Below are positions 1-64,000 of a stretch of 64,000 nucleotides of DNA, in pieces. Made by a program: the position numbers and the translations under genes. The notes under the pieces were generated by a model. That model did not search any database. It saw nothing but the letters and a program-made list of their open reading frames with translations, and was not told the DNA's origin. Positions within the stretch are counted from its first letter, which is position 1, and each line of letters begins with the position of its first letter. The DNA is from Ruminococcus sp. Phil11 (GTDB lineage: Bacteria > Bacillota > Clostridia > Oscillospirales > Ruminococcaceae), in contig MSGZ01000024.1 of assembly GCA_001940925.1 (NCBI GenBank), positions 246,090 through 310,089 on the forward strand, given 5' to 3'.

Positions 1-110
1 GCGGCGTGTACTGCGAATGTTGGGAGAGCTCCGCTAACCGCCTCCGGAGGAAAACGCCCGCGGGCGCTGCCCGCCCCGGAGGAAAACGGCTGTCGGCCCT
101 GCCGACAAAG
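1..110 (+). repeat. Family A intergenic repeat, copy 1 (5' truncated by window edge)
   Basis: This is a copy of a dispersed non-coding element also found at 14545-14702 (minus), 14863-14979, 22489-22652, 27135-27260 (divergent) and 57418-57530. Shared words are GCGGCGTGT, GGGGGAGCTTCGCTAACCG-like and GGAGGGAAACGGCTGTCGG-like segments, ending in a short GTCGGC/GCCGAC hairpin. The copy ends directly before the -35 hexamer at 111. Identified by eye; no repeat search was run. Confidence 0.75.
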
Positions 111-139
111 TTGACTTTTTTGCTGATTTGTGGTATGAT
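111..139 (+). promoter_or_regulatory. SigA-type promoter for the gene at 211
   Basis: TTGACT at 111-116 and TATGAT at 134-139 are separated by 17 bp. The -35 hexamer directly follows the family A repeat. Confidence 0.7.
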
Positions 140-210
140 ATATCATAGGCTTTCTGTATGCCGGATTTCCGTCACAGAACCTGAATCTGACAGAACGGAG
201 TCTGCGGAAC

Positions 211-753
211 ATGGCAGGTACCAAACGGACAAGCGACCGTGTCGCCCTCGGCGGGATCGTCGCGGCACTTTGCATTGTCATCATGTTTCTGACCGGTGTC
301 GTACCGGCACTTTATATCGTATCACCCATGGCAGCAGGCCTGCTCATGGTGATCCTCGCCGAGGAGGTCTCCGTCGGCTGGGCGTGGCTGACCTATCTGG
401 CCGTCAGCCTGCTGGCACTGATCGTCACCTTTGACAAGGACGCCGCGCTGATGTTCATTCTGTTTTTCGGATACTATCCGATCCTGCGGCGGAAGCTTGA
501 GCGGATCAGGCCGAAGATCCTGAAAACGCTCTGCAAGTATCTGCTGTTCAATGTGTTTCTGGTGATCGACTGGTTTCTGACGGTTTACCTGCTCGGACTG
601 CCGACCTTCGAGGACACGGGGCCTGTGATGTATGCGGTGCTGATCATCGCATTCAATGTGATCTTTCATTTTTACGATAACATCCTCTCCAAAATGGACT
701 GGATCTATCGGCAGATCTTCGTCAGACGGATACTCGGCAGACGCAGACCCTGA
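211..753 (+). CDS. Small multi-pass membrane protein of unknown function
   Basis: The 180-residue product is dominated by hydrophobic segments: about residues 12-35, 38-58 and 62-90, then a basic loop (RRKLERIRPK), then segments near 108-128 and 138-158, and a basic C-terminus (RRILGRRRP). This suggests four to five membrane helices with the positive tail in the cytoplasm. The general look resembles small substrate-binding (ECF-like) or uncharacterised membrane proteins of Clostridia, but I recognise no diagnostic motif. The start ATG at 211 follows ACGGAG at 195-200. A strong promoter lies at 111-139, and the zinc-ribbon gene begins 21 bp downstream, so the two may be co-transcribed. Confidence 0.75.
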   Translation: MAGTKRTSDRVALGGIVAALCIVIMFLTGVVPALYIVSPMAAGLLMVILAEEVSVGWAWLTYLAVSLLALIVTFDKDAALMFILFFGYYPILRRKLERIRPKILKTLCKYLLFNVFLVIDWFLTVYLLGLPTFEDTGPVMYAVLIIAFNVIFHFYDNILSKMDWIYRQIFVRRILGRRRP

Positions 754-774
754 CTGTTTGATCGGAGGAAAACA

Positions 775-1374
775 ATGGCATTTGTAACGATCACCTGCCC
801 GCAGTGCGGCGGACAGGCACAGATAGAAGCAGGCAGAAACGCGATATGTCCCTATTGCGGCACGGAGATTTCCTTACCGGCCGCAGACGGCGGCTTTGCG
901 TATGCGCCTTTGGAAGCACAGCAGACTGCCGCACAGTTTTCACCGCCGCCCGCACAGGCAGCTGTTCCGATGCAGCCGCAGCAGGCATTTATGCCCGCGC
1001 AGCCGTATCAGCCGCAGCAGTATGCAGTTCCGCAGTATACGCAGGAGCAGCTGCGGCTTGCGGAGAAAAAACGGCGCGGCTGGCATTTCATGAATGCCGG
1101 AATGGCAGTGATCCAGGCACTTTTGCTTGGACTGGTCATCTTCATGGACAGTATCGAATCGGATGCTATTGTTCCGCTGGTTCTGGGATGGCTCATGTCA
1201 CTGCCGGTATGCGGCTTTATATCCGGCATGATGCGTCCGGATGACGCCTACATTGATAAAAAGCCGATGTTCAGGAGCAAGATCGTTCAGGGCATTATGC
1301 AGTCGATCATCGGCGGTGCCGTTTCGGTATTTGCCGGTATCATTGCGGCCATATTCATGGACCTTTTCTTCTGA
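775..1374 (+). CDS. Zinc-ribbon membrane protein, tandem copy 1
   Basis: The 199-residue protein starts with a four-cysteine zinc ribbon (CPQC near residue 8, CPYC near residue 26). A Gln/Pro/Ala-rich linker (about 45-95) follows, then about three membrane helices (about 108-125, 133-150, 175-196). A conserved stretch RPDDAYIDKKPMF precedes the last helix. GGAGG at 764-768 gives good spacing to ATG 775. The next gene (1438) is a clear paralogue: the first ~30 codons are nearly identical at DNA level, and the same RPDDAYIDKKPMF segment occurs. The family resembles uncharacterised zinc-ribbon membrane proteins of Firmicutes. Function is unknown; a role in protein-protein contact or membrane organisation would be a guess. 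Confidence 0.8.
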   Translation: MAFVTITCPQCGGQAQIEAGRNAICPYCGTEISLPAADGGFAYAPLEAQQTAAQFSPPPAQAAVPMQPQQAFMPAQPYQPQQYAVPQYTQEQLRLAEKKRRGWHFMNAGMAVIQALLLGLVIFMDSIESDAIVPLVLGWLMSLPVCGFISGMMRPDDAYIDKKPMFRSKIVQGIMQSIIGGAVSVFAGIIAAIFMDLFF

Positions 1375-1437
1375 CCGGAACGCCCGAAAAAAGTGCGCAG
1401 CATCTGACATTTTATATATGAAACCCGGAGGTTTTTC

Positions 1438-2049
1438 ATGGCATTTGTAACGATCACCTGCCCGCAGTGCGGCGGACAGGCACAGATAGAAGCCGGCAGG
1501 AGCGTGATGTGCCCCTACTGCGGCAAGGAGATCTCTGCACCGCCCGCAGACGGCGGTTTTGCCTATGCGCCTTTGGAAGCGCAGCAGAACGCGGTACAGT
1601 TCGCGCCGCCGCCCGTACAGACGGGGATGCAGGATCCGTCCGTATTCGGCGATCAGCCGGTCATGAGCCCCGCACAGCCGTACCAGCAGCAGTATGTGAT
1701 GCCGCAGTATACGCAGGAGCAACTGCTTGCCGCACGGCAGAAGCGCACGAACTGGTATTATACCAACGCGGCGATGATCGGCGGTCAGACTTTGCTGTTT
1801 GCGTTCGGCGTCTTTTTCGCGATCCTCGGCTCCAGTATCGGCATGGCCATGATTCTGACATGGGTTCTGACCATACCCGGCTGCGGTATTCTATCCGCGC
1901 TGCTGCGTCCGGATGATGCCTATATCGACAAAAAGCCGATGTTCAAAAGCAAGATCGTGCAGGGCTTTGCACAACTGATCCTCGGTGCCGCGACATCGTC
2001 CGCCGTCGGCGCGATTGTCGGCGCGATCCTGAACGCCCTGTTCGGATAA
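1438..2049 (+). CDS. Zinc-ribbon membrane protein, tandem copy 2
   Basis: This 203-residue paralogue of the preceding gene has the same domain order: N-terminal zinc ribbon (CPQC and CPYC), Gln/Pro-rich linker with QPYQQQY, and three hydrophobic segments around RPDDAYIDKKPMF. The two genes are 63 bp apart. The N-terminal coding sequence is almost identical between them while the membrane parts have diverged, which indicates a tandem duplication with constraint or gene conversion over the ribbon. GGAGG lies just upstream of ATG 1438. No promoter is evident between the copies, so an operon is likely. The stop codon is followed within about 10 bp by family B repeat sequence. Confidence 0.8.
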   Translation: MAFVTITCPQCGGQAQIEAGRSVMCPYCGKEISAPPADGGFAYAPLEAQQNAVQFAPPPVQTGMQDPSVFGDQPVMSPAQPYQQQYVMPQYTQEQLLAARQKRTNWYYTNAAMIGGQTLLFAFGVFFAILGSSIGMAMILTWVLTIPGCGILSALLRPDDAYIDKKPMFKSKIVQGFAQLILGAATSSAVGAIVGAILNALFG

Positions 2050-2059
2050 AAAGGTATCT

Positions 2060-2295
2060 CCGATGGATTCAAAATGGGGCTCCGCCCCATACCCCGCTTA
2101 AGGGACATTGTCCCTTAAGAATCCCATTATCAATGCAAATGGGATTCTGTGCACAGAAACGTGCATCCCCCCCAAATACATATTACGCGACAAACGGTGT
2201 CATGAGATTTCTGCCCATAACGGGATTCCAAAGGGACAGTGTCCCTTTGGCAGGTTTGGGCGGAGCCCATTACAAATCCATCCGCGAAGCGGATA
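2060..2295. repeat. Family B palindromic repeat, inverted pair
   Basis: Two copies lie in opposite orientation: 2060-2132 (minus) and 2221-2295 (plus). The plus copy holds the palindrome GGGACAGTGTCCC (inside 2228-2250), then GGGCGGAGCCC and a CCGCGAAGCGG hairpin. Related copies lie at 26985-27100 and 31862-32020. The ~90 bp between the two copies holds nothing I recognise. Confidence 0.75.
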
Positions 2296-2328
2296 CATTT
2301 ATACATTCACAAAGGAGTAATGAAAACA

Positions 2329-4101
2329 ATGGACAACATGCAAGGTATGAAGCGCACCTGCTACTGCGGCGAGGTGCTCGAAGCGGGCAGGACCGTCACA
2401 GTCGGCGGCTTTGTCGATACCGTCCGCGACAAGGGCGGCATCCTGTTCATCGTCCTGCGTGACCGCACGGGCGTGGTGCAGCTGACCTTCGACGATACCA
2501 CGGACAAGGCGCTGTTTGAGAAGGCCGCGTCCTGCAAGAGCGAATACGTCATCATGGCGAAGGGCGAGGTGCGTGAGCGCGAGAGCAAGACCGACAAGAT
2601 CGCGACGGGTCATGTGGAGATTTACGTGACCGAGCTGCGGATCCTTGCGAAGGCCAAGACGCCGCCGTTCGAGATCACCGCGCAGACCAAGGTCAACGAG
2701 GAGCTGCGCCTGAAATACCGTTATCTCGATCTCCGCAGAGCGCCGCTGCAGCAGAATCTGATCCTGCGCCACAAGATCGCACAGTGCGCACGGCAGTATT
2801 TCTACGAAAACGGCTTCCTTGAGATCGAAACGCCGATGATGATGAAGTCCACGCCGGAGGGCGCAAGAGACTATCTTGTCCCGTCCAGAGTGCACCACGG
2901 CGAGTTCTACGCGCTGCCGCAGTCCCCGCAGATCTACAAGCAGCTGCTCATGGTCGCCGGTTATGACCGTTACATCCAGCTGGCAAGATGCTTCCGCGAT
3001 GAGGACCTCAGAGCAGACCGTCAGCCGGAGTTCACGCAAATTGACCTTGAAATGAGCTTTGTCGATGTGGACGATATCCTTGATCTGACCGAGGGCTTCC
3101 TGATCCGTCTGTTCAGGGACGTCATGCACCGCGAGCTGAAAACCCCGCTGCCCAGACTGACCTATACCGAAGCGATGAACCGCTTTGGCTCCGATAAGCC
3201 CGACCTCCGCTTCGGCATGGAGCTGACCGACCTCTCCGAGACCGTGAAGGACTGCGAATTTGCTGTATTCTCCGGCGCGCTGGCTGACGGCGGCACGGTC
3301 CGCTGCATCACCGCAAAGAATGCGGCCGGTACGCTGACCCGCAAGGAGATCGACAAGCTGACCGAAATGGTCAAAGGCATCGGCGCAAAGGGTCTTGCAT
3401 ATGTCCGCTGGGTCGATGCGGAGCCGAACTGCTCCTTCGGCAAGTTCCTGAAGGACGGCGAGCTTGACGCGATCCTGAAAGCGGCAGGCGCAGAGCAGGG
3501 CGACGTCGTGCTGATTGTTGCGGACAGAACCTCGGTGACGCTGCCGGTGCTCGGCGCGCTGCGCAATCACCTGGCAAGAAAGCTTGACCTGATCCCGGAA
3601 AACGAATTCAACTTCCTGTGGATCACACAGTTCCCGTTCTTCGAGAAGGACGAGGAAACCGGCGAATGGCTTGCCATGCATCATCCGTTCACGATGCCGA
3701 TGGACGAGTGCCTGCAGTATCTGGACACCGCACCGGAAAAGGTTTTTGCAAAGGCCTATGACCTAGTGCTGAACGGCACGGAGCTCTGCTCCGGTTCGAT
3801 CCGCATCACGGATTACGAGCTGCAGCAGAAAATGTTTGAATCGCTCGGCCTGACCGATGAGGAGATCGAAGCGAAGTTCGGCTTCCTTGTCGAGGCTTAC
3901 AAGTACGGCGCACCGCCCCACGGCGGACTGGGCATCGGCCTTGACAGACTGACGATGACCCTTGCACAGTGCGATTCTCTGCGTGACGTCGTGGCCTTCC
4001 CGAAGGTACAGAACGCCCGCGAGCTGATGAGCGGCTGCCCGTCCCCGGTGGACAAGGAAAGCCTTGACATTCTCGGCATTGCGGCGATCGCAGAGGACTG
4101 A
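2329..4101 (+). CDS. aspS: Aspartyl-tRNA synthetase
   Basis: This class II aminoacyl-tRNA synthetase charges tRNA-Asp in the cytoplasm. The 590-residue length is that of the bacterial AspRS family. Features in order are an N-terminal OB-fold anticodon-binding domain (about 10-130), the class II catalytic core with motif 2 (FRDEDLRADRQPEFTQID), the bacterial GAD insertion (about 280-420), and motif 3 (GLGIGLDRL) near the C-terminus. AAAGGAG at 2311-2317 is 11 bp from ATG 2329; an in-frame ATG at 2320 is only 2 bp from it, so 2329 is preferred. The usual neighbour hisS is absent. Family B repeats fill the upstream intergenic space. Confidence 0.97.
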   Translation: MDNMQGMKRTCYCGEVLEAGRTVTVGGFVDTVRDKGGILFIVLRDRTGVVQLTFDDTTDKALFEKAASCKSEYVIMAKGEVRERESKTDKIATGHVEIYVTELRILAKAKTPPFEITAQTKVNEELRLKYRYLDLRRAPLQQNLILRHKIAQCARQYFYENGFLEIETPMMMKSTPEGARDYLVPSRVHHGEFYALPQSPQIYKQLLMVAGYDRYIQLARCFRDEDLRADRQPEFTQIDLEMSFVDVDDILDLTEGFLIRLFRDVMHRELKTPLPRLTYTEAMNRFGSDKPDLRFGMELTDLSETVKDCEFAVFSGALADGGTVRCITAKNAAGTLTRKEIDKLTEMVKGIGAKGLAYVRWVDAEPNCSFGKFLKDGELDAILKAAGAEQGDVVLIVADRTSVTLPVLGALRNHLARKLDLIPENEFNFLWITQFPFFEKDEETGEWLAMHHPFTMPMDECLQYLDTAPEKVFAKAYDLVLNGTELCSGSIRITDYELQQKMFESLGLTDEEIEAKFGFLVEAYKYGAPPHGGLGIGLDRLTMTLAQCDSLRDVVAFPKVQNARELMSGCPSPVDKESLDILGIAAIAED

Positions 4102-4174
4102 CCGCATCCGATAACAATTGATGATGACCGCTGAAGAAGAAACAATGTGAACCAGTTATAAGGAGGTATGTACC

Positions 4175-5362
4175 GTGATTTGCAAACGCTGCGGCTCTCA
4201 GATTTTCAACAATGCAAAAACCTGTCCGTTCTGTGCCGCCGTGATCGGCGCAGAGAATGAAACTGACCCGAACCAGAGTGTGATTCCCTCTCTGGAAGAA
4301 ATCGAAAACCCCGGCAATCAGATGCCGGATCTGACAGCACCGGTACAGCCCCCGACCGCACCGGTGACACCGCCCGTACAGCAAAATCCGTTCGGCACAC
4401 CGGCGGTTCAGCCGCCCGTACAGCAAAATCCGTTTGACACGCCGGCGGTTCAGCCGCCCGTACAGCAAAATCCGTTCGACACTCCGACGGTGCAGCCGCC
4501 GGCGCAGAATAATGCGTTCGACACCCCGACGCAGCAAAACCCGTTCGGCAGTCAGACTTCGCAGCCGTCCGCGCAGCAAAATCCGTTCGGCGCACCGCAG
4601 CAGTCTGCGGCATTTACGCAGACACCGCAGCAGAGTGCGTTTGCACCTTTGCCGCCGATCGGCAGCACGGGCGAAAAGGGCGGCGCGATCGCAGGCGTTC
4701 CGATCCGTCTGATCACCAAGATCGTGATCGTGCTGGCACTTCTGGCATTCGCGCTGCCGTTCGTGACGATCTCCTGCTCCATGGGCGAATACGGCGGCGA
4801 TCAGGAGATCGCGACCTACTCCGGCTTTGCTCTCATGGCGGGCAATCTGGAATACGAGGATCCGGCCAAGCAGATGAACGATTCGCTGAGCGGCATGTTC
4901 GGCGAGGAATTTGTCAACAATGACGACGAGGGCGAGATCAGCGACTTTGACGCGATCTTCAATCAGGGCGATGAGGATGCGCTGATCGGCTATCACGATA
5001 TTGATGAAAACGACGATGCAGTCGCGGAAGCGGAAGCCGAGGCCGAGGAGGACACCCAGCGCAAGAACTATTATCTGATCGGCGCATTTATCTGCGGCGT
5101 GATCGGACTGGTGCTGTTCTTTATCAGGGACAAGAAGCTGGAGCTGTTCACGATGCTGCTCTGCATGGTCTCTGCCCTGCTGACGCTGCTGTCCTCGATC
5201 ACGTTCAGCTCCTTCTATCATGTGACGGACGACGAGCAGATGGCGCAGCTCATCAGGGTCAAGACGCGGTTCGGCTTATACACGGTCGTCGTGTTGTTTA
5301 TCATCGGAGCCGTCGGCGCGCTGAAGGAGCATATCGACGTCAACCGGAACAGCGGATACTGA
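4175..5362 (+). CDS. Zinc-ribbon, Pro/Gln-repeat membrane protein
   Basis: The 395-residue protein begins with a four-cysteine zinc ribbon (CKRCG near residue 3, CPFC near residue 18). About 100 residues of imperfect repeats with the word QQNPF and a PPV/QP spacer follow. Next come a hydrophobic helix (about 182-205), a large loop with a very acidic segment (EAEAEAEED near 285-295), and three further helices toward the C-terminus. It is the third zinc-ribbon/Gln-Pro membrane protein within 5 kb. The start is GTG 4175 with AGGAGG at 4161-4166. Function is unknown. The proline repeats suggest a flexible cytoplasmic arm for binding partners, which is inference. Confidence 0.8.
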   Translation: MICKRCGSQIFNNAKTCPFCAAVIGAENETDPNQSVIPSLEEIENPGNQMPDLTAPVQPPTAPVTPPVQQNPFGTPAVQPPVQQNPFDTPAVQPPVQQNPFDTPTVQPPAQNNAFDTPTQQNPFGSQTSQPSAQQNPFGAPQQSAAFTQTPQQSAFAPLPPIGSTGEKGGAIAGVPIRLITKIVIVLALLAFALPFVTISCSMGEYGGDQEIATYSGFALMAGNLEYEDPAKQMNDSLSGMFGEEFVNNDDEGEISDFDAIFNQGDEDALIGYHDIDENDDAVAEAEAEAEEDTQRKNYYLIGAFICGVIGLVLFFIRDKKLELFTMLLCMVSALLTLLSSITFSSFYHVTDDEQMAQLIRVKTRFGLYTVVVLFIIGAVGALKEHIDVNRNSGY

Positions 5363-5395
5363 CGGGCAAAATAAAAAAACGAGAGGGATTTCCAA

Positions 5396-6433
5396 ATGAA
5401 TGTAAATCAACTGATGGCAAAGATCCATACTGAAATGACCGGTGATCCGCAGAAGGATATCCGGCATCTGCAGGACATCGCAACCGATCTGCGCAGGGAG
5501 GAAAACGCAGTCGAGCTGCTGGAAGCACTGACCGAATACGCATTCAATCTGATGCCAGACAGTGCGAAGGAGCAGATGATCGAAAAGACCTTTGTGGACG
5601 GCAAGCGCATGGATCAGGTGTTCGGCGAAGCGCTTGAGCTGGTCAATACCCGTAAGCTGGACGAGGCGGAGCAGAAGCTCAAGGCACTCTCCGACAAGAT
5701 CGGGGAGCAGTTTGAGGACAAGGTTCCGAAATGGGTCAGCTTCCGCAATCCGTTTGAATATCATGTCTACCGGTATCTCAATCCGGAGGACACGGTCTTT
5801 GAGCGTGCGCCGTTTGACTTCGCGCATTATCTGGCACTTTACAGCTTTGTGCTGCTGGAGCAGAAGCATGTTCCGGCAGCGGACAAGGCGATCCGCCGAG
5901 CGATCAAGTTCAACCCGGTCGCTGCGGATATCCGCTTTGAGCTGGCAGAGATCTGCAAGTTCGCGCACAATCAGGAGCAGCTCCTGCGCGTGAATCAGGA
6001 GATGCTGCCGCTCTGCACGAATGCCGCGGCTTATGCGCGCGTGCTGGCGAACATGGGCTTTTACTGCTATGTCGCGCAGGAGTTCAATGATGCTGCGATT
6101 TTCTATTTCGAGAGCCTGCGCTTTGAGAAGTCGGAGCCGGTCCAGTTTGAGCTGCAGGATGTGCTCCGCCGCATGAAGACCTTTGGCATCAAGTTTGCGC
6201 CGCCGACCCGCGGCCAGACGATCGACACCTTTGATAAGTACGGGGTGAAAATGCCGCCGAACAGCGAGCTGGTCAACCTCGCGCTGACGCTGGCAGACAG
6301 TGCCCGCGCACACGGCAGACTTGATCTGGAAAGTCACTTCCTGCACACGGCATATACCATGACGAACAATGAGGAGATCTACGCAAGACTGGAGCGCGTC
6401 GCCGACGAGATGAAGGCGCAGCGCAGCGAATAA
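5396..6433 (+). CDS. TPR-like helical protein of unknown function
   Basis: The 345-residue product has no signal peptide or membrane segment and is alpha-helical throughout. A central part (about 140-250) has repeated helix-pair spacing with Ala/Leu/Tyr positions resembling tetratricopeptide repeats (for example AADKAIRRAIKFNPVAADIRF). TPR proteins act as protein-protein scaffolds. It starts 33 bp after the zinc-ribbon gene with GAGAGG upstream, so co-transcription is plausible. No catalytic motif was seen. The function is unassigned. Confidence 0.75.
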   Translation: MNVNQLMAKIHTEMTGDPQKDIRHLQDIATDLRREENAVELLEALTEYAFNLMPDSAKEQMIEKTFVDGKRMDQVFGEALELVNTRKLDEAEQKLKALSDKIGEQFEDKVPKWVSFRNPFEYHVYRYLNPEDTVFERAPFDFAHYLALYSFVLLEQKHVPAADKAIRRAIKFNPVAADIRFELAEICKFAHNQEQLLRVNQEMLPLCTNAAAYARVLANMGFYCYVAQEFNDAAIFYFESLRFEKSEPVQFELQDVLRRMKTFGIKFAPPTRGQTIDTFDKYGVKMPPNSELVNLALTLADSARAHGRLDLESHFLHTAYTMTNNEEIYARLERVADEMKAQRSE

Positions 6434-6445
6434 ACAACAGGATGA

Positions 6446-6496
6446 AACGGGCGGTGTATCCGCAGTGAGGATGCTCGCTGCGGTGCGCCGCCCGTT
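6446..6496. terminator. Two-arm inverted repeat, possible terminator
   Basis: AACGGGCGG at 6446-6454 pairs perfectly with CCGCCCGTT at 6488-6496, with an inner CCGCAG/CTGCGG stem. There is no clear T-run, so termination is uncertain. Confidence 0.4.
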
Positions 6497-6518
6497 CTGA
6501 TCCGGAACGGAGGTACTG

Positions 6519-7547
6519 ATGAAGCATATTTCACCCTCTGACCCCCGCCTGCAGTATATGGGGCGCATTGACCTGCGGAATCCGGATGCGCCGGATTTTA
6601 TCTGGGCGGGCTCACTGGTGCAGTTCCGCTTTACGGGCAGTCAGCTGGTGCTGATGATCGAAAACCACGCCTGCTTTGCGGGAATGCAGCTCGGCTGCAT
6701 CATTGACGGCACGGAGCGGCAGATCGAGCTCGGTGACGAGGACGGCCGCTATGATATCCCGGTCGGCGGTGCGGGCACGCACAGCTTTATTCTGTTCAAG
6801 CGGCAGGATGCGACGCATCATTTTATCCTGCATGAGATTCTGCTTTCGGACGGCGGTGATCTGCTGGGCTCCCCGCCGCTGCCGGAATTAAAGCTTGAAT
6901 GCTACGGCGACAGCGTGACGGCGGGCTCTGCGGTTGAAATGCTTGACCGCATCGCGCAGAATGACCCGGATTATTACAACGCGCAGGACGACAACGCATG
7001 GCACAGCTACGCGATGCAGACGGCGCGGCTGCTCGGCGCACAGGTGCATCTGGTCGCACAGGGCGGCATCGCGCTGTTTGACGGCACCGGCTGGTATGCC
7101 TGCGGCATGGAAACGGCATACGACAAGCTCTGCTATCTGACATGGACAGAGCAGATGACGGACTGGGATTTTTCGCGCTATACGCCGGATTTCGTGACGG
7201 TCGCGATCGGCCAGAACGATGCGCATCTCAGCGAGGACGAGAACCGTCTGCTGACGGAGGAGGAGCGCGAATGCTGGCTTGACCGCTACTGCCGCATGAT
7301 CGAAGACCTGATGCGGAAATATCCGAAGGCGGTGTTCATCGTGTTCCTGACGTTGATGATGCATGATCCCTACTGGGAAACGCTGCTGGACGATGCCTGT
7401 GCAAGGCTCGGCAGTCCGCGTGTCAGACGCTTCCGGTTTACGCGAAGCGGAAAGGCAACGCCCGGGCATCCGCGCATTCCGGAGCAGTGTGAAATGGCAT
7501 GTGAGCTGACGGAATACATCCGCGGACTGATGCAGGCGCGGTCATAA
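6519..7547 (+). CDS. CE2-type SGNH carbohydrate esterase (cytoplasmic)
   Basis: This is predicted to remove acetyl groups from xylo- or manno-oligosaccharides. The 342-residue layout matches the two-domain CE2 family: an N-terminal beta-sandwich (about 1-120), then an SGNH hydrolase with GDSVTAG (nucleophile Ser132), GQND (231-234) and a late His in GHPRIPEQ (His317). No signal peptide is present, so it would act on imported oligosaccharides, consistent with the signal-less GH3 enzyme just downstream. CGGAGG precedes ATG 6519. The 3' end overlaps the convergent gene at 7542 by 6 bp. Family assignment is good; exact substrate is inference. Confidence 0.85.
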   Translation: MKHISPSDPRLQYMGRIDLRNPDAPDFIWAGSLVQFRFTGSQLVLMIENHACFAGMQLGCIIDGTERQIELGDEDGRYDIPVGGAGTHSFILFKRQDATHHFILHEILLSDGGDLLGSPPLPELKLECYGDSVTAGSAVEMLDRIAQNDPDYYNAQDDNAWHSYAMQTARLLGAQVHLVAQGGIALFDGTGWYACGMETAYDKLCYLTWTEQMTDWDFSRYTPDFVTVAIGQNDAHLSEDENRLLTEEERECWLDRYCRMIEDLMRKYPKAVFIVFLTLMMHDPYWETLLDDACARLGSPRVRRFRFTRSGKATPGHPRIPEQCEMACELTEYIRGLMQARS

Positions 7548-7943
7548 TACACCGGATGCCCCGGCCCACCTTCTGCGGAGCAGCTTACAGATTCCGCAGG
7601 CCGGAAAGCAGAGCAGGAACCACAGGAAAGAAAACAGCGGACAGATCTGTCCGGAGAGGTTATATGCGCGGTCGGTGTAATCCCAGACCGCCCAGTCCAT
7701 GATGAGATTATCGAACACGCCGACGGCAAATTCTGCCGCCGTGACGAATACGGCTCCGAGCAGTGCCCGCATGTACACCGGTTCATGCAGGCACTGCTCC
7801 ATGCTGTAGAGGTAAACAAGTGCCGCGCCGCCTAAAAGCCCCATAGTCCAGTGCGTGCGCCCTCTGCCTGCAATTTCCAGCATCGCGTAGAGAAAGAATC
7901 CGAACAGGAATACGCAGGCGTATTCCCCGGCCTGCTTCTGCAT
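7542..7943 (-). CDS. Four-helix membrane protein, CmpB-type putative ABC permease family
   Basis: The 133-residue integral membrane protein shows the pattern of the family often named putative ABC-transporter type IV / CmpB: a GRGRTHWTMG loop, EFAVGVFDNLI in helix 3, then WDYTDRAYNLSGQICP before the last helix. The role is unknown; the permease name is historical. A longer reading to 8054 exists, but the ATG at 7943 has AAAGGGGG just upstream and begins at a natural N-terminus (MQKQAGEY). It converges on the CE2 gene with a 6 bp overlap and diverges from the GH3 gene. Confidence 0.75.
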   Translation of the reverse strand: MQKQAGEYACVFLFGFFLYAMLEIAGRGRTHWTMGLLGGAALVYLYSMEQCLHEPVYMRALLGAVFVTAAEFAVGVFDNLIMDWAVWDYTDRAYNLSGQICPLFSFLWFLLCFPACGICKLLRRRWAGASGVL

Positions 7944-7976
7944 ACTGCCGCCCCCTTTCATTCTTTCTGTATTATC

Positions 7977-8012
7977 GGCAGCCTGCTGCGGATTATACAG
8001 CGGGCAGGCTGC
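7977..8012. promoter_or_regulatory. Inverted repeat upstream of the GH3 promoter
   Basis: Arms GCAGCCTGC and GCAGGCTGC are perfect 9 bp complements flanking an AT-containing spacer, about 10 bp upstream of the -35 hexamer at 8022. It could be an operator for the GH3 gene or a structure in the leader of the divergent gene. Confidence 0.4.
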
Positions 8013-8021
8013 ACAGTTTAT

Positions 8022-8050
8022 TTGACATTTTTGCGGATTTGTGGTATAAT
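8022..8050 (+). promoter_or_regulatory. SigA-type promoter for the GH3 gene
   Basis: TTGACA at 8022-8027 and TATAAT at 8045-8050, 17 bp apart, both perfect consensus. Confidence 0.85.
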
Positions 8051-8132
8051 ACAAATAAACGTATTTACGGTACGTAACAAATTATCCGCATATCCGCGCA
8101 CAGCAAACCGGATAACCGGGGAGGACACGAAT

Positions 8133-10940
8133 ATGAAACGCACACTTGACTGGAATGAATATCTGGCACGCGCAGCAGAAGCCGTCGCAGAAGGCATCGT
8201 CATGCTGAAAAACGACAACGCCGCGCTTCCGCTGCCGGCAGGAGAGGAGATCGCCGTTTTCGGGCGCATCCAACTGCATTATTATAAGAGCGGCACCGGT
8301 TCGGGCGGCATGGTGAATGTCTCAAAGGTGACGGGCATCACGGACGGCCTGCTGGAAGCGGGCGTAAAGCTGAATGAAAAGCTGCTTGATACCTACAGAA
8401 AATGGGACGAAGCCAATCCGTATGATCTCGGCGCAGGCTGGGGCGGAGAGCCGTGGTCGCAGGCGGAAATGCCGCTGGACGAAGCTCTGGTCGCAGAGAC
8501 CGCGGCTGCCTGTCAGCGGGCGGTCGTCATCATCGGGCGTACCGCCGGCGAGGAGCAGGATAACCGTATGGAGCCGGGGTCCTATCTGTTGTCCGACGGG
8601 GAAAAGGAGATGCTCCGCCTCTGCAGAAAGCATTTTGCAAAGGTGATCGTCCTGCTGAATACCGGCAACATTATGGACATGCATTTTGTCGATGATTATG
8701 CCCCGGACGCCGTACTCTATGTCTGGCAGGGCGGTATGACGGGCGGAACCGGTACCGCGCAGGTGCTGACAGGTGCCGTATCGCCGTCCGGAAAGCTGCC
8801 GGATACGGTTGCGTATGAAATCACGGATTATCCGTCCGATGCAAATTTCTACGGACAGAATGCGGATATCTATGCCGAGGATATCTATGTCGGCTACCGC
8901 TATTTCGAGACCTTTGCAAAAGACCGCGTGCGGTATCCGTTCGGCTTCGGCCTTTCGTATACGACCTTTGATATTGCCTGCGGCATCCGGTTCCGGAACC
9001 GTGACCTGTGGTTTGTGCCGGTCACGGTGACGAATACGGGCAGCGTTCCCGGCAAAGAGGTCGTGCAGATGTATGTGGAATGCCCGCAGGGGACGCTCGG
9101 TCAGCCTGCGCGGCAGCTGCTGATCTTCTATAAGACAAATCTGCTGCAGCCGGGTGAATCGGAAACAGTGCATCTCGAGCTGATGATTCCGGAATCCTAT
9201 GATGACAGCGGCGTCACCGGACATGCACACTGCTGGGTCAAGGAAGCAGGCGAATATCAATTTTATGTCGGCAGCGATGTCAGAAGCGCACAGTATGCGG
9301 CATCGCGGGTGCTGGACGAAACAATTGTGCTGAAGGAATGCAGACAGGCTCTTGCGCCGGTCAGGGCATTCAAACGGATGAAGCCCGCCCCGGACGGAAA
9401 CGGCGGCTATCGCGTGACGGAAGAGGTCACGCCGCTTTCGGGCGTCGATGAGGCAAAACGCCGTGAGGACGCGCTTCCTGCGGAAATGCGTCCGTCCGGT
9501 GCGGCATCAAAGCTCAGCGATGTGCTGCACGGCAAAGTGACCATGGAGCATTTTATCGCGCAGCTCAGCAATGAGGAGCTGGCGCAGATCGTTCGCGGCG
9601 AGGGCATGGGCAGCCCGCGCGTCACCGCCGGTACGGCCTCGGCGTTCGGCGGCGTCTCCGATGCGCTGACCGCATACGGCATCCCGGCGGCCTGCTGCTC
9701 GGACGGCCCCTCGGGAATGCGGCTTGACTGCGGCACCAAGGCGTTCAGCCTGCCGAACGGCACAATGCTTGCCTCGACATTCAATCTGAAACTGATCCGG
9801 GAGCTGTTTTCCTGCGTCGGTCTGGAAATGACCGCAAACCGCGTGGACTGCCTGCTCGGTCCCGGCATGAATATTCACCGGCACCCGCTGAACGGCAGAA
9901 ACTTCGAGTATTTCTCGGAGGATCCGAAGCTGACCGGCCTGATCGCCTGTGCAGAGCTCTCCGGTCTGCAATCCGCGGGCGTCACAGGAACGATCAAGCA
10001 TTGCTGCGCAAACAATCAGGAAACAAACCGGCATTTCATTGATTCGGTCGTATCCGAGCGCGCCCTGCGTGAAATCTATCTGCGCGGCTTTGAACTTGCC
10101 GTCAAGGAGGGCGGTGCCTCGTCGGTCATGACGACCTACGGTTCCGTGAACGGCGTCTGGACAGCGGGCAATTATGACCTCTGCACGGAGATCATCCGGA
10201 AGGAATGGGGCTATACCGGCTTCCTGATGACGGACTGGTGGGCGAATATCAACGAGCGCGGCATGGAGCCTGACAAGCGCGATCTTGCGGCAATGGTGCG
10301 CGCACAGAACGATGTCTACATGGTCTGCGCAAGCTGCACGGAGCATGACGACAACATTGCGGAGGCACTTGCGGACGGCACGCTGACCCGCGCCGAGCTG
10401 CAGCGTTCCGCAGCGAACATCTGCCGCTTCCTGCTGCATACGAATGCGATGAAGCGGCTGCTCGGCGAGGAGACGGAGGCAGAGATCCGGAACCGTCCGG
10501 CGGACGAAACGGATGACGGCAAGCCCGTCGTGTTCTACGAGCTGGACAATGACCTGACGCTTCCGCTTGCGGGCATCTGCACGGACAAGGGGACGAATTA
10601 CGCCTTTGCGCTGACGGTCAATCAGCCGGGCTGGTATCAGGTGACGCTGACAGCGTCCTCGGAGCAGAGCGAGCTCGCACAGATTCCGGTCACGCTGTTC
10701 AGCATGGGTACTGCCACCGGAACCTTTACATGGAACGGTACGGGCGGCAGGCCGGTCTCGTTCACCAAGCGGATCCCGCTGTTCTCGCATTTTACCGCGA
10801 ACCGGCTGTATTTTGCACAGAGCGGGCTGAATATGCTGAGCATCCGCTTTGAGCTGCTGACAACGGATTTTGATTTTGCTGCAATGGGCGACACCGATCC
10901 GGGTGCGCCGGATGCAGCGGAGGGCACTGCCGGTGCCTGA
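8133..10940 (+). CDS. GH3 family beta-glycosidase with permuted domains
   Basis: This is predicted to hydrolyse beta-linked gluco- or xylo-oligosaccharides in the cytoplasm, since no signal peptide is present. The 935-residue protein carries the GH3 modules in reversed order. The alpha/beta sandwich domain comes first (AVAEGIVMLKND near residue 14), with a fibronectin-III-like domain next (VPVTVTNTGSVPG), after PFGFGLSYTTF. Only then comes the TIM barrel (about 460-760) with LGPGMNIHRHPLNGRNFEYF, IKHCCANN and the nucleophile Asp in MTDWW (about residue 700). A C-terminal beta-rich region follows. Reversed order is known for some rumen GH3 enzymes (Butyrivibrio, Ruminococcus). Start ATG 8133 follows GGGGAGG; a longer upstream reading lacks a ribosome binding site and crosses the promoter. 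Confidence 0.92.
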   Translation: MKRTLDWNEYLARAAEAVAEGIVMLKNDNAALPLPAGEEIAVFGRIQLHYYKSGTGSGGMVNVSKVTGITDGLLEAGVKLNEKLLDTYRKWDEANPYDLGAGWGGEPWSQAEMPLDEALVAETAAACQRAVVIIGRTAGEEQDNRMEPGSYLLSDGEKEMLRLCRKHFAKVIVLLNTGNIMDMHFVDDYAPDAVLYVWQGGMTGGTGTAQVLTGAVSPSGKLPDTVAYEITDYPSDANFYGQNADIYAEDIYVGYRYFETFAKDRVRYPFGFGLSYTTFDIACGIRFRNRDLWFVPVTVTNTGSVPGKEVVQMYVECPQGTLGQPARQLLIFYKTNLLQPGESETVHLELMIPESYDDSGVTGHAHCWVKEAGEYQFYVGSDVRSAQYAASRVLDETIVLKECRQALAPVRAFKRMKPAPDGNGGYRVTEEVTPLSGVDEAKRREDALPAEMRPSGAASKLSDVLHGKVTMEHFIAQLSNEELAQIVRGEGMGSPRVTAGTASAFGGVSDALTAYGIPAACCSDGPSGMRLDCGTKAFSLPNGTMLASTFNLKLIRELFSCVGLEMTANRVDCLLGPGMNIHRHPLNGRNFEYFSEDPKLTGLIACAELSGLQSAGVTGTIKHCCANNQETNRHFIDSVVSERALREIYLRGFELAVKEGGASSVMTTYGSVNGVWTAGNYDLCTEIIRKEWGYTGFLMTDWWANINERGMEPDKRDLAAMVRAQNDVYMVCASCTEHDDNIAEALADGTLTRAELQRSAANICRFLLHTNAMKRLLGEETEAEIRNRPADETDDGKPVVFYELDNDLTLPLAGICTDKGTNYAFALTVNQPGWYQVTLTASSEQSELAQIPVTLFSMGTATGTFTWNGTGGRPVSFTKRIPLFSHFTANRLYFAQSGLNMLSIRFELLTTDFDFAAMGDTDPGAPDAAEGTAGA

Positions 10941-10962
10941 ACCGGAAGGAGGTGCGTATCCT

Positions 10963-11331
10963 ATGGCATCCGCCAGAAATATGGTGATCGCCGGTGATTA
11001 TCAGGGCTGCCGCGTCTTTTGCATGACAGGCAAGCTCGCCTATATCTCCGGCACAATGAAAAAAATGGACGATATCTTTCTCACGCCGGAATTTGTCACG
11101 CGCTATGAGCTGATGACGGAGGATATCATCCGGTCGGGGAATTCGCTGCTGCTGACCGGCGTGCTGGACCCGGGCAATCTGCTGAAGCTCCGGATCCATG
11201 CGACGCCCGCGATGCAGAAAAAGGGCATCTATACGGTCGCGCTGAAATTCGAGGACGACAAGCGTTCGCTGCTTGAGATCGACGAAAAGACCTTCCGCGC
11301 GATCGAGCGCAGGATGCGGACGCCGGAATAA
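10963..11331 (+). CDS. Small conserved hypothetical protein
   Basis: The 122-residue soluble protein is predicted as mixed alpha/beta, without signal peptide or membrane helix. It starts at ATG 10963 after AAGGAGG (10946-10952), 22 bp downstream of the GH3 stop codon, so it is probably co-transcribed. A beta-strand pattern around KLRIHATPAMQKKGIYTVALKF is faintly like a PilZ-type barrel, but the PilZ RxxxR and DxSxxG motifs are not visible. I do not assign a function. Confidence 0.7.
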   Translation: MASARNMVIAGDYQGCRVFCMTGKLAYISGTMKKMDDIFLTPEFVTRYELMTEDIIRSGNSLLLTGVLDPGNLLKLRIHATPAMQKKGIYTVALKFEDDKRSLLEIDEKTFRAIERRMRTPE

Positions 11332-11393
11332 CGCAGTGTCCGCAGGAGCAATTCCGAATTCTTGCTGACTGATACCGAATTATTGCTGAATTG

Positions 11394-11422
11394 TTGACAT
11401 TTCCGTACTGCTGTGCTATAAT
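11394..11422 (+). promoter_or_regulatory. SigA-type promoter upstream of sigI
   Basis: TTGACA at 11394-11399 and TATAAT at 11417-11422, 17 bp spacing. It lies 160 bp from the sigI start, leaving a long leader. Confidence 0.75.
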
Positions 11423-11460
11423 GAAATGAAAGACTGCTGCGGTGCGATCAGCAGACCCGA

Positions 11461-11504
11461 AAGCAAAACCGCTCCGGCAGACTGTCAGGGCGGTTTGCTG
11501 TTTT
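11461..11504 (+). terminator. Leader hairpin in front of sigI, possible attenuator
   Basis: AGCAAAACCGC (from 11462) can pair with GCGGTTTGCT (11490-11499), followed by GTTTTG. It lies inside the transcript from the 11394 promoter and before the start at 11582. Confidence 0.4.
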
Positions 11505-11536
11505 GACGGGGGAATTTTCCGCAAATACCCCGTTTT

Positions 11537-11567
11537 TTGACAGGCAGCTGCGTATTCTTACTATGAT
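11537..11567 (+). promoter_or_regulatory. Second, weaker promoter for sigI
   Basis: TTGACA at 11537-11542 and TATGAT at 11562-11567, with a long 19 bp spacer. It would start transcription very close to the coding sequence. Confidence 0.35.
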
Positions 11568-11581
11568 ATGGGGGTGAGGGA

Positions 11582-12298
11582 TTGAAAAGCGATTCGCATC
11601 AGATCATTGCCCAGGTATACAAAGCAAAAACAGACAGCCGTGCTGCGGATGAGCTGATCTCATCCTACATGCCGTTTATAAAGTCCGAAACTGCGAAATT
11701 TCTGAAGCGACCGCCCGATCCCGGCGATGACGAACTGAGCATCGCAATGTTTGCATTTTACGAAGCCGTCCGCAGCTATACGAAATCCAGAGGTGCATTT
11801 CTGAATTTTGCCGCCCTGCAGATCAGGAGCCGCCTGATCGACAATTACCGCAGGGAGAAACGGAACAAGGGGCAGATCTCACTGGACAGCTCCGATGAGG
11901 AGCAGACCGATCTGCTGGAAACGATCCCGGACGGTCACGATGAATATGAAGCAACGGAAATGCGCGAGGCGACCCGGCAGGAGATCGAGGAGCTGACCGC
12001 GCAGATGACCGATTTCGGTGTTTCCATGACGGATGTCGCGGACAATTCCCCGCGGCAGAGCAGAACAGTGGAAAGCTGCCGGAGAGCGATCGCATATGCG
12101 AGAAGCCATCCGGATATTCTGGAGGATTTTCTCCGGACCAAGCGTGTACCGATCGCAAGGCTTGCAGAGGGCGCAGCCGTAGACCGGAAATCGCTTGAGC
12201 GGCACAGACGGTATCTCGTTGCCGTGCTGCTGATCTGTACAAACGGGTATGAGATCCTGCGCGGGCATATTATGCAGGTTCTGAAAGGAGGGTGCTGA
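11582..12298 (+). CDS. sigI: SigI-family RNA polymerase sigma factor
   Basis: This sigma-70 relative directs RNA polymerase to a special promoter class. In Clostridium thermocellum, SigI factors control cellulosome genes together with membrane RsgI sensors. The 238-residue sequence has the SigI-like region-2 block (DELSIAMFAFYEAVRSY, then GAFLNFAALQIRSRLIDNYRRE) and a C-terminal helix-turn-helix part (IARLAEGAAVDRKSLERHRRYL). The next gene has the matching RsgI layout, one nucleotide after the stop codon. The start is TTG 11582 with a GGGGGTGAGG ribosome binding site. Given the xylanase island in this window, those enzymes are candidate targets, but their promoters look SigA-like. Confidence 0.85.
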   Translation: MKSDSHQIIAQVYKAKTDSRAADELISSYMPFIKSETAKFLKRPPDPGDDELSIAMFAFYEAVRSYTKSRGAFLNFAALQIRSRLIDNYRREKRNKGQISLDSSDEEQTDLLETIPDGHDEYEATEMREATRQEIEELTAQMTDFGVSMTDVADNSPRQSRTVESCRRAIAYARSHPDILEDFLRTKRVPIARLAEGAAVDRKSLERHRRYLVAVLLICTNGYEILRGHIMQVLKGGC

Positions 12299-12299
12299 G

Positions 12300-13463
12300 A
12301 TGAAATATGTTGTCACGGAATGTCATGACGGCTATGCCGTCCTCATGGATGAAGGCGCGGGCTTTGTCCACGCGGCAAATCTGCATTATGCAGTCGGCCA
12401 GACTGTCACAGATCCGATCCTGATGCAGGAAGCGGAGCCGGCAGAAAAGCGCATCACGGTCAGGCGCATCCTTCCGGTCTTTGCAGCAGCGGCCTGCCTT
12501 GCAGTTGTTTCGGCAGCGGGGTTCTCCTATTATTCCGGCAAATACAGGACGCATTCCGTCGTTGTGATGTCATCCGATGCCAATATCAAGATGTATCTCA
12601 ACAAACAGGGTGAGGTACTGAGCGTACAGGCCGAGGACGATTACGCCGAGGAGATCCTGAAGGATTACGATACCAAAAACAAGAGCAAGACCGATGTTGC
12701 GAACGATCTTCTTGCAAAGCAGATCGAAAGCGGGCATCTGACCAGCGGGGATACGGTCGATTTCTATATCTCCGCGGATACCAATGCCGCATACGATACC
12801 TATAAAACGGAATTTGAAACAGAGATCCAGCAGGTCAGGGTGAGCGTACAGGAGCTCGGCGTGCCGGAGCCGCCGAAGCCGGATAAGGCAGAAAAGCCTG
12901 CTGCGCCGGTAACGCCGGCCGCACCGGATCCGAAGAACGGTCCGAAGGCAGAGCCGGAAAAGCCCGATCCCGCAAAGGATCAGCTGAAGCTGCCGGATGC
13001 ACCGAAGGAAACGCCTGCACAGGCCGTCAAGCCTGCGGAGAATCCGCGGAAGAATGTGACGCCGGTGCAGCCTGCGAATCCGCCTGCACCGCCTGTGAAG
13101 CCGAAGGATCCGCCGACGGTCGGCAAGGAGCAGACGCCGCCTGTGCTGCCGACGGAGCCGGAGGAAAAGCCCGAGCTTCTGCCGGACGAGCCGAAGAAGC
13201 CGGAAGAAATCGAAAAAACCGATACGGAGGAAAAACCGGACGATAGTATTCCTGCGCCGGAAAAACCGGAGGAGCAGGAAGGGGGGAAACCGGTGCTGCC
13301 CGATCCTGATACGGAGCAGACCGGTGAAAAAGACAAAGAAGAAAAGAAACCGGCAGAGGTTCATCCTCCTCTGCCCCGGCCGGAGCCTGCAAACGGATTG
13401 CTCCCGAAGCAGGATCCGCTGCAAATCTCGGAACCTCCGGAGCTTTTTGCTGTACTCGTTTGA
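12300..13463 (+). CDS. rsgI: RsgI-like membrane anti-sigma factor with Pro/Lys/Glu-rich exterior
   Basis: This is predicted to bind the adjacent SigI and hold it at the membrane. The 387 residues comprise an N-terminal cytoplasmic anti-sigma domain (about 1-50), one membrane helix (about 56-77), an extracellular RsgI-type domain (about 83-205), then about 180 residues extremely rich in Pro, Lys and Glu. It lacks the carbohydrate-binding modules found on C. thermocellum RsgI proteins. At the place where RsgI proteins have an Asn-Pro autocleavage site (DINPS type) this protein reads DANIK (residues 93-97), so the Pro is missing. AAAGGAGGG precedes ATG 12300. A terminator follows the gene. Confidence 0.82.
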   Translation: MKYVVTECHDGYAVLMDEGAGFVHAANLHYAVGQTVTDPILMQEAEPAEKRITVRRILPVFAAAACLAVVSAAGFSYYSGKYRTHSVVVMSSDANIKMYLNKQGEVLSVQAEDDYAEEILKDYDTKNKSKTDVANDLLAKQIESGHLTSGDTVDFYISADTNAAYDTYKTEFETEIQQVRVSVQELGVPEPPKPDKAEKPAAPVTPAAPDPKNGPKAEPEKPDPAKDQLKLPDAPKETPAQAVKPAENPRKNVTPVQPANPPAPPVKPKDPPTVGKEQTPPVLPTEPEEKPELLPDEPKKPEEIEKTDTEEKPDDSIPAPEKPEEQEGGKPVLPDPDTEQTGEKDKEEKKPAEVHPPLPRPEPANGLLPKQDPLQISEPPELFAVLV

Positions 13464-13480
13464 TCTGAAAATGATGTTTT

Positions 13481-13515
13481 GGGACTGCTGCGATCCTGCG
13501 GCGGTCCCTTTTTTT
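13481..13515 (+). terminator. Rho-independent terminator of the sigI-rsgI operon
   Basis: An 11 bp stem with two G-U pairs (GGGACTGCTGC / GCGGCGGTCCC) is followed by TTTTTTT. Confidence 0.85.
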
Positions 13516-13683
13516 CTTCGTAAATACGTGATGAATATTGCAGGCTGTAATTTTTTTCAAAAAATTTTTCGGGAAACCCCGTTTTTTTCGATCCCACTCC
13601 GTAAGCTGATAACAGAAAGCAAAACGCAGCTTTCGCTCCCGCATAAACGGAGCAACATGAAAAAAGGAAAAGGAGTCCTGATT

Positions 13684-14406
13684 ATGAAACTGAAGTCCAG
13701 AAAGCAGATCCTGTCCGCTCTCGCAGCACTTGCAGTCCTGTCCGCAGCAACCGGCGCGACCGCATTTGCAGCAAGCATCGCTGACAAGGAAGACACCGCT
13801 CCGGCCGTCACTGAGGAAGTGGCAGCAGAGGCTGAGGCTGAAGCACCGGCAGCAGAGGCAGAAGCTCCTGCAGCTGAGGCTGAGGCACCGGCAGCTGAGG
13901 CTGAGGCACCGGCTCCGGCAGAAGATGCTGAAGCACCGGCTCCGGCAGCAGACGCTGAGGCACCGGCTCCGGCAGAAGATGCTGAGGCACCGGCTCCCGT
14001 TGAGGAAGCTGAGAAGCCGGCAAAGCCGATCGGCAAGAAGGAGATCATCTCCATGATCAACAAGACCTTCGATCTCGAGACCTTCGAGTTCAAGGATGAC
14101 GATGCAAAGGCTGAGTGGATCGACTTCTGCCAGAACACCCTGAAGCCGGAGATCGAGAAGGAGATCGCAAAGGCAGCTGAAGAGGCTGAGAAGCCGGAGC
14201 CGCCGAAGCCGGTCGAGGAAGACGGCGAGAAGCCGGAGCCCCCGAAGCCGCACGAGAACGGCGAGAAGCCGGTCCCGCCGCAGCCGCCTGTCCCGGGCGA
14301 GGGTCCTGCGGGTCCGCATCATGAGCCCCCGAAGCCGGTCGTCGAGGAGACTGCCGCTGAGGAAACCGCTGCTGAGACCGTTGCCGAGGAAGAAGCAGCT
14401 GAGTAA
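13684..14406 (+). CDS. Secreted or surface acidic Ala/Pro/Glu repeat protein
   Basis: The 240-residue protein has a signal peptide (MKLKSRKQILSALAALAVL, ending near AFA). Imperfect repeats of EAPA/AEAEAP form about residues 40-115. A short globular, helical segment lies at about 118-165 (KKEIISMINKTFDLETF). A Pro/Glu/Lys-rich tail with EKPEPPKP repeats closes in an acidic ETAAEE end. It has no cell-wall sorting signal or dockerin. AAGGAG at 13670-13675 sets the start at ATG 13684; an in-frame ATG at 13657 lacks a site. It lies just beyond the sigI-rsgI terminator. Its tail resembles the Pro/Lys/Glu exterior of the RsgI protein. Function unknown. Confidence 0.8.
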   Translation: MKLKSRKQILSALAALAVLSAATGATAFAASIADKEDTAPAVTEEVAAEAEAEAPAAEAEAPAAEAEAPAAEAEAPAPAEDAEAPAPAADAEAPAPAEDAEAPAPVEEAEKPAKPIGKKEIISMINKTFDLETFEFKDDDAKAEWIDFCQNTLKPEIEKEIAKAAEEAEKPEPPKPVEEDGEKPEPPKPHENGEKPVPPQPPVPGEGPAGPHHEPPKPVVEETAAEETAAETVAEEEAAE

Positions 14407-14502
14407 TCTTAGGTGAATTGTTTGGTATTCCCCCCAAACTTTCATATACTTCCCTAAATTTCCCCAATTCCCTTCCCAAACGTAAGCTTTTTGCTCCAAA
14501 TG

Positions 14503-14544
14503 AAAGCCGTCCTCATTCGCCGTGGCAGGATGAGGGCGGCTTTT
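14503..14544 (+). terminator. Terminator downstream of the acidic repeat protein gene
   Basis: AAAGCCGTCCTCAT pairs with ATGAGGGCGGCTTT, followed by TTTT. Confidence 0.75.
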
Positions 14545-14702
14545 GCGGTCGGCAGGGCCGACAGCCGTTTTCCTCCGGGCGCGGTGAGCGGAGATCCCCC
14601 AATATTCGCGGTACACGCCGCGGAGCGGCTTCTGCGGCTTTATTTCTCCCAGTGCTGAAGCCCGCCGCAAGCAACCCGGCAAACCCTTATTTCAGTGAAT
14701 AG
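14545..14702 (-). repeat. Family A intergenic repeat, copy 2 (reverse orientation)
   Basis: The reverse complement runs from a TATTCACT-containing 5' end through GAAGCCGCTCCGCGG, CGTGTACCGCGAATATTGG and GGAGGAAAACGGCTGTCGG. It faces copy 3 head to head, with about 160 bp between them. The rest of 14703-14862 holds a terminator-like hairpin and short GTGAATAGTG repeats but no gene. Confidence 0.75.
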
Positions 14703-14794
14703 TGAATGATGAAAAGTGAATAGTGATATATCGGGAGATGACCCCATTCACAGTGCGTGAACGATCCCGATACGCCAATACATCCAATGATACA

Positions 14795-14830
14795 AAACGG
14801 ACGCCGACTTGTTTGTCAGCGTCCGTTTGT
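14795..14830. terminator. Terminator-like hairpin
   Basis: AAACGGACGC (14795-14804) pairs with GCGTCCGTTT (14819-14828), with an inner GAC/GTC pair. The same GACGCxGAC design recurs in terminators at 27099 and 38926. Confidence 0.6.
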
Positions 14831-14862
14831 GCATTTCAGTTGTAATCCCGATAAACTTTCGC

Positions 14863-14979
14863 ATTGGGAGCAGTAACCTTTCAGAAGCCGCCCCGCGGCG
14901 TGTGCCCGAAATATTGGGGGAGCTTCGCTAACCGTCCCCGGAGGGAAACGGCTGTCGGCTCTGCCGACCCCGCCTTGAC
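14863..14979 (+). repeat. Family A intergenic repeat, copy 3
   Basis: Starts ATTGGGAGCAGTAACC, nearly identical over about 105 bp to copy 4 at 22541. It ends GTCGGCTCTGCCGAC then CCCGCCTTGAC, so the last bases are the -35 hexamer at 14975. Confidence 0.8.
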
Positions 14980-15003
14980 AAATAAAATGTGAAATGGTAT
15001 AAT
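14975..15003 (+). promoter_or_regulatory. Consensus promoter at the end of repeat copy 3
   Basis: TTGACA (14975-14980) and TATAAT (14998-15003), 17 bp apart. It points at no plus-strand gene: the next gene is on the minus strand, and fabG starts 370 bp away. Confidence 0.8.
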
Positions 15004-15009
15004 ACAGGC

Positions 15010-15076
15010 AGATGATGCTGTGTAACCGTCATCGCAAAGCAGCGCACCTGACTTGCACAGGCGCGTTATTTTTCTT
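15010..15076 (+). ncRNA. Candidate small RNA from an orphan promoter
   Basis: From the expected start near 15010 a ~65 nt RNA would contain a GATGA/TCATC stem (15011-15033) and a GCGCACCTG / CAGGCGC hairpin (15042-15064) followed by TTATTTTT. The T-run is also the Lys-rich 3' end of the opposite gene, so it may be coincidental. No homologue is recognised. Confidence 0.3.
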
Positions 15077-15281
15077 TCTTCGCATCGGCGACGCGGCGGA
15101 TGACATTGCCGTCCTTGTCCACGATGACCGTGTGCTCCAGAGTGCCGACCAGATTGCGGCGGAACAGCTCCCTGTACTGATTGCGGAGCACCTCACGCTC
15201 TGCGATCTCGGCCTCGTCCAGCCCGACAGTCTTGGCCTTGTGTGCCAGCTCGTTGATGCGGTCAAGCAGCCCCTGATCCAT
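15066..15281 (-). CDS. DUF896 / YnzC-type small protein
   Basis: The 71-residue protein contains the family pattern of two helices (LLDRINELAHKAK, then EREVLRNQYRELFRRN) and a short basic end (VIVDKDGNVIRRV). The DUF896 family includes Bacillus YnzC, whose precise role is unsettled. ATG 15281 has AGGAAAGG at good spacing; an upstream in-frame ATG (15308) lacks a site. The 3' end overlaps the terminal hairpin of the candidate small RNA on the opposite strand. Confidence 0.75.
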   Translation of the reverse strand: MDQGLLDRINELAHKAKTVGLDEAEIAEREVLRNQYRELFRRNLVGTLEHTVIVDKDGNVIRRVADAKKEK

Positions 15282-15374
15282 GCGGATCACATCCTTTCCT
15301 ATTTTCATACGCCTATTATAACACAGATCCGCGCGGTTTGCAAGTCTGCGCGGCAATTTAACGGAGAATGCCAT

Positions 15375-16088
15375 ATGATCGCACTTGTGACCGGCGCGTC
15401 CCGCGGGATCGGCGCAGCGGCAGCAAAACGTCTTGCTGCGGACGGATATACCGTGATCGTGCACTGCAACCGGAATACAGAGCAGGCGCAGGCCGTCGCC
15501 GATGAGACCGGCGGCATCGTGATGCAGGCCGACCTCGCGGATTTTGCGCAGATCGACAAAATGGTCGATGCCGTGATCCGGCAGTTCGGCCGCATTGATG
15601 TGCTCGTCAACAATGCGGGCATCGCGCTGACAGGCCTGTTTCAGGATATTTCCGATGAGGATGCTGTGCGGCTGTTTCAGGTCGATGTCGGCGGCACGAT
15701 GCATACGGCCAAGCGCGTCATGCCGTATATGCTGCGGGCGCATCAAGGCAGCATTGTGAATGTTGCGTCCGTCTGGGGTGAGACAGGTGCTGCCTGTGAG
15801 GTGCATTATTCTGCGGCAAAGGCGGCAGTTATCGGCTTTACAAAGGCACTCGCCAAAGAGACAGGACTGTCCGGCGTCCGCGTGAACTGCGTGTCTCCGG
15901 GCGTCATTGATACGGATATGAACCGGATGCACAGTGAAGAGATCATGCAGGAGCTTGCGGAGGAAACCGCACTCGGCAGAATCGGCACGCCGGAGGATGT
16001 TGCAGAGGCAATCGCTTTTCTTGCATCGGAAAAATCGGGCTTTATCACCGGACAGATCATTCCGGTCAACGGAGGGTTCCATATATGA
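15375..16088 (+). CDS. SDR-family oxidoreductase, FabG-like
   Basis: The 237-residue short-chain dehydrogenase/reductase has the NADPH-binding TGASRGIG motif at residues 6-13, NNAG in the middle, and the YxxxK catalytic pair in YSAAK, ending in a VNGGFHI tail. These enzymes reduce 3-oxoacyl-ACP or related ketones. The gene lies outside any fatty-acid cluster, so FabG function is not certain. ATG 15375 follows ACGGAG at 8 bp. It is the first gene of a tightly packed run: its stop overlaps the next start (ATGA at 16085). Confidence 0.9.
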   Translation: MIALVTGASRGIGAAAAKRLAADGYTVIVHCNRNTEQAQAVADETGGIVMQADLADFAQIDKMVDAVIRQFGRIDVLVNNAGIALTGLFQDISDEDAVRLFQVDVGGTMHTAKRVMPYMLRAHQGSIVNVASVWGETGAACEVHYSAAKAAVIGFTKALAKETGLSGVRVNCVSPGVIDTDMNRMHSEEIMQELAEETALGRIGTPEDVAEAIAFLASEKSGFITGQIIPVNGGFHI

Positions 16089-16681
16089 AAGAGGCTGACA
16101 GAGAACGCTTTACCAGACAGATTCAGTTTCTGGTGGAAATGGATAAAATGAAGAACATCTACCGGCAGACGCGCGTGCTTCATGAGGACCGTGCGGAAAA
16201 TGACGCCGAGCACGCGTGGCATCTGGCGATGCTGGCACTGGTGCTCAGCGAATACGCAAATGAGCCGGTCGATCTGAAAAAGGTGCTGGCAACTGTGCTG
16301 ATTCACGATATCGTGGAGATCGACGCGGGCGATACCTACGCCTATGACGAGGCAGGCAACGCGACGAAAGCCGAGCGCGAGCAGAAGGCCGCAGACCGTC
16401 TGTTCGGGCTGCTGCCGGAGGATCAGGCGCAGGAGATGCGGCAGCTCTGGGACGAGTTTGAAGCGAACGAGACCCCGGAGGCAAAATTCGCGAATGCGCT
16501 TGACCGCGTACAGCCGCTGATGCTCAATTACTGCAAGCACGGCGAATCGTGGAAAACGCACGGGACGAAGCGGGAGCAGGTCGAGAACCGGAACCGGATC
16601 GTCCGGGAGGGCTCCGGGGTGCTCAGTGATTTTGTCTATGAGCTGATCCGGCGCGCATCGGAAGAAGGCCTGCTGAAATAA
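16085..16681 (+). CDS. HD-domain hydrolase (YfbR/HDDC2-like)
   Basis: The 198-residue metal-dependent phosphohydrolase has HD-superfamily ligands: His43 in the AEHAWHLAM stretch, the His74-Asp75 pair in LIHDIVEIDAGDT, and a late Asp in ALDRVQP. Relatives hydrolyse nucleoside 5'-monophosphates, so a house-cleaning nucleotidase role is likely but inferred. It is translationally coupled to the SDR gene by a 4 bp overlap, and the RNase Z gene follows 21 bp later. Confidence 0.85.
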   Translation: MKEADRERFTRQIQFLVEMDKMKNIYRQTRVLHEDRAENDAEHAWHLAMLALVLSEYANEPVDLKKVLATVLIHDIVEIDAGDTYAYDEAGNATKAEREQKAADRLFGLLPEDQAQEMRQLWDEFEANETPEAKFANALDRVQPLMLNYCKHGESWKTHGTKREQVENRNRIVREGSGVLSDFVYELIRRASEEGLLK

Positions 16682-16702
16682 GCATACAGAAAAGGAGAAA
16701 CA

Positions 16703-17611
16703 ATGCTGGATGTCGCATTGCTCGGCACGGGCGGAACCATGCCGATGAAAAACCGCTGGCTGACAAGCTGCCTGATCCGCAATGACGGTCAGGGTGTGCT
16801 GATCGACTGCGGGGAGGGCACGCAGATTGCACTGAAATGCGCCGGCCGTTCGGTGCAGAAGCTGGATCTGCTCTGCTTTACGCATTATCATGCAGACCAT
16901 ATCAGCGGGCTGCCGGGGCTGCTGCTCTCCATGGGACTGGAAGGCCGCACCGAGCCGCTGATGCTGGCAGGGCCGCGGGGTCTGCGCAGAACGGTCGAGG
17001 GACTGCGCGTGATCGCGCCGGAGCTGCCGTTTGACCTTGAATACACCGAATTTGATGCAGAGCCGTTTACATTTTCAGCCGCCGGGCTGGAGATCACGGC
17101 CTTTGCGGTGCAGCATACGATGCACTGCTGCGGCTACCGGCTGCATCTGCCGCGCATCGGAAAATTTGATCCCGAACGTGCCAAAGCGGCAGGAATCCCG
17201 CTGAAAGCATGGGGACTGCTCCAGAAGCAGGAATCCGTTGAGCTGGACGGCGTGACCTATCATCAGTCGCAGGTGCTGGGTGCACCGCGGCGGGGTCTGA
17301 CCGTCACCTACTGCACCGACACAAGACCCGTTCCGGAGATCATGAAATATGCCGATGACGCCGATCTGCTGATTCTGGAAGGCATGTACGGTGAGCCGGA
17401 GAAGCTCGGCAAGGCGATCGAGACAAAACACATGATGTTCACCGAGGCCGCTGAAATCGCAAGAGACTGCAATGCGCACCGGCTCTGGCTGACGCATTTT
17501 TCGCCGTCGCTGCCGAATCCGAAGGAGTATCTGCCGCTTGCACAGGAAATCTTCCCGGACACGGTGATCCCGGAGGACGGCAAAGAGATTGATCTGCAAT
17601 TTACGGAGTGA
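16703..17611 (+). CDS. rnz: Ribonuclease Z
   Basis: This metallo-beta-lactamase-fold endonuclease removes the 3' trailer of tRNA precursors. The 302-residue sequence has the zinc motif HYHADH at residues 61-66, an Asp in TYCTDTRP, a late His in LTHFSPS, and the RNase Z-type exosite region in the middle. The fold starts at the N-terminus (LLGTGG). The same operon encodes the CCA-adding enzyme, so two successive tRNA 3'-end maturation steps are encoded together. AAAGGAG lies upstream of ATG 16703. Confidence 0.93.
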   Translation: MLDVALLGTGGTMPMKNRWLTSCLIRNDGQGVLIDCGEGTQIALKCAGRSVQKLDLLCFTHYHADHISGLPGLLLSMGLEGRTEPLMLAGPRGLRRTVEGLRVIAPELPFDLEYTEFDAEPFTFSAAGLEITAFAVQHTMHCCGYRLHLPRIGKFDPERAKAAGIPLKAWGLLQKQESVELDGVTYHQSQVLGAPRRGLTVTYCTDTRPVPEIMKYADDADLLILEGMYGEPEKLGKAIETKHMMFTEAAEIARDCNAHRLWLTHFSPSLPNPKEYLPLAQEIFPDTVIPEDGKEIDLQFTE

Positions 17612-17617
17612 CCCATC

Positions 17618-18379
17618 ATGAAAAAAAGACTCGGCTGCTTCGGAACAGTCGTGCTCTGCATTCTGCTGTTTATCACAGGAACGACGGGCTGTGCCGCAGT
17701 CAAAAGTGAAACGGTATTTTCAGACAGTGCCGAGATCACGGCTGCGAATGCACCGGAGGGGACATATTATGCTGATCTGCTCGTGCAGCTTCCGAAGAAA
17801 GACAAGCTGCGCGTACCGGATACCGGCGTGCGCTTGGACGGCACGGAAATCACTGAAAGCAGCGAAATTTTCTGCTATGATACGGACAATTACGTCAGCG
17901 CGTCGCTGCATTACGGCTATGCGGAGCGCATTGAGATTCCGGCGGAGCATAACCCGCTGCTGGTCTGTACAAATCTGTATATCAGCGGCAACACGAAGGA
18001 CGGACGGTTCAGCAAGGGGAAAGTGTTTCTGCGGATTCCGTCGTTCCGCATCGCGTATGTCAGTCAGGACGGCAAGGTGCTCGGCGTAACGGAACCGGCC
18101 GCTGCTGATCCCCAAATGGCAGATCATCACGGGATTCCGTTTATCGCAGACGGTTTGTCCGTGCGGTACTGCTTTGTTCCGGGTTCGAGAATAAGCCTTC
18201 CGGGGATTTTGCTGTTCGCAGAGCTGTTCCTGTTTGCGGTGCTGGTGCTTCCGCTGTATGCGGTCATTTCGGCGGTCTGCAAACAACGCGAAAAAAACGC
18301 GGTCATTGCGCAGATGCAGAAGAATGCTGCCGCAAACGAAGAAAACCCGAAGTCAGACGATCAAGGGAGTCTGTTATGA
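17618..18379 (+). CDS. Membrane-anchored protein, possible lipoprotein
   Basis: The 253-residue protein has an N-terminal hydrophobic segment with a lipobox-like GTTGCAAV (Cys near residue 25). A beta-rich extracellular region (about 35-185) follows, then a second membrane helix (about 193-220) and a charged cytoplasmic tail. It is placed between rnz and cca, and its stop overlaps the cca start (ATGA at 18376). No known domain is recognised. The presence of both a lipobox-like site and a later helix makes lipidation uncertain. Confidence 0.75.
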   Translation: MKKRLGCFGTVVLCILLFITGTTGCAAVKSETVFSDSAEITAANAPEGTYYADLLVQLPKKDKLRVPDTGVRLDGTEITESSEIFCYDTDNYVSASLHYGYAERIEIPAEHNPLLVCTNLYISGNTKDGRFSKGKVFLRIPSFRIAYVSQDGKVLGVTEPAAADPQMADHHGIPFIADGLSVRYCFVPGSRISLPGILLFAELFLFAVLVLPLYAVISAVCKQREKNAVIAQMQKNAAANEENPKSDDQGSLL

Positions 18380-19719
18380 CACAGTTCAGCATTACCCCGC
18401 CCGCAACGGTGCAGACCGCACTGGATATGCTCTGCGCGGCGGGCTTTGAAGCTTATATTGTCGGCGGCTGTGTGCGCGATGCATTACGCGGCACCGAGCC
18501 GCATGACTGGGACTGCACGACCAATGCAGAGCCGCAGGAAATCTGCGCATGCTTCCGCAAGTTTCATGTGATCGAAACGGGGCTGCAGCACGGAACGGTC
18601 ACGGTCGTGATCGAGCACAACCCGATCGAGATCACGACCTTCCGCATCGACGGCGTGTATGCCGATCACCGGCGGCCGGATTCGGTCACGTTCACCGACT
18701 CGCTGACCGACGATCTTGCACGGCGGGATTTCACGGTCAATGCCATGGCCTATCACCCGGCGCGCGGGCTGATCGACCCGTTTCACGGCGCGGACGATCT
18801 GCAAAGCGGCCTGATCCGCTGCGTCGGCAGCCCGAAGGATCGCTTTGACGAGGACGGCCTGCGCATTCTGCGGGCGATGCGGTTTGCGTCGGTGCTGGAT
18901 TTTGCGGTCAATCCGCAGACCGCTGACGCGATCCATGCGCAGAAGGATTTGCTGCATCACATTTCTGCGGAGCGTATTGATACGGAGCTGACAAAGCTGC
19001 TCTGCGGAACAGCCGCGGAGCGCGTGCTCACGGAGTTTGCAGATGTGCTTTTTACCGTGCTGCCGGAGCTGGAGCCGATGCACGGCTTTGACCAGCGGAA
19101 TCCGCATCACGATTACGACGTCTATACGCATACGCTGAAAGCAGTCGCGGCCTGTCCGCCGGAGCCCGTTTTGCGCTGGGCGGCACTGCTGCACGATACC
19201 GGCAAGCCGCACACCTTCACCGAGGACGAACGCGGCGGACATTTTTACGGTCACGCGGCGGTCTCTGTTGAGATCGCGAAGCGCGCCCTGAAAGCGATGA
19301 AATGCGACCGCAAACGCTATGACCGCGTGCTGCTGCTGGTCGGGAAGCATGACACGGTCATGAACGGCACGGAAAAGCAGCTGAAGCGTCTGGTGCGGCA
19401 GATCGGCGAGGAGGCGGCAGAACAGCTTTTGCTGCTGCACAAGGCCGATGTGACGGCGCAGGCAGCATGTCACCGCGCTGAACGCATCGAAGAATCCGAC
19501 CGGCTGCTTGGCGTACTCGCGGCACTGCGGGAAGCGGATGCCTGCATGAGCCTGAAACAGCTCGCGGTCTCCGGTGACGATCTGCTCGCGGCGGGGATTC
19601 CGCAGGGAAAAGCGGTCGGGCAGATGCTGAACCGGCTGCTGGAAGCGGTCATGGACGGCAGCCTGCCGAATGAGCGGGACGCGCTGCTTGCATATATTCA
19701 ACGGGATCATGAACCGTGA
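18376..19719 (+). CDS. cca: CCA tRNA nucleotidyltransferase
   Basis: This enzyme adds or repairs the 3'-terminal CCA of tRNAs. The 447-residue class II polymerase head shows GGCVRDALRG (about residues 27-36) and the DWD metal motif (HDWDCTTNA), then the RRDFTVNAMAY stretch typical of the family and a substrate-recognition region (EDGLRILRAMRF). An HD domain follows (LHDTGKP about residue 272), as in clostridial members. It is coupled to the preceding gene by a 4 bp overlap and forms the 3' end of the operon that includes rnz. Confidence 0.93.
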   Translation: MTQFSITPPATVQTALDMLCAAGFEAYIVGGCVRDALRGTEPHDWDCTTNAEPQEICACFRKFHVIETGLQHGTVTVVIEHNPIEITTFRIDGVYADHRRPDSVTFTDSLTDDLARRDFTVNAMAYHPARGLIDPFHGADDLQSGLIRCVGSPKDRFDEDGLRILRAMRFASVLDFAVNPQTADAIHAQKDLLHHISAERIDTELTKLLCGTAAERVLTEFADVLFTVLPELEPMHGFDQRNPHHDYDVYTHTLKAVAACPPEPVLRWAALLHDTGKPHTFTEDERGGHFYGHAAVSVEIAKRALKAMKCDRKRYDRVLLLVGKHDTVMNGTEKQLKRLVRQIGEEAAEQLLLLHKADVTAQAACHRAERIEESDRLLGVLAALREADACMSLKQLAVSGDDLLAAGIPQGKAVGQMLNRLLEAVMDGSLPNERDALLAYIQRDHEP

Positions 19720-19755
19720 GCGGTTCGGCATACCGTTTTCAATGGAGGGCTTTGT

Positions 19756-20625
19756 TTGACTGGAACGAAACGCAGCGAACGCGCGCAGGGCATCCTGTTC
19801 ATTACCGCCTCGGCTTTCTGCTTTGCGCTGATGAATCTGTTTATCCGGCTGACGGGGGACGTCCCGACGCTGCAGAAATGCTTTTTCCGGAACTTCTTTG
19901 CGCTGCTGGTCGCGGGCGGCACGCTGCTGAAAAGCAGGACGCCGCTGAAGATCGGCAAAGGCAATCTGAAATATCTGCTGATCCGCTCGGTCGCGGGCGG
20001 GCTCGGCATGGTCTGCAATTTTTACGCGGTCGATCATATCCCGATCTCGGATGCCTCCATGCTGAACAAGCTGTCGCCGTTTTTCGCGATCATTTTCTCG
20101 TATTTCATCCTGAACGAGCGCGCCTCCGCTTTTGAATGGGGTGCCGTTGCGGTCGCGTTTACCGGGGCACTGTTCGTCGTGAAGCCGCATTTTGATCTCA
20201 CCGTGATCCCCGCGCTCGCGGGCGTCCTCGGCGGACTGGGTGCCGGTCTTGCGTATACGAATGTGCGCAAGCTCGGGCTGCGCGGCGAGAACAGCATGAT
20301 CATCGTTGCGTTTTTCTCCGGCTTTACGACGCTCTGTCTGCTGCCGGTGCTGCTCCTTTGCTATGCGCCGATGACCGGCAGGCAGTGGATGTTCCTCGTG
20401 CTGACCGGCGTTGCGGCGGCGGGCGGACAGATCTGCATTACGAAAGCGTATGCCAAAGCCGCGGCAAAGGAGATCTCCGTCTTTGATTTTTCCATTGTGA
20501 TCTTCGCCGCGCTGCTCGGATTCTGCTTCCTCGGGCAGCGGCCTGACTGGCTCAGCGTCGTCGGATACGTCATTATCATCGGCACCGCGGTCGTCAAGTG
20601 GAAGCATACCGTCCGGCAAGCCTGA
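19756..20625 (+). CDS. EamA-family (DMT) metabolite transporter
   Basis: The 289-residue membrane protein has about ten hydrophobic helices in two homologous halves, as in drug/metabolite exporters of the EamA family (for example FNFYAVDHIPISDASMLN type motifs at the end of helix 3-4). The substrate is unknown. The start is TTG 19756 with GGAGGG at 6 bp. It follows cca by 36 bp and is ended by the terminator at 20675. Confidence 0.85.
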   Translation: MTGTKRSERAQGILFITASAFCFALMNLFIRLTGDVPTLQKCFFRNFFALLVAGGTLLKSRTPLKIGKGNLKYLLIRSVAGGLGMVCNFYAVDHIPISDASMLNKLSPFFAIIFSYFILNERASAFEWGAVAVAFTGALFVVKPHFDLTVIPALAGVLGGLGAGLAYTNVRKLGLRGENSMIIVAFFSGFTTLCLLPVLLLCYAPMTGRQWMFLVLTGVAAAGGQICITKAYAKAAAKEISVFDFSIVIFAALLGFCFLGQRPDWLSVVGYVIIIGTAVVKWKHTVRQA

Positions 20626-20674
20626 CAGCGGATCATCAGAATAACAGCCCAAAAATACAAAGGGACGAAATCCG

Positions 20675-20708
20675 TTCCCGCACGGAGCGATCTGTGCGGG
20701 AATTTTTG
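20675..20708 (+). terminator. Terminator downstream of the EamA gene
   Basis: TTCCCGCAC and GTGCGGGAA form a perfect 9 bp stem, followed by TTTTTGT. Confidence 0.9.
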
Positions 20709-20726
20709 TATCTCCGGAAAAAGTGC

Positions 20727-20755
20727 TTGACATTTCCGCGCCGTTCTGATATAAT
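20727..20755 (+). promoter_or_regulatory. SigA-type promoter for the AAA ATPase gene
   Basis: TTGACA at 20727-20732 and TATAAT at 20750-20755, spaced 17 bp. Confidence 0.85.
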
Positions 20756-20799
20756 AGAAATACAAGAACAGATGTTCGATAACAGGAAAGGAGCCTGCC

Positions 20800-21528
20800 A
20801 TGCTGACAGAGGAACAGCCGCTGTTTATCCGCGCACTGCGGATCGACCGGACACAGATCGCGCCGGACAGCTATCTGCGGAACATTCCCGCGCTCGCGGA
20901 GCTGGACGAGCTCTGCTTCCGGAAACCGGTCACCTTTCTGACCGGCGAAAACGGCAGCGGAAAATCAACGCTGCTGGAGGCTGCCGCCGTCGCCTATGGA
21001 TTCAATCCGGAGGGCGGCACGCGGAATTACAGCTTTTCGACCTATGATTCCCATTCGGAGCTGTACCGCGCGGTGCAGCTGGTCAAGGGCTATGAGCACC
21101 CGAAATGGGGCTACTTCCTGCGCGCCGAAAGCTTTTACAATGTCGCGACCGCGGAGGAGGAATACGGCAAGCTGGCAAACAGCGGGCCGGAGTATTATCA
21201 CCGGTGTTCGCACGGCGAGAGCTTTCTCAGGCTGGTACAGCGCAATTTTACGGGCGGCGGCATCTACCTGCTCGACGAGCCGGAGGCGGCACTCTCCCCG
21301 CAGCGGCAGCTGACGCTTCTGATCGAAATCGCGCGGTGCGTCCGCGAACATGCGCAGTTCATCATTGCGACGCATTCACCGATTTTGCTGGGTCTGCCGG
21401 ATGCCGACATCCTGAGCATGGACGGCGCGCTGCATCCCTGCACCTACGAGGAAACGGAGAGCTATCAGATCACAAAGCTGTTTCTCGGCAGCCGCGGGCA
21501 GATCCTGCGGCAGCTTGGGATCCTGTGA
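20800..21528 (+). CDS. AAA-family (ABC-fold) ATPase
   Basis: The 242-residue protein has a Walker A motif GENGSGKST (about residues 47-55), a Walker B with catalytic Glu (LLDEPEAALSP), and the switch His in ATHSP. This matches the SMC/ABC-like AAA_21 type of stand-alone ATPase, a family with DNA-repair, defence or unknown roles. No endonuclease or TOPRIM domain is fused, and no toxin-like partner is beside it. AGGAAAGGAG precedes ATG 20800. The next gene (YolD-like) starts 15 bp after the stop, suggesting a two-gene unit. Confidence 0.85.
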   Translation: MLTEEQPLFIRALRIDRTQIAPDSYLRNIPALAELDELCFRKPVTFLTGENGSGKSTLLEAAAVAYGFNPEGGTRNYSFSTYDSHSELYRAVQLVKGYEHPKWGYFLRAESFYNVATAEEEYGKLANSGPEYYHRCSHGESFLRLVQRNFTGGGIYLLDEPEAALSPQRQLTLLIEIARCVREHAQFIIATHSPILLGLPDADILSMDGALHPCTYEETESYQITKLFLGSRGQILRQLGIL

Positions 21529-21542
21529 GGGGAGGGGACTGC

Positions 21543-21944
21543 ATGGACGAGCTGCTTCATCAGCCGCATTACCGGCTCCGGCATCACCGGCCGATGGCAA
21601 TGGCTTCCAGAGCGGCGCAGTTTTCGGCATTTGCCGCGCTGACCGGCTATGACGAGGACATTGCGGAGGCCGGGCGTCTGACCGACCCGCGCGCGGAGAT
21701 GTCCGAGGACGCGCTTGCCGAGCTGGATGCTGCTTTTCAGTGGATGCTCCGGCACGCTTGCGAGCAGCCCTATGTGATCCTGACCTGTTTCCGGCAGGAT
21801 GCACGAAAACAGGGCGGTCAGTATGTGCAGTATGCCGGGAATTTCCGCTTCTATGAGCAGGAAACGAACCGGGTCTATCTGACGGACGGCACGGTCATTC
21901 CGGCGGATACCATTTCATTTGTCAAGGCAGCAGATGCCTCCTGA
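21543..21944 (+). CDS. YolD-like family protein
   Basis: The 133-residue protein has the clostridial YolD-like signature of a basic HH start, then RAAQFSAFAALTGYDEDI and a LTD segment, followed by a small beta-barrel-like end (IPADTISFV). YolD-like proteins often accompany Y-family polymerases; none is visible here. Instead it is paired with an AAA ATPase. The start ATG 21543 follows GAGGGGAGGG. The downstream 700 bp lacks genes. Confidence 0.75.
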   Translation: MDELLHQPHYRLRHHRPMAMASRAAQFSAFAALTGYDEDIAEAGRLTDPRAEMSEDALAELDAAFQWMLRHACEQPYVILTCFRQDARKQGGQYVQYAGNFRFYEQETNRVYLTDGTVIPADTISFVKAADAS

Positions 21945-22360
21945 CGCGGGCGGCAGCCGTTTTCTTCCGGGGACGGTGCGAAAAGCTCGCCCGGCCGGCG
22001 AAGCATACGCTGCGGACATTTCCGAACGCCTGCCGGTTACGCTCTGCCGAAATGGAGCTGATGATCTTTACGGACGAAAAATATTCGGTTGTCAAAGTAC
22101 CAAAGCGCATCCTGTCTTCGGCGTTCCCGGAAACGAATCGACCCCAATGACGACGTCCGGTCTGCTCACATGCCGGCGCATTCCGGCTCCGGGCGGGCAG
22201 CACCCGCTTGCATTTCCCTCCGGGGACATGCAGCAAAGCACCTCCCGCTTTCTCAAGTGCACGGTGCTGATCGCAGCTTCTTGGGAGTCGCCTCCCATTG
22301 GATGCACAGATTTCGGATGCCCGCAAATGCCCGTATCGCTCTCTGCTAAGGGTGCAGAAA
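21945..22360. other. Gene-free stretch with a degraded family A fragment
   Basis: No convincing gene is seen on either strand. The first ~60 bases (about 21950-22010) resemble a reverse, decayed family A end (GGCAGCCGTTTTCTTCCGG). The rest may be a gene remnant, but I find no recognisable protein in any frame. Confidence 0.4.
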
Positions 22361-22363
22361 AAC

Positions 22364-22396
22364 AAAAAAGTTGCACGTTCCGGTGCAACTTTTTTT
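22364..22396. terminator. Strong bidirectional terminator
   Basis: AAAAAAGTTGCAC and GTGCAAC form a clean stem with A-run on one side and TTTTTTT on the other. Confidence 0.9.
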
Positions 22397-22488
22397 GTTT
22401 TGGCGATGATAGCACAGTGTTTCGGAGATGATCAATCAGTCTGACCCAGTCAATGAAGAATGAATTACGGCGGTGTGCCCTGTCCGTT

Positions 22489-22652
22489 ATTCACTATTCA
22501 CTCAACTAAAATTTCCGGTATGCTGCCGCCGGGCTTTCGTATTGGGAGCAGTAACCTATCAGAAGCCGCCCCGCGGCGTGTACCGCGAAAAATGGGGGAG
22601 CTTCGCCAACCGTCTCCGTAGGAAAACGGCTGTCGGTTCTGCCGACCCCGCC
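22489..22652 (+). repeat. Family A intergenic repeat, copy 4
   Basis: Full-length copy from TTATTCACTATTCACT to GCCGACCCCGCC. The ~105 bp from 22541 match copy 3 almost base for base. Here the TTGAC end is replaced by GAATT, and the element abuts the stop codon of the clp gene (22657-22659, minus). Confidence 0.8.
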
Positions 22653-22656
22653 GAAT

Positions 22657-24888
22657 TTAGATCAATGCCAGTGCGGGCTCTGCGCCGTGCTGCTGTACGC
22701 AAAGCTGCTTTGCGCCGCGCTGTTCCCGCAGCAGACTGTCCGCCAGCAGCGGCTCTGCATACCGCTTCAGTGCCGTGCGGATCGCGCGGGCTCCGCCGTG
22801 CGCCGTGTCTGCCTGCCGGATCAGCAGCTGCTCGGCCTCCGGCGTCCATGTCAGTACCGTTCCGCAGGCCGCCGCGCGCTCGGCCAGATCATGCAGATGC
22901 AGCCGCGCGATCTGCGTCAGGTCGGTGCTGTTCAGCTTCCGGAACACGATCGCCGCGTCCAGACGGTTCAGCAGCTCCGGCTTCATCGTCCGTCGGAGCA
23001 CCGACAAAAGCTGCGCCTTCTGCGCGGACTCCGACGCCTCCGCATCCGCAAAGCCGATGACCCCGTTCTGCAGCACCTCCGCACCGGCATTCGAGGTCAG
23101 GATCAGCAGGCATTCCGAGAAATCCGCGGTCACGCCGCTGCCGTCCGTCAGGCGGCCGTCCTCTAAGATCTGCAGCAGGAGCGAGAGCACATCCGGATGC
23201 GCCTTTTCCATTTCGTCGAACAAAATCAGGCTGTACGGCGCGCGCCGCACCCGCTCGCAGAGCGTTTTGCTCTCGCCGTAGCCGACATAACCGGGCGGCG
23301 AACCGATCAGGCGCGCTGCTGCGTGCTTTTCCATATATTCGCTCATGTCGATGCGGATGCAGCTCCCGCCGTATAATTCGTCCGCGATGCACTGTGCCAG
23401 TGCCGTTTTGCCGATGCCGGTCGCGCCGAGAAACAGAAACGCTCCGACGGGTCTGCCCGGTCGTCGCAGTCCCGCACGGCTCCGGCGGATCGCCTGCGAT
23501 ACCGCGCTGACGGCCTCGTCCTGCCCGATGACACGGCGGCGCAGAAGCTCCTCAAGATGCAGCAGACGCTGCGTTTCCGGCTCGGTCAGCGTTTCCGCCG
23601 GAATGCCGGTTTTTTCTGAAACTGCGTGCTCAATATCCTGTCTGCACACTGCGGACGGATTGCTTTTTTCACCGTCCGCAAGACGCTTTGCCGCACAGGC
23701 TTCATCGAGCAGGTCAAGTGCCTTATCCGGCAGTGCACGGTCATGCAGATACCGCACAGCGTATTCTACTGCTGCACGGATCGCCTCCGGCTGTATCTCA
23801 ACATGGTGATAGTGCTCGTAATTCTCCCGCAGACCGTACAGCATTTCGGTCGCATCGGCGGCGGTCGGCTCGGGAATCCGTACCGGCTGGAACCGTCTTG
23901 CAAGTGCCGCGTCCTTTTCGATCTGTCTGCGGTATTCCTCCTCGGTCGTTGCCCCGATGATCTGCAGCTCTCCGCGTGCAAGACGCGGCTTCAGAACATT
24001 CGCCGCGTCGATCGCGCCTTCAGCGGCACCGGTTCCCGCAATGATATGCAGTTCGTCGATGAACAGCAGCAGAGAGGGGTCTGCCGCCGCCTCGTCCATG
24101 CAGGCTTTCAGCCGCTCCTCAAAATCACCGCGGTATTTTGCACCTGCCAGCAGTGCGGTCAGATCGAGCGAGAGGATCACCTTGCCGGAGAGCGCAGGCG
24201 GTACCGTTCCGTCCAGAATCTGCCGCGCAAGTCCTTCCACGATCGCAGTCTTTCCGACGCCTGCCGTTCCGATCAGGACAGGATTGTTTTTGGTGCGGCG
24301 CAGCAGAATCTGCATGACCTGCCTGAGCTCGTTTTCCCGCCCGATCAACGGGTCAAAGCGCGCAGCCGTCAGCGGGTCTGTGAGATTTCGCGCGTATTTT
24401 GACAGCGCCGGACAGGCCTTGCCGTCAAAAACGGGGCTGTCTGTCACCTCCGCCGGAATATCCGGTGCCTCCTGCCCGCACGCATTGCGCAGCAAAGAGA
24501 GCGAGATCCCCATGCCGCGCAGCAGAACTGCCGCTCCGCACTGCGGATCCTCCAGAACGGCACGGAGCAGTCCCTCCGAGCTGACCGGCTGTGCCGTACA
24601 GGAATGCCGCTCTGCCCGCTGCAGGATCCGGAGCAGGGCGGGCGTCATCGCATCTTCATGCAGCTTTGACGGTTCCCCGCTGCCGAGTGCATCCAGAACC
24701 GCCTGCCGGAACCGCTGATGCGGAACCCGGTGCGTCCGCAAAATGGCGGCACCGACATTGCTCCCGTCCGCGAGCATGGCGAGGATCAGGTGCTCGCTGC
24801 CCACAAAGCTGTGGCCGAGTGCCTCCGCCTCCTGCTTTGTCCGCGCAAGGATCGCCTCCGCTTTTTGTGTATATGCTTCGTTCTGCAA
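22657..24888 (-). CDS. Clp-family AAA+ unfoldase lacking a middle domain (ClpC/ClpA-like)
   Basis: This is predicted to unfold proteins for ClpP or to act as a chaperone. The 743-residue order is Clp N-terminal repeats (about 1-140), NBD1 with Walker A GTAGVGKTA (about 207-215) and Walker B FIDELH, then NBD2 with GATGIGKTA and SNAGAEVLQN, then the C-terminal ClpB_D2-small domain. Between ALDLLDEACA and the GIPAETL segment only about 30 residues are present, so the ClpC coiled-coil middle domain (UVR region) is absent. Length is nearer ClpA than ClpC. The start is TTG with GGAGGG 7 bp upstream; an out-of-frame ATG lies in between. mcsA/mcsB/ctsR are not adjacent. Confidence 0.88.
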   Translation of the reverse strand: MQNEAYTQKAEAILARTKQEAEALGHSFVGSEHLILAMLADGSNVGAAILRTHRVPHQRFRQAVLDALGSGEPSKLHEDAMTPALLRILQRAERHSCTAQPVSSEGLLRAVLEDPQCGAAVLLRGMGISLSLLRNACGQEAPDIPAEVTDSPVFDGKACPALSKYARNLTDPLTAARFDPLIGRENELRQVMQILLRRTKNNPVLIGTAGVGKTAIVEGLARQILDGTVPPALSGKVILSLDLTALLAGAKYRGDFEERLKACMDEAAADPSLLLFIDELHIIAGTGAAEGAIDAANVLKPRLARGELQIIGATTEEEYRRQIEKDAALARRFQPVRIPEPTAADATEMLYGLRENYEHYHHVEIQPEAIRAAVEYAVRYLHDRALPDKALDLLDEACAAKRLADGEKSNPSAVCRQDIEHAVSEKTGIPAETLTEPETQRLLHLEELLRRRVIGQDEAVSAVSQAIRRSRAGLRRPGRPVGAFLFLGATGIGKTALAQCIADELYGGSCIRIDMSEYMEKHAAARLIGSPPGYVGYGESKTLCERVRRAPYSLILFDEMEKAHPDVLSLLLQILEDGRLTDGSGVTADFSECLLILTSNAGAEVLQNGVIGFADAEASESAQKAQLLSVLRRTMKPELLNRLDAAIVFRKLNSTDLTQIARLHLHDLAERAAACGTVLTWTPEAEQLLIRQADTAHGGARAIRTALKRYAEPLLADSLLREQRGAKQLCVQQHGAEPALALI

Positions 24889-25044
24889 AACTCATCCCTC
24901 CGAAAGCTTCTTCTGCTGATACTATATGCAAACGGATGCTGCAATAAACGCGCTGTCACACAATCCCGCATCCGGCATATCATAAGACCAGAAGCGGCAA
25001 GCACCGCTTCCCACGCGCGCTGCGGTCCGGACGCGGCGCACCGC

Positions 25045-25866
25045 CTACATGCGATGAAAAGGAGTGCTGACTATGTGCGGTAACGATTGCGGCAACAACA
25101 TCTGGTGGATCATCATTCTGATCCTTCTGTTCTCCTGCTGCGGCAACGGCTGCGGATGCGGCTGCAATAACGGCGGCTGCAACAACGGCTGCGGCTGCTG
25201 ATCTGTCTCCGTTTCGCCCGCTTCTCCCTCCGGAGAGGCGGGCGTTTCCGTTTTCCGGAGCTGTGCGCGCAGCTTGTCCGCAGCCGCGATACAGAGGTCG
25301 GCGCATTTCAGCCGCAGTTCAAATTTCGCCGGATGTTCCGCCAGTGCGCAGGCATCCGCAGGCAGCACACCGGAAACGGTTTGTTCTGCCGCATCGGATG
25401 CAGCCGGAATGCAGAGTGACGGATACATGACACACCACCAGTTTTGCCCTTTTCCGCTGCCGATCTCAATGCGCAGTGCCTGATAGTTACCGGCGGGCAG
25501 TGTGAAATCGCTGTAGGTACGTGCCGGAAATGCTGTCTCCCCGAAGGAGACATGCACGGCATCCGTGCAGCCGGATGCCCAGAGCGTCTGCTCCGCAAGG
25601 GTACGTATCTCCGGCAGGGCTGCGGAGATCAGTGCACAGCCTGTCTCATAATCCGTATCTGCCGGAATCTGCTCCGCCGCATACGCAAGCACCGCATCCC
25701 GGACAAGCAGCTTTTCCGTCTGGTCGGCCGTGCTGTCCGAATCCGCCAGAATATGCAGCCGGATGACGTTCTGTTCCAGCTCCCGCACCGCCGCGGCTGT
25801 TTCATGCACCGAGGCCGCTGCGATCGCCAGAAGCATCCACAGCAGCATTCCGATCGCCTGTTTCAT
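25045..25866 (-). CDS. spoIIR: Stage II sporulation protein R (SpoIIR)
   Basis: This secreted forespore signalling protein triggers processing of pro-SigmaE in the mother cell. The 273-residue protein has an N-terminal signal/anchor (MKQAIGMLLWMLLAIAAA) and the core NVIRLHILADSDS, QTEKLLVRDAVL and GNYQALRIEIG-GKGQNWWCVMYPSLC segments typical of SpoIIR. AGGAGGT lies 8 bp before ATG 25866. The last ~65 residues are a Gln/Pro/Leu-rich extension not usual for the family; it lies exactly opposite the Cys-rich micropeptide gene on the other strand. The true function-bearing part probably ends before it. Confidence 0.9.
   Translation of the reverse strand: MKQAIGMLLWMLLAIAAASVHETAAAVRELEQNVIRLHILADSDSTADQTEKLLVRDAVLAYAAEQIPADTDYETGCALISAALPEIRTLAEQTLWASGCTDAVHVSFGETAFPARTYSDFTLPAGNYQALRIEIGSGKGQNWWCVMYPSLCIPAASDAAEQTVSGVLPADACALAEHPAKFELRLKCADLCIAAADKLRAQLRKTETPASPEGEAGETETDQQPQPLLQPPLLQPHPQPLPQQENRRIRMMIHQMLLPQSLPHIVSTPFHRM
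25073..25201 (+). CDS. Cys/Gly-rich single-helix micropeptide (42 aa)
   Basis: The reading frame starts ATG TGC GGT with AAAAGGAG 8 bp upstream and encodes one membrane helix (IWWIIILILLFS, residues 10-21) followed by a tail of CCGNGCGCGCNNGG type. Eleven cysteines occur in 42 residues. The layout of a short Gly/Cys-rich stretch beside one helix recalls small YjcZ-like sporulation peptides, but the tail is unusual. It is fully antisense to the 3' end of spoIIR. Real coding is supported by the good ribosome binding site and the strongly patterned composition. No promoter was confidently placed. Confidence 0.6.
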   Translation: MCGNDCGNNIWWIIILILLFSCCGNGCGCGCNNGGCNNGCGC

Positions 25867-26006
25867 AGATGTACCTCCTGAATTGTAAGTGATCAGAGTA
25901 TGCGCCGGCGCAGCGGTTTTTATACAGCATCCGGTCTGTTTTTTCGGATTGTCCATTGCATACAGAGCTTTATTTCGGATGTTTGATAATATATTCACAA
26001 TGCCTA

Positions 26007-26035
26007 TTGCAATTTGCGCCGAAATCGTGTATAAT
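26007..26035 (+). promoter_or_regulatory. SigA-type promoter for fba
   Basis: TTGCAA at 26007-26012 and TATAAT at 26030-26035, 17 bp spacing. Confidence 0.75.
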
Positions 26036-26117
26036 GGTATGTGGTGAAATATGCGGCTGCATATCCCGCTGAATGTGCCGGGCATCCGGCAGAAAAGGTT
26101 TTTAGGAGGAATTATCA

Positions 26118-26981
26118 ATGCTGGTATCTGCAAAAGACATGCTGAACAAGGCAAGAGACGGCAAGTATGCTGTCGGTCAGTTCAACATCAACAACCTCGA
26201 ATGGACAAAGGCAATCCTGCTCACCGCGCAGGAGCTGCAGTCTCCTGTTATCCTCGGTGTCTCTGAGGGCGCAGGCAAGTATATGTGCGGCTATACCACT
26301 GTTGTCGGTATGGTCAAGGGCATGATCAACGAGCTGGGCATCACTGTTCCGGTTGCGCTGCACCTCGACCACGGCACCTTTGAGGGCGCAAAGGCCTGCA
26401 TCAATGCCGGCTTCTCGTCCATTATGTTCGACGGCTCCCATTATCCGATCGAGGAGAACATTGCAAAGACCACCGCTCTCGTCAATACCTGCGACGTGCT
26501 CGGCATCTCTCTGGAGGCTGAGGTCGGCGCGATCGGCGGCGAAGAGGACGGCGTCATCGGCAAGGGCGAGTGCGCAAATCCCGATGAGTGCAAGGCTGTT
26601 GCAGATCTCGGCGTGACCATGCTCGCAGCAGGCATCGGCAATATTCACGGCAAGTATCCGGAGAACTGGGAAGGCCTCAGCTTTGAGACCCTCGCAGCAA
26701 TCAAGGAGAAGGTCGGTGATATGCCGCTCGTTCTGCACGGCGGTACCGGTATTCCGGACGATATGATCAAGAAGGCGATTTCCCTCGGCGTTGCGAAGAT
26801 CAACGTCAATACCGAGTGCCAGTGGGCATTCCAGAAGGCTGTCAGAAAGTACATCGAAGAAGGCAAGGATCTGGTCGGCAAGGGCTTTGACCCGCGCAAG
26901 CTGCTCGCTCCGGGCTTCGAGGCGATCAAGGCAACTGTCAAGGAGAAGATGGAGCTCTTCGGTTCCGTCGGCAAAGCCTGA
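26118..26981 (+). CDS. fba: Class II fructose-1,6-bisphosphate aldolase
   Basis: This zinc-dependent aldolase interconverts fructose-1,6-bisphosphate with dihydroxyacetone phosphate and glyceraldehyde-3-phosphate in glycolysis. The 287-residue length is usual for the short class II form. The metal-binding VALHLDHG motif (about residues 77-84), the GSHYP segment, EAEVGAIGG, and HGGTG followed by INVNTE near the C-terminus are all present. AGGAGG precedes ATG 26118. It has its own promoter and is followed immediately by a family B repeat and then a terminator, so it is monocistronic. Codon choice is strongly biased, as for a highly expressed gene. Confidence 0.96.
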   Translation: MLVSAKDMLNKARDGKYAVGQFNINNLEWTKAILLTAQELQSPVILGVSEGAGKYMCGYTTVVGMVKGMINELGITVPVALHLDHGTFEGAKACINAGFSSIMFDGSHYPIEENIAKTTALVNTCDVLGISLEAEVGAIGGEEDGVIGKGECANPDECKAVADLGVTMLAAGIGNIHGKYPENWEGLSFETLAAIKEKVGDMPLVLHGGTGIPDDMIKKAISLGVAKINVNTECQWAFQKAVRKYIEEGKDLVGKGFDPRKLLAPGFEAIKATVKEKMELFGSVGKA

Positions 26982-26984
26982 TTT

Positions 26985-27097
26985 GTATCGCTTCGCGATG
27001 ATCCATAATGGGCTCCGCCAAACATGAAGAAACTTGTTTCTTCATGTTGAACCCTGCCAAAGGGACACTGTCCCTTTGGAATCCCATCATAAATAGC
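26985..27097 (-). repeat. Family B palindromic repeat, reverse copy
   Basis: It contains the GGGACACTGTCCC palindrome (within 27057-27079), a GGGCTCCGCC arm and a TCGCTTCGCGA hairpin, in reverse orientation. An extra perfect inverted repeat, AACATGAAGAAAC / GTTTCTTCATGTT (27021-27049), is inserted in the middle. Confidence 0.75.
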
Positions 27098-27098
27098 A

Positions 27099-27134
27099 AA
27101 AAGGGACGCTGATGAAAAATCGGCGTCCTTTTTT
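27099..27134 (+). terminator. Terminator of fba
   Basis: GGACGCTGAT (27104-27113) pairs with ATCGGCGTCC (27119-27128), followed by TTTTTT. Confidence 0.85.
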
Positions 27135-27260
27135 GAATATTCAGTATTACCCGCGGAAGCTGCCGCTGGGTGAAGTGTTCTTTCAGAAGCCGCTTTCGCG
27201 GCGTGTGCTTAGAATATTGGGCGCGTTTCGCTGCCCGTCCCCGCCGGGAGAGGATGCCAT
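27135..27260 (+). repeat. Family A intergenic repeat, diverged copy 5
   Basis: ATATTCAGTATTACC, CTTTCAGAAGCCGC and GCGGCGTGTGCTTAGAATATTGG match the family A order. The 3' end after 27240 has decayed and lacks the hairpin/TTGAC end. Confidence 0.55.
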
Positions 27261-27367
27261 ACGGCATGAAAACAAAGCAATTCCGTATTATTCGTACAGA
27301 ATGGCAATATGCTCCATGCGAAAGAATATCCGCTTTGTGTGCAGGGTTTCTTTTTTCTGTATTTCTC

Positions 27368-27396
27368 TTGACATTTACCCTTAAATATGTTATAAT
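27368..27396 (+). promoter_or_regulatory. SigA-type promoter of the queuosine operon
   Basis: TTGACA at 27368-27373 and TATAAT at 27391-27396, 17 bp spacing. The expected start is ~15 bases before the riboswitch. Confidence 0.85.
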
Positions 27397-27418
27397 AACG
27401 GCGGTGTGAAAATACACC

Positions 27419-27460
27419 CGACAGTTCGTTTGCGCCATCCTGTCGTAAAACAAAACCAGG
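27419..27460 (+). promoter_or_regulatory. preQ1-I-like riboswitch
   Basis: Stem CGACAG (27419-27424) / CTGTCG (27440-27445) encloses a 15-nt loop beginning TTCG and is followed by the A-rich tail TAAAACAAAACCAGG. This is the small H-type pseudoknot layout of class I preQ1 riboswitches, with the A-rich tail filling the stem groove. It is directly upstream of queD and followed by a terminator, so ligand binding would shut off the operon. Assignment is by pattern and gene context. Confidence 0.7.
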
Positions 27461-27477
27461 GCAGTAGAGAGGTTTGT

Positions 27478-27518
27478 ATGCTCCTGTCCGTACTGCGGAC
27501 AGGAGCATCTTTGTTTTT
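27478..27518 (+). terminator. Expression-platform terminator before queD
   Basis: ATGCTCCTGTCCG pairs perfectly with CGGACAGGAGCAT (13 bp, TACTG loop), followed by CTTTGTTTTT. It lies only 12 bases before the queD start codon. Confidence 0.9.
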
Positions 27519-27529
27519 GAGGTGATCGC

Positions 27530-27949
27530 TTGTATATTCTGAAAACCGCCGCAAGCTTCGACAGTGCGCATTTCCTTGCGGGCTATCACGGAAAATGTGC
27601 GAATCTGCACGGGCATCATTGGGTCATTGAGGCCGAGGCCGGACAGGATACCTTGCAGACTGAAGGCGAAAAACGCGGCATGGTCATTGATTTCAGCGAT
27701 CTGAAAAAAGCTGTGCGTTCGCTTGCAGATTCCTTCGATCATGCGCTGATTTATGAATCCGGTTCGCTGAAATCTGCGACGCTTGCGGCTTTGCAGGACG
27801 AAGGCTTCCGGATGATCGAAGTCCCGTACCGCCCGACTGCGGAGAACTTCGCAAGGGCTTTTTACGCGGCACTTTCCGCGGACGGTCTGCCTGTTCTGCG
27901 CGTGACGGTCTACGAAACGCCGGACAACAGTGCTTGCTATGAGGTGTAA
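27530..27949 (+). CDS. queD: 6-carboxytetrahydropterin synthase
   Basis: This enzyme converts 7,8-dihydroneopterin triphosphate to 6-carboxy-5,6,7,8-tetrahydropterin, the first dedicated step to queuosine. The 139-residue T-fold protein has the zinc His residues in FDSAHFL and LHGHHW, and the catalytic Cys in YHGKCANLHG. It starts at TTG 27530 with GAGGTG six bases upstream. queE follows after one base. The gene opens an operon that also holds folE, which makes its substrate. Confidence 0.93.
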   Translation: MYILKTAASFDSAHFLAGYHGKCANLHGHHWVIEAEAGQDTLQTEGEKRGMVIDFSDLKKAVRSLADSFDHALIYESGSLKSATLAALQDEGFRMIEVPYRPTAENFARAFYAALSADGLPVLRVTVYETPDNSACYEV

Positions 27950-27950
27950 C

Positions 27951-28616
27951 ATGGAGCAGACATACAAGCTGGCAGAGCATTTTGTCAGCATCAACGGTGA
28001 GGGGCAGTGCGCCGGAGAGCTTGCACTGTTCCTGCGGTTTGCGGGCTGCAATCTCCGCTGTGACTGGTGCGATACTGCATGGGCCTGCGGCAAGGACGCG
28101 CCGCATGAGGCTGTCACGCTGCAGGAGCTCACGAAGATCGCAGCAGATGCGGTCGGCTGCGGTGTGCGGAATGTCACACTGACCGGCGGTGAGCCGCTTC
28201 TGCAGGAAAATATCCGTGCGGTCATGGAGCAGCTCTGCGGCATGGGCCTGCGCGTCGAGGTCGAGACGAACGGCGCGGTGCCGCTGGAACCGTTCATCGG
28301 CTGCGGTGCGGTGTTCACTATGGACTATAAGCTGCCGTCCAGTAACATGGAACGCTTTATGCATACGGAGAATTTTGCGCTGCTGCATCCGCAGGATACG
28401 GTCAAATTCGTCTGCGGCTCCCGTGCGGATGTGTTCCGCGCAAAGGAAATTGCGGCGCAGTACAAGCCGCAGTGCCCGCTGTATCTGAGCCCGGTGTTCG
28501 GACGCATTGACTCCGCGGAGATTGTGGAGATCATGAAGGCAGAGCACATGGGCAGTTTCCGGCTGCAGTTACAGCTTCACAAGTTTATCTGGGATCCGAT
28601 GGCGAGAGGCGTATAA
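27951..28616 (+). CDS. queE: 7-carboxy-7-deazaguanine synthase (radical SAM)
   Basis: This radical-SAM enzyme contracts the pterin ring of the QueD product to 7-carboxy-7-deazaguanine. The 221-residue protein has the cluster motif CNLRCDWC (CX3CX2C) near residues 33-40, preceded by GEGQCAG, and LTGGEPLLQ for SAM binding. ATG 27951 is chosen over an upstream TTG because GAGGTG lies just before it and it abuts the queD stop. It is the second gene of the queuosine operon. Confidence 0.93.
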   Translation: MEQTYKLAEHFVSINGEGQCAGELALFLRFAGCNLRCDWCDTAWACGKDAPHEAVTLQELTKIAADAVGCGVRNVTLTGGEPLLQENIRAVMEQLCGMGLRVEVETNGAVPLEPFIGCGAVFTMDYKLPSSNMERFMHTENFALLHPQDTVKFVCGSRADVFRAKEIAAQYKPQCPLYLSPVFGRIDSAEIVEIMKAEHMGSFRLQLQLHKFIWDPMARGV

Positions 28617-28633
28617 GCGGGGAGAAATCTGAA

Positions 28634-29017
28634 ATGGAGTTTGTCTATTATAATCCGACGGATGAATCGCGAAGCTGCGTTGTCCGGACAATGACCGGAC
28701 TGACCGGAAAACCGTATGAAACGGTCAAAAAAGAACTGACAGAACTTGCCGCGGAAATGGGATATCCGGATTACAATGAAGCGGCAGTATTTGAAAAGTA
28801 TATGGCAGCGCACCGCATATTCCGCTGCATGGATGACTGCGGGATGCAGGTGAAGGAGCTTGATCTGAACAGCGGTACATTCTGTGTGTTCGGCACAAAC
28901 CGCGCGGACTATTATCATCTGTTCCCGGTGATCGACGGTGTCATTTTTGACCGCCGGGATGACAGCCGGGAACTTTATGTGCTGGCTGTTTACAAAAAAG
29001 AGAACCATGTCATTTGA
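28634..29017 (+). CDS. Papain-like (C39-type fold) protein in the queuosine operon
   Basis: The 127-residue cytosolic protein has a candidate Cys-His-Asp arrangement: Cys15 in SRSCVVRTMTGLTG at the start of a helix, and a late HLFPVIDGVIFDRRDD stretch. The latter resembles the HxxxxxDGxxxD strand pair of papain-like and C39-like peptidases and related inactive domains. It lies between queE and folE with 17 and 9 bp spacing, so it is co-transcribed with queuosine genes, where no such protein is a standard member. The substrate is unknown; peptidase activity is inference only. Confidence 0.7.
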   Translation: MEFVYYNPTDESRSCVVRTMTGLTGKPYETVKKELTELAAEMGYPDYNEAAVFEKYMAAHRIFRCMDDCGMQVKELDLNSGTFCVFGTNRADYYHLFPVIDGVIFDRRDDSRELYVLAVYKKENHVI

Positions 29018-29026
29018 GGTGAAAGC

Positions 29027-29596
29027 ATGATCGACCAAAAGGCAATCGAAGAACATATCCGCGGCATTCTGATCGCGCTCGGCGAGAACCCCGACAGAGA
29101 GGGTCTGCTCGAAACACCGGAACGCGTGGCGAGAATGTATGCAGAGGTGTTCGACGGCATCAACTATACGAATCACGAGATCGCCGGGATGTTCGGCAAG
29201 ACCTTTGAGGCACCCGCGAACGCGGGCCCCGTCGTCGTGCGCGATATCGAGGTGTTCTCCTACTGCGAGCATCACCTTGCGCTGATGTACGATATGAAGA
29301 TCAATGTCGCCTATGTGCCGCAGGGCAAGGTCATCGGACTTTCCAAGATCGCGCGTATCTGCGATATGGCAGCCAAGCGGCTGCAGCTTCAGGAGCGGCT
29401 CGGCTCTGATATCGCGGAGATCATGATGGACGCCGCCGGGACACCGGATGTCGGCGTCGTGATCGCGGGAACGCATAGCTGCATGACCGCACGCGGTATC
29501 CGCAATGCCTCTGCGAGGACAGTCACGCAGACCTTCTGCGGACGGTTCGGCGAGGAATGGAACCTGCAGCGGCTGATTACAGAGGGGGTCAAATAA
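29027..29596 (+). CDS. folE: GTP cyclohydrolase I
   Basis: This enzyme converts GTP to dihydroneopterin triphosphate, the substrate of QueD as well as the folate precursor. The 189-residue enzyme has the zinc ligands in SYCEHHLAL and THSCM, the GLSKIARI motif, and the [12 protein letters not shown]-terminal block. Its position within the que operon suggests it is dedicated to queuosine or shared with folate. Its stop codon overlaps the queC start by one base (TAATG). Confidence 0.95.
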
Positions 29597-30273
29597 TGAA
29601 AGCACTGGTGTTATTCAGCGGCGGTCTGGACAGCACGACCTGTCTGGCACTCGCTGTTGAAAAGTACGGTGCAGACGAGGTGCTTGCACTGTCGGTCAGC
29701 TACGGCCAGAAGCATACCAAGGAGATCGAAGCGGCAAAAGCGGTTGCGCAGTATTACGGTGTGAAGCTGCAAACGCTCGATCTTACTGCGATTTTTGCGG
29801 ATTCAGACTGCTCGCTTCTGCATGGCAGTTCACAGGAGATTCCGAAGGAGAGCTATGCGGAGCAGCTTACTGAAACGAACGGCAAACCGGTTTCGACCTA
29901 TGTGCCGTTCCGGAACGGGCTGTTCCTGTCCTCTGCGGCGAGCATTGCGCTTTCGCACGGCTGTGAGGTGATCCTCTACGGGGCACATGCCGACGACGCT
30001 GCGGGCAATGCGTACCCTGACTGCTCGCAGGATTTCAATGACGCGATCAACCGCGCGATCTATCTCGGCAGCGGGCAGCAGCTCCGCGTCGAGGCTCCGT
30101 TCGTCGGGAGAACCAAAGCGGATGTTGTTGCGGAGGGTCTGCGCCTGCATGCGCCGTATCATTTGACATGGAGCTGCTATGAGGGCGGCGAAAAGCCCTG
30201 CGGTCTCTGCGGGACCTGCCGCGACCGCGCCGCTGCCTTTGCTGCGAACGGTGTGGCTGATCCGGCCTTATAA
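29596..30273 (+). CDS. queC: 7-cyano-7-deazaguanine synthase
   Basis: This ATP-dependent enzyme converts 7-carboxy-7-deazaguanine to preQ0. The 225-residue protein has the PP-loop FSGGLDSTT (residues 7-15) and the C-terminal zinc site (CYEG, then CGLCGTC). The HADDAAGNAYPDC stretch is family-typical. ATG 29596 overlaps the folE stop. queF and tgt, the next steps, are not in this window. It is the last gene of the operon; no terminator is obvious before the thiamine promoter. Confidence 0.95.
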   Translation: MKALVLFSGGLDSTTCLALAVEKYGADEVLALSVSYGQKHTKEIEAAKAVAQYYGVKLQTLDLTAIFADSDCSLLHGSSQEIPKESYAEQLTETNGKPVSTYVPFRNGLFLSSAASIALSHGCEVILYGAHADDAAGNAYPDCSQDFNDAINRAIYLGSGQQLRVEAPFVGRTKADVVAEGLRLHAPYHLTWSCYEGGEKPCGLCGTCRDRAAAFAANGVADPAL

Positions 30274-30353
30274 GGTTTCGCCGGCGGATTCGGAACGGAG
30301 ACGCCGTCAACAAGCCGCTGCTGACAATATTTCGTCGGAAATAAAAGAAATGC

Positions 30354-30382
30354 TTGACAAATGTCCCGAAATATGATACAAT
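30354..30382 (+). promoter_or_regulatory. SigA-type promoter of the thiamine operon
   Basis: TTGACA at 30354-30359 and TACAAT at 30377-30382, 17 bp apart, 14 bases before the TPP riboswitch. Confidence 0.8.
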
Positions 30383-30396
30383 ACCGTTTGGAATAC

Positions 30397-30483
30397 AGGG
30401 GAGCTTTCAGAAAGGCTGAGAGGGAGCTGTGCGCTCCGACCCTTTTTACCTGTCAGGATAATGCCTGCGTAGGAAGTATCCCC
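30397..30483 (+). promoter_or_regulatory. TPP riboswitch (THI element)
   Basis: The conserved words are in order: GGGGAGC, CTGAGAGGGAGC, CCGACCCTTTTTACCTG, GGATAATGCCTGCGTAGGAA and closing CCCC. Thiamine pyrophosphate binding would favour the terminator at 30499. Confidence 0.95.
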
Positions 30484-30498
30484 GCATACGGTTCACAG

Positions 30499-30530
30499 CG
30501 GAGCTTCCTTGCGGAGGCTCCGTTTTTTTG
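30499..30530 (+). terminator. Riboswitch expression-platform terminator before thiC
   Basis: CGGAGC pairs with GCTCCG around an internal TCC/GGA pairing, followed by TTTTTTT. The ribosome binding site AGGAGG follows at once. Confidence 0.9.
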
Positions 30531-30542
30531 AGGAGGAACAGT

Positions 30543-31856
30543 ATGCAGCAATACGCAACACAAATGGATGCCGCGAAGCGCGGCATCATTACCCCGCAGA
30601 TGCAGACCGTCGCGGAGAAAGAAGGCGTTTCTGCCGAAATCATCCGGCAGCATGTCGCGGAGGGTACCGTCGCGATTCCAGCGAATATCCGCCACACTTC
30701 GCTCTCTGCCGAGGGCATCGGTATGGGACTGAAAACCAAGATCAATGTCAATCTCGGGATTTCCGGCGACGCGAAAAACTATGACCTTGAAATGGAAAAA
30801 GTCGATCTTGCTCTGAAATTCGGTGCGGAAGCGATCATGGATCTCAGCAATTACGGCAAGACCAATACCTTCCGCAGGGCACTCGTTGAGAAGTCGCCTG
30901 CGATGATCGGTACGGTGCCGATGTATGACGCGATCGGCTATCTCGAAAAAGACCTGCTCGAAATTTCAGCGCAGGACTTCCTGCGGGTCGTTCGTGCACA
31001 TGCTGAGGAAGGCGTCGATTTCATGACGATCCACGCCGGCATCAACCGCCGCGCCGTCGAAGCGTTCATGCGCGAGGGCAGAAAAATGAACATCGTTTCC
31101 CGCGGCGGCTCGCTGCTGTTCGCATGGATGATGATGACCGGCAACGAGAACCCGTTTTATGAGTATTACGACGATGTGCTCGCGATCCTGCGCGAGTTCG
31201 ACGTCACGATCAGCCTCGGTGATGCGCTGCGTCCGGGCTGCATTGATGACAGCACCGATGCCGGACAAATCTCCGAGCTGATCGAACTCGGAAACCTGAC
31301 AAAGCGTGCATGGGAGCATGATGTGCAGGTCATGGTCGAGGGCCCCGGCCACATGGCAATGGACGAGATCGCCGCGAACATGAAGCTGCAGAAACGCATC
31401 TGCCACAATGCGCCGTTCTATGTGCTCGGCCCGCTTGTGACCGATATTGCACCGGGCTATGACCATATCACCTCGGCGATCGGCGGCGCGATCGCAGCGG
31501 CAAACGGCGCGGACTTCCTCTGCTATGTCACGCCTGCGGAGCATCTCCGGCTGCCTGATCTTTCCGATGTCAAGGAAGGCATCGTCGCAAGCAAAATCGC
31601 TGCACATGCTGCGGATATCGCAAAGGGTATCCCGCACGCACGCGATATCGACAACAAAATGGCAGAGGCGCGGCATAAGGTGGACTGGGACGAAATGTTC
31701 CGGTATGCGATCGACCCCGAAAAGGCAAAGGCGTATTTTGAGAGCACGCCGCCTGCCGACCGGCATACCTGCTCCATGTGCGGCAAGATGTGCGCCGTCC
31801 GCACGACCAACCTGATCCTGGAAGGCAAAACCGTCGAGTTCTGCACGGAGAAATAA
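30543..31856 (+). CDS. thiC: Phosphomethylpyrimidine synthase
   Basis: This non-canonical radical-SAM enzyme rearranges aminoimidazole ribotide to hydroxymethylpyrimidine phosphate for thiamine. The 437-residue short clostridial form begins with [14 protein letters not shown]. It has NLGISGD near residue 75, the MTIHAG and LGDALRPG active-site stretches, and the C-terminal cluster motif CSMCGKMC. As read here the cysteine spacing is CX2CX3C. AGGAGG gives 6 bp spacing to ATG 30543. It is the first gene after the TPP riboswitch. Confidence 0.96.
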
Positions 31857-31861
31857 GCGGT

Positions 31862-32020
31862 GTCTCCGACGGATCTGTCATGAGGGCCCTGCCCTCAAAT
31901 TCCCGCTGGGGGCGTACCCCCAGACCCCATTATTGCAGCATGATGGGATTCCAAAGGGACAGTGTCCCTTTGGTCAGGTTTGGGCTGAAAGCCCATTTCA
32001 AATCATCGCGCAGCGATACA
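31862..32020 (+). repeat. Family B repeat and paired hairpins after thiC
   Basis: A GAGGGC/GCCCTC hairpin and a CTGGGGG/CCCCCAG hairpin are followed by the family B core with GGGACAGTGTCCC (31955-31967), GGGCTGAAAGCCC and a TCGCGCAGCGA hairpin. The remaining ~180 bases to thiW hold no gene; ATTGCCATGGGGAGC / GCCATGGCGGGC are imperfect repeats. Confidence 0.7.
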
Positions 32021-32198
32021 TCTATTGCCATGGGGAGCGCCATGGCGGGCTGGAGAATCAGCCTGAAAGCGAGGGAATCCGTGTTTCGGAGTGAGAGGGT
32101 GCAATCGAGCACCGACCGCAGTACAGCATCACTGTCTGCGGCCGCTTTTCACGACGCTGCGGACTGCTGATAAATCATTTTACGCAGGAGGATTTCCT

Positions 32199-32744
32199 AT
32201 GAAACAGATCACACTCAAAAAGCTCGTTATGACCGCGCTGCTGGCGGCACTCGCCGTCGTCTGCTCACCGCTGTCGATCCCGGTCGGCATCTCCAAATGC
32301 TTCCCGGCGCAGCATTTCGTCAACATCATCGGCGGCGTCTTTCTCGGGCCGTGGTACGCAATGGCGGCGGCCTTTGTCACAAGTCTGTGCCGCGTCCTGA
32401 TGGGCACCGGAACAGTCATGGCATTTCCCGGCAGCATGATCGGCGCATTTTTGTCCGGTATGCTGTTCCGGAAGCTGAAAAAGCTCCCCTTCGCATACGC
32501 AGGAGAGCTGTTCGGCACGGCGGTCATCGGCGGCATGATCGCATTTGTCCTTGCGACGCAGTTCATGGGCAAGGAGGCCGCGCTGTTTACCTATGTGCCG
32601 CCGTTTTTCCTCAGCAGCCTGAGCGGCACGATCCTTGCGGCGATCCTGATCCCCGCGCTGAAAAAAGCAGGCGTTGACCGCTTTTTCACGGAGAATACAA
32701 AGCCCGTTCAGAAGGCCGCAGACGATACCCTTGCAAAGGAGTGA
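32199..32744 (+). CDS. thiW: ThiW, ECF-type thiazole transporter S component
   Basis: This is predicted to be the substrate-binding membrane component that imports the thiazole moiety of thiamine. The 181-residue protein has five to six hydrophobic helices and the ThiW-type segments VGISKCFPAQHFVNIIGGVFLGP-like and AFPGSMIGAFLSG. The thiM kinase follows immediately and uses the imported thiazole. CAGGAGG precedes ATG 32199. The energising ECF module would be encoded elsewhere. The 342 bp gap from thiC contains repeats, so internal termination or a second promoter is possible. Confidence 0.9.
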   Translation: MKQITLKKLVMTALLAALAVVCSPLSIPVGISKCFPAQHFVNIIGGVFLGPWYAMAAAFVTSLCRVLMGTGTVMAFPGSMIGAFLSGMLFRKLKKLPFAYAGELFGTAVIGGMIAFVLATQFMGKEAALFTYVPPFFLSSLSGTILAAILIPALKKAGVDRFFTENTKPVQKAADDTLAKE

Positions 32745-32795
32745 CCCCGCACGGACAGCAGCATTTTATCTGAGATCAGGCAGCAAAAACCGCGT

Positions 32796-33569
32796 GTGCA
32801 CTGCATTACGAACTATGTGACGGCAGGTGTATGCGCGGACATGCTCCATGCCTGCGGTGCTTTGCCGATCATGGCGGATGCACCGGAGGAGGCTGCGGAG
32901 ATCACTGCAAACGCCGCAGCACTGACGCTCAATCTCGGGACGCTGAATCCGGCGCGTGCCTCTGCCATGCTGAAAGCAGGTCAGGCGGCAAACCGCCGCG
33001 GCATTCCGGTCGTGCTTGACCCGGTCGGAGCCGGTGCAACTGTTCTCCGCCGGGAGACTGCGGCGGCACTGCTGCAGTCCGTCCGGTTTTCCGCGATCCG
33101 GGGCAATGCGTCCGAGATCCGGTATCTGGCAGGCGTACATGCGGTCTGCAGCGGCGCGGATGTTTCCGCAGAGGACGCGCTCGAAACGCTGCAGGCGTCC
33201 TGCACGATCGCGAAGCAGCTTGCGGAGAAAACCGGTGCCGTCATCATGATGACCGGTGAAGTCGATCTGGTGACGGACGGCAATACCGCTTATGCGGTCA
33301 AAAACGGGCATCCGCTGATGTCCCGCATCACAGGCAGCGGGTGTATGCTTTCCGCAATGACGGCGGCATATCTTGCCGTCAGGCCGGAACAGCCGCTTGA
33401 TGCCTGCCTGACCGTGCTCTGCGCAATAGGGCTTGCCGGCGAAACAGCCGCAGGCCGCATGACCGCGCAGGACGGGAACGCATCGTTCCGGCGGTACCTG
33501 ACCGATGCGGTGTTCAATCTGACGGAACAGCAGCTTGAGGAGGGCGCACGCTATGAAGTTTTCCGCTGA
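32796..33569 (+). CDS. thiM: Hydroxyethylthiazole kinase
   Basis: This enzyme phosphorylates hydroxyethylthiazole for thiamine salvage. The ribokinase-like sequence has HCITNYVT, NLGTL, VLDPVGAGAT and the anion hole GSGCMLSA. GTG 32796 is the first standard start codon, but it sits at the conserved VHCITN strand, lacks a ribosome binding site and would remove the usual ~15-20 N-terminal residues. The frame is open back to 32745 and reads TDSSILSEIRQQKPR before that point. AAAGGAG at 32735-32741 is 9 bp from ACG 32751. The real start is therefore probably upstream and non-standard. The end overlaps thiE by 17 bp. Confidence 0.88.
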   Translation: MHCITNYVTAGVCADMLHACGALPIMADAPEEAAEITANAAALTLNLGTLNPARASAMLKAGQAANRRGIPVVLDPVGAGATVLRRETAAALLQSVRFSAIRGNASEIRYLAGVHAVCSGADVSAEDALETLQASCTIAKQLAEKTGAVIMMTGEVDLVTDGNTAYAVKNGHPLMSRITGSGCMLSAMTAAYLAVRPEQPLDACLTVLCAIGLAGETAAGRMTAQDGNASFRRYLTDAVFNLTEQQLEEGARYEVFR

Positions 33570-34185
33570 TATGCTTCGGCTCTATGCCGTCACCGACCGC
33601 CGCTGGCTCAACGGCAGAACGCTCGCCGGTGCGGTCGAATCCGCAATCCGCGGCGGCGTGACCTGCGTGCAGCTGCGCGAAAAATCGCTGGACGGCGGCG
33701 ATCTGCTGAATGAGGCAAAGCAGGTGCTTGCGGTCTGCCGGAAATATCATGTGCCGCTCATCATCAACGACGACCCGCAGATCGCGCTTGCCTGCGGTGC
33801 GGACGGCGTTCATGTCGGGCAGCAGGATATGTCCCCGCGCATTTTAAGGGCGATGCTCGGCCCGGAGAAGATCGTCGGCGTTTCCGCCGCGACTGTTGAC
33901 GAGGCGACTGCGGCAGTCAGGGACGGTGCCGATTATCTTGGATGCGGTGCGGTCTTTGCGACCGGCACGAAAACGAATACACGGCCGGTCGATGCGGCAA
34001 GGCTGCGCGCAGTCTGTGAAGCATCAAATGTGCCGGTCGTCGCGATCGGCGGCATTACCGCGGAGAATGTCCCGCAGCTTCGCGGCTCCGGCATTGCCGG
34101 GATCGCAGTTGTTTCTGCCATTTTCGCACAGCCTGACCCGGGAGCGGCGGCTGTCCAATTACGAACCATATCGGAGGAATTGTAA
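33553..34185 (+). CDS. thiE: Thiamine-phosphate synthase
   Basis: This enzyme couples hydroxymethylpyrimidine pyrophosphate with thiazole phosphate to give thiamine phosphate. The 210-residue TIM barrel has [10 protein letters not shown] at the start, [28 protein letters not shown] and the phosphate-binding [17 protein letters not shown] gives the ribosome binding site inside the end of thiM. The gene overlaps thiM by 17 bp, indicating translational coupling, and thiD follows after one base. Confidence 0.95.
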
Positions 34186-34186
34186 C

Positions 34187-34975
34187 ATGATCGGACGGGT
34201 ACTGACGATCGCAGGCTCTGATTCCGGCGGCGGTGCCGGGATCCAGGCGGATATCAAAACGATCACCATGCACGGATGCTACGCAATGAGCGTCATCACG
34301 GCACTGACCGCACAGAATACCTGCGGGGTCACCGGCATTCTGGAGGTTCCGCCGGAGTTTGTCGCGAAGCAGATGGACGCGGTCTTTCCCGATCTGAAGC
34401 CGGAGGCGGTCAAGATCGGTATGGTTTCCGGTGCGGCACTTGCGCATATCATTGCGGAAAAGCTGAAGGAATACCGGCCGCAGCATCTGGTCATTGACCC
34501 GGTCATGATCTCGACCAGCGGACACCGCCTGCTCCGGCAGGACGCTATGGATACGCTGACGGCGGAGCTGCTTCCGCTTGCAGATGTGCTGACGCCGAAT
34601 CTCCCCGAGGCCGAGGAGCTGACCGGCATGACAATCCGCGATATCCCGGCGATGCGGGAAGCTGCTGCGCTGCTCGCGGAGAAATTTGACGCGGCAGTGC
34701 TCGTCAAGGGCGGGCACCTGACCGATACCGCGACCGATGTGCTCTGCGAAAACGGCAAGGTCACGGAGCTGCCCGCCGTCCGCGTGGATACGTCCAATAC
34801 CCACGGAACCGGCTGTACGCTCTCCGCGGCAATTGCATCGAATCTCTCGAAGGGTATGTCCGTTATGGTCAGTACCTGTGCGGCAAAGGGCTATCTTTAT
34901 TCCGCGCTGCGCGCCGGTTTCGATATCGGCGAAGGCAGCGGCCCGCTGCTCCATAATTTCAACCTGACGGTCTGA
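34187..34975 (+). CDS. thiD: Hydroxymethylpyrimidine/phosphomethylpyrimidine kinase
   Basis: This kinase phosphorylates HMP and then HMP-phosphate, supplying the pyrimidine substrate of ThiE. The 262-residue ribokinase-like enzyme has [17 protein letters not shown] at residues 9-25, [11 protein letters not shown], and the C-terminal [13 protein letters not shown] anion hole. GGAGG lies upstream of ATG 34187. It is the last gene of the riboswitch-controlled operon, ended by the bidirectional terminator at 35019. Confidence 0.96.
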
Positions 34976-35018
34976 CCGTGATACAAAGCGTGTCTATGCA
35001 GACCCCGTTATGATCAAA

Positions 35019-35050
35019 AAAGGGCACTGACCAACCGGTCGGTGCCCTTT
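35019..35050. terminator. Bidirectional terminator between thiD and the GNAT gene
   Basis: AAAGGGCACTGACC pairs with GGTCGGTGCCCTTT (one mismatch), with A- and T-runs on both sides. Confidence 0.9.
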
Positions 35051-35056
35051 CTGCCG

Positions 35057-35527
35057 TTATTTCAGATACATCACATAGATCTGACAGGGATTCGCTTCAT
35101 CCCAGAGCGGGAGCACCTCGAACTCCTGAAAGCCGCAGGCGAGATAAAAGCGGTTCGTCGCGTCGTATTCCGGATACACGCCCATTTTGACCGTTTTCAC
35201 CTGCATAAATGAATAGCCCGCAGCCGCGGCGGATTCCTTTGCCTGTTCAAAGAGCATTCTGCCGATGCCCTGCCGGTGCATCCGTTTCAGAATGCCCGTG
35301 ACCGCAAGCTCGACGGTCGCGGAGCCGGTCTCCTTTAAGCAGAGAAAGCCGACTGCCTCCGTGCCGTCAAAGGCCGCAAAGACGGGCTGCTCTGCGCTTT
35401 CTGCGATGTAATTTTCCCGGCTTTCCTCGATCTCAAACCATTCCGGCAGTGCTTCGAGGATCTGCCGGACGATCTGCTGTTTTTCCGCAGGCTCCGTGAC
35501 CTGCCGGACTGTAATATCATGATTCAT
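35057..35527 (-). CDS. GNAT-family N-acetyltransferase
   Basis: The 156-residue GNAT protein has a beta-4 strand (ATVELAVTGI), the acetyl-CoA loop RMHRQGIGRMLFEQA (R/QxxGxG/A), and a C-terminal NRFYLACGFQEF segment. The substrate is unknown; such proteins acetylate amines or proteins. The start overlaps the stop of the upstream methyltransferase gene (ATGA at 35524-35527), so the two form an operon. Confidence 0.88.
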   Translation of the reverse strand: MNHDITVRQVTEPAEKQQIVRQILEALPEWFEIEESRENYIAESAEQPVFAAFDGTEAVGFLCLKETGSATVELAVTGILKRMHRQGIGRMLFEQAKESAAAAGYSFMQVKTVKMGVYPEYDATNRFYLACGFQEFEVLPLWDEANPCQIYVMYLK

Positions 35528-36351
35528 ACTGTTCTCCTTCTCAGTTCCCAGAATGCGACCGCACTTGCAGCGGCGACATTCAGCGAATCGACACCGTGCT
35601 GCATCGGGATGCGGACGGTGAAATCACATGCCGCGATCGTTGCGGGGGAGAGCCCCTCGCCCTCCGTACCGAGCACGACAGCCAGCTTCTCCGATTGGCT
35701 GACGGCGGGGTCGTCGATGCTGACGGAATCGTCGCAGAGTGCCATTGCCGCAGCGCGGAATCCGAAGTTCCGCAGCAGCCTGACCGCATCCGCGGCGTCC
35801 GGCGCATCCGGCAGGTACATCCACGGAATCTGAAATACGGTGCCCATGCTGACCCGTGCCGCCCGCCGGTAGAGCGGGTCCGTGCAGCCGGCGGTCAGCA
35901 GCACGGCGTCCGTGCCGAGTGCCGCCGCAGAGCGGAAGATCGCCCCGAGATTCGTCGGGTTCATGATGTTTTCAAGTACCGCAATGCGGCTGAATTCCGC
36001 GAGTGTTTCAGGCAGGAAAGCAGTTTTCCGCCGCCGCATCGCGCAGAGCACCCCGCGGGTCAGGTGAATGCCCGGGACCGTGTTCAGCGTCTCCGCCTCC
36101 GCAAGATAAACGGGGATATCCCCGCAGTCTGCAAGGATCGCCTGCACCTGCTGATTCAGCTGCTTTCCGTCGATCAGGAACGAGACCGGCTGATAGCCGC
36201 TCCGCAGCGCGCGCTCGATGACATTCGGGCTCTCCGCAAGAAAGAGCCCCGGCTCCGGTTCATAATAATGGTAAAGCTGCGTTTCCGAGCAGGAAAGCCA
36301 GTCCTGCCACGGCGATTCCGACAGCGTTTGAATATCGTGAAATACAGGCAT
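35524..36351 (-). CDS. SpoU/TrmH-type RNA 2'-O-methyltransferase
   Basis: The 275-residue protein is predicted to methylate a ribose 2'-OH of tRNA or rRNA. It has an N-terminal substrate-binding domain (about 1-110) and a SPOUT knot domain with NIMNPTNLGAIFRSAAALG (motif 1), VLGTEGEGLSP (motif 2) and MQHGVDSLNVAAA (motif 3). The target nucleotide cannot be told from sequence. The ATG at 36351 (MPVFHD) has ACGGAG upstream and is preferred over an upstream ATG at 36402. It is co-transcribed with the GNAT gene. Confidence 0.9.
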   Translation of the reverse strand: MPVFHDIQTLSESPWQDWLSCSETQLYHYYEPEPGLFLAESPNVIERALRSGYQPVSFLIDGKQLNQQVQAILADCGDIPVYLAEAETLNTVPGIHLTRGVLCAMRRRKTAFLPETLAEFSRIAVLENIMNPTNLGAIFRSAAALGTDAVLLTAGCTDPLYRRAARVSMGTVFQIPWMYLPDAPDAADAVRLLRNFGFRAAAMALCDDSVSIDDPAVSQSEKLAVVLGTEGEGLSPATIAACDFTVRIPMQHGVDSLNVAAASAVAFWELRRRTV

Positions 36352-36463
36352 GATGCACTCCGTTTCCTGCGGGGGATCCCCGCGGTTCCTGCAAGAATAC
36401 ATCCATTATAGCAAAAGCCGCTGTAATTGTCAACTGCTGCGCCGAAATCGGCAGATTTACCAC

Positions 36464-36492
36464 TTGACAAATACCGGAAATCAGTATATAAT
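36464..36492 (+). promoter_or_regulatory. SigA-type promoter for the XRE-cupin / acyl-CoA synthetase pair
   Basis: TTGACA at 36464-36469 and TATAAT at 36487-36492 with 17 bp spacing. Confidence 0.85.
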
Positions 36493-36588
36493 GAAGGTTA
36501 CGGACGTAACGGATTCAGTATGGAAATATGCGGGAAAATTCCCGCCTGACAGAACCGAAAACTATGGAGATAAACGGAGGTTTACACG

Positions 36589-37134
36589 ATGGAACAAATC
36601 AGTGAGATCACCGCACGCATCCGTGAACTGCGTGAGGTATGCGATTATACGCAGGAACAGCTTGCTGAGGAACTCGGCCTGACGGCGGAGCAGTATGCAG
36701 GCTATGAGCAGAACGGCGATTTCCCGATCAGCGTGATCTATGAGATCGCCAACAAATTCAAGGTCGATTTCAACGAGCTTGTTACCGGCGAGCCGAGCCG
36801 CATCGACACCTATCAGGTCGTGCGCCGCGGTCACGGCAAGAGCATCAGCCGGTTCCCCGGCTATCGCTTCAAGGACCTTGCATTCCGCTTTGCAGACAAG
36901 GTCATGCAGCCGCTGCTGGTCACACTGGAGCCGTCCGATGAGCCCGCAAAGCTCGTAACACATACCGGTCAGGAGTTCAACCTCGTTCTGAAGGGCAGCA
37001 TTGCCGTTGTGTTCGAGGATCAGGAGATCATCCTCAATGAGGGCGATTCGATCTACTTCAACCCGACCTATCCGCACGGTCAGCGCTGCCACGGCGATAC
37101 CAAGGCGCGCTTCCTGACCATGATTGCGGAATAA
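36589..37134 (+). CDS. XRE-family regulator with C-terminal cupin domain
   Basis: The 181-residue protein has an N-terminal helix-turn-helix (about 8-62; YTQEQLAEELGLTAEQYAGY) and a C-terminal cupin barrel (about 105-180) with HTGQEFNLVLKGS and EGDSIYFNPTYPHGQ motifs. It probably senses a small molecule. It lies 56 bp upstream of the acyl-CoA synthetase and shares its promoter. This regulator/synthetase pairing is common in Clostridia and suggests autoregulation of the pair or sensing of a carboxylate or CoA ester. GGAGG precedes ATG 36589. Confidence 0.9.
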   Translation: MEQISEITARIRELREVCDYTQEQLAEELGLTAEQYAGYEQNGDFPISVIYEIANKFKVDFNELVTGEPSRIDTYQVVRRGHGKSISRFPGYRFKDLAFRFADKVMQPLLVTLEPSDEPAKLVTHTGQEFNLVLKGSIAVVFEDQEIILNEGDSIYFNPTYPHGQRCHGDTKARFLTMIAE

Positions 37135-37190
37135 GCGAATGATCGTGAAAAAATAAGCATTTACATCATATAAAGGAGATTTGATTTATC

Positions 37191-38867
37191 ATGCTGCTTG
37201 ACCGATATCTGCCCAGGATCGACTTTGATTCCTACGAGGACTTCGTGACGAATTACCGCGTCAATGTGCCGGAGGATTTCAACTTCGGCTGGGACATTGT
37301 CGATGAATGGGCAAAGCAGGAGCCGGAGAAGAAAGCAATGGTCTGGCTCAGCCATGACAAGAAGGAGCGCACCTTTACCTTTACCGAGATCTCGAAGCTG
37401 TCCAATCAGACATGTCATTATTTCCGCAGCCTCGGCCTGAAAAAGGGCGATGTCGTCCTGCTGATCCTGCGCCGCCGCTGGGAATACTGGGTCATCGCGA
37501 CTGCGCTGCACAAGCTCGGCGTCATCCTGATCCCGGGCAATCTGCTGTTCACGACGCACGATATCGCATACCGCGGCAATATGGCGGAGATCTCCGCGAT
37601 CATTGCCTGCGATGACGAATACATCCGCGGCCAGATCGACGGTGCCGCTCCGCAGATCAAGACGCTGCGCAAGCTGATCGCCGTTGCAGAGCCGCGTGAG
37701 GGCTGGGACTATTTCGAGGACGAGATCGCAAAGTATCCGGATACGTTCGAGCGTCCGACCGGCGATCAGGCGACCAAAGCGACCGATACTATGCTGATCT
37801 ACTTCACATCCGGCTCGACCGGTATGCCGAAAATGGTCTGCCACAACTTTGCACATCCGCTCGGCCATATCGTTACCGCAAAATACTGGCATCAGGTGCA
37901 GGAGAATAAACTGCATATGTCGATTTCGGATTCCGGCTGGGCGAAGTTCGGCTGGGGTAAGATCTACGGCCAGTGGATCTGCGGCGCAATTCAGTTTGTG
38001 TACGATTTCACCGGCAGATTCGATGCGAAGGATATGCTGTCCGTCATCAGCAAGTACAAGCTGACGACCTTCTGCGCACCGCCGACGATGTACCGCTTCA
38101 TGCTGCAGGAGGATATGACGCAGTTCGATCTGTCGTCGATCCAGAACTTCTGCAACGCGGGCGAGCCGCTGAATCCGGAGGTCTTTAACCGCATTTACGA
38201 GCTGACCGGCAAGAAGATGCGCGAGGGCTTCGGTCAGACCGAGGGCACCGTGCTGATCGCAAACTTCCCGTGGATCGACCCGAAGCCGGGCTCTACCGGA
38301 AAGCCGTCGCCGCTGTATAACATTCACCTGCTCCGTCCGGACGGCACCGAATGCGAGGACGGCGAGGAAGGCAGCATCATGGCCTGCGGCATTGACAGGC
38401 AGCACCCGACGGGTCTGTTCTGCGGCTACTACAAGAATCCGGAGCTGACAAAGGCTGTGCTCGGCGGCAAGAATTACGATACCGGCGACGTTGCATGGCG
38501 CGATTCCAAGGGCTATTACTGGTTCGTCGGCAGAAACGACGACGTTATCAAATGTTCCGGCTACCGCATCGGCCCGTTTGAGGTCGAGAGTGCGTTGCTG
38601 ACGCATCCGGCGGTCGTGGAATCCGCGATCACGGGTGCTCCGGACCCGATCCGCGGACAGGTCGTCAAGGCGACGGTCGTGCTGGCAAAGGGCTATACGC
38701 CGTCTCCGGAGCTCACCAAGGAGCTGCAGAATCATGTGAAAAAGGAGACTGCGCCGTATAAGTATCCGCGTGTGATCGAGTATGTGGACGAGCTGCCCAA
38801 GACGCTCGGCGGCAAGATCAAGCGTGCACAGATCCGCCACACTGATGAGGAAAATGCCGCGAAATAA
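37191..38867 (+). CDS. AMP-forming acyl-CoA synthetase
   Basis: This is predicted to activate a carboxylic acid with ATP and CoA. The 558-residue ANL-superfamily enzyme has the P-loop YFTSGSTGMPKM (about residue 203-214), the FGQTEG motif, YDTGDVAW, GYRIGPFEVE at the hinge, and the catalytic Lys region KTLGGKIKRAQIR near the C-terminus. The sequence is closest in style to medium-chain/acetyl-type synthetases; chain length cannot be decided. AAAGGAG precedes ATG 37191. Two terminators follow. Confidence 0.93.
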   Translation: MLLDRYLPRIDFDSYEDFVTNYRVNVPEDFNFGWDIVDEWAKQEPEKKAMVWLSHDKKERTFTFTEISKLSNQTCHYFRSLGLKKGDVVLLILRRRWEYWVIATALHKLGVILIPGNLLFTTHDIAYRGNMAEISAIIACDDEYIRGQIDGAAPQIKTLRKLIAVAEPREGWDYFEDEIAKYPDTFERPTGDQATKATDTMLIYFTSGSTGMPKMVCHNFAHPLGHIVTAKYWHQVQENKLHMSISDSGWAKFGWGKIYGQWICGAIQFVYDFTGRFDAKDMLSVISKYKLTTFCAPPTMYRFMLQEDMTQFDLSSIQNFCNAGEPLNPEVFNRIYELTGKKMREGFGQTEGTVLIANFPWIDPKPGSTGKPSPLYNIHLLRPDGTECEDGEEGSIMACGIDRQHPTGLFCGYYKNPELTKAVLGGKNYDTGDVAWRDSKGYYWFVGRNDDVIKCSGYRIGPFEVESALLTHPAVVESAITGAPDPIRGQVVKATVVLAKGYTPSPELTKELQNHVKKETAPYKYPRVIEYVDELPKTLGGKIKRAQIRHTDEENAAK

Positions 38868-38882
38868 ACATATATCCAATAC

Positions 38883-38913
38883 AGCACTGATCGGAGACGG
38901 TCAGTGCTTTTTT
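38883..38913 (+). terminator. Terminator of the acyl-CoA synthetase gene
   Basis: AGCACTGA pairs with TCAGTGCT, followed by TTTTTTAT. Confidence 0.85.
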
Positions 38914-38925
38914 ATCTCACCGCGC

Positions 38926-38962
38926 AAAAAAGGACGCCGACTTGTCTGTCAGCGTCCTTTTG
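38926..38962 (-). terminator. Terminator of the CE3 esterase gene
   Basis: AAAAGGACGC pairs with GCGTCCTTTT around GAC/GTC. On the minus strand it ends in a T-run. Confidence 0.8.
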
Positions 38963-38977
38963 GTTTTCGGCTTTGCC

Positions 38978-40900
38978 TTAGACGATCTCGTCAATCAGGC
39001 GCGCAATGTATTTCAGGATCATTGTCGCATCGTCCATGGTGATGCCGCCGTCCTTGTCGCAGTCTGCATTCGCTCTGCCGGTATCGGTGATGTTTGCAGT
39101 TTGATCTGCAACCACAAAGCGGCAGATCAGAACCGCATCCGAAACGTCAACCTTGCCGTCGCAGGTTGCGTCGCCGCGTTTTGTGATCTGTGCCGGTGCC
39201 GGCGTTGTGACTGCTTCGGTCGTCGTGGTCGTAGTCGTGGTGACCGGCTCGGTGGTCGTTGTAGTTGTCGTGGTGGTGGTGGTCGTGACAACGGTCGTAA
39301 CGGCCGGTGCCTGTGCGCTCAGATACTCGTCCACAAGGCCTGCGAAGTATTTGCCCATTTTCTCGTAGCCGCGTGCATTCGGGTGAACGCCGTCGCCGAG
39401 ATCGTTCGTGCCGTCCAGACAGCCGTGGATATCCGCGAAGGTGACGTTCTTGCCCGCGCTCTTGTACTCATTCGCCACATTCTTGACGATATCATTGTAG
39501 CTTGCGATCTTCTGGGCAGTATTGCCGCCGCCGCCGAAGAATCCGCCGCCGAGCTCCGGAATGCTGGAGAGGAAGATCATGCAGCCGGACGGCATTTCCT
39601 TGATCAGATAGTCCATGAGCTCGCGCAGGTCGCTTTCGCACTCCTGCATGGAGCGGTTCGAGTTCATGTCGTTCGTGCCGATGATGAGCAGAATCACATC
39701 CGGCTGACCGGATTTCAGTGCGTTCTTCTTCTGCAGCGTCTCCATGAGGCCGTCGCCGTAGCCGCCCTGATGATACTTGATCGTATAGCCGCTGTAGCCG
39801 GCGTGGTTGTTGTCGTAGGTGACGCTCTTGCCGTTATAGTTGAAGGACGCGGTATCGGGTCCCTCCGGGCCGACCATGTCGATCTTGGAATAACCCTTTT
39901 CCTTCATGAAATAATCGAAGTATTTTCTGTAGCCGCCGTCGTCTCCCATTCCGAAGGTGATCGAGTCACCGGCGGGCATGATCTTATAGGCCTTGTCCTT
40001 GCCGCCGCCCGACGAAGGCGTGGAAGGATTGGAGGGCGATACCGTCGTGGTCGGCGTTGACGGTCCCCACGGGTCCCACGGACTCTGCGGTGCAGTTGTC
40101 GTTTGCGGCTGCTGGGGCTGACTGCTGCTGCCGTTCTTCAGATAATCCTCGATCAGACCGGCAAAATACTTGCCCATTTTTTCGTAGCCGCGCGCATTCG
40201 GGTGCACGCCGTCGCCCAGATCGTTCGTACCGTCCAGACAGCCGTGAATATCCGCAAAGGTGACGTTCTTGCCGTTTCCTTTGTACTCATTTGCAACATT
40301 TTTGACGATATCATTGTAGCTCGCGATCTTCTGGGTTGTGTTGCCGCCGCCGAAGAATCCGCCTGCAAGCTCCGGAATCGTTGAGAGGAAGATCATGCAT
40401 CCGGAAGGCATTTCCTTGATCAGGTAATCCATGAGCTCACGCAGATCGCTCTCGCATTCCTGCATCGAGCGGTTGGAGTTCATGTCGTTCGTGCCGATGA
40501 TCAGCAGAATGATATCCGGCTGACCCGATTTCAGTGCGTTTTTCTTTTGCAGTGTCTCCATGAGGCCGTCGCCGTATCCGCCCTGATGATACTTGATCGT
40601 GTATCCGCTGTAGCCTGCATGGTTATTGTCGTAGGTGACATTCTGGCCGTTGTAGTTGAAAGACGCGGTATCGGGACCCTCCGGGCCGACCATGTCAAAG
40701 TCGATGTTCTTCTGCTTGAGCTGGACATCCAGATACTTTCGGTAGCCGCCGTCGTCGCCCATGCCGAAGGTGATCGAGTCACCGGCCGGCATGATCTTGA
40801 TTTTGTCCGCTGCAGCAACATTTTGCCGCGCCGGACTGATTCTCGGGATAGCAGCCGCTGCAAGCACAGCGGAAGCCAGAAGCGCGAATAGCTTTTTCAT
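38978..40900 (-). CDS. Secreted tandem CE3-type acetyl xylan esterase with dockerin
   Basis: This is predicted to deacetylate xylan as a cellulosome subunit. The 640 residues comprise a signal peptide (MKKLFALLASAVLAAAA), SGNH domain 1 (about 33-255), a Pro/Ser/Thr linker, SGNH domain 2 (about 303-520), a Thr-rich linker (about 527-570), and a C-terminal dockerin with GDATCDGKVDVSDAVL and ADCDKDGGITMDDATM calcium loops. Each SGNH domain has PAGDSITFGMG, IIGTNDMNSN and GVHPNARGY. The two domains are nearly identical over ~200 residues, a recent internal duplication. AGGAGG precedes ATG 40900. It converges on the acyl-CoA synthetase gene. Confidence 0.93.
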   Translation of the reverse strand: MKKLFALLASAVLAAAAIPRISPARQNVAAADKIKIMPAGDSITFGMGDDGGYRKYLDVQLKQKNIDFDMVGPEGPDTASFNYNGQNVTYDNNHAGYSGYTIKYHQGGYGDGLMETLQKKNALKSGQPDIILLIIGTNDMNSNRSMQECESDLRELMDYLIKEMPSGCMIFLSTIPELAGGFFGGGNTTQKIASYNDIVKNVANEYKGNGKNVTFADIHGCLDGTNDLGDGVHPNARGYEKMGKYFAGLIEDYLKNGSSSQPQQPQTTTAPQSPWDPWGPSTPTTTVSPSNPSTPSSGGGKDKAYKIMPAGDSITFGMGDDGGYRKYFDYFMKEKGYSKIDMVGPEGPDTASFNYNGKSVTYDNNHAGYSGYTIKYHQGGYGDGLMETLQKKNALKSGQPDVILLIIGTNDMNSNRSMQECESDLRELMDYLIKEMPSGCMIFLSSIPELGGGFFGGGGNTAQKIASYNDIVKNVANEYKSAGKNVTFADIHGCLDGTNDLGDGVHPNARGYEKMGKYFAGLVDEYLSAQAPAVTTVVTTTTTTTTTTTTEPVTTTTTTTTEAVTTPAPAQITKRGDATCDGKVDVSDAVLICRFVVADQTANITDTGRANADCDKDGGITMDDATMILKYIARLIDEIV

Positions 40901-41007
40901 AGTTTGAATCCTCCTTAACTTCGTTGAAAAAAGCTGATGAATCGCTGTTCCCCCAAGAAATGAAACAAATCACATCATTTTATTATCGTATTCTATCTCT
41001 GTTTAAC

Positions 41008-41036
41008 AGTATAGGACGAATTCTGCGGATTCGCAA
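41008..41036 (-). promoter_or_regulatory. Promoter of the CE3 esterase gene
   Basis: On the minus strand TTGCGA (41036-41031) and TATACT (41013-41008), 17 bp apart. Confidence 0.65.
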
Positions 41037-41042
41037 ATCTGA

Positions 41043-41064
41043 AATTGCGGATTGTTCCGCAATT
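41043..41064. promoter_or_regulatory. Perfect 22-bp palindrome upstream of the CE3 promoter
   Basis: AATTGCGGA - TTGT - TCCGCAATT, six bases upstream of the -35 hexamer, followed by a second imperfect palindrome (AATTATTGCGTAATT, 41061-41075). The position fits an activator operator. Confidence 0.55.
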
Positions 41065-41116
41065 ATTGCGTAATTGCTTCTGTTTTCACATCGAATCTTA
41101 AATAAACTGTAATAAA

Positions 41117-41152
41117 AGGCGGAGAACCGTTCAGGTTCTCCGCCTTGTTTAT
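41117..41152 (-). terminator. Terminator of the GH30 gene
   Basis: AAGGCGGAGAACC pairs perfectly with GGTTCTCCGCCTT, with T-rich sequence on the minus-strand exit. Confidence 0.85.
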
Positions 41153-41161
41153 GCAGCGCGC

Positions 41162-44059
41162 TTATGCCTTAAAGACCATGCGCACGAACGCATAGAGATG
41201 CGAATGAATGGAGTCATCGCCGTGGTGACCGTTCTGCACGATATGCCAGAGATGCGGAACACTGTTCCTGTTGAAGTTGTTGTGGTAGCCCTCCGGCGTA
41301 TTCAGGCCGACGACGTCGTCCTGCGTACCGCCGGTGATCATGACCAGCGAAGGCGTATCCTCCTCCTTGCTCCACTTCCATGCGCCGGATGCACCCGGTG
41401 CCGGGCAGATCGCGCCGACATAGCCGAACTTGTCGCCGTACTTCATGCCGATCTGGAGAGATTCTCTGCCGCCCATGGAGAAACCGGTAACTGCGGTGTT
41501 TTCTCTGCCGGTCGCGACGCTGTAGTTCTCCTCGATATGCGGCATCAGGCTGTCCACGATATCATCGACGAAGTTGTCGTAGCCTTCGTTCGAGCCCTGA
41601 TCTGCGAAGCCGGTCGCATCGTTCATGGTCGGATGCGTGAATACGAACGGCACAACAACGATCATGTCAACTGCTTCACCGTCCGCAATTGCATTGCCGA
41701 CGATCTGCTTGGTGTACATCTGGCCGTTGCCCTGCGTGATCATGCGGTTCTCGTTCTCGAAGAAGCCGTGCAGCACATATAGAACCGGATACTTCTTGTC
41801 AGTGCTGTAGCCTGCCGGAAGCATAATGTTGTAGGGCTTATTCTTGTTTGCCTTCTTGGAGAAGTAGGTTTTCTTCTGAATTGTGCCGTACTGGACGCCT
41901 GCGCGCTCCTGATGCGAGCTGGCCGGTTCATTGTTGACAAGGTACTTTTCGCATTCCGGGGTATACTCGGCAATCGGCCGCATCTGACCTGCCGGCTTTT
42001 CCGGTGCCGGCGGAATCTCAGTTTCCTGTTTGGTCAGATACTTGACAAACCATGTAATATCGTCCTTTGTGACCTCGCCCTCCTGCGTGACGTCTGCGCC
42101 CTTCTTGGCACCTGCCGCTGCAAAGCTGCCCTTGATGATGCCGCGCTTTGCAAGGGTCAGGTCAACCGCATTCGTGAAGCCGTCGCCGTTGACGTCCGCA
42201 ACAGCGTACTTTACGGGCTTCGGGCCGGAAACCGCGGTGCCGCTTTTCGCGACGATCATTTCATCAACATAGAAATCGTTGGTGCTGCTGTCTGTTTCGA
42301 TGTAGATCGAGCAGTCGGTCGCACCGGCCGGGATCGTAAAGGACGGATTTGCAAGCTGTACCCAGTCGCCCTTCGTGACGGTCTCGGTCGCGATCTTCTT
42401 GTAGCTGGTGCTGCTGCCGTCATTGTACTGCAGCGTGAAGTGGAACGTATCCGACGCGGAGCCGGACGTATACTTGACAACTGCGCTGAAGCTGTACGTT
42501 TCACCAGCGGAGCAGCCGGACGGGAGCGCATGGGCTGCGCCGTTCCAGCTGTCGGTTCTGCCGGAGCAGAGCAGGGATTTGCTGCCTGCATACGCTTCGG
42601 ATGCGGTCTTGACGGATGCGCCGCCGCGGCCGGTGAAGTCCTCATCGCCGTTTTCAAAGGTATAATGTGCGATGTAGCCGTCCGGATCGGTCACGGTGAC
42701 CGGCGGGGTCGTTGTGACAGGCGGATCGGTCGTGCCGGGATCGGTCGTGCCCGGATCGGTCGAGCTGCTGCCGCTGCCCGCGATCACGAAGGTCGTGACG
42801 GAGTTGCCCGGGAGCTGTGCGGAGAATCCGCTGCCGGATGCGGATACAGAACCGATATCCTTGATGTTCTCATTGCTGCTCGTGCGGTAGCCCTTCACGC
42901 TGGTGATGTTTGCCCCCTTGACCGTGAAGTTCTCGCTTAAATTGCCGCTGCTCTTGTTGATCGCGACGATCGCGATGCTGCCGTCGGTGTTCTTATAGGC
43001 AGAGACCAGAACATTGTTTTCCGGAGACTCGGTCGCGTCGATGCGGACTGCGCCCGGACGCACCCACTTGGAATACTGCGCCATGCAGTAGCCGCGCTTG
43101 GAGATCGTGCCGTCGTCCTTCATCGGGCTGTACTTGCGGCGGATAAACCACCAGACATAAGCGTTCATGTTGCCGACAACCAGACCGTTGTGAATGTTCT
43201 CCGAGACCTGAAGTGCCTGCGGATAGGTGTTGGCATCGGAGTTGGAATCCGGCACATAAACCTCTGTCATCCAGATGTCCTTGCCGCAGTTTTCCAGTGC
43301 CGGGAAGTTCATGTCATTGCGGGAGGTGCCGTAGAAATGTGTGCCGAACAGGTCGGTGTTCGCAAATGCCTTCTGATTGTTCAGGATCGCGTTATAGGTT
43401 TCCTTGCGGTACTGGAAGCTTTCCGGCGACATCATTTTGGCGTTGGTACCGGCCGTGACCTGATTGCCGTAATCTGCAAGGAAGGTGACAAGCTCGTTCG
43501 TGCTCCAGCCGGTCCAGTCCTGTGCGTAGTCCGGCTCATTCTGCACGGAGACGGAATACAGATTGACGCCCTGACCTTCCATATACTTTATATAACTGTT
43601 GAGGTGCTTGGCGTAATCGCCGTACTGGTTGTTGTTCAGGTGATACTTGGAGCCGTTTCCGTTGGAGCGCATACTTGCAGGCGGATACCACGGTGAAGCA
43701 AATACCGTTGCACCGAGCTCCTGTGCGGCCAGTGCAGTCGGCACTGCGGTTTTCCACTGGCTGCTGTCATCACTGATGTAGATGCGCAGGATCGTCAGGC
43801 CGAGTTCGTCATTGCCGTTGCCGAACGCCTTTTGTACCTGTGCTGCGGACATGTCCGCGGTCGTGCCGGCCGGCAGATTGATTGCCTGCCATTCCGGAAG
43901 GTTGATTCCGCCGAAGCCGCGGATCGTCTGATAGGTCTTGCCTGTGTCGATCGTACAGCTTGCGGCGAATGCGGTCTGTGACGGCAGCGCAGCGGACATC
44001 GTGAACAGCATGGTGCTGCTGATGAACGCGGCGGCTGCTCGCCGAAGCGTCTTTTTCAT
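41162..44059 (-). CDS. Cellulosomal GH30 xylanase - CBM22 - dockerin - CE1 esterase
   Basis: This secreted bifunctional xylan-degrading enzyme has 965 residues. The order is signal peptide (about 1-32), GH30 barrel with acid/base Glu in SVQNEPDY and nucleophile in IWMTEVYV (about 33-410), Pro/Thr linker, and CBM22-like domain (GYIAHYTFENGDEDF to NDFYVDEMIV). An internal dockerin (ADVNGDGFTNAVDLTLAKRG, then KKGADVTQEGEV) and a C-terminal CE1 alpha/beta hydrolase (LYVLHGFFENE, GFSMGGRE, late His in NGHHGDDS) follow. The dockerin is internal, as in the two neighbouring enzymes. ATG 44059 has GAGGGAG upstream. The esterase could release ferulate or acetate; which is unresolved. Confidence 0.93.
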   Translation of the reverse strand: MKKTLRRAAAAFISSTMLFTMSAALPSQTAFAASCTIDTGKTYQTIRGFGGINLPEWQAINLPAGTTADMSAAQVQKAFGNGNDELGLTILRIYISDDSSQWKTAVPTALAAQELGATVFASPWYPPASMRSNGNGSKYHLNNNQYGDYAKHLNSYIKYMEGQGVNLYSVSVQNEPDYAQDWTGWSTNELVTFLADYGNQVTAGTNAKMMSPESFQYRKETYNAILNNQKAFANTDLFGTHFYGTSRNDMNFPALENCGKDIWMTEVYVPDSNSDANTYPQALQVSENIHNGLVVGNMNAYVWWFIRRKYSPMKDDGTISKRGYCMAQYSKWVRPGAVRIDATESPENNVLVSAYKNTDGSIAIVAINKSSGNLSENFTVKGANITSVKGYRTSSNENIKDIGSVSASGSGFSAQLPGNSVTTFVIAGSGSSSTDPGTTDPGTTDPPVTTTPPVTVTDPDGYIAHYTFENGDEDFTGRGGASVKTASEAYAGSKSLLCSGRTDSWNGAAHALPSGCSAGETYSFSAVVKYTSGSASDTFHFTLQYNDGSSTSYKKIATETVTKGDWVQLANPSFTIPAGATDCSIYIETDSSTNDFYVDEMIVAKSGTAVSGPKPVKYAVADVNGDGFTNAVDLTLAKRGIIKGSFAAAGAKKGADVTQEGEVTKDDITWFVKYLTKQETEIPPAPEKPAGQMRPIAEYTPECEKYLVNNEPASSHQERAGVQYGTIQKKTYFSKKANKNKPYNIMLPAGYSTDKKYPVLYVLHGFFENENRMITQGNGQMYTKQIVGNAIADGEAVDMIVVVPFVFTHPTMNDATGFADQGSNEGYDNFVDDIVDSLMPHIEENYSVATGRENTAVTGFSMGGRESLQIGMKYGDKFGYVGAICPAPGASGAWKWSKEEDTPSLVMITGGTQDDVVGLNTPEGYHNNFNRNSVPHLWHIVQNGHHGDDSIHSHLYAFVRMVFKA

Positions 44060-44165
44060 AAACACTCCCTCTTTCCCAATCTGAAATAAAAAGAATTTGT
44101 ACTGTGCTGCCGACAGCAGAGCGAGCCCGTGGCAAAATGGTCACTCTGCACACAATACTACTTTT

Positions 44166-44194
44166 ATTATACACGAGTTTTTAACGGATTGCAA
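44166..44194 (-). promoter_or_regulatory. Promoter of the GH30 gene
   Basis: On the minus strand TTGCAA (44194-44189) and TATAAT (44171-44166), 17 bp apart. The -35 hexamer is the last part of the xylan box at 44191-44231. Confidence 0.75.
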
Positions 44195-44231
44195 TGTACA
44201 ATATGCAGAAGTATATGGATAAAATGCAGTT
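44191..44231 (-). promoter_or_regulatory. Xylan box, copy 1 (GH30)
   Basis: On the minus strand it reads AACTGCATTTTATCCAT, then a variable centre, then TGTACATTGC running into the -35. It matches boxes at 44364 and 48524 in the same register to their promoters. Confidence 0.7.
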
Positions 44232-44363
44232 TGCACAAAAATGCCTGCGGACATGTTAAAAATGATACCACGAAAAGTTGTACGGCATTTCAGGCGTCTT
44301 GTATGCATGGAATCCTATAATTATCTGCAACATGTATGCAAAAAAGTATGAAAATGGGGTAGT

Positions 44364-44403
44364 CAACTGCACTTTGTCCATGTTATCTACAAAATGTACA
44401 TTG
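44364..44403 (+). promoter_or_regulatory. Xylan box, copy 2 (GH10-GH43)
   Basis: AACTGCACTTTGTCCAT, variable centre, ATGTACATTGC, immediately abutting the -35 hexamer at 44400. The 558 bp between the divergent genes otherwise hold only AT-rich DNA and the two promoters. Confidence 0.7.
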
Positions 44404-44428
44404 CAAAGAGGGGGAATTTCGGCTAAGA
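44400..44428 (+). promoter_or_regulatory. Promoter of the GH10-GH43 gene
   Basis: TTGCAA (44400-44405) and TAAGAT (44423-44428), 17 bp apart. The predicted leader is about 180 nt long. Confidence 0.7.
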
Positions 44429-44617
44429 TAAAGACAGATATAAATATTGCATTTATATCAGCTTGTGCAGACAAGAACGGACATGCAGCAGAATCATAAA
44501 TCCCACCCCTTCAGGATGCGTGATTCTGCAGCATGAAACCGGACTTTGTCCTGTACACCCGTCCGAAATGATTTCATTTTTTCAAGATCGTGATGATCCA
44601 GTATGGGGGAATTGACT

Positions 44618-47600
44618 ATGAAATGGAAACGCTTTGCAGCGGCTGTGACCGCTGCGGCATGCTCGGCGGCGATGCTGACGACCATGCCTGTGAGTCTGGC
44701 AGAGGCGGCGACCGCTGTCAGCAACGATTTCGAGGTCGAGTATGAAGGCTGGTATTCCACCTCCGATGCAGCGAGCCTGACGGCTCTTGAAGGCATCGGT
44801 TTCGGCGGATCCAGAGGCATGCTGATCTCCGGCAGAACCGCCCCGCAGGACGGCGCAGCTTCATCCAAGGGCTTCTTCCTGCACGGCGGCACGAAGTACG
44901 ACTATTCTGTAAAGGTGTACAGTGAAACCGCTGAGACCTTCCGCCTGACGCTCCTGACAAAGGACATCGACACGGGTGAGGAAACCCTGAAGGTTCTGGC
45001 TGAAAAGACTGTGCAGCCCGGACAGTGGACAACCCTGTCCGCATCTGATAGAGCTGCTTTCAACAGCGGCGAATATAAGCTGACCCTTACAACGGACAGC
45101 ACCAATGATTTCCGGTTCGATGAACTGAAGATCACGACAAAGGAAAAGCTGATCGTGGCAGATGCTGCGGAGCTCGGCCTGAAGGACGAGTTCGCGCCGT
45201 ATTTCCGCATCGGCAACATCCTGAACGGCTCGACGGTCAACGATTCTGCAATCAAGAATATCCTGCTCAAGGACTGCAACGCGATCGAGTGTGAGAACGA
45301 GACCAAGCCGGATCAGACGATCGTCAGAGGCAGCGTTTCCGGCACGGATCTGAAGGTGTCGCTCAATAACTGCGCTGCGATCTGTGACTGGGCTTCCAAG
45401 AACGGCCTGGGCTTCCGCGGCCATACGCTCGTTTGGCACAGCCAGACGCCGCTCGAATTCTTCCAGTCCAACGGCAACTGGGTCGATAAGTCCACAATGA
45501 GCAAGCGCATGGAAAATTACATCAAGGCGATGTTCAACGCGTTCAAGACGCAGTATCCGAACCTGAACCTCTATGCTTACGACGTCTGCAACGAGTGCAT
45601 CAGCGACGACGCGGGTGCCTGCAACAACGGCGACGGCGCAAGATCGCCCGGCGTTAACAACAACGACGGCAAATCCCCGTGGGTGCAGATCTACGGCAAC
45701 AACAGCTTCATCGAGGAAGCGTTCAAGTATGCCAAGCAGTATGCACCGAGCAGCTGCAAGCTCTTTTATAATGACTATAACGAGCACGCTTCCTATAAGC
45801 GCGACTGCATCTACAGAACCTGCAAGAGCCTCTTTGACAAGGGCCTGCTGGACGGTGTGGGCATGCAGTCCCATGTGACCGCAAACGCCAATGACTGGGC
45901 AGGCGGCACCGAGGCTTATCTGAATGCAATGGACAAGTACCTGAGCATCGGCTGCGACGTTCAGGTCACCGAGCTCGACGTTTCCGTCAAGGATTCCAAC
46001 GAGAACGCACAGGTCACCAAGTATAAGACCATTTTCGAGCACGCGATGAACTGGAACAAGAGTCATCCGCGTCCGAAGAACCGCGTCACCCTGATCCAGA
46101 TCTGGGGTCCGAACGACGGTCACTCCTGGCTGTCCTCCGGCAGCAACGGTCTGCTTTATACGAGCAGCAATCAGCCGAAGGCTGCATACAACGGTCTGGT
46201 CGGCATGATCCCGAAGTCCGAGTGGGGCGACGGTACGCAGTACAGCGACGAGGACTTCACGCCGATCCCGCGTGAGCCTGCAAAGGTCGATTCCAACGGC
46301 TACTGGTTCCACTACGATTTCGAGGACGGCACGCAGAGCTGGGGCTCCCGCGCCGGTGAGACGGTCACGACCAGCAGCAATACCCAGTACGGCAGCCAGT
46401 GCCTCGCGGTCTCCGGCCGTGAGAACGCATGGCAGGGTCCGCAGGTCGAGGTCGATACCAGTGTCCTCGAACCCGGAAAGACCTACAGCTTCGCTGCAAA
46501 TGTCATGTATGATTCCGGCTCTGAGAGCTCGAAATTCCACTTCACCATGTCCTACGGCTCCGGCGACGATACCGTCTACACGAAGATCGCGACCGAGACC
46601 GTGAACAAGGGTCAGTGGACACAGCTCGCAAACCAGAGCTTCACGATCCCGTCCGCTGCGACATCCAATGTCCATATCTATCTGGAAACAGACGGCAGCG
46701 ACATTCAGGACTTCTACATTGACGAAGTCGTCGCGGCACCGGAAGGCACCGTTATCACCGGCCCGAAGGCAGTTCCGCCGATTCTCGGCGACGTCAACTG
46801 CGACGGCCAGATCTCCGCAGCAGACCTCTCCGCTCTGAAGGCAGCACTCCGCAGCGAAAAGTTCGCTTCCGCACAGGCGAAGAAGAACGCTGACGTTGAC
46901 AAGAGCAGAAAGGTTACCGCAACGGATGCACAGCTCCTGCGCGATTTCCTGCTCACCAAGATCACCGAGTTCCCGCAGGGCGAGATCGAAGTCGAGGAAG
47001 TTGACTTCTCCCAGATGGAAGCAAAGTTCCGCGGCATCACCCTCGCATCCTCGATCAAGAAGGACAACGAGAACAACCCGATGACCACGCAGCGCTTCGG
47101 TGCAGACCCGGGCTTCATGGTCTACAAGGGCAGACTCTATGTCTACACCACGAACGACGCGTTCGAGTACAGCGGCAACAATATCAAGGAGAACTCCTAC
47201 GCTGTTCAGACGATCAACTGCGTCTCGTCCGCTGACCTCGTCAACTGGACAGACCACGGTCCGATCCCGGCAGCCGGCAGCAACGGCGCCTGCAAGTGGG
47301 CATCCCGCTCCTGGGCACCGGATGCGTGCTGGAAGACCATCAAGGGTCAGGACAAGTTCTTCATCTACTTCGCAGACTCCGCAAACGGCATCGGCGTGAT
47401 GGAAGCGGACAGCCCGACAGGCCCGTGGCATGACCCGATCGGCAAGGCAATCGCAAACAGACAGACCAACGGCTGTCAGGACGTTGACTGGATGTTCGAC
47501 CCGGCAGTCCTCGTCGATGACGACGGCACCGGTTACCTCTACTTCGGCGGCGGTATCGAGAACCATCCGGCAAACGATCCGGGTACCGCAAGATGCGTCA

Positions 47601-48427
47601 AGCTGACCGACGATATGACCGGTCTGGCAGGTACGCCGCAGCAGATGAAGCCGCCGTACCTCTTTGAGGACAGCAGCATTCTGAAGATCGGCAATACCTA
47701 CGTTTACTCCTACTGCACCAACTTCCAAGTTCCGAACGGCGCGAATGTCAACGGTAAGTCCTTCGGCAGCGGCGATATCTGCTACATGACCTCGAACAGC
47801 CCGCTCGGCCCGTGGGGCAGCTCGAACTTCCAGGGCGTCATGTTCAAGAACACCGGCGGCCAGGGCCTTGACAACGGCGGCAATAACCACCACTCGCTCG
47901 TTTACTTCAAGGACAAGTACTATCTGCTGTATCACTGCCGTCAGGCTGAGATCCGTATGCGCGGCAAGTCTGACAACTACCGCTCCACGCAGATCGACTA
48001 TGCGACCGTCAACGGCACGCAGATCTCCGTCAAGGGTACAATGGCAGGCGTCAGCCAGATCGAAACGCTGAATCCGTATGAGACGGTTCAGGCTGAGACC
48101 ATGGCACAGCAGGCAGGCATCCAGATCAAGGGCCTCGGCGATACCGTTGTCACGGATATCCAGAAGGGCGACTGGATCAAGGTCAAGGGCGTTGACTTCA
48201 GCCAGGGCTGCAAGGCTATCACGGTGCGCGCTGCATCCAGCAAGGGCGGCGTCATCAAGGTCACGACCGGCTCCCCGAGCGGCGAGGCATTTGCCTACGT
48301 CGAGGTGAACGGCAGCAGCATGCAGGAATACACGCTCGCCTGCAACAATATTGATGGTGTCAATGATATCTGCTTCGTGTTCAGCGATGAGCTCGAATTC
48401 GACAGCTGGTCGTTTACCGCCGGCTGA
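44618..48427 (+). CDS. Cellulosomal CBM22 - GH10 - CBM22 - dockerin - GH43 - CBM6 xylanase
   Basis: This secreted bifunctional enzyme of 1269 residues is predicted to cut xylan backbones (GH10) and remove arabinose or xylose (GH43). The order is signal peptide (to about AEA, 31), CBM22 (about 35-180), and GH10 with HTLVWHSQTP, acid/base Glu in VCNECISDD and nucleophile in VQVTELDVS (about 185-540). A second CBM22 (GYWFHYDFEDG to DFYIDEVVAAPEG) and a dockerin (GDVNCDGQISAADLSALKAA and ADVDKSRKVTATDAQL) follow. GH43 (ADPGFMVYKGRLYVY, WMFDPAVLVDDDG) and a C-terminal CBM6-like domain complete it. GGGGGA lies 7 bp before ATG 44618. A terminator follows. Confidence 0.95.
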   Translation: MKWKRFAAAVTAAACSAAMLTTMPVSLAEAATAVSNDFEVEYEGWYSTSDAASLTALEGIGFGGSRGMLISGRTAPQDGAASSKGFFLHGGTKYDYSVKVYSETAETFRLTLLTKDIDTGEETLKVLAEKTVQPGQWTTLSASDRAAFNSGEYKLTLTTDSTNDFRFDELKITTKEKLIVADAAELGLKDEFAPYFRIGNILNGSTVNDSAIKNILLKDCNAIECENETKPDQTIVRGSVSGTDLKVSLNNCAAICDWASKNGLGFRGHTLVWHSQTPLEFFQSNGNWVDKSTMSKRMENYIKAMFNAFKTQYPNLNLYAYDVCNECISDDAGACNNGDGARSPGVNNNDGKSPWVQIYGNNSFIEEAFKYAKQYAPSSCKLFYNDYNEHASYKRDCIYRTCKSLFDKGLLDGVGMQSHVTANANDWAGGTEAYLNAMDKYLSIGCDVQVTELDVSVKDSNENAQVTKYKTIFEHAMNWNKSHPRPKNRVTLIQIWGPNDGHSWLSSGSNGLLYTSSNQPKAAYNGLVGMIPKSEWGDGTQYSDEDFTPIPREPAKVDSNGYWFHYDFEDGTQSWGSRAGETVTTSSNTQYGSQCLAVSGRENAWQGPQVEVDTSVLEPGKTYSFAANVMYDSGSESSKFHFTMSYGSGDDTVYTKIATETVNKGQWTQLANQSFTIPSAATSNVHIYLETDGSDIQDFYIDEVVAAPEGTVITGPKAVPPILGDVNCDGQISAADLSALKAALRSEKFASAQAKKNADVDKSRKVTATDAQLLRDFLLTKITEFPQGEIEVEEVDFSQMEAKFRGITLASSIKKDNENNPMTTQRFGADPGFMVYKGRLYVYTTNDAFEYSGNNIKENSYAVQTINCVSSADLVNWTDHGPIPAAGSNGACKWASRSWAPDACWKTIKGQDKFFIYFADSANGIGVMEADSPTGPWHDPIGKAIANRQTNGCQDVDWMFDPAVLVDDDGTGYLYFGGGIENHPANDPGTARCVKLTDDMTGLAGTPQQMKPPYLFEDSSILKIGNTYVYSYCTNFQVPNGANVNGKSFGSGDICYMTSNSPLGPWGSSNFQGVMFKNTGGQGLDNGGNNHHSLVYFKDKYYLLYHCRQAEIRMRGKSDNYRSTQIDYATVNGTQISVKGTMAGVSQIETLNPYETVQAETMAQQAGIQIKGLGDTVVTDIQKGDWIKVKGVDFSQGCKAITVRAASSKGGVIKVTTGSPSGEAFAYVEVNGSSMQEYTLACNNIDGVNDICFVFSDELEFDSWSFTAG

Positions 48428-48466
48428 CCGCAGAATCAGGCAAGCATAACTACCTCCCCCCAACGG

Positions 48467-48507
48467 CCGTGTGGCGCTGCTTCGTGCAGCGCCGCACGGT
48501 TGTTTTA
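48467..48507 (+). terminator. Terminator of the GH10-GH43 gene
   Basis: CCGTGTGGCGCTGC pairs with GCAGCGCCGCACGG, followed by TTGTTTTAT. Confidence 0.85.
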
Positions 48508-48523
48508 TATTTGTACGTACAAC

Positions 48524-48564
48524 CCCTGCATTTTGTCTATCAATTCTGCGAAAAGTACATTGAC
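48524..48564 (+). promoter_or_regulatory. Xylan box, copy 3 (GH43-CE1)
   Basis: CCCTGCATTTTGTCTAT, variable centre, AAGTACATTGAC, abutting the -35 at 48560 just as in the other two copies. Confidence 0.7.
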
Positions 48565-48588
48565 ATTATAGGAAAAATCATATAAGAT
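48560..48588 (+). promoter_or_regulatory. Promoter of the GH43-CE1 gene
   Basis: TTGACA (48560-48565) and TAAGAT (48583-48588), 17 bp apart. Confidence 0.75.
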
Positions 48589-48686
48589 GTATATAGGGCA
48601 GCTTATATCTGCGGACGATGATACTGCGGAGAACTGCCCGAAGGAAATAGGCTCTTTGGAAATTTTGAATCAGGGGGAAAGAGAAT

Positions 48687-51600
48687 ATGAAGCACACAAG
48701 AGTTCTGAGTGCTGCAACGGCACTGCTCTGTGCGGCGGGTCTGCTTACTGCATTCCCGCGCGTCACAGAGCCGCTGACCGCAAACGCTGCGGCCACGATC
48801 GCAAACCCGTTCATCTGGTCGGACGTCCCGGACGACGACATCATCCGCGTCGGTGATACGTACTATATGGTGCATACAACTATGTATTTTGCACCGGGCG
48901 CACCGATCATGAAATCCAAGGATCTGTTCTCATGGGAGATGTGCAATTACGTGTACGATACCTATGCGGACGGCGCAAAGCAGACGCTTTCCGGCGGGCA
49001 GCATGACTATTCCCACGGCCAGTGGGCGACCAGCCTGCGCTACCACGACGGCAAGTATTATGTCTTTTTCGGCAGCTACGGCACAGGCAAATCGTACATT
49101 TACCAGACAACTGACATCGAGAACGGTCCGTGGACGCGCTCCGAGGTCAACGGCATGTACCATGATGCTTCCATGCTGTTCGATGACGACGGCAGAAAGT
49201 ATCTCGTCTACGGCAGCGGTGAGTTCCATATCAAGGAGTTCAACGACGATATGACCGGATTCAAGGCGGGCGGTCTGGACAAGGCACTGTTCAAGACAAA
49301 TCTTTCCGGACTTTCCGGCGAGGGCTCGCACATCCATAAAATCGGTGATTACTACTATATCTTCATCATCGCTTGGCCGAACGGACACCCGCGTACCGAA
49401 TACTGCTACAGAAGCAAATCGCTGACCGGAAACTGGGAAGGCAAGGTCGTGCTCGAATCCGGTCTCGGTACCTACGGCAGCGGCGTCGCACAGGGCGGCA
49501 TTGTCCAGACGCCGGAGGGAAAATGGTATGCACTCCTGTTTCAGGATCACGGTGCCGTCGGCAGAGTGCCGGTACTGGTGCCGATGACATGGCAGAATGA
49601 CTGGCCGGTGCTCGGCGAGGGCGGCAAGGCTCCCGTCACACTGACCGTCCCGGATACCTACAAGGGCACCTTCATGGCGAAGGATGACGATTTCTCCTAC
49701 GATACGAACAAGCTCGATCTGCTCTGGCAGTGGAACCATAATCCGGATAACAGCGCATGGTCGGTGACCGACCGTCCCGGCTATCTGCGCCTGACCAACA
49801 AGACGACTGCGAACGAGCTGCTGCACGCCCGCAATACGCTGACGATGCGCACAGAGGGCCCGTCCTGCTCGAGCATGGTCAAGCTCGATACCAAGGGCAT
49901 GAAGCCCGGCGATTACGCGGGACTTTCCGCATTCCAGTTCAAGTACGGCAATGTCGGCGTCTATGTCGGCGATGACGGCAGCAAGAAGGTCTATATGGCT
50001 GTCAACGGCGGCGACAAGGTCGAGAACAGCAGCAACAAGATCGTGGCACAGCAGAACATGTCCGGAGATGAGGTCTACCTCAAGGTCGATTTCAACTTCA
50101 ACACCGTGGACAGCAGTTTCAATGTGTCCAACAACATCGACAAGGCGAATTTCTACTATTCATTCGACGGAAGCAGCTGGACAAAAATCGGCGATACGCT
50201 GAACATGAGCTATGATCTGACGCTGTTCACCGGCTACAGAAGCGGCCTGTACAGCTACGGCACCAAGTCCACGGGCGGCTATGCGGATTTCGATTACTTT
50301 GATTATGAGCGCGCAGAATGGAATGTGCCGCAGGTCGTTGAACCCGATGCGGACGGCTACTGGCTCCACTGCACGTTTGAAAACGGCGTGGACGGTTTCC
50401 GCGCAAGAGGCGCAGAGACTGCGTCCTCGACCTCTGCGGAGAAGTACGCGGGCAGCAAGTCCATGCTGGTCTCCGGCAGAGAGGCCTCGTGGCAGGCAGC
50501 CTGCCATACGCTGAGCACTGCTGCATTCGAGCCGGGCAAGGCTTACAGCTTCAGCGCGGATGCGATGTACAAGACCGGCTCCGATACCGATACCTTCCAC
50601 TTCACGTTCCAGTATACCGGCACGGACGGTGAGGTGCACTATGCCAAGATCGCGACCGAAACCGCGATGAAGGGCGAATGGGTGCAGCTTTCCAATCCGG
50701 CGTTCAAGATCCCGGCAGACTGCGCCGGCGAAATGTATATCTACGTCGAGACGGCGGAATCCAGCGTGGATTTCTACGTCGATGAAGTGATCGCGGCACC
50801 GGAAGGCACGGCGATCGCAGGCCCGGGCAAATCCTCCTTCGTGCTGGGCGACGTCAACTCTGACGGCGTCATCAACGCGATCGACCTGTCCCTCGCAAAG
50901 AAGGGCATCCTGACCGAGAAGTTTGCAAGTTCCGTTGCGCAGAAGGCTGCGGACGTTGACCGCAATGACGTTGTCCGCATTGCAGACGTTGTCTGGATCG
51001 CGAAGTTTGTCACCGGTCAGACCAAGGAATATCCGCCGCAGGGCGAGCGCGAGACGCCGCCGCCGAGCGACTATATTTATCCGAGCAATCTGCAGTATAA
51101 AGAGGCACCCGGAAATTATTTCCGGCAGCCTGCAAATCACGGCACGGTCGTGAAGGAAAACTACACCGGCATCAACGGTGCCAAGACCATGTATGTGTAT
51201 CTGCCTTATGGCTACAACGAGAATACAAAGTATAATATTTTCTACCTGATGCACGGCGGCAACGAGAGCGAAGAAACCTGCTTCAACGACAGCAATATCG
51301 ACATTGATATCATGCTGGACAATATGATCGCGAACGGCGATATCGAGCCGATGATCGTGGTCACCCCGACGTTCAACAGATGCCCGGACGGCGCAGGCGA
51401 TGTCTGGAAGGAAATGCGCGAGACGATCATCCCGTATGTCGAGGGCAAGTATTCGACCTACGCGGATTCGACCTCGATCTCCGACCTGAACAAGTCGAGA
51501 TATCACCGTGCATACGGCGGCTTCTCGATGGGCGGCGGCTCCACATGGAACTGCTTTATCAACAACCTCGATATCATCGCATACTTCATGCCGCTTTCGG

Positions 51601-51887
51601 GTCACTGCTGGAGCGGCCGCGACGGGATCGACGCCGCGATCGACAAGTTCGGCTACCAGAAGAACGAATACTTCGTGCTGGCCGCGACCGGTACCGAGGA
51701 TATCGCTTACGGTAACATGGTTCCGCTGGTCAATGACCTCAAGCAGGATCCGCGCTTTACCTACACGAGCGATTTCTCCAAGGGCAACTTCTACTTCCTC
51801 GCGGCGCAGGGCAATGTCCACTGGTGGCCGCAGGTGCGCCATTACATCTACGACGCACTCCCGCTGTTCTTCCATGAAGGCGTATAA
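48687..51887 (+). CDS. Cellulosomal GH43 - CBM22 - dockerin - CE1 esterase
   Basis: This secreted enzyme of 1066 residues is predicted to remove side chains or xylose units and aromatic or acetyl esters from arabinoxylan. The order is signal peptide (to about NAA), GH43 five-bladed propeller (NPFIWSDVPDDDIIRVGDTYYM at the first blade, MYHDASMLFDDDG), and a beta-sandwich accessory domain (about 330-540). A CBM22-like domain (GYWLHCTFENGVDGF to VDFYVDEVIAAPEG), an internal dockerin (GDVNSDGVINAIDLSLAKKG and ADVDRNDVVRIADV), then CE1 with LMHGGNESE, GGFSMGGGS and late His in GNVHWWPQ follow. GGGGGAAAGAG precedes ATG 48687. The CE1 part resembles XynZ-type feruloyl esterases. Confidence 0.94.
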   Translation: MKHTRVLSAATALLCAAGLLTAFPRVTEPLTANAAATIANPFIWSDVPDDDIIRVGDTYYMVHTTMYFAPGAPIMKSKDLFSWEMCNYVYDTYADGAKQTLSGGQHDYSHGQWATSLRYHDGKYYVFFGSYGTGKSYIYQTTDIENGPWTRSEVNGMYHDASMLFDDDGRKYLVYGSGEFHIKEFNDDMTGFKAGGLDKALFKTNLSGLSGEGSHIHKIGDYYYIFIIAWPNGHPRTEYCYRSKSLTGNWEGKVVLESGLGTYGSGVAQGGIVQTPEGKWYALLFQDHGAVGRVPVLVPMTWQNDWPVLGEGGKAPVTLTVPDTYKGTFMAKDDDFSYDTNKLDLLWQWNHNPDNSAWSVTDRPGYLRLTNKTTANELLHARNTLTMRTEGPSCSSMVKLDTKGMKPGDYAGLSAFQFKYGNVGVYVGDDGSKKVYMAVNGGDKVENSSNKIVAQQNMSGDEVYLKVDFNFNTVDSSFNVSNNIDKANFYYSFDGSSWTKIGDTLNMSYDLTLFTGYRSGLYSYGTKSTGGYADFDYFDYERAEWNVPQVVEPDADGYWLHCTFENGVDGFRARGAETASSTSAEKYAGSKSMLVSGREASWQAACHTLSTAAFEPGKAYSFSADAMYKTGSDTDTFHFTFQYTGTDGEVHYAKIATETAMKGEWVQLSNPAFKIPADCAGEMYIYVETAESSVDFYVDEVIAAPEGTAIAGPGKSSFVLGDVNSDGVINAIDLSLAKKGILTEKFASSVAQKAADVDRNDVVRIADVVWIAKFVTGQTKEYPPQGERETPPPSDYIYPSNLQYKEAPGNYFRQPANHGTVVKENYTGINGAKTMYVYLPYGYNENTKYNIFYLMHGGNESEETCFNDSNIDIDIMLDNMIANGDIEPMIVVTPTFNRCPDGAGDVWKEMRETIIPYVEGKYSTYADSTSISDLNKSRYHRAYGGFSMGGGSTWNCFINNLDIIAYFMPLSGHCWSGRDGIDAAIDKFGYQKNEYFVLAATGTEDIAYGNMVPLVNDLKQDPRFTYTSDFSKGNFYFLAAQGNVHWWPQVRHYIYDALPLFFHEGV

Positions 51888-51904
51888 CAGCGATTATTCC
51901 GACG

Positions 51905-51965
51905 CATTCTTTTGAGGCTTTGTCCTCACCCTCCCTCTCTCCGGGGTCTGATCCTCAGACCCCAT
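51905..51965. repeat. Paired hairpins after the GH43-CE1 gene (family B-like)
   Basis: TGAGG/CCTCA (51913-51928) and GGGGTCTGA/TCAGACCCC (51943-51963, 3-nt loop). The pair resembles the two hairpins that precede the family B core after thiC. Confidence 0.5.
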
Positions 51966-51980
51966 AAAGAACAACCTATT

Positions 51981-52015
51981 GGGTGCTGGCCTGTACGGTC
52001 GGCACCCGTTTTTTT
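51981..52015 (+). terminator. Terminator downstream of the GH43-CE1 gene
   Basis: GGGTGC pairs with GCACCC plus inner pairs, followed by TTTTTTT. Confidence 0.85.
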
Positions 52016-52100
52016 CAGAGGCAAAATTAAGTATATTTCTTCCGCTGCGGCGTCTAAGATACAGAAAGGAAAAAGCAAATTTTCGCGAAAGGAGAAACCG

Positions 52101-52655
52101 ATGGACAAGGGGGCAGGCAGCTACAGCCGTTATCTGGACGGCGACGATACCGGCATGGCAGAGCTGATCCGCGATTACAGGGACGGTCTGCTGCTGTATC
52201 TCAACAGCTATCTGAACGATCTCAGTCTTGCGGAGGACTGTGTGCAGGAAACCTTTATCAAGCTTGCTGTCAAAAAACCTGTGTTCCGCGGAGAGAGCTC
52301 CTTCAAAACATGGCTGTATACGGTCGGGCGGAATATTGCGGTCAGTGCGGTGCGGAAGGCTGCAAGGCGCGGCGATGTGCTGCTTGATGCCTGCGATGCG
52401 CTGAAAGCGGAGACTGACCTCGAACGAACGTATCTGAAAGAGGAGCAGAGAATAACCGTACACAGGGCAATCCGCAGACTGAACCCGGACGCTCAGCGCG
52501 TTCTGCATCTGACCTATTTTGAAGGATTCAGCAACGCAGAAACAGCGGGCATCATGCATAAAACGAAAAAGCAGATCGAAAACCTGCTCTATCACGCAAG
52601 AAAAAAACTGCGTGCAGAGCTTGAAAAGGAGGGCTTTGACTATGAAGAGCTATGA
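52101..52655 (+). CDS. ECF-type sigma-70 factor
   Basis: The 184-residue alternative sigma factor has a region 2 (DLSLAEDCVQETFIKL, then FKTWLYTVGRNIAVSAVRK) and region 4 with the helix-turn-helix LTYFEGFSNAETAGIMHKTKKQIENLL. GGAGA precedes ATG 52101. The next gene overlaps by 14 bp and has a membrane-anchor layout, so it is the probable partner or anti-sigma. The stimulus is unknown. It follows the xylan island but is separated from it by a terminator. Confidence 0.9.
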   Translation: MDKGAGSYSRYLDGDDTGMAELIRDYRDGLLLYLNSYLNDLSLAEDCVQETFIKLAVKKPVFRGESSFKTWLYTVGRNIAVSAVRKAARRGDVLLDACDALKAETDLERTYLKEEQRITVHRAIRRLNPDAQRVLHLTYFEGFSNAETAGIMHKTKKQIENLLYHARKKLRAELEKEGFDYEEL

Positions 52656-53418
52656 GGCAATGACGTCGTGCGTACTGGCGGCAAGGGACGCAATCCTTCA
52701 AAAGCGGCGGAGACGGCGCACGGTGCTGCTCTGCTGTTTGCCGGTCCTATGCTGTGCGGCCGCGGCCTTGGGGTTCCGGCAGTATCTGAACCGGAAGCCG
52801 GTGACCGTTCAGCAGAGCGATCTGCCTGCGGTCAGCATTCATGCGGAGACAGAGATTCCTGCGAACAATGAGAAACAGAAAGCGGCAGGGGCGTATGCAC
52901 CGGAGGAGCCGGAGCAGGCTGCACAGACAAATACAGATAACAGCGGAGAGAAGCCTGCAGAGCCGGCCGCGGAGCTGCCGCATGATGTTCCGCAGACAGA
53001 GCCCATCGGTCAGCCGCCCGAAGACCTTGAGCCGGAGCCGCCGACCGAAGCGGAAGACTGTCCCGATACGCATGAATACCGTCCGTGGGAGGATCTGGCG
53101 GTCAATCAGCAGTATTTCGGTGCGGATATCGGGCGGATTCCGGCAGAAAACGGCGCGGATACGGTGTTCTATCAGACCGCAGAGCAGGAGGTTCCGGCAG
53201 CGGATATCGGGGAATATCTCTGTGAAGCATTCATGAGCGGATACGACTTCTATGATGCTGCCGCAGACAAATATCATCATTGTTATGCAAAGGCGTACCG
53301 GATCATCGGGCGTGAACAGGACGATGCCGTCGCAATTCAGTTTGATGACGGCGGCGCGTATTATCTGTATGAGCATACGCAGGCGGCAGACGGCGCGGCA
53401 GACGGTCTGACGGGATAA
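52642..53418 (+). CDS. Single-pass membrane protein, probable partner of the ECF sigma factor
   Basis: The 258-residue protein has a short cytoplasmic N-terminus (about 1-27) with a basic RRRRR stretch and one membrane helix (about 28-46, LLCCLPVLCCAAAALGF). A Pro/Glu/Ala-rich extracellular spacer (about 60-140) and a C-terminal globular domain (about 145-250, with ENGADTVFYQTAE and AYYLYEH) follow. It overlaps the sigma gene by 14 bp and has AAGGAGGG. No zinc-binding anti-sigma (HxxxCxxC) motif is seen; the cytoplasmic part is short, so the anti-sigma role rests on gene order and topology. Confidence 0.8.
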   Translation: MKSYEAMTSCVLAARDAILQKRRRRRTVLLCCLPVLCCAAAALGFRQYLNRKPVTVQQSDLPAVSIHAETEIPANNEKQKAAGAYAPEEPEQAAQTNTDNSGEKPAEPAAELPHDVPQTEPIGQPPEDLEPEPPTEAEDCPDTHEYRPWEDLAVNQQYFGADIGRIPAENGADTVFYQTAEQEVPAADIGEYLCEAFMSGYDFYDAAADKYHHCYAKAYRIIGREQDDAVAIQFDDGGAYYLYEHTQAADGAADGLTG

Positions 53419-53452
53419 GCGGTGCTGATTGTATCCGGCCTTATTGTACTGC

Positions 53453-53490
53453 AAAAAACAGGCACTGACCTTTTGGCCGGTGCCTGTTTG
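53453..53490. terminator. Terminator after the sigma operon
   Basis: AACAGGCAC pairs with GTGCCTGTT, with inner GACC/GGCC pairs. A-run before and TTTG after allow use in both directions. Confidence 0.8.
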
Positions 53491-53548
53491 TGATACAGAA
53501 TAATGCTTGCGGCGAAGCACATCCGGGGATTCGCCGGAGATGATGCTG

Positions 53549-54514
53549 TTATACCATATTCGTCATCAGCAGCGGGGTGACGGCGATCTGCCGCTCGTCG
53601 GCGTCCCAGAACATCACGCCGAGCAGATCAAATTCCCGCAGGCCGCAGCGTCCGAACTGCACATCCCGCCGCAGAATATCGCGGTGACGGCGGCGTTCCT
53701 GCCGGATGCGGAACAGACGCATCTGAATGTTGATCTGTTCGCCCGCGTAGGTATAGCTCTTGCGCACGATGACAGGGCCGCTCTCCGCGCCGCTCGAGAT
53801 CCATTCCGTGTGCGTCATGCGCAGCGAGATGAACCGGCACGGTCTGCGCTCCGCAAAGCCGCGCATCGCGTCCTCCCATGAGGTACAGAGCTGTCCCTGC
53901 TCCTTGAGCAGCTGCTCCAGCCTGTCCTTCGCGTCGATGCAGGCGGTCTTGTCGGAGAAGCTCAGCGAATCCGCAATCTCGTCAAAGCCCGGAACCTGCT
54001 GCATCCGCGAACGGATCTCCTCCGGCTTGGCGCAGTAATAATACTCGCTGCTTTCATACCGCCGGTATTTTTCCAGCGCATCGTGGATTTTATTGTAGAT
54101 CATCTGGTTCGGGCAGAGCCGGTAATCGGCAAAGACGGAAATGCCGTCATGCGTGAAATGCTCCTTGATCGCTGCTGCACAGCCCGCAGAGCGGCTGTCG
54201 CCGTAATCGCACTGGCAGATGATGTCCTCGCCTGCGCGGTAGACCTCGTAGATAAACGCGGCGATGTCGTCCGCCTCCGGGAAAAAGCTCTCGACCGTCA
54301 GGCCGTAATCGCTCAGGTCGTTCGGGTCGAGGTCATCGACTGCTGCCTGATAAAGCCGGCATTTCAGGCGGGAGTAATCCGGCACTGTATAATGCGCACT
54401 GCGCAGCCGCTTGTCCGGCGTATCGTAAAAACTGATGACGGCGGTGTTCGGCGGAAATTCTCCGCGCACGGTCAGCGTTTCCATGTCCCGGCGGGAGCAG
54501 ATCATGACTTTCAT
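53549..54514 (-). CDS. Tyrosine-phosphatase-like protein with an extra C-terminal domain
   Basis: The 321-residue cytosolic protein has an N-terminal part of about 135 residues with the dual-specificity-phosphatase layout: TAVISFYDTP, DDIAAFIYEVYRAGEDI, then the CX5R loop CDYGDSRSAG (Cys102, Arg108). The general acid Asp is not assigned. The remaining ~180 residues (about 145-321) have no domain I recognise. They end in a beta-rich stretch with many Arg residues (RIRQERRRHRD) and a C-terminal WDADERQIAVTPLL. ATG 54514 has GGAGG upstream and is preferred to an upstream ATG at 54571. Confidence 0.75.
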   Translation of the reverse strand: MKVMICSRRDMETLTVRGEFPPNTAVISFYDTPDKRLRSAHYTVPDYSRLKCRLYQAAVDDLDPNDLSDYGLTVESFFPEADDIAAFIYEVYRAGEDIICQCDYGDSRSAGCAAAIKEHFTHDGISVFADYRLCPNQMIYNKIHDALEKYRRYESSEYYYCAKPEEIRSRMQQVPGFDEIADSLSFSDKTACIDAKDRLEQLLKEQGQLCTSWEDAMRGFAERRPCRFISLRMTHTEWISSGAESGPVIVRKSYTYAGEQINIQMRLFRIRQERRRHRDILRRDVQFGRCGLREFDLLGVMFWDADERQIAVTPLLMTNMV

Positions 54515-54710
54515 ATCCTGCCTCCATAGCGTTGTGATCGAAAAAAACGGTACCTTTCTATTATAACACATTGTTTGCCGATTTGTGCCGGAAATCGCAG
54601 TTTATACGCAAAATCTGTGTTTTGCATAAAACGCCGCAGGCGATTTTGTGCAGAATGTTCATGAAAAATGCGGTGATTCCGAGAATGATCTGACAGGCTT
54701 GCGGATATGC

Positions 54711-54752
54711 AAAACCGGTACTGAATGCACACACATACAGTACCGGTTTTTC
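54711..54752. terminator. Terminator of the cdaA-cdaR operon
   Basis: AAAACCGGTACTG pairs perfectly with CAGTACCGGTTTT (13 bp). Confidence 0.85.
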
Positions 54753-54758
54753 GTGATC

Positions 54759-56231
54759 TTATTCATCCGCCACGGTGATATTGATATCGACCGTCGGTTT
54801 GTTTTTGGACGTCGCGGAGACCCATACAATCCCGGAATTCTCCGGCAGCTCCACGCCGACATTGACCGTTTTCCGGCCGGCCTCGACATGCGGCATCATA
54901 TCGGCGGTCAGCTTCAGATCCGCAGCCTGGATCTTTTCCAGATCCTTCGGCCTGCCGATCAGTGTGACGGCTGTCTGACCGTTCGGCTGATCGAACTGAT
55001 ACTGATAGCCTGCACGCTTGTCATTCCGGTACGTGATCGTACTGTTCGGGATCCAGAACACCCGCTTTTCCAGGTCGGTGTCCTCCAGCGAAATATAGAC
55101 CTCGCTGATCTTGGTGACGACTTCATAATCACTGTTGACGTCCACTTTGTATTCCTCGTCAATGGAAAGTCCGCTGAGCGAAGGCATATTCACGCTGTAA
55201 TTGTCGATCGTCATCAGACCTTCCTTTTTATCGGGATCGTCTGTCCGCAGCGTCAGGAACAGATTGTTTTCCGTACCGTCGCCGTTGTCCTCGCCGTAGC
55301 CCGGCAGTGTGTACACCCCGTTCTCCGTCCGGATACGGATCCTCTGATAAATAAAGTTCTGAAATTCCTCATCATCCGGCATTTCCGAGATCGTACCGGA
55401 AACAGGCAGGGTGCGCTGGTAATAGACCGGGATCGTCACGGAGAAGCTTTCTCTCTGCAGCGAAAAGATCCCGTCACTGTTGTCGATCTCCTGCCCGCTG
55501 CTGTCCATCAGCGTAAATTCGGAAACATCGTTGAAGATCTTGGTCTCGGTCAGCTTGCCGCTGCTGCTGACCGTCAGGGAAACATGGTCGATCTGGTCGA
55601 TCATCGTGGACGGCCCCTTGACAATGACCGTTGCCGGATCGACAATGACCTGCTGCTCGTCGATCCGGGTCACGGCGTCTGCCGTTTTCAGATTCGGAAG
55701 CAGGACTGTCTTGCTGACCGGGACGGTTTTGCTGTCAAAGCGGTCGAGGCTGACATTGATCGTGGACGGATCCAGCTCGACCTTTGCCACACCGCCGCCG
55801 TCAGACCGGATCTCCTTGCCGCCGTTCTCTCTGTCCTTTTTATAGCGGAGACCCAGCGGGAGCGTCTGATCGCCGGGTTCCTTCTTCACTTTTTCGTAAT
55901 CGACATAAACCTCAACATCGTCTTCCTCAAGGCCGCCGATCGCGGAAATGTTGCCGAGGATGCTGACCTCGACCTTCTGCTTCGCGAGTGCCGCTTCGGA
56001 TTCCGGCAGGAGCTTCAGATTATAGCTTTCCGCCTGCGTATCCGCAAGATCGGCAGAAATGCCTTCGAGATGAAACGCTTTGGTCTGATCCGGCACAAGC
56101 ATTGTCCAGACCAGAAGTGCTGACGCAAATGATACGATCAGCAGAAACAGATTTGCACGGTTCGGCCTGCGCAGCTTCGGCAGTGCGGAAAGCAGTCCGC
56201 CTGTGCGCTTCGGTGTCTGGTTTTCTTCCAT
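54759..56231 (-). CDS. cdaR: YbbR-domain protein CdaR, regulator of c-di-AMP synthase
   Basis: The 490-residue protein has a basic cytoplasmic N-terminus, one membrane helix (about 27-45, LFLLIVSFASALLVWTML), and a large extracellular part of repeated YbbR domains (VSILGN-, VIVKGPSTMIDQIDHV-type and VTLIGRPKDLEKI segments). In other Firmicutes CdaR binds and modulates CdaA. It starts 3 bp after cdaA on the minus strand. glmM, usually third in this operon, is not next to it; instead a terminator follows. Confidence 0.92.
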   Translation of the reverse strand: MEENQTPKRTGGLLSALPKLRRPNRANLFLLIVSFASALLVWTMLVPDQTKAFHLEGISADLADTQAESYNLKLLPESEAALAKQKVEVSILGNISAIGGLEEDDVEVYVDYEKVKKEPGDQTLPLGLRYKKDRENGGKEIRSDGGGVAKVELDPSTINVSLDRFDSKTVPVSKTVLLPNLKTADAVTRIDEQQVIVDPATVIVKGPSTMIDQIDHVSLTVSSSGKLTETKIFNDVSEFTLMDSSGQEIDNSDGIFSLQRESFSVTIPVYYQRTLPVSGTISEMPDDEEFQNFIYQRIRIRTENGVYTLPGYGEDNGDGTENNLFLTLRTDDPDKKEGLMTIDNYSVNMPSLSGLSIDEEYKVDVNSDYEVVTKISEVYISLEDTDLEKRVFWIPNSTITYRNDKRAGYQYQFDQPNGQTAVTLIGRPKDLEKIQAADLKLTADMMPHVEAGRKTVNVGVELPENSGIVWVSATSKNKPTVDINITVADE

Positions 56232-56234
56232 CGG

Positions 56235-57209
56235 TCAGCCCTCCTTTCCCTTGACAGAGGACTGCTCCTTCTCAGCGGGCTGCTTTGAAGGCTCCCCCTC
56301 TGCTTTTTTGCGGAGGAACGGGATGATCGGTTTGCCGCGCAGCGCGTCCTTCTCCTGCGGGATCAGAACCTCGCGCAGCAGCTTTTCCAGTGTCAGCTTG
56401 GTATAATTGCGTGTCAGGATGCCGTCCCTTGCAACGGAGATCTGGCCGGTCTCCTCGGAGACGACGATGACAAGCGCATCGGAATTTTCGCTCATGCCGA
56501 TTGCGGCACGGTGACGGGAGCCGAGATGCTTGTCGATCAGCTCCTCCTTCTGCGGCTTCGGCAGGAAGCACGCTGCCGCCCAGATAATGCCGTCGCGCAT
56601 AATGACGGCACCGTCATGCAGCGGGGTCTTGTTGAAAAAGATATTGCCGAACAGCTCGACGCTCGGCTCCGCCTTCATGACGGTGCCGTTGGAGATCTGC
56701 TCGCCCAGTCTGGACGCACGCTCAATGACGATCAGTGCGCCGGTCGCCGTTCTGGAGAGCTGCGCGACCGATTCCGAGATGATCGGGATCGCACGGTTCC
56801 ACTGTGCGATGACGTCCTCGCTCTCGCCGATCGTCAGCTTGGAAAGGCGCGAGGTCGTTGCACCGAATTTTTCGAGAACACGGCGCAGCTCCGGCTGGAA
56901 CAGCACGATGATCGCGATCAGTCCGACATTCAGTGCCTTGCCGGAGATCCAGTTCACGACCTGGAGATTCATCCAGTCACTGAGCAGATAGACCCCCACG
57001 AGAATCAGGATGCCCTTGAGAAGTTGTCCGGCGCGCGTTTCGCGGACAAGCTTCAGGATCACGTAGATCATGCCGGTCAGCAATGCGATATCCAGCAAAT
57101 TGGCCGGATTGCTCATCGACTTGAACAGATTGTAAAGCTTATCAGTCACGGTTCCCAATGCCATCTGCATGGCCGCGAGACTGAGATAAGGCAGAAAACT
57201 ACCGAACAC
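56235..57209 (-). CDS. cdaA: Diadenylate cyclase CdaA
   Basis: This membrane enzyme makes the second messenger c-di-AMP from two ATP. The sequence has about three N-terminal membrane helices (about 35-110) and a DAC catalytic domain with the DGA motif (TPLHDGAVI) and the RHR motif (GSRHRAAIGMSE). A Lys/Glu-rich tail ends the protein. Two in-frame GTG codons lie at 57218 and 57209; AAGGGAG is 8 bp from the second and directly abuts the first, so 57209 (324 residues) is chosen. It is the first gene of an operon with cdaR. Confidence 0.94.
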   Translation of the reverse strand: MFGSFLPYLSLAAMQMALGTVTDKLYNLFKSMSNPANLLDIALLTGMIYVILKLVRETRAGQLLKGILILVGVYLLSDWMNLQVVNWISGKALNVGLIAIIVLFQPELRRVLEKFGATTSRLSKLTIGESEDVIAQWNRAIPIISESVAQLSRTATGALIVIERASRLGEQISNGTVMKAEPSVELFGNIFFNKTPLHDGAVIMRDGIIWAAACFLPKPQKEELIDKHLGSRHRAAIGMSENSDALVIVVSEETGQISVARDGILTRNYTKLTLEKLLREVLIPQEKDALRGKPIIPFLRKKAEGEPSKQPAEKEQSSVKGKEG

Positions 57210-57288
57210 GCCGCTCACTCCCTTCTGTCAGCCGTGCACCGGCCTTGATCGACATTTGTCTGGCACATTCCGTATTCATCCAACATAT

Positions 57289-57317
57289 AGTATAACATAT
57301 TTTTCGCATGATTTCAA
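57289..57317 (-). promoter_or_regulatory. Promoter of cdaA
   Basis: On the minus strand TTGAAA (57317-57312) and TATACT (57294-57289), 17 bp apart. Confidence 0.7.
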
Positions 57318-57417
57318 CCACTAAAACAAATTTTTTTCATACGTTTTTCTTTGTAATTTATTAAATTTTCATGTAGAAACAGCGCGGCGGCGAAAGAAGA
57401 TTGCCGCGGTAAAAGGT

Positions 57418-57530
57418 GGGGAGAAGCAGCCTGTCAGAAGCCGCGTTCAGCGGCGTGTGCTTCGCTGCCGGGGAGAGATTCGCTTACCGCGCCCGGAGGG
57501 AAACGGAAGCGGGCACTGCCCGCCTTGACT
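57418..57530 (+). repeat. Family A intergenic repeat, copy 6
   Basis: CTGTCAGAAGCCGCG, GCGGCGTGTGCTTCG and GAGAGATTCGCTTACCGC match the family; the terminal hairpin is GCGGGCACTGCCCGC followed by CTTGACT. As with copy 3, the end of the repeat is the -35 hexamer of a promoter. Confidence 0.75.
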
Positions 57531-57553
57531 TTTCTGACGGAATGCAGTATAAT
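57525..57553 (+). promoter_or_regulatory. Promoter at the end of repeat copy 6
   Basis: TTGACT (57525-57530) and TATAAT (57548-57553), 17 bp apart; drives the TM1266-like gene and possibly the nitrogenase-like cluster. Confidence 0.8.
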
Positions 57554-57598
57554 AGTGTCAGCAGAACATTTGCGATCAAACCGAAAGGAATCATTCGC

Positions 57599-57853
57599 AT
57601 GGAAACCAGAGTCGCAGTCATTGCGATCATCGTGCAGGACAGCAGCTCCGCCGTGAGCATCAACTCCCTGCTGCACGAATACGATACCTATATCATCGGG
57701 CGCATGGGCGTCCCGTACCGCTGCAAGGGCATCAGCATCATCAACATTGCCATTGATGCGCCGCAGGATGCGATCAACCGCTTGGCCGGTGCGATCGGCA
57801 GACTGAACGGCGTCAGTGCCAAGACGGTCTATGCGCCTGCCGCAGAAAACTGA
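57599..57853 (+). CDS. TM1266-like small ACT-type regulator (iron-only hydrogenase system regulator family)
   Basis: The 84-residue protein contains the family pattern TRVAVIAIIVQD, then LLHEYDTYIIGRMGVPYR, then ISIINIAIDAP and a final GVSAKTVY. The family resembles NikR/ACT-type beta-alpha-beta folds and is normally found beside [FeFe]-hydrogenase maturation genes. No hydrogenase gene is in this window; the gene instead stands directly upstream of the nitrogenase-like cluster. GAAAGGAA lies upstream of ATG 57599. A regulatory or sensing role is inferred from the family name. Confidence 0.85.
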   Translation: METRVAVIAIIVQDSSSAVSINSLLHEYDTYIIGRMGVPYRCKGISIINIAIDAPQDAINRLAGAIGRLNGVSAKTVYAPAAEN

Positions 57854-57942
57854 ATCCGGACGCTTCTTCTGATGCCAAAACGCGGTTCCCCGCCTTGCGG
57901 CAAAAGTCTGATAGCGGATGCACGTACCGATATTGAAGATAC

Positions 57943-57983
57943 GGCAGCCCTGTCTCACTGTCAGAAGGGCTGCCTTCTGTTTT
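57943..57983 (+). terminator. Terminator hairpin directly before the first nitrogenase-like gene
   Basis: GGCAGCCCT (57943-57951) pairs with AGGGCTGCC (57966-57974), followed by TTCTGTTTT. The ribosome binding site AAGGAG begins at 57984 and the start codon at 57997, so no promoter fits between. The geometry copies the riboswitch terminators before queD and thiC. The 90-nt leader from 57854 matches no riboswitch class I can name. Confidence 0.7.
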
Positions 57984-57996
57984 AAGGAGTTTTGTT

Positions 57997-58755
57997 ATGA
58001 TCAAGCTTGCGGTCTACGGCAAGGGCGGGATCGGAAAATCCACGATCTCCGCAAATTTATCCGCGGTATTCGCGCAGAAGGGATACCGCGTCATGCAGAT
58101 CGGCTGCGATCCGAAGGCCGATTCCACGGCACTGCTGCACGGCGGCTCCCGCATCCCGACGGTGCTGCAGCTCGAACGCGAAAAGGGCAGCGGCATCACG
58201 CTTTCCGACCTCGTCACGGAGTCGGAGAGCGGCGTGATCTGCGTGGAAGCCGGCGGCCCCGTCCCCGGCGTCGGCTGCGCGGGCAGAGGCATCATCAATG
58301 CGCTGGAAACGCTGAAAAAGCTCGGTGCTTATGAGATATACAAGCCGGATATCGTCATTTATGACGTCCTCGGCGATGTGGTTTGCGGCGGCTTCTCCAT
58401 GCCGATGCGCAAGGGCTATGCCGACCGCGTGTTCGTCGTGACCTCCGGCGAAAAAATGGCGCGCTATGCCGCGGCCAATATCTGCATGGCGGTGCAGAAT
58501 TTTCAGGGCAGGGGATATGCGTCCCTCGGCGGACTGATCCTCAACCGGCGCAATGTCGCGGACGAGGACGCCGCTGCCGCGGAGCTCGCTAAGGATTTTG
58601 ACACGCGCGTCATCGGCGCGATCGACCGCTGTGCGGAGATTCAGCAGGCGGATGACATGGGTGTGCCGTTTGTGAATGCGTTTCCGGCATGTCCTGCCGT
58701 ACAGCAGCTCCGGCAGCTTGCGGACGCCATGCTTGCGGAATGCGGAGGGCTCTGA
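57997..58755 (+). CDS. NifH-like nitrogenase-family iron protein 1 (Nfl)
   Basis: This is predicted to be an ATP-dependent electron donor to a component-1-like partner. The 252-residue protein has the Walker A/deviant P-loop [10 protein letters not shown] (residues 7-16), the DPKADST switch, and both cysteines that ligate the bridging [4Fe-4S] cluster: [10 protein letters not shown] and [11 protein letters not shown]. These are the NifH/BchL/CfbC hallmarks and separate it from MinD/ParA ATPases. AAGGAG precedes ATG 57997. The component-1-like gene begins 2 bp after the stop. True nitrogen fixation is unlikely because no nif assembly genes are seen here. Confidence 0.93.
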
Positions 58756-58756
58756 T

Positions 58757-60058
58757 ATGCTGAACAATCCGCCCTTTGTGCGCATCGCGGATGCCGACCC
58801 TGCACACCTGTTTCCGGCCGGGCTGGAATATAACCCGCCCGCGCGCGGCATGTGGAACATCGTGCAAATGGGGATGCTGATTCCCGGTGCGCACCAGATT
58901 TACGGCTGTGCGCAGGGTTGTCTGCGCGGCGTCTGCCTGACTGCCGCCGAAATGAACGCGCTCGACCGCCTGAGCTGGATCTCCCTCACCGAGGAGGATA
59001 TGTTCAACGGTACGCTGGAGCAGAGCCTTGTGGACGGCGTTTCCGAGATCGTCCGGCAGCTTGACCCGCACCCGCCTGTCGTGCTGCTGTTTCTGAGCTG
59101 TATGCATCTGTTTGCGGGCTGTGATTTTGACGCGGTGATCGCCGACCTTTCCGCGGCGTTCCCGGATATTTGCTTTGTCGATTGCTATATGACGCCGACG
59201 ATGCGCGAATCCGTGCCGCCTGTTGTGCAGACCTGCCGGCAGATGTATACGCCGCTGAAAGCCCTGCCGAAAAATCCGAAGGCCGTCGGCATTGTCGGCA
59301 ATGACCGTCCGACCGATGAGGATTCCGAGCTTATGAAAATACTGCGCGGCGCGGGCTTTGCCGTCCGTGACCTGACGCGCTGCAAAACGTATGACGAATA
59401 TCTGCAGCTGGCAGATGCGTCGCTGAATCTGACCTATATCCCGACGGCTCATGCTGCGGGCGAGCTGCTCACGGAGCGGTTTGAGACGCCGTGCCTGCAT
59501 CTGCCGAACAGCTTTGATTATGATAAAATTGCAGAGAATTACAAGACGCTCTGCGGGGCACTCGGCATTTCCTGTCCTGATTTTTCGGCGGAGATGCAGG
59601 CAGCGGATCACGCGCTGGATGCGCTGAAAGCGGAGATCGGCGGGATTGCCGTTGCGGTCGATTACACCGCCGTGACGCAGCCGTTTTCCCTTGCTGCGCT
59701 GCTCTGTCAGCACGGCATCAACGTGAAATACGTCATTGCAGACACGGTCGGAGAGGATGCGGCGGCGTTCCGCTGGCTGCAGGAAAACCGTCCGGAGCTG
59801 CTGATCTATGCGCCGGCCAATGTCAATATGCTGCATCAGCATACGCAGGCAGCGGAGCCCGTGCTCGCGATCGGGCAGAAGGCGGCGTACTACTTCGCGA
59901 CCGATCACTTTGTCAATCTGATCCTGAACGGCGGATATTACGGCTTCTCCGGCATCCGGAAGATCGCGGAACTGACCGCAGAGGCTTACCGCACAACGAA
60001 GGATCGCCGCACCGTGCTCCGGCATAAGGGCTACGGCTGCGCGTCCTGCCTGCTGTGA
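58757..60058 (+). CDS. Nitrogenase component-1-like subunit (NifD/BchN/MarD-type), Nfl alpha
   Basis: The 433-residue protein is predicted to be a catalytic or cluster-bearing subunit of a nitrogenase-like reductase. RGMWNIVQMGMLIPGAHQI aligns in style with the NifD region before its second P-cluster cysteine. Then come Cys51, Cys55 and Cys60 (YGCAQGCLRGVC) and a later pair, Cys115 and Cys122 (LSCMHLFAGC). The position expected for the first P-cluster Cys (about residue 25) is in LEYNPPARG, with no Cys. C-terminal YYFATDHFVNLILNGGYYGFSG matches component-1 tails. ATG 58757 abuts the NifH-like stop; an upstream ATG (58676) lies inside that gene. Shorter than NifD (~490), similar to BchN/CfbD. 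Confidence 0.88.
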   Translation: MLNNPPFVRIADADPAHLFPAGLEYNPPARGMWNIVQMGMLIPGAHQIYGCAQGCLRGVCLTAAEMNALDRLSWISLTEEDMFNGTLEQSLVDGVSEIVRQLDPHPPVVLLFLSCMHLFAGCDFDAVIADLSAAFPDICFVDCYMTPTMRESVPPVVQTCRQMYTPLKALPKNPKAVGIVGNDRPTDEDSELMKILRGAGFAVRDLTRCKTYDEYLQLADASLNLTYIPTAHAAGELLTERFETPCLHLPNSFDYDKIAENYKTLCGALGISCPDFSAEMQAADHALDALKAEIGGIAVAVDYTAVTQPFSLAALLCQHGINVKYVIADTVGEDAAAFRWLQENRPELLIYAPANVNMLHQHTQAAEPVLAIGQKAAYYFATDHFVNLILNGGYYGFSGIRKIAELTAEAYRTTKDRRTVLRHKGYGCASCLL

Positions 60059-60071
60059 AAGGAGGACGGCT

Positions 60072-61223
60072 GTGAAGCATACTGCAAAAATCATTCCGTG
60101 CTATGCGGCGGACAGTGCCGGTGCCTGCTCTGCGCTCTACGAGCTGGGCGGCATGACCGTCGTGCACGATGCATCCGGCTGCAACTCAACCTTCGCGACC
60201 TTCGATGAGCCGCGCTGGTGGGATCAGCAGTCGATGACCTATATTTCCGCACTGACCGAGCTGGACGCGATCCTCGGCAATGACGAAAAGCTGATCGCCG
60301 ATGTGACCGCTGCCGCCGCTGACCAGAACCCGAAGTTCATCGCGGTCTGCGGCTCCCCGATGCCGATGATGATTGGCGTGGATTTCGATGCTGTCGCGTT
60401 TGAGATCGAGCAGCGCACCGGCATCCGCACCTTCGCGCTGCATACGAACGGAATGCATTCCTACCCGGAAGGCGCATCCGAGGCACTCCGCTGCATTGCG
60501 GAGGAATATGTCAGACCTGCGGAAACAAAGATCCCGAACGGTGTCAACCTGCTTGGTATGACGCCGCTGGATTTCGACAATCTGCATACAGCAGCAAGCA
60601 TCCGGGAATGGCTCGCGGAAAACGGCTTTGAAACGGTCGCCTGCTTTGCAATGGGCGATGCGCTCGAAACGCTCGCAAATGCTGCGAATGCGTCGGTCAG
60701 TCTGGTGCTTTCGCAGAGCGGACTGGCTGCGGCAGAATATATGCACGAAGCCTTCGGGATCCCGTATGTCTGCGGCGTGCCTTACGGAGAGGCGTTTTCC
60801 GCGCTGCTTGCGGATACCCTGCGGAATGCCGCAGCGGACGGAACCTGCGCATTTCCCTGCACGGAACGCGGGCAAGCCGGACAGACTGTCACGGTCATCG
60901 GGGAGGCGGTGTCCGCGGGAACGATCGCGGCGGCACTCGGCCTGACGGGATATGCGGCAAACGTGATCTGTCCGCTGCCGCATGACAAAAGACTGCTCAC
61001 AGCCGGCGATTCTGACGCCTTTGCAGAGGACGAGATCGCCGGGGCACTGGCGGAGATACAGCCGGAAACGGTCATCGCGGACCCGCTGTACCGGTTTATC
61101 CTGCCGAACGCTGCAAAACTGATCGGGCTGCCGCATACGGCGTTTTCGGGGCGGTGCTATGATAAGATCATCCCCGACCTGACGGGAAACCGTTTTGATG
61201 CATGGTATAAGGAGATGCTTTGA
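60072..61223 (+). CDS. Nitrogenase component-1-like subunit (NifK-type), Nfl beta
   Basis: The 383-residue protein probably pairs with the preceding gene product in an alpha-beta complex. Cys10, Cys37 (VVHDASGCNST) and Cys93 (IAVCGSPMPMMIG) have the spacing (27 and 56) of the NifK P-cluster ligands (25 and 58). Cys19 is an additional cysteine. The VVHDASGCNS segment corresponds to the conserved GC stretch of component-1 beta subunits. It lacks the C-terminal extension of NifK. The start is GTG 60072 with AAAGGAGG; the small membrane protein gene follows after one base. The substrate is unknown. Confidence 0.87.
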   Translation: MKHTAKIIPCYAADSAGACSALYELGGMTVVHDASGCNSTFATFDEPRWWDQQSMTYISALTELDAILGNDEKLIADVTAAAADQNPKFIAVCGSPMPMMIGVDFDAVAFEIEQRTGIRTFALHTNGMHSYPEGASEALRCIAEEYVRPAETKIPNGVNLLGMTPLDFDNLHTAASIREWLAENGFETVACFAMGDALETLANAANASVSLVLSQSGLAAAEYMHEAFGIPYVCGVPYGEAFSALLADTLRNAAADGTCAFPCTERGQAGQTVTVIGEAVSAGTIAAALGLTGYAANVICPLPHDKRLLTAGDSDAFAEDEIAGALAEIQPETVIADPLYRFILPNAAKLIGLPHTAFSGRCYDKIIPDLTGNRFDAWYKEML

Positions 61224-61224
61224 C

Positions 61225-61626
61225 ATGAGACACTGGAAACATATTCTGATTGCGTATATTTTTCATCTGGTTCCGATCATCCTCGGTTTTGTGTCAGGCA
61301 GTGACCGGTTCCATTTCATGGGGTTCTGCGCGGTCGCCGGCACGATCGCCTATATCATCTACTGGTGCATAGCAAACCGGAAGCAGTTTCTCTCGTGGGC
61401 GGTATTCGTGCATTTTCTGATCGGTGCCGCCGTGCAGATCATTCTGAATGCGGCGGAGATCATTCAGCCTGACGGCGGTATGTTTTCGGGGCTCGGACAA
61501 TATTTTTATATCATCTATGTGCAGGTTTCCCTTGTTCTGGTCGGCCTCACGAATCTGATCCTGTGGCTGCTCGACAGACGCCGCAGAAAGAAACAGGCTG
61601 CATCTGAGGATGCGGCGGAAGGATAA
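61225..61626 (+). CDS. Four-helix membrane protein within the nitrogenase-like cluster
   Basis: The 133-residue protein has four hydrophobic segments (about 5-24, 29-48, 55-78, 95-118) and a basic/acidic C-terminal tail ([13 protein letters not shown]). No known domain is recognised. It starts one base after the beta subunit stop, with AAGGAG at 61208-61213, and the second NifH-like gene begins 8 bp after it ends, so it is certainly in the operon. A role in membrane attachment or transport for the system is inference. Confidence 0.75.
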
Positions 61627-61634
61627 AGAAAAAT

Positions 61635-62405
61635 ATGATAAAGCTGGCAATTTACGGCAAGGGCGGCATCGGCAAATCGACCTGCACCGCGAACCTCGCG
61701 GCGGCGTTTGCAATGCGCGGCAAAAAAGTCATTCAGATCGGCTGCGACCCGAAGGCCGATTCCACGATCAATCTGCTGAACGGGGAACCGGTCACGCCGG
61801 TCATGGACTGGATGCGCGACCACGACGACGAGCCGGACAGCCTAGACCAGATCGCGAAGGAAGGCTTCGGCGGGGTGCTCTGCATTGAGACAGGCGGCCC
61901 GACACCGGGGCTCGGCTGCGCGGGGCGCGGCATCATCACGACATTTTCGCTGCTCAAGGAGCTGCGCCTGTTCGAGACGTATCAGCCGGATGTCGTGCTC
62001 TATGATGTGCTCGGCGACGTTGTCTGCGGCGGGTTTGCCGCACCGATCCGGGAGGGCTACGCGGAGCAGGTGCTGATTGTCACCTCCGGCGAAAAAATGG
62101 CGCTCTACGCCGCGAACAATATCAACAATGCGGTGAAGAATTTTGAGGACAGAAGCTATGCCAAAGTCCGCGGACTGATTCTCAACCGCCGCAATGTCAC
62201 TGATGAGGAAGCAAAGGTGCGTGCTTTTGCGGCATCCGCCGGACTTGCGATCGCGGCGGATATCCCGCGCTCGGACGATATCACAAAGTACGAGGATACG
62301 GGCAAAACGGTCATTGAGGGCGACCCGGACTGCGAGACCGCAAAGCGGTTCTTTGCGCTGGCCGATCTGCTGATCGGTGAGGAAGCGCAGAAAGGCAGCG
62401 AATGA
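61635..62405 (+). CDS. NifH-like nitrogenase-family iron protein 2 (Nfl)
   Basis: This second iron protein (256 residues) has [19 protein letters not shown], and both cluster cysteines ([10 protein letters not shown] and [11 protein letters not shown]). It resembles the first NifH-like protein closely in the P-loop and cluster regions but diverges between (about residues 45-80) and at the C-terminus. That fits a partner for a different component-1 protein, perhaps the one starting at 63759. It lies 8 bp after the membrane protein gene, and its stop overlaps the GNAT start (ATGA at 62402). Confidence 0.93.
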
Positions 62406-62872
62406 AACAGGAATCGTCCGGCGGCATCACGGTCATGCGCGCCGAAGAAGAATGGCAGCGCGCCGGTGCCTATTCCGTGCGCATTCAGGGCATGAACCGG
62501 CAGCATCATATTTCGCTGCGCGAGGAATTTGACGAGCACGACGGCGAAGGCACAAGGTACATCGTCCTGCTGGATGACGGCTATCCGTTTGCGACATGCC
62601 GGTTTTATCCGCTGGATGCGAACCGCGTGATGCTCGGGCGGGTCGTTGTGCTGCCGGAATACCGCGGAAAGCAGTACGGCGTGAAAACCGTCGCAGAAGC
62701 GGAGAAATGGATGCGGGAGCTTGGCTATCAGACCGCTGAGATCGAGAGCCGCACGGAAGCAGTCGGGTTCTACGAAAAACTCGGCTACCGCAAAACCGGC
62801 GGCGGGATCGTCCGGAGCGGCGTGTTCGACTGCGTCCGCATGACAAAGCCGCTCACCGGAACGGAAGGCTGA
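62402..62872 (+). CDS. GNAT-family acetyltransferase in the nitrogenase-like cluster
   Basis: The 156-residue protein has strand beta-4 with [23 protein letters not shown] (the acetyl-CoA binding RxxxxG/A loop) and a terminal [13 protein letters not shown], both GNAT hallmarks. It overlaps the second NifH-like gene by 4 bp and so is translationally coupled. It may modify a small amine or simply travel with the operon. The substrate is unknown. Confidence 0.88.
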
Positions 62873-62892
62873 CAGCCGGAAAGGAATCTTCG

Positions 62893-63270
62893 ATGATCAA
62901 AGGCATTCACCATATCTCCATGAAATGCGGCACGCAGGAGGCGTTCAGCAAAGCAAAATCGTTTTATCTGGATGTGCTCGGCATGACTGCCGTCCGGGAA
63001 TGGGCGGACGGCATCATGCTCTCCGCCGGGAACTGCATGATTGAGATTTTCAATAACGGTGCGGGTATTACCGAAAAGGGCGCAATCAGGCATTTTGCGC
63101 TGCTGACTGACAATATCGACGCACTTGCTGAAAAAATCACACAGGCCGGATACCGCTTTTTCATTGCGCCGGATGACCGCGTCATACAATCCGACCCGCC
63201 GTACCCGATCCGGATCGCATTCTGCACCGGGCCGCTCGGCGAGGAAATTGAGCTGTTTCAGGAACGGTAA
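62893..63270 (+). CDS. VOC/glyoxalase-fold protein
   Basis: The 125-residue protein is made of two beta-alpha-beta-beta-beta modules typical of the vicinal-oxygen-chelate superfamily. Candidate metal ligands are His6 or His7 in GIHHISM, the Glu in CMIEIFNNG, a His in IRHFALLTDN, and the late Glu in GEEIELFQ. Such proteins are lyases, isomerases or binding proteins; the activity cannot be assigned. AAAGGAA lies upstream of ATG 62893, 20 bp after the GNAT stop. Confidence 0.85.
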   Translation: MIKGIHHISMKCGTQEAFSKAKSFYLDVLGMTAVREWADGIMLSAGNCMIEIFNNGAGITEKGAIRHFALLTDNIDALAEKITQAGYRFFIAPDDRVIQSDPPYPIRIAFCTGPLGEEIELFQER

Positions 63271-63285
63271 GCAAAAGGAGCAAAA

Positions 63286-63762
63286 ATGTTCAGTACAGAT
63301 TCAAATGAGATCGAATTATTATATCTGTTCGGCGGCAGACGCCTGCTGATCATCGTCGGCATCGTGCTGTACCTGATCGCGGGTGCCGCGCTGCTGATGT
63401 TCATTCCGCAGACGTATGACTGGGTGCGCGCGGAGGCAAGATACACCGTGCAGGCCGATATCGTATCCTCGAAGGTGGATTATTTCGGGAGCAGCCGCAA
63501 GAAAGAGGACAAGCGGTACGAAGTCACCATGGAATATGAGATCAACGGCATCCGGCGGACGCATACGGAAACCTGCTCGCATGAGCCGACCGGCAAGCAA
63601 AAGCTGCGTGTTTACTGCACACGGGACGGCCGCTGGGAGGTTCTGGAGTATAATATTCCTGCAATGATATTTCTGACCGCGATCGCAGTCTGTGCCGCGA
63701 TCTACGGGACGACCATGCTGCGCGCGGCGAAGGAGCGGAAAAATACAGGAGAATCTGCATGA
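63286..63762 (+). CDS. DUF3592-like two-helix membrane protein
   Basis: The 158-residue protein has one helix at about 18-42, an extracytoplasmic beta-rich domain (about 45-125), and a second helix at about 125-147. The middle YTVQADIVSSKVDYF, then YEVTMEYEINGIRRTHTE, then a YCTRDGRW turn is the usual DUF3592 pattern. The role is unknown. AAAGGAG precedes ATG 63286. Its stop overlaps the next start (ATGA at 63759), so it belongs to the same operon. Confidence 0.78.
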   Translation: MFSTDSNEIELLYLFGGRRLLIIVGIVLYLIAGAALLMFIPQTYDWVRAEARYTVQADIVSSKVDYFGSSRKKEDKRYEVTMEYEINGIRRTHTETCSHEPTGKQKLRVYCTRDGRWEVLEYNIPAMIFLTAIAVCAAIYGTTMLRAAKERKNTGESA

Positions 63763-64000
63763 ATCACAACGCATACAGCATCACCGCGGCGGAGCTTGCC
63801 GCGGGAGGCTTTGACAATCTGCCGCCGGAGCTGAACAGTGCGAAGCATATGATCTACAGCTCGCCGGCAACGCTCGACTACAATTCACCGGGCGCAAAGG
63901 GCTTCGGCGTCAAGCGTGCGGGGCTCGCGATTCCCGGCTCTGTGATGCTGCTGGTCGCGCCGGGCTGCTGCGGCCGCAATACTGCGCTGCTCAACGAGCT
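63759..64000 (+). CDS. Nitrogenase component-1-like protein, 5' part only (runs off window)
   Basis: The 80 complete codons read here encode an N-terminus with HMIYSSPATLDYNSPGAK, then RAGLAIPGSVMLLVAPGCCGRNTALL. The PGCCGRNT segment has the place and look of the P-cluster cysteine region of component-1 proteins, and DYNSPGAKGFG parallels LEYNPPARG in the alpha-like subunit. It is therefore a third component-1 family member and not a repeat of the first two. ATG 63759 overlaps the preceding stop. A fourth subunit may follow beyond the window. Partial at 3' end. Confidence 0.75.
   Translation, partial: MNHNAYSITAAELAAGGFDNLPPELNSAKHMIYSSPATLDYNSPGAKGFGVKRAGLAIPGSVMLLVAPGCCGRNTALLNE

What the first reader, a model, noticed from the sequence alone, without database searches (positions are those of the whole stretch)
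57997..64000. Nitrogenase-like operon with two iron proteins and at least three component-1-like subunits
Seen: two NifH-like proteins with both cluster cysteines and three component-1-like proteins. Also present are two membrane proteins, a GNAT and a VOC protein. All are packed with overlaps or gaps of at most about 20 bp. Known relatives of this fold reduce dinitrogen (Nif), protochlorophyllide (BchLNB), Ni-sirohydrochlorin (CfbCD) or C-S bonds (MarBHDK). No partner genes of those pathways (nifB/E/N, bch, cfbA/B/E) are in view. Inference: an uncharacterised nitrogenase-like reductase system, perhaps two complexes (H1-D1-K1 and H2 with the subunit starting at 63759), in a fibre-degrading Firmicute.
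Basis: partly seen in the sequence, partly recalled or inferred. Interest (0 to 1): 0.9.

Follow-up and report, generated by a model that had tools for sequence, protein, structure and literature searches.

The report
Nitrogenase-like replacement for hydrogenase maturase HydG
This operon of nitrogenase-like genes, which runs on into the cyanide-ligand genes hypFCDE, is found in bacteria that have [FeFe]-hydrogenase and the maturases HydE and HydF but in which no HydG was found, and it likely does HydG's job of supplying the iron-carbonyl-cyanide building block of the enzyme's active site.

Summary
The operon continues past base 64000: after the third component-1 gene (D2) come a fourth (K2) and hypF, hypC, hypD, hypE, the Fe(CN)2CO-ligand branch of [NiFe]-hydrogenase maturation. 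No [NiFe]-hydrogenase or HypA was found in this genome. In relatives the same genes share one stretch with hydE and/or hydF, the H-cluster maturases of [FeFe]-hydrogenase. A smaller form has H1-D1-K1 with a metal-chelate-type importer instead of hyp genes. Among 148 genomes of the family and 391 of the class, 26 distinct genomes carry the D1 clade: 26 of 26 have HydF, 0 of 26 have HydG over cut-off. D1 and HydG alternate within five genera, and the HydE tree needs 4 to 8 switches. Most likely this is a HydG-independent H-cluster maturation route in which a nitrogenase-like reductase replaces the tyrosine lyase HydG. That Hyp proteins supply cyanide, and that the reductase makes or places CO, is inferred. 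No experiment exists; my paper searches listed no prior description. Weak points: the hyp-less form has no obvious cyanide source, four family genomes have HydF but neither HydG nor D1-K1, and distant D1 relatives occur in genomes with HydG.

The parts
57599..57853 (+). TM1266-family putative regulator of [FeFe]-hydrogenase systems (start chosen by eye)
   Evidence: TIGR03959 101.2 bits (cut-off 60.8), PF21699; also seen in most relatives' stretches
57997..58755 (+). H1: NifH-like ATP-dependent iron protein
   Evidence: PF00142 272.7 bits; P-loop and both cluster Cys invariant in 20 rows
58757..60058 (+). D1: component-1 subunit, the core protein of all 26 HydG-less genomes counted
   Evidence: PF00148; four Cys invariant in 15 aligned rows; AlphaFold model pLDDT 88.3 matches nitrogenase component 1
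60072..61223 (+). K1: second component-1 subunit, presumed partner of D1
   Evidence: PF00148 112.6 bits; model pLDDT 85.9 matches NifEN and DPOR
61195..61626 (+). small membrane-like protein, probable passenger (start uncertain, 61225 possible)
   Evidence: found in 3 loci
61635..62405 (+). H2: second NifH-like iron protein; own clade, seen with D2-K2 and hyp genes
   Evidence: PF00142 293.8 bits; 18 H2 rows form one side of a branch, SH-aLRT 100
62402..62872 (+). GNAT acetyltransferase, probable passenger
   Evidence: PF00583; 4 loci
62893..63270 (+). VOC/glyoxalase-fold protein, probable passenger
   Evidence: PF00903; 2 loci
63286..63762 (+). small membrane-like protein, probable passenger
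   Evidence: 3 loci
63759..64000 (+). D2: component-1 subunit, first 80 codons; it ends at 65048 in window numbering. Past the window (L002; window position = L002 position + 57910): small ORF, K2, GNAT, hypF, hypC, hypD, small ORF, hypE
   Evidence: D2 PF00148 97.3 bits; HypF TIGR00143 748 bits, HypC PF01455 74 bits, HypD TIGR00075 404 bits, HypE TIGR02124 411 bits

Best explanation
The operon likely encodes a HydG-independent route to the H-cluster of [FeFe]-hydrogenase, in which an ATP-driven nitrogenase-like reductase (H1-D1-K1, helped by H2-D2-K2) would supply the iron-carbonyl-cyanide precursor that HydG makes elsewhere. Shown by calls: the 26 genomes counted with the D1 clade keep HydF (26 of 26), HydA (12 of 12 tested) and HydE (18 of 18 looked at) but have no HydG over cut-off; hydE and/or hydF lie on the same fetched stretch as D1-K1 in 19 of 26; type A operons (14 of 26, this one included) also carry hypF, hypC, hypD and hypE, with no [NiFe]-hydrogenase or HypA in the five tested. 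Inferred: HypF and HypE would make cyanide from carbamoyl phosphate and HypCD would place it on iron, as in [NiFe]-cofactor synthesis; the iron proteins and component-1 pairs would do the low-potential steps, most likely CO2 to CO and/or remodelling of Fe(CN)2CO towards Fe(CO)2CN, bound in the D1-K1 cavity; the product would go to HydE and then HydF. In type B operons (10 of 26) a metal-chelate importer stands in place of H2-D2-K2 and hyp, so the precursor, or its cyanide, would be imported or made differently.
For: HydG (TIGR03955 over cut-off): 62 of 148 family genomes (63 with G049, where it lies in pieces) and 240 of 391 class genomes. D1 carriers: 12 in the family set, 16 strong ones in the class set, 26 distinct. 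HydG in 0 of 26 (for the class genomes read from their best E-values, since the list of places was capped). HydF in 26 of 26; HydA in 12 of 12 tested. Among HydF-positive family genomes D1-K1 is in 0 of 63 with HydG and 12 of 16 without (Fisher p 3.6e-11); in the class HydG is in 0 of 16 strong carriers against 240 of 375 others (p 1.5e-7). Alternation within five genera: g1, g36, g185, g265, g318. The tree of 46 HydE proteins needs 8 label changes, at least 4 on well-supported branches. hydE and hydF near D1-K1 are equivalogs over cut-off where scored (places). HypD occurs in 11 of 148 family genomes: 5 have this operon and no PF00374, 6 have PF00374; HypA in 0 of the 5 and 5 of the 6. HypC Cys2 (12 of 12 rows) and the HypE C-terminal Cys (5 of 5) are conserved. 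Fe proteins of nitrogenase reduce CO2 to CO (PMC9571451, passages); the anaerobic CO source of the Hyp route is unresolved (PMC12134894, passages).
Against: No biochemical or genetic data. Four family genomes have HydF but neither HydG nor D1-K1: G016 (55% complete), G043 (89%), G088 (89%) and G116 (98%; it has another nitrogenase-like cluster, L038). Type B operons lack hyp genes on the stretches read, and the family's type B genomes have no HypD at all, so their cyanide source is unexplained. In 7 of 26 genomes, this one included, neither hydE nor hydF lies on the stretch read; one of these stretches is only 3.3 kb. More distant relatives (type C) have H1-D1-K1 with an importer but no hydE/hydF nearby, and 3 of 4 have HydG, so the wider family does something else. 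The line between strong (458 bits or more) and weak (367 or less) D1 matches was drawn after the scores were seen; counting all 22 class matches, HydG is in 5 of 22 against 235 of 369 (p 1.9e-4). G022 (type unresolved) carries a PF00374 match. Related genomes make Fisher values too optimistic; strictly independent tree pairs number only 4 on supported branches, too few for a significant sign test.
Confidence: 0.78

Rival explanations
1. The nitrogenase-like proteins likely process an imported or stored metal chelate to deliver iron for the H-cluster, while CO and cyanide come from another, unknown source.
For: Type B operons carry a binding protein (10 of 10) and mostly a FecCD-type permease and ATPase (9 of 10 stretches) of the metal-chelate and corrinoid importer class. 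PMC9431212 (passages) reports five Clostridium acetogens without a recognised HydG and quotes in vitro work with about 1% activation when HydG is left out.
Against: Does not explain why HydG in particular is missing in 26 of 26, nor the link to hypFCDE, which makes diatomic ligands, in 14 of 26.
Confidence: 0.1
2. The H2-D2-K2/Hyp/H1-D1-K1 genes likely build a different, unknown Fe-CN-CO cofactor, and the missing HydG is a side effect.
For: HypCD makes Fe(CN)2CO in known systems, and no [NiFe]-hydrogenase or HypA was found in five genomes, so the moiety should have another user.
Against: hydF and/or hydE share the stretch in 11 of 14 type A genomes, HydA is kept in the 12 genomes tested, and D1-K1 and HydG alternate repeatedly.
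Confidence: 0.08
3. A reductase for an ordinary small substrate (N2, protochlorophyllide, Ni-sirohydrochlorin, thioether), like Nif, Bch, Cfb or Mar, likely sits near hydrogenase genes by chance.
For: Same folds; the best Fe-protein match in the PDB is a chain of the Mar complex (named).
Against: Below every equivalog cut-off; no partner genes among the ORFs scanned; the position of the presumed cofactor Cys holds Ser (K1) or Ile (D1) in an alignment to NifE; hydE/F linkage and HydG exclusion.
Confidence: 0.03
4. hypFCDE likely serve a [NiFe]-hydrogenase that the assemblies miss.
For: Canonical Hyp proteins.
Against: PF00374 in 0 of 5 and HypA in 0 of 5 type A family genomes, one of them 99% complete in 2 contigs; hyp genes lie between or beside D2-K2 and D1-K1 in three families.
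Confidence: 0.01

Closest known systems
HydEFG maturation of [FeFe]-hydrogenase (HydG: tyrosine lyase that makes the Fe(CO)2CN synthon)
   Same: HydF in 26 of 26, HydA in 12 of 12 tested, HydE in 18 of 18 looked at, and the TM1266 regulator; aspA beside hydF in L033
   Different: no HydG over cut-off; a nitrogenase-like reductase stands with hydE/hydF instead
HypCDEF branch of [NiFe]-hydrogenase maturation
   Same: HypF, HypC, HypD, HypE over their cut-offs, ligand-making cysteines conserved
   Different: no HypA and no [NiFe]-hydrogenase in the five genomes tested; linked to nitrogenase-like genes and, in 11 of 14 genomes, hydE and/or hydF
NifEN / DPOR (BchNB) / CfbCD / MarHDK nitrogenase-like systems
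   Same: Fe protein plus component-1 pair; D1 and K1 models match these folds
   Different: 12-20% identity in the listed structure matches, below all equivalog cut-offs, different genomic partners, no Cys at the aligned NifE position

Membership tests
Nitrogenase NifHDK | NifH/D/K equivalog score | tested here: not met
   H1 284.8 and H2 302.4 against a cut-off of 394; component-1 scores far below cut-off
Nitrogenase NifHDK | cofactor-ligating Cys of the alpha subunit | tested here: not met
   position aligned to a NifE Cys is Ser in K1 (hhalign 99%) and Ile in D1 (hhalign 73%, less sure); that this Cys is the ligand position is recalled
DPOR BchLNB | BchL/N/B equivalog score | tested here: not met
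   H1 177.9 and H2 206.4 against 345; K1 53.4 against 490
CfbCD | CfbC and CfbD equivalog score | tested here: not met
   H1 285.7 and H2 297.0 against 402; K1 25.7 against 268
MarHDK methylthio-alkane reductase | falls inside the Mar clade | tested here: inconclusive
   H1 matches the Fe protein of the Mar complex (218 bits) no better than a Nif Fe protein (216 bits); no Mar reference was put into a tree
HydG | HydG (radical-SAM tyrosine lyase) present in the genome | tested here: not met
   0 of 26 D1 genomes over cut-off; the sub-cut-off hits of four checked genomes are ThiH over its own cut-off; four more were not fetched
H-cluster maturation system | HydE and HydF present, with HydA to mature | tested here: met
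   HydF 26 of 26; HydE over cut-off in 6 proteins scored and read in 18 of 18 genomes looked at; HydA 12 of 12 tested
H-cluster maturation system | the genes are needed for active [FeFe]-hydrogenase | not testable with these tools
   needs a mutant or reconstitution
Hyp [NiFe] maturation | HypA and a [NiFe] large subunit present | tested here: not met
   0 of 5 for PF00374 and 0 of 5 for HypA in family type A genomes; HypB was not searched

The most novel reading that the evidence does not exclude
The two classical hydrogenase maturation systems and nitrogenase chemistry are joined in one pathway: Hyp-made Fe(CN)2CO is remodelled by a nitrogenase-like enzyme, which also makes CO from CO2, into the diiron precursor of the H-cluster, so that the H-cluster is built without tyrosine. 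The same enzyme would then answer where these anaerobes get hydrogenase CO.
Probability: 0.4. Interest if true: 0.97.

Novelty: categorically new. Interest (0 to 1): 0.93.

Why it matters
The papers read here give HydG as the source of the CO and CN ligands in H-cluster assembly (PMC11736057 and PMC9431212, passages). A HydG-free route would be a second biological way to make the H-cluster's Fe-CO-CN unit, would give nitrogenase-like enzymes a role as maturases of hydrogenase, and bears on the unresolved anaerobic source of the CO ligand (PMC12134894, passages). It occurs in Clostridia, several of them named as rumen, omasum or pig metagenome genomes; the D1 homologue list includes a protein named from Ruminococcus albus, by general knowledge an important rumen H2 producer whose genome I did not test by name for HydG. 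It could explain HydA-bearing genomes without HydG and gives a testable gene set for heterologous hydrogenase production.

Tried and rejected
Nif, Bch and Cfb membership: rejected by equivalog cut-offs. Mar membership: not settled, since no Mar reference row was put into a tree. [NiFe]-hydrogenase partner: searched and not found in the five family type A genomes. ThiH as a hidden HydG: four sub-cut-off hits were fetched and score as ThiH; those of G356, G462, G499 and G514 were not fetched, only seen to be below cut-off from their E-values. The passengers (GNAT, VOC, membrane proteins) were considered as functional parts and dropped, because they are missing from most relatives. D1 by sequence against the PDB gave only weak NifE hits. 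Alignment of D1 with a NifD sequence failed (probability 0.3%); NifE did better (73%). HydF was not searched class-wide (only on 27 chosen genomes, 26 of them over cut-off), so the class contingency uses HydG alone. In one search the HypC and S56 queries were one base out of frame; corrected from then on. The related-loci scan gave 10 loci from 19 stretches that matched a pattern; L010 and L017 carry the same isolate name.

What was counted. D1 carriers in the family set were taken from PF00148 matches plus neighbourhood matches, not from a separate D1 search: 36 of 148 genomes had a PF00148 match at E 0.001 or better, 26 over cut-off, 12 counted as D1; the others (nif-type and other clusters, weak matches) were left out. 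In the class search 22 of 391 matched and 16 were counted as strong (458 bits or more); the six weak ones (80 to 367 bits) are G294, G219, G325, G357, G413 and G288, of which all but G288 have HydG by E-value. The HydE tree used 18 of the 26 D1 genomes and 28 HydG genomes, those that I fetched. Types: A 14, B 10, unresolved 2 (G022, G499).
Full report
What is in the window. From 57997: H1 (NifH-like), D1 (best start ATG 58757), K1, a membrane-like protein, H2 (second NifH-like), GNAT, VOC, another membrane-like protein and the start of D2. A TM1266-family regulator (57599-57853) precedes H1.

Past the window. The window is G000:C24:246090-310089. The next stretch (L002; window position = L002 position + 57910) completes D2 (to 65048), then a small ORF, K2, a GNAT, HypF (748 bits against a cut-off of 466), HypC (PF01455, 74 bits against 28.5), HypD (404 against 193), a 56-codon ORF and HypE (411 against 252). 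No hypA or hypB was among the ORFs scanned; HypA was also searched genome-wide (below), HypB was not. The Hyp proteins keep cysteines expected for ligand synthesis: HypC Cys2 in 12 of 12 rows, the HypE C-terminal Cys in 5 of 5, the HypD CGTH and CPVC cysteines in 10 of 10 (roles from PMC12134894 passages, and recall).

Hyp without [NiFe]-hydrogenase. Among 148 genomes of the family HypD occurs in 11. Six of these have the [NiFe] large-subunit family PF00374; the other five (G000, G035, G065, G071, G113) have none and all carry this operon. HypA is in 0 of these five and in 5 of the other six. PF00374 was found in 7 of 148 genomes; the seventh, G022, has no HypD but has H1-D1-K1 on a 3.3-kb contig, so its operon type is unresolved.

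Neighbourhoods (unless said). In G065, G071 and G113 the order is TM1266-hydF-hydE-H1-D1-K1-H2-D2-K2-hypF-hypC-hypD-hypE; in G035 the same, with hydF on another contig. In family f46 (G205, G282, G346, G437, G304 and, split over two contigs, G455) the order is H2-D2-K2-hypF-hypC-hypD-hypE-TM1266-D1-K1-hydF; hydE follows in G304 and G455 and was not seen on the other four stretches; no H1 was seen in f46. In f44, G356 has hydF-hydE-H1-D1-K1-H2-D2-K2-hypF-C-D-E, while G268 and G462 have the nitrogenase-like and hyp genes without hydE or hydF on the stretch. I call these type A: 14 of 26 genomes, 11 of them with hydE and/or hydF on the stretch. Type B (10 of 26) has H1-D1-K1 with a binding protein in 10 of 10, a FecCD/BtuC-type permease and an ATPase in 9 of 10, hydE and/or hydF on the stretch in 8 of 10, and no hyp or D2-K2 there; in L028 the ATPase is fused to a TM1266 domain. 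In L033 aspartate ammonia-lyase follows hydF; PMC11736057 (passages) reports aspA near hyd operons. HydE and HydF proteins scored are over the NCBIfam cut-offs: HydE 545, 511, 541, 527, 488 and 517 bits against 255; HydF 538, 562, 576, 510, 539 and 548 against 326. In all, hydE and/or hydF lie on the stretch read in 19 of 26 genomes. In the window's own genome they are elsewhere: hydE on C7 (527 bits) and hydF on C42 (510 bits).

HydG is missing. Family: HydG over cut-off in 62 of 148, HydF in 79 of 148. All 12 D1-K1 genomes have HydF and lack HydG. Of the 17 HydF-positive genomes without a HydG over cut-off, one (G049) has HydG in pieces, 12 have D1-K1 and four have neither (G016, G043, G088, G116). 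Fisher p = 3.6e-11. Class: the D1 profile matches 22 of 391 genomes at E 1e-20 or better, 16 of them strongly (458 bits or more). HydG is over cut-off in 240 of 391 and, judged from best E-values because the list of places was capped, in 0 of the 16 (p = 1.5e-7) and in 5 of the 6 weak matches. The strong/weak line was drawn after seeing the scores; with all 22 the figure is 5 of 22 against 235 of 369 (p = 1.9e-4). The tree supports the line independently of HydG: the 26 counted genomes fall in one D1 clade that shuts out the four weak loci placed in it as type C. The 14 class genomes not already counted have HydF. HydA is present in the 12 family D1 genomes; each of the 18 best HydA proteins read, including those 12, shows at least two of three H-cluster motifs (motifs recalled). 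Sub-cut-off HydG hits in four D1 genomes are ThiH.

Repeated exchange. Within genus g1, G000 has D1-K1 and G108 has hydE and hydG side by side. Likewise g36 (G035 against G143), g185 (G205, G282, G304, G346, G437, G455 against G232, G387, G473), g265 (G356, G462 against G480) and g318 (G522 against G468). On a tree of 46 HydE proteins (18 from D1 genomes, 28 from HydG genomes) the label changes 8 times, at least 4 on well-supported branches; strictly independent pairs on such branches number 4, too few for a significant sign test. The D1 proteins of types A and B with G499 form one clade (30 rows, SH-aLRT 100), apart from type C; the 18 type A D2 rows and the 18 H2 rows each form one clade (100) (quick method, some open forks and two long branches).

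Structure. D1 (pLDDT 88.3) and K1 (85.9) models match nitrogenase component-1 folds: D1 best to iron nitrogenase and the Mar complex, K1 best to NifEN and DPOR, at 12-20% identity in the matches listed. D1 has four invariant cysteines in 15 rows; one aligns with a NifE cysteine. A NifE cysteine that I take for the cofactor ligand position (recalled) aligns with Ser in K1 (probability 99%) and Ile in D1 (73%). I read this as an electron-relaying cluster with a cavity free for a substrate, not a FeMo-cofactor enzyme. This is inference.

Mechanism. HydG normally makes CO and CN from tyrosine and an Fe(CO)2CN synthon that goes to HydE (PMC11736057, passages). Fe proteins of nitrogenase reduce CO2 to CO, more so with ATP (PMC9571451, passages). 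The anaerobic CO source of HypCD is unresolved (PMC12134894, passages). The most economical model is that HypEF/HypCD give Fe-CN, the nitrogenase-like pairs add or make CO and adjust the ligand set, and HydE/HydF finish the job. In type B, where an importer stands in place of Hyp and H2-D2-K2, the precursor or its cyanide would come from outside or be made by D1-K1 itself. Only gene content, linkage and exclusion are shown; every chemical step is inferred.

Prior work. Ten paper searches over open-access PubMed Central papers (the last was about CO2 reduction) listed no report of a nitrogenase-like system with hyd or hyp genes. Some lists were cut: 25 of 326 papers, 4 of 7. I read passages of PMC9431212, PMC11736057, PMC12134894, PMC9571451 and PMC10418091, and only listings of the rest. 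PMC9431212 found no recognised HydG in five of eight Clostridium acetogens; its authors offer an atypical HydG or free diatomics as possible reasons. Subscription papers and preprint servers were not searchable.

Verdict. A real, conserved and repeatedly exchanged operon, very likely a HydG-independent H-cluster maturation pathway: 0.78 for the HydG replacement, lower for each chemical step.

Noticed in passing
L026:84-1769 (G113, next but one to hypE) and L108:5404-7077 (own genome, C40): A protein with a partial PF02906 match (90.8 bits in G113, 86.6 in G000; the L108 one also has ferredoxin domains and a weak monomeric [FeFe]-hydrogenase match, 100 bits against 450) beside a gene with a weak DivIVA match in L108. 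In G113 it lies just past hypE. Possibly a sensory or atypical hydrogenase.
   Followed up: partly
L028:1770-2855: An ABC-transporter ATPase fused to a C-terminal TM1266 domain, next to hydE and H1-D1-K1.
   Followed up: no
L099-L102: Type C loci: H1, D1-like, K1-like and a metal-chelate importer; 3 of these 4 genomes have HydG. Probably another nitrogenase-like function.
   Followed up: partly
L038 (G116): Another NifH-like plus D/K-like cluster with a FecCD-type importer, in a 98% complete genome that has HydF and HydA but no HydG over cut-off and no D1-K1.
   Followed up: no
K1 homologues P0008, P0014, P0038, P0096 and others: Public records name K1-type proteins 'oxalate:formate antiporter', which conflicts with their PF00148 domain; likely misannotation.
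   Followed up: no
window 54759-57218, minus strand: Upstream genes look like a YbbR-domain protein and a diadenylate cyclase (read by eye, not searched).
   Followed up: no
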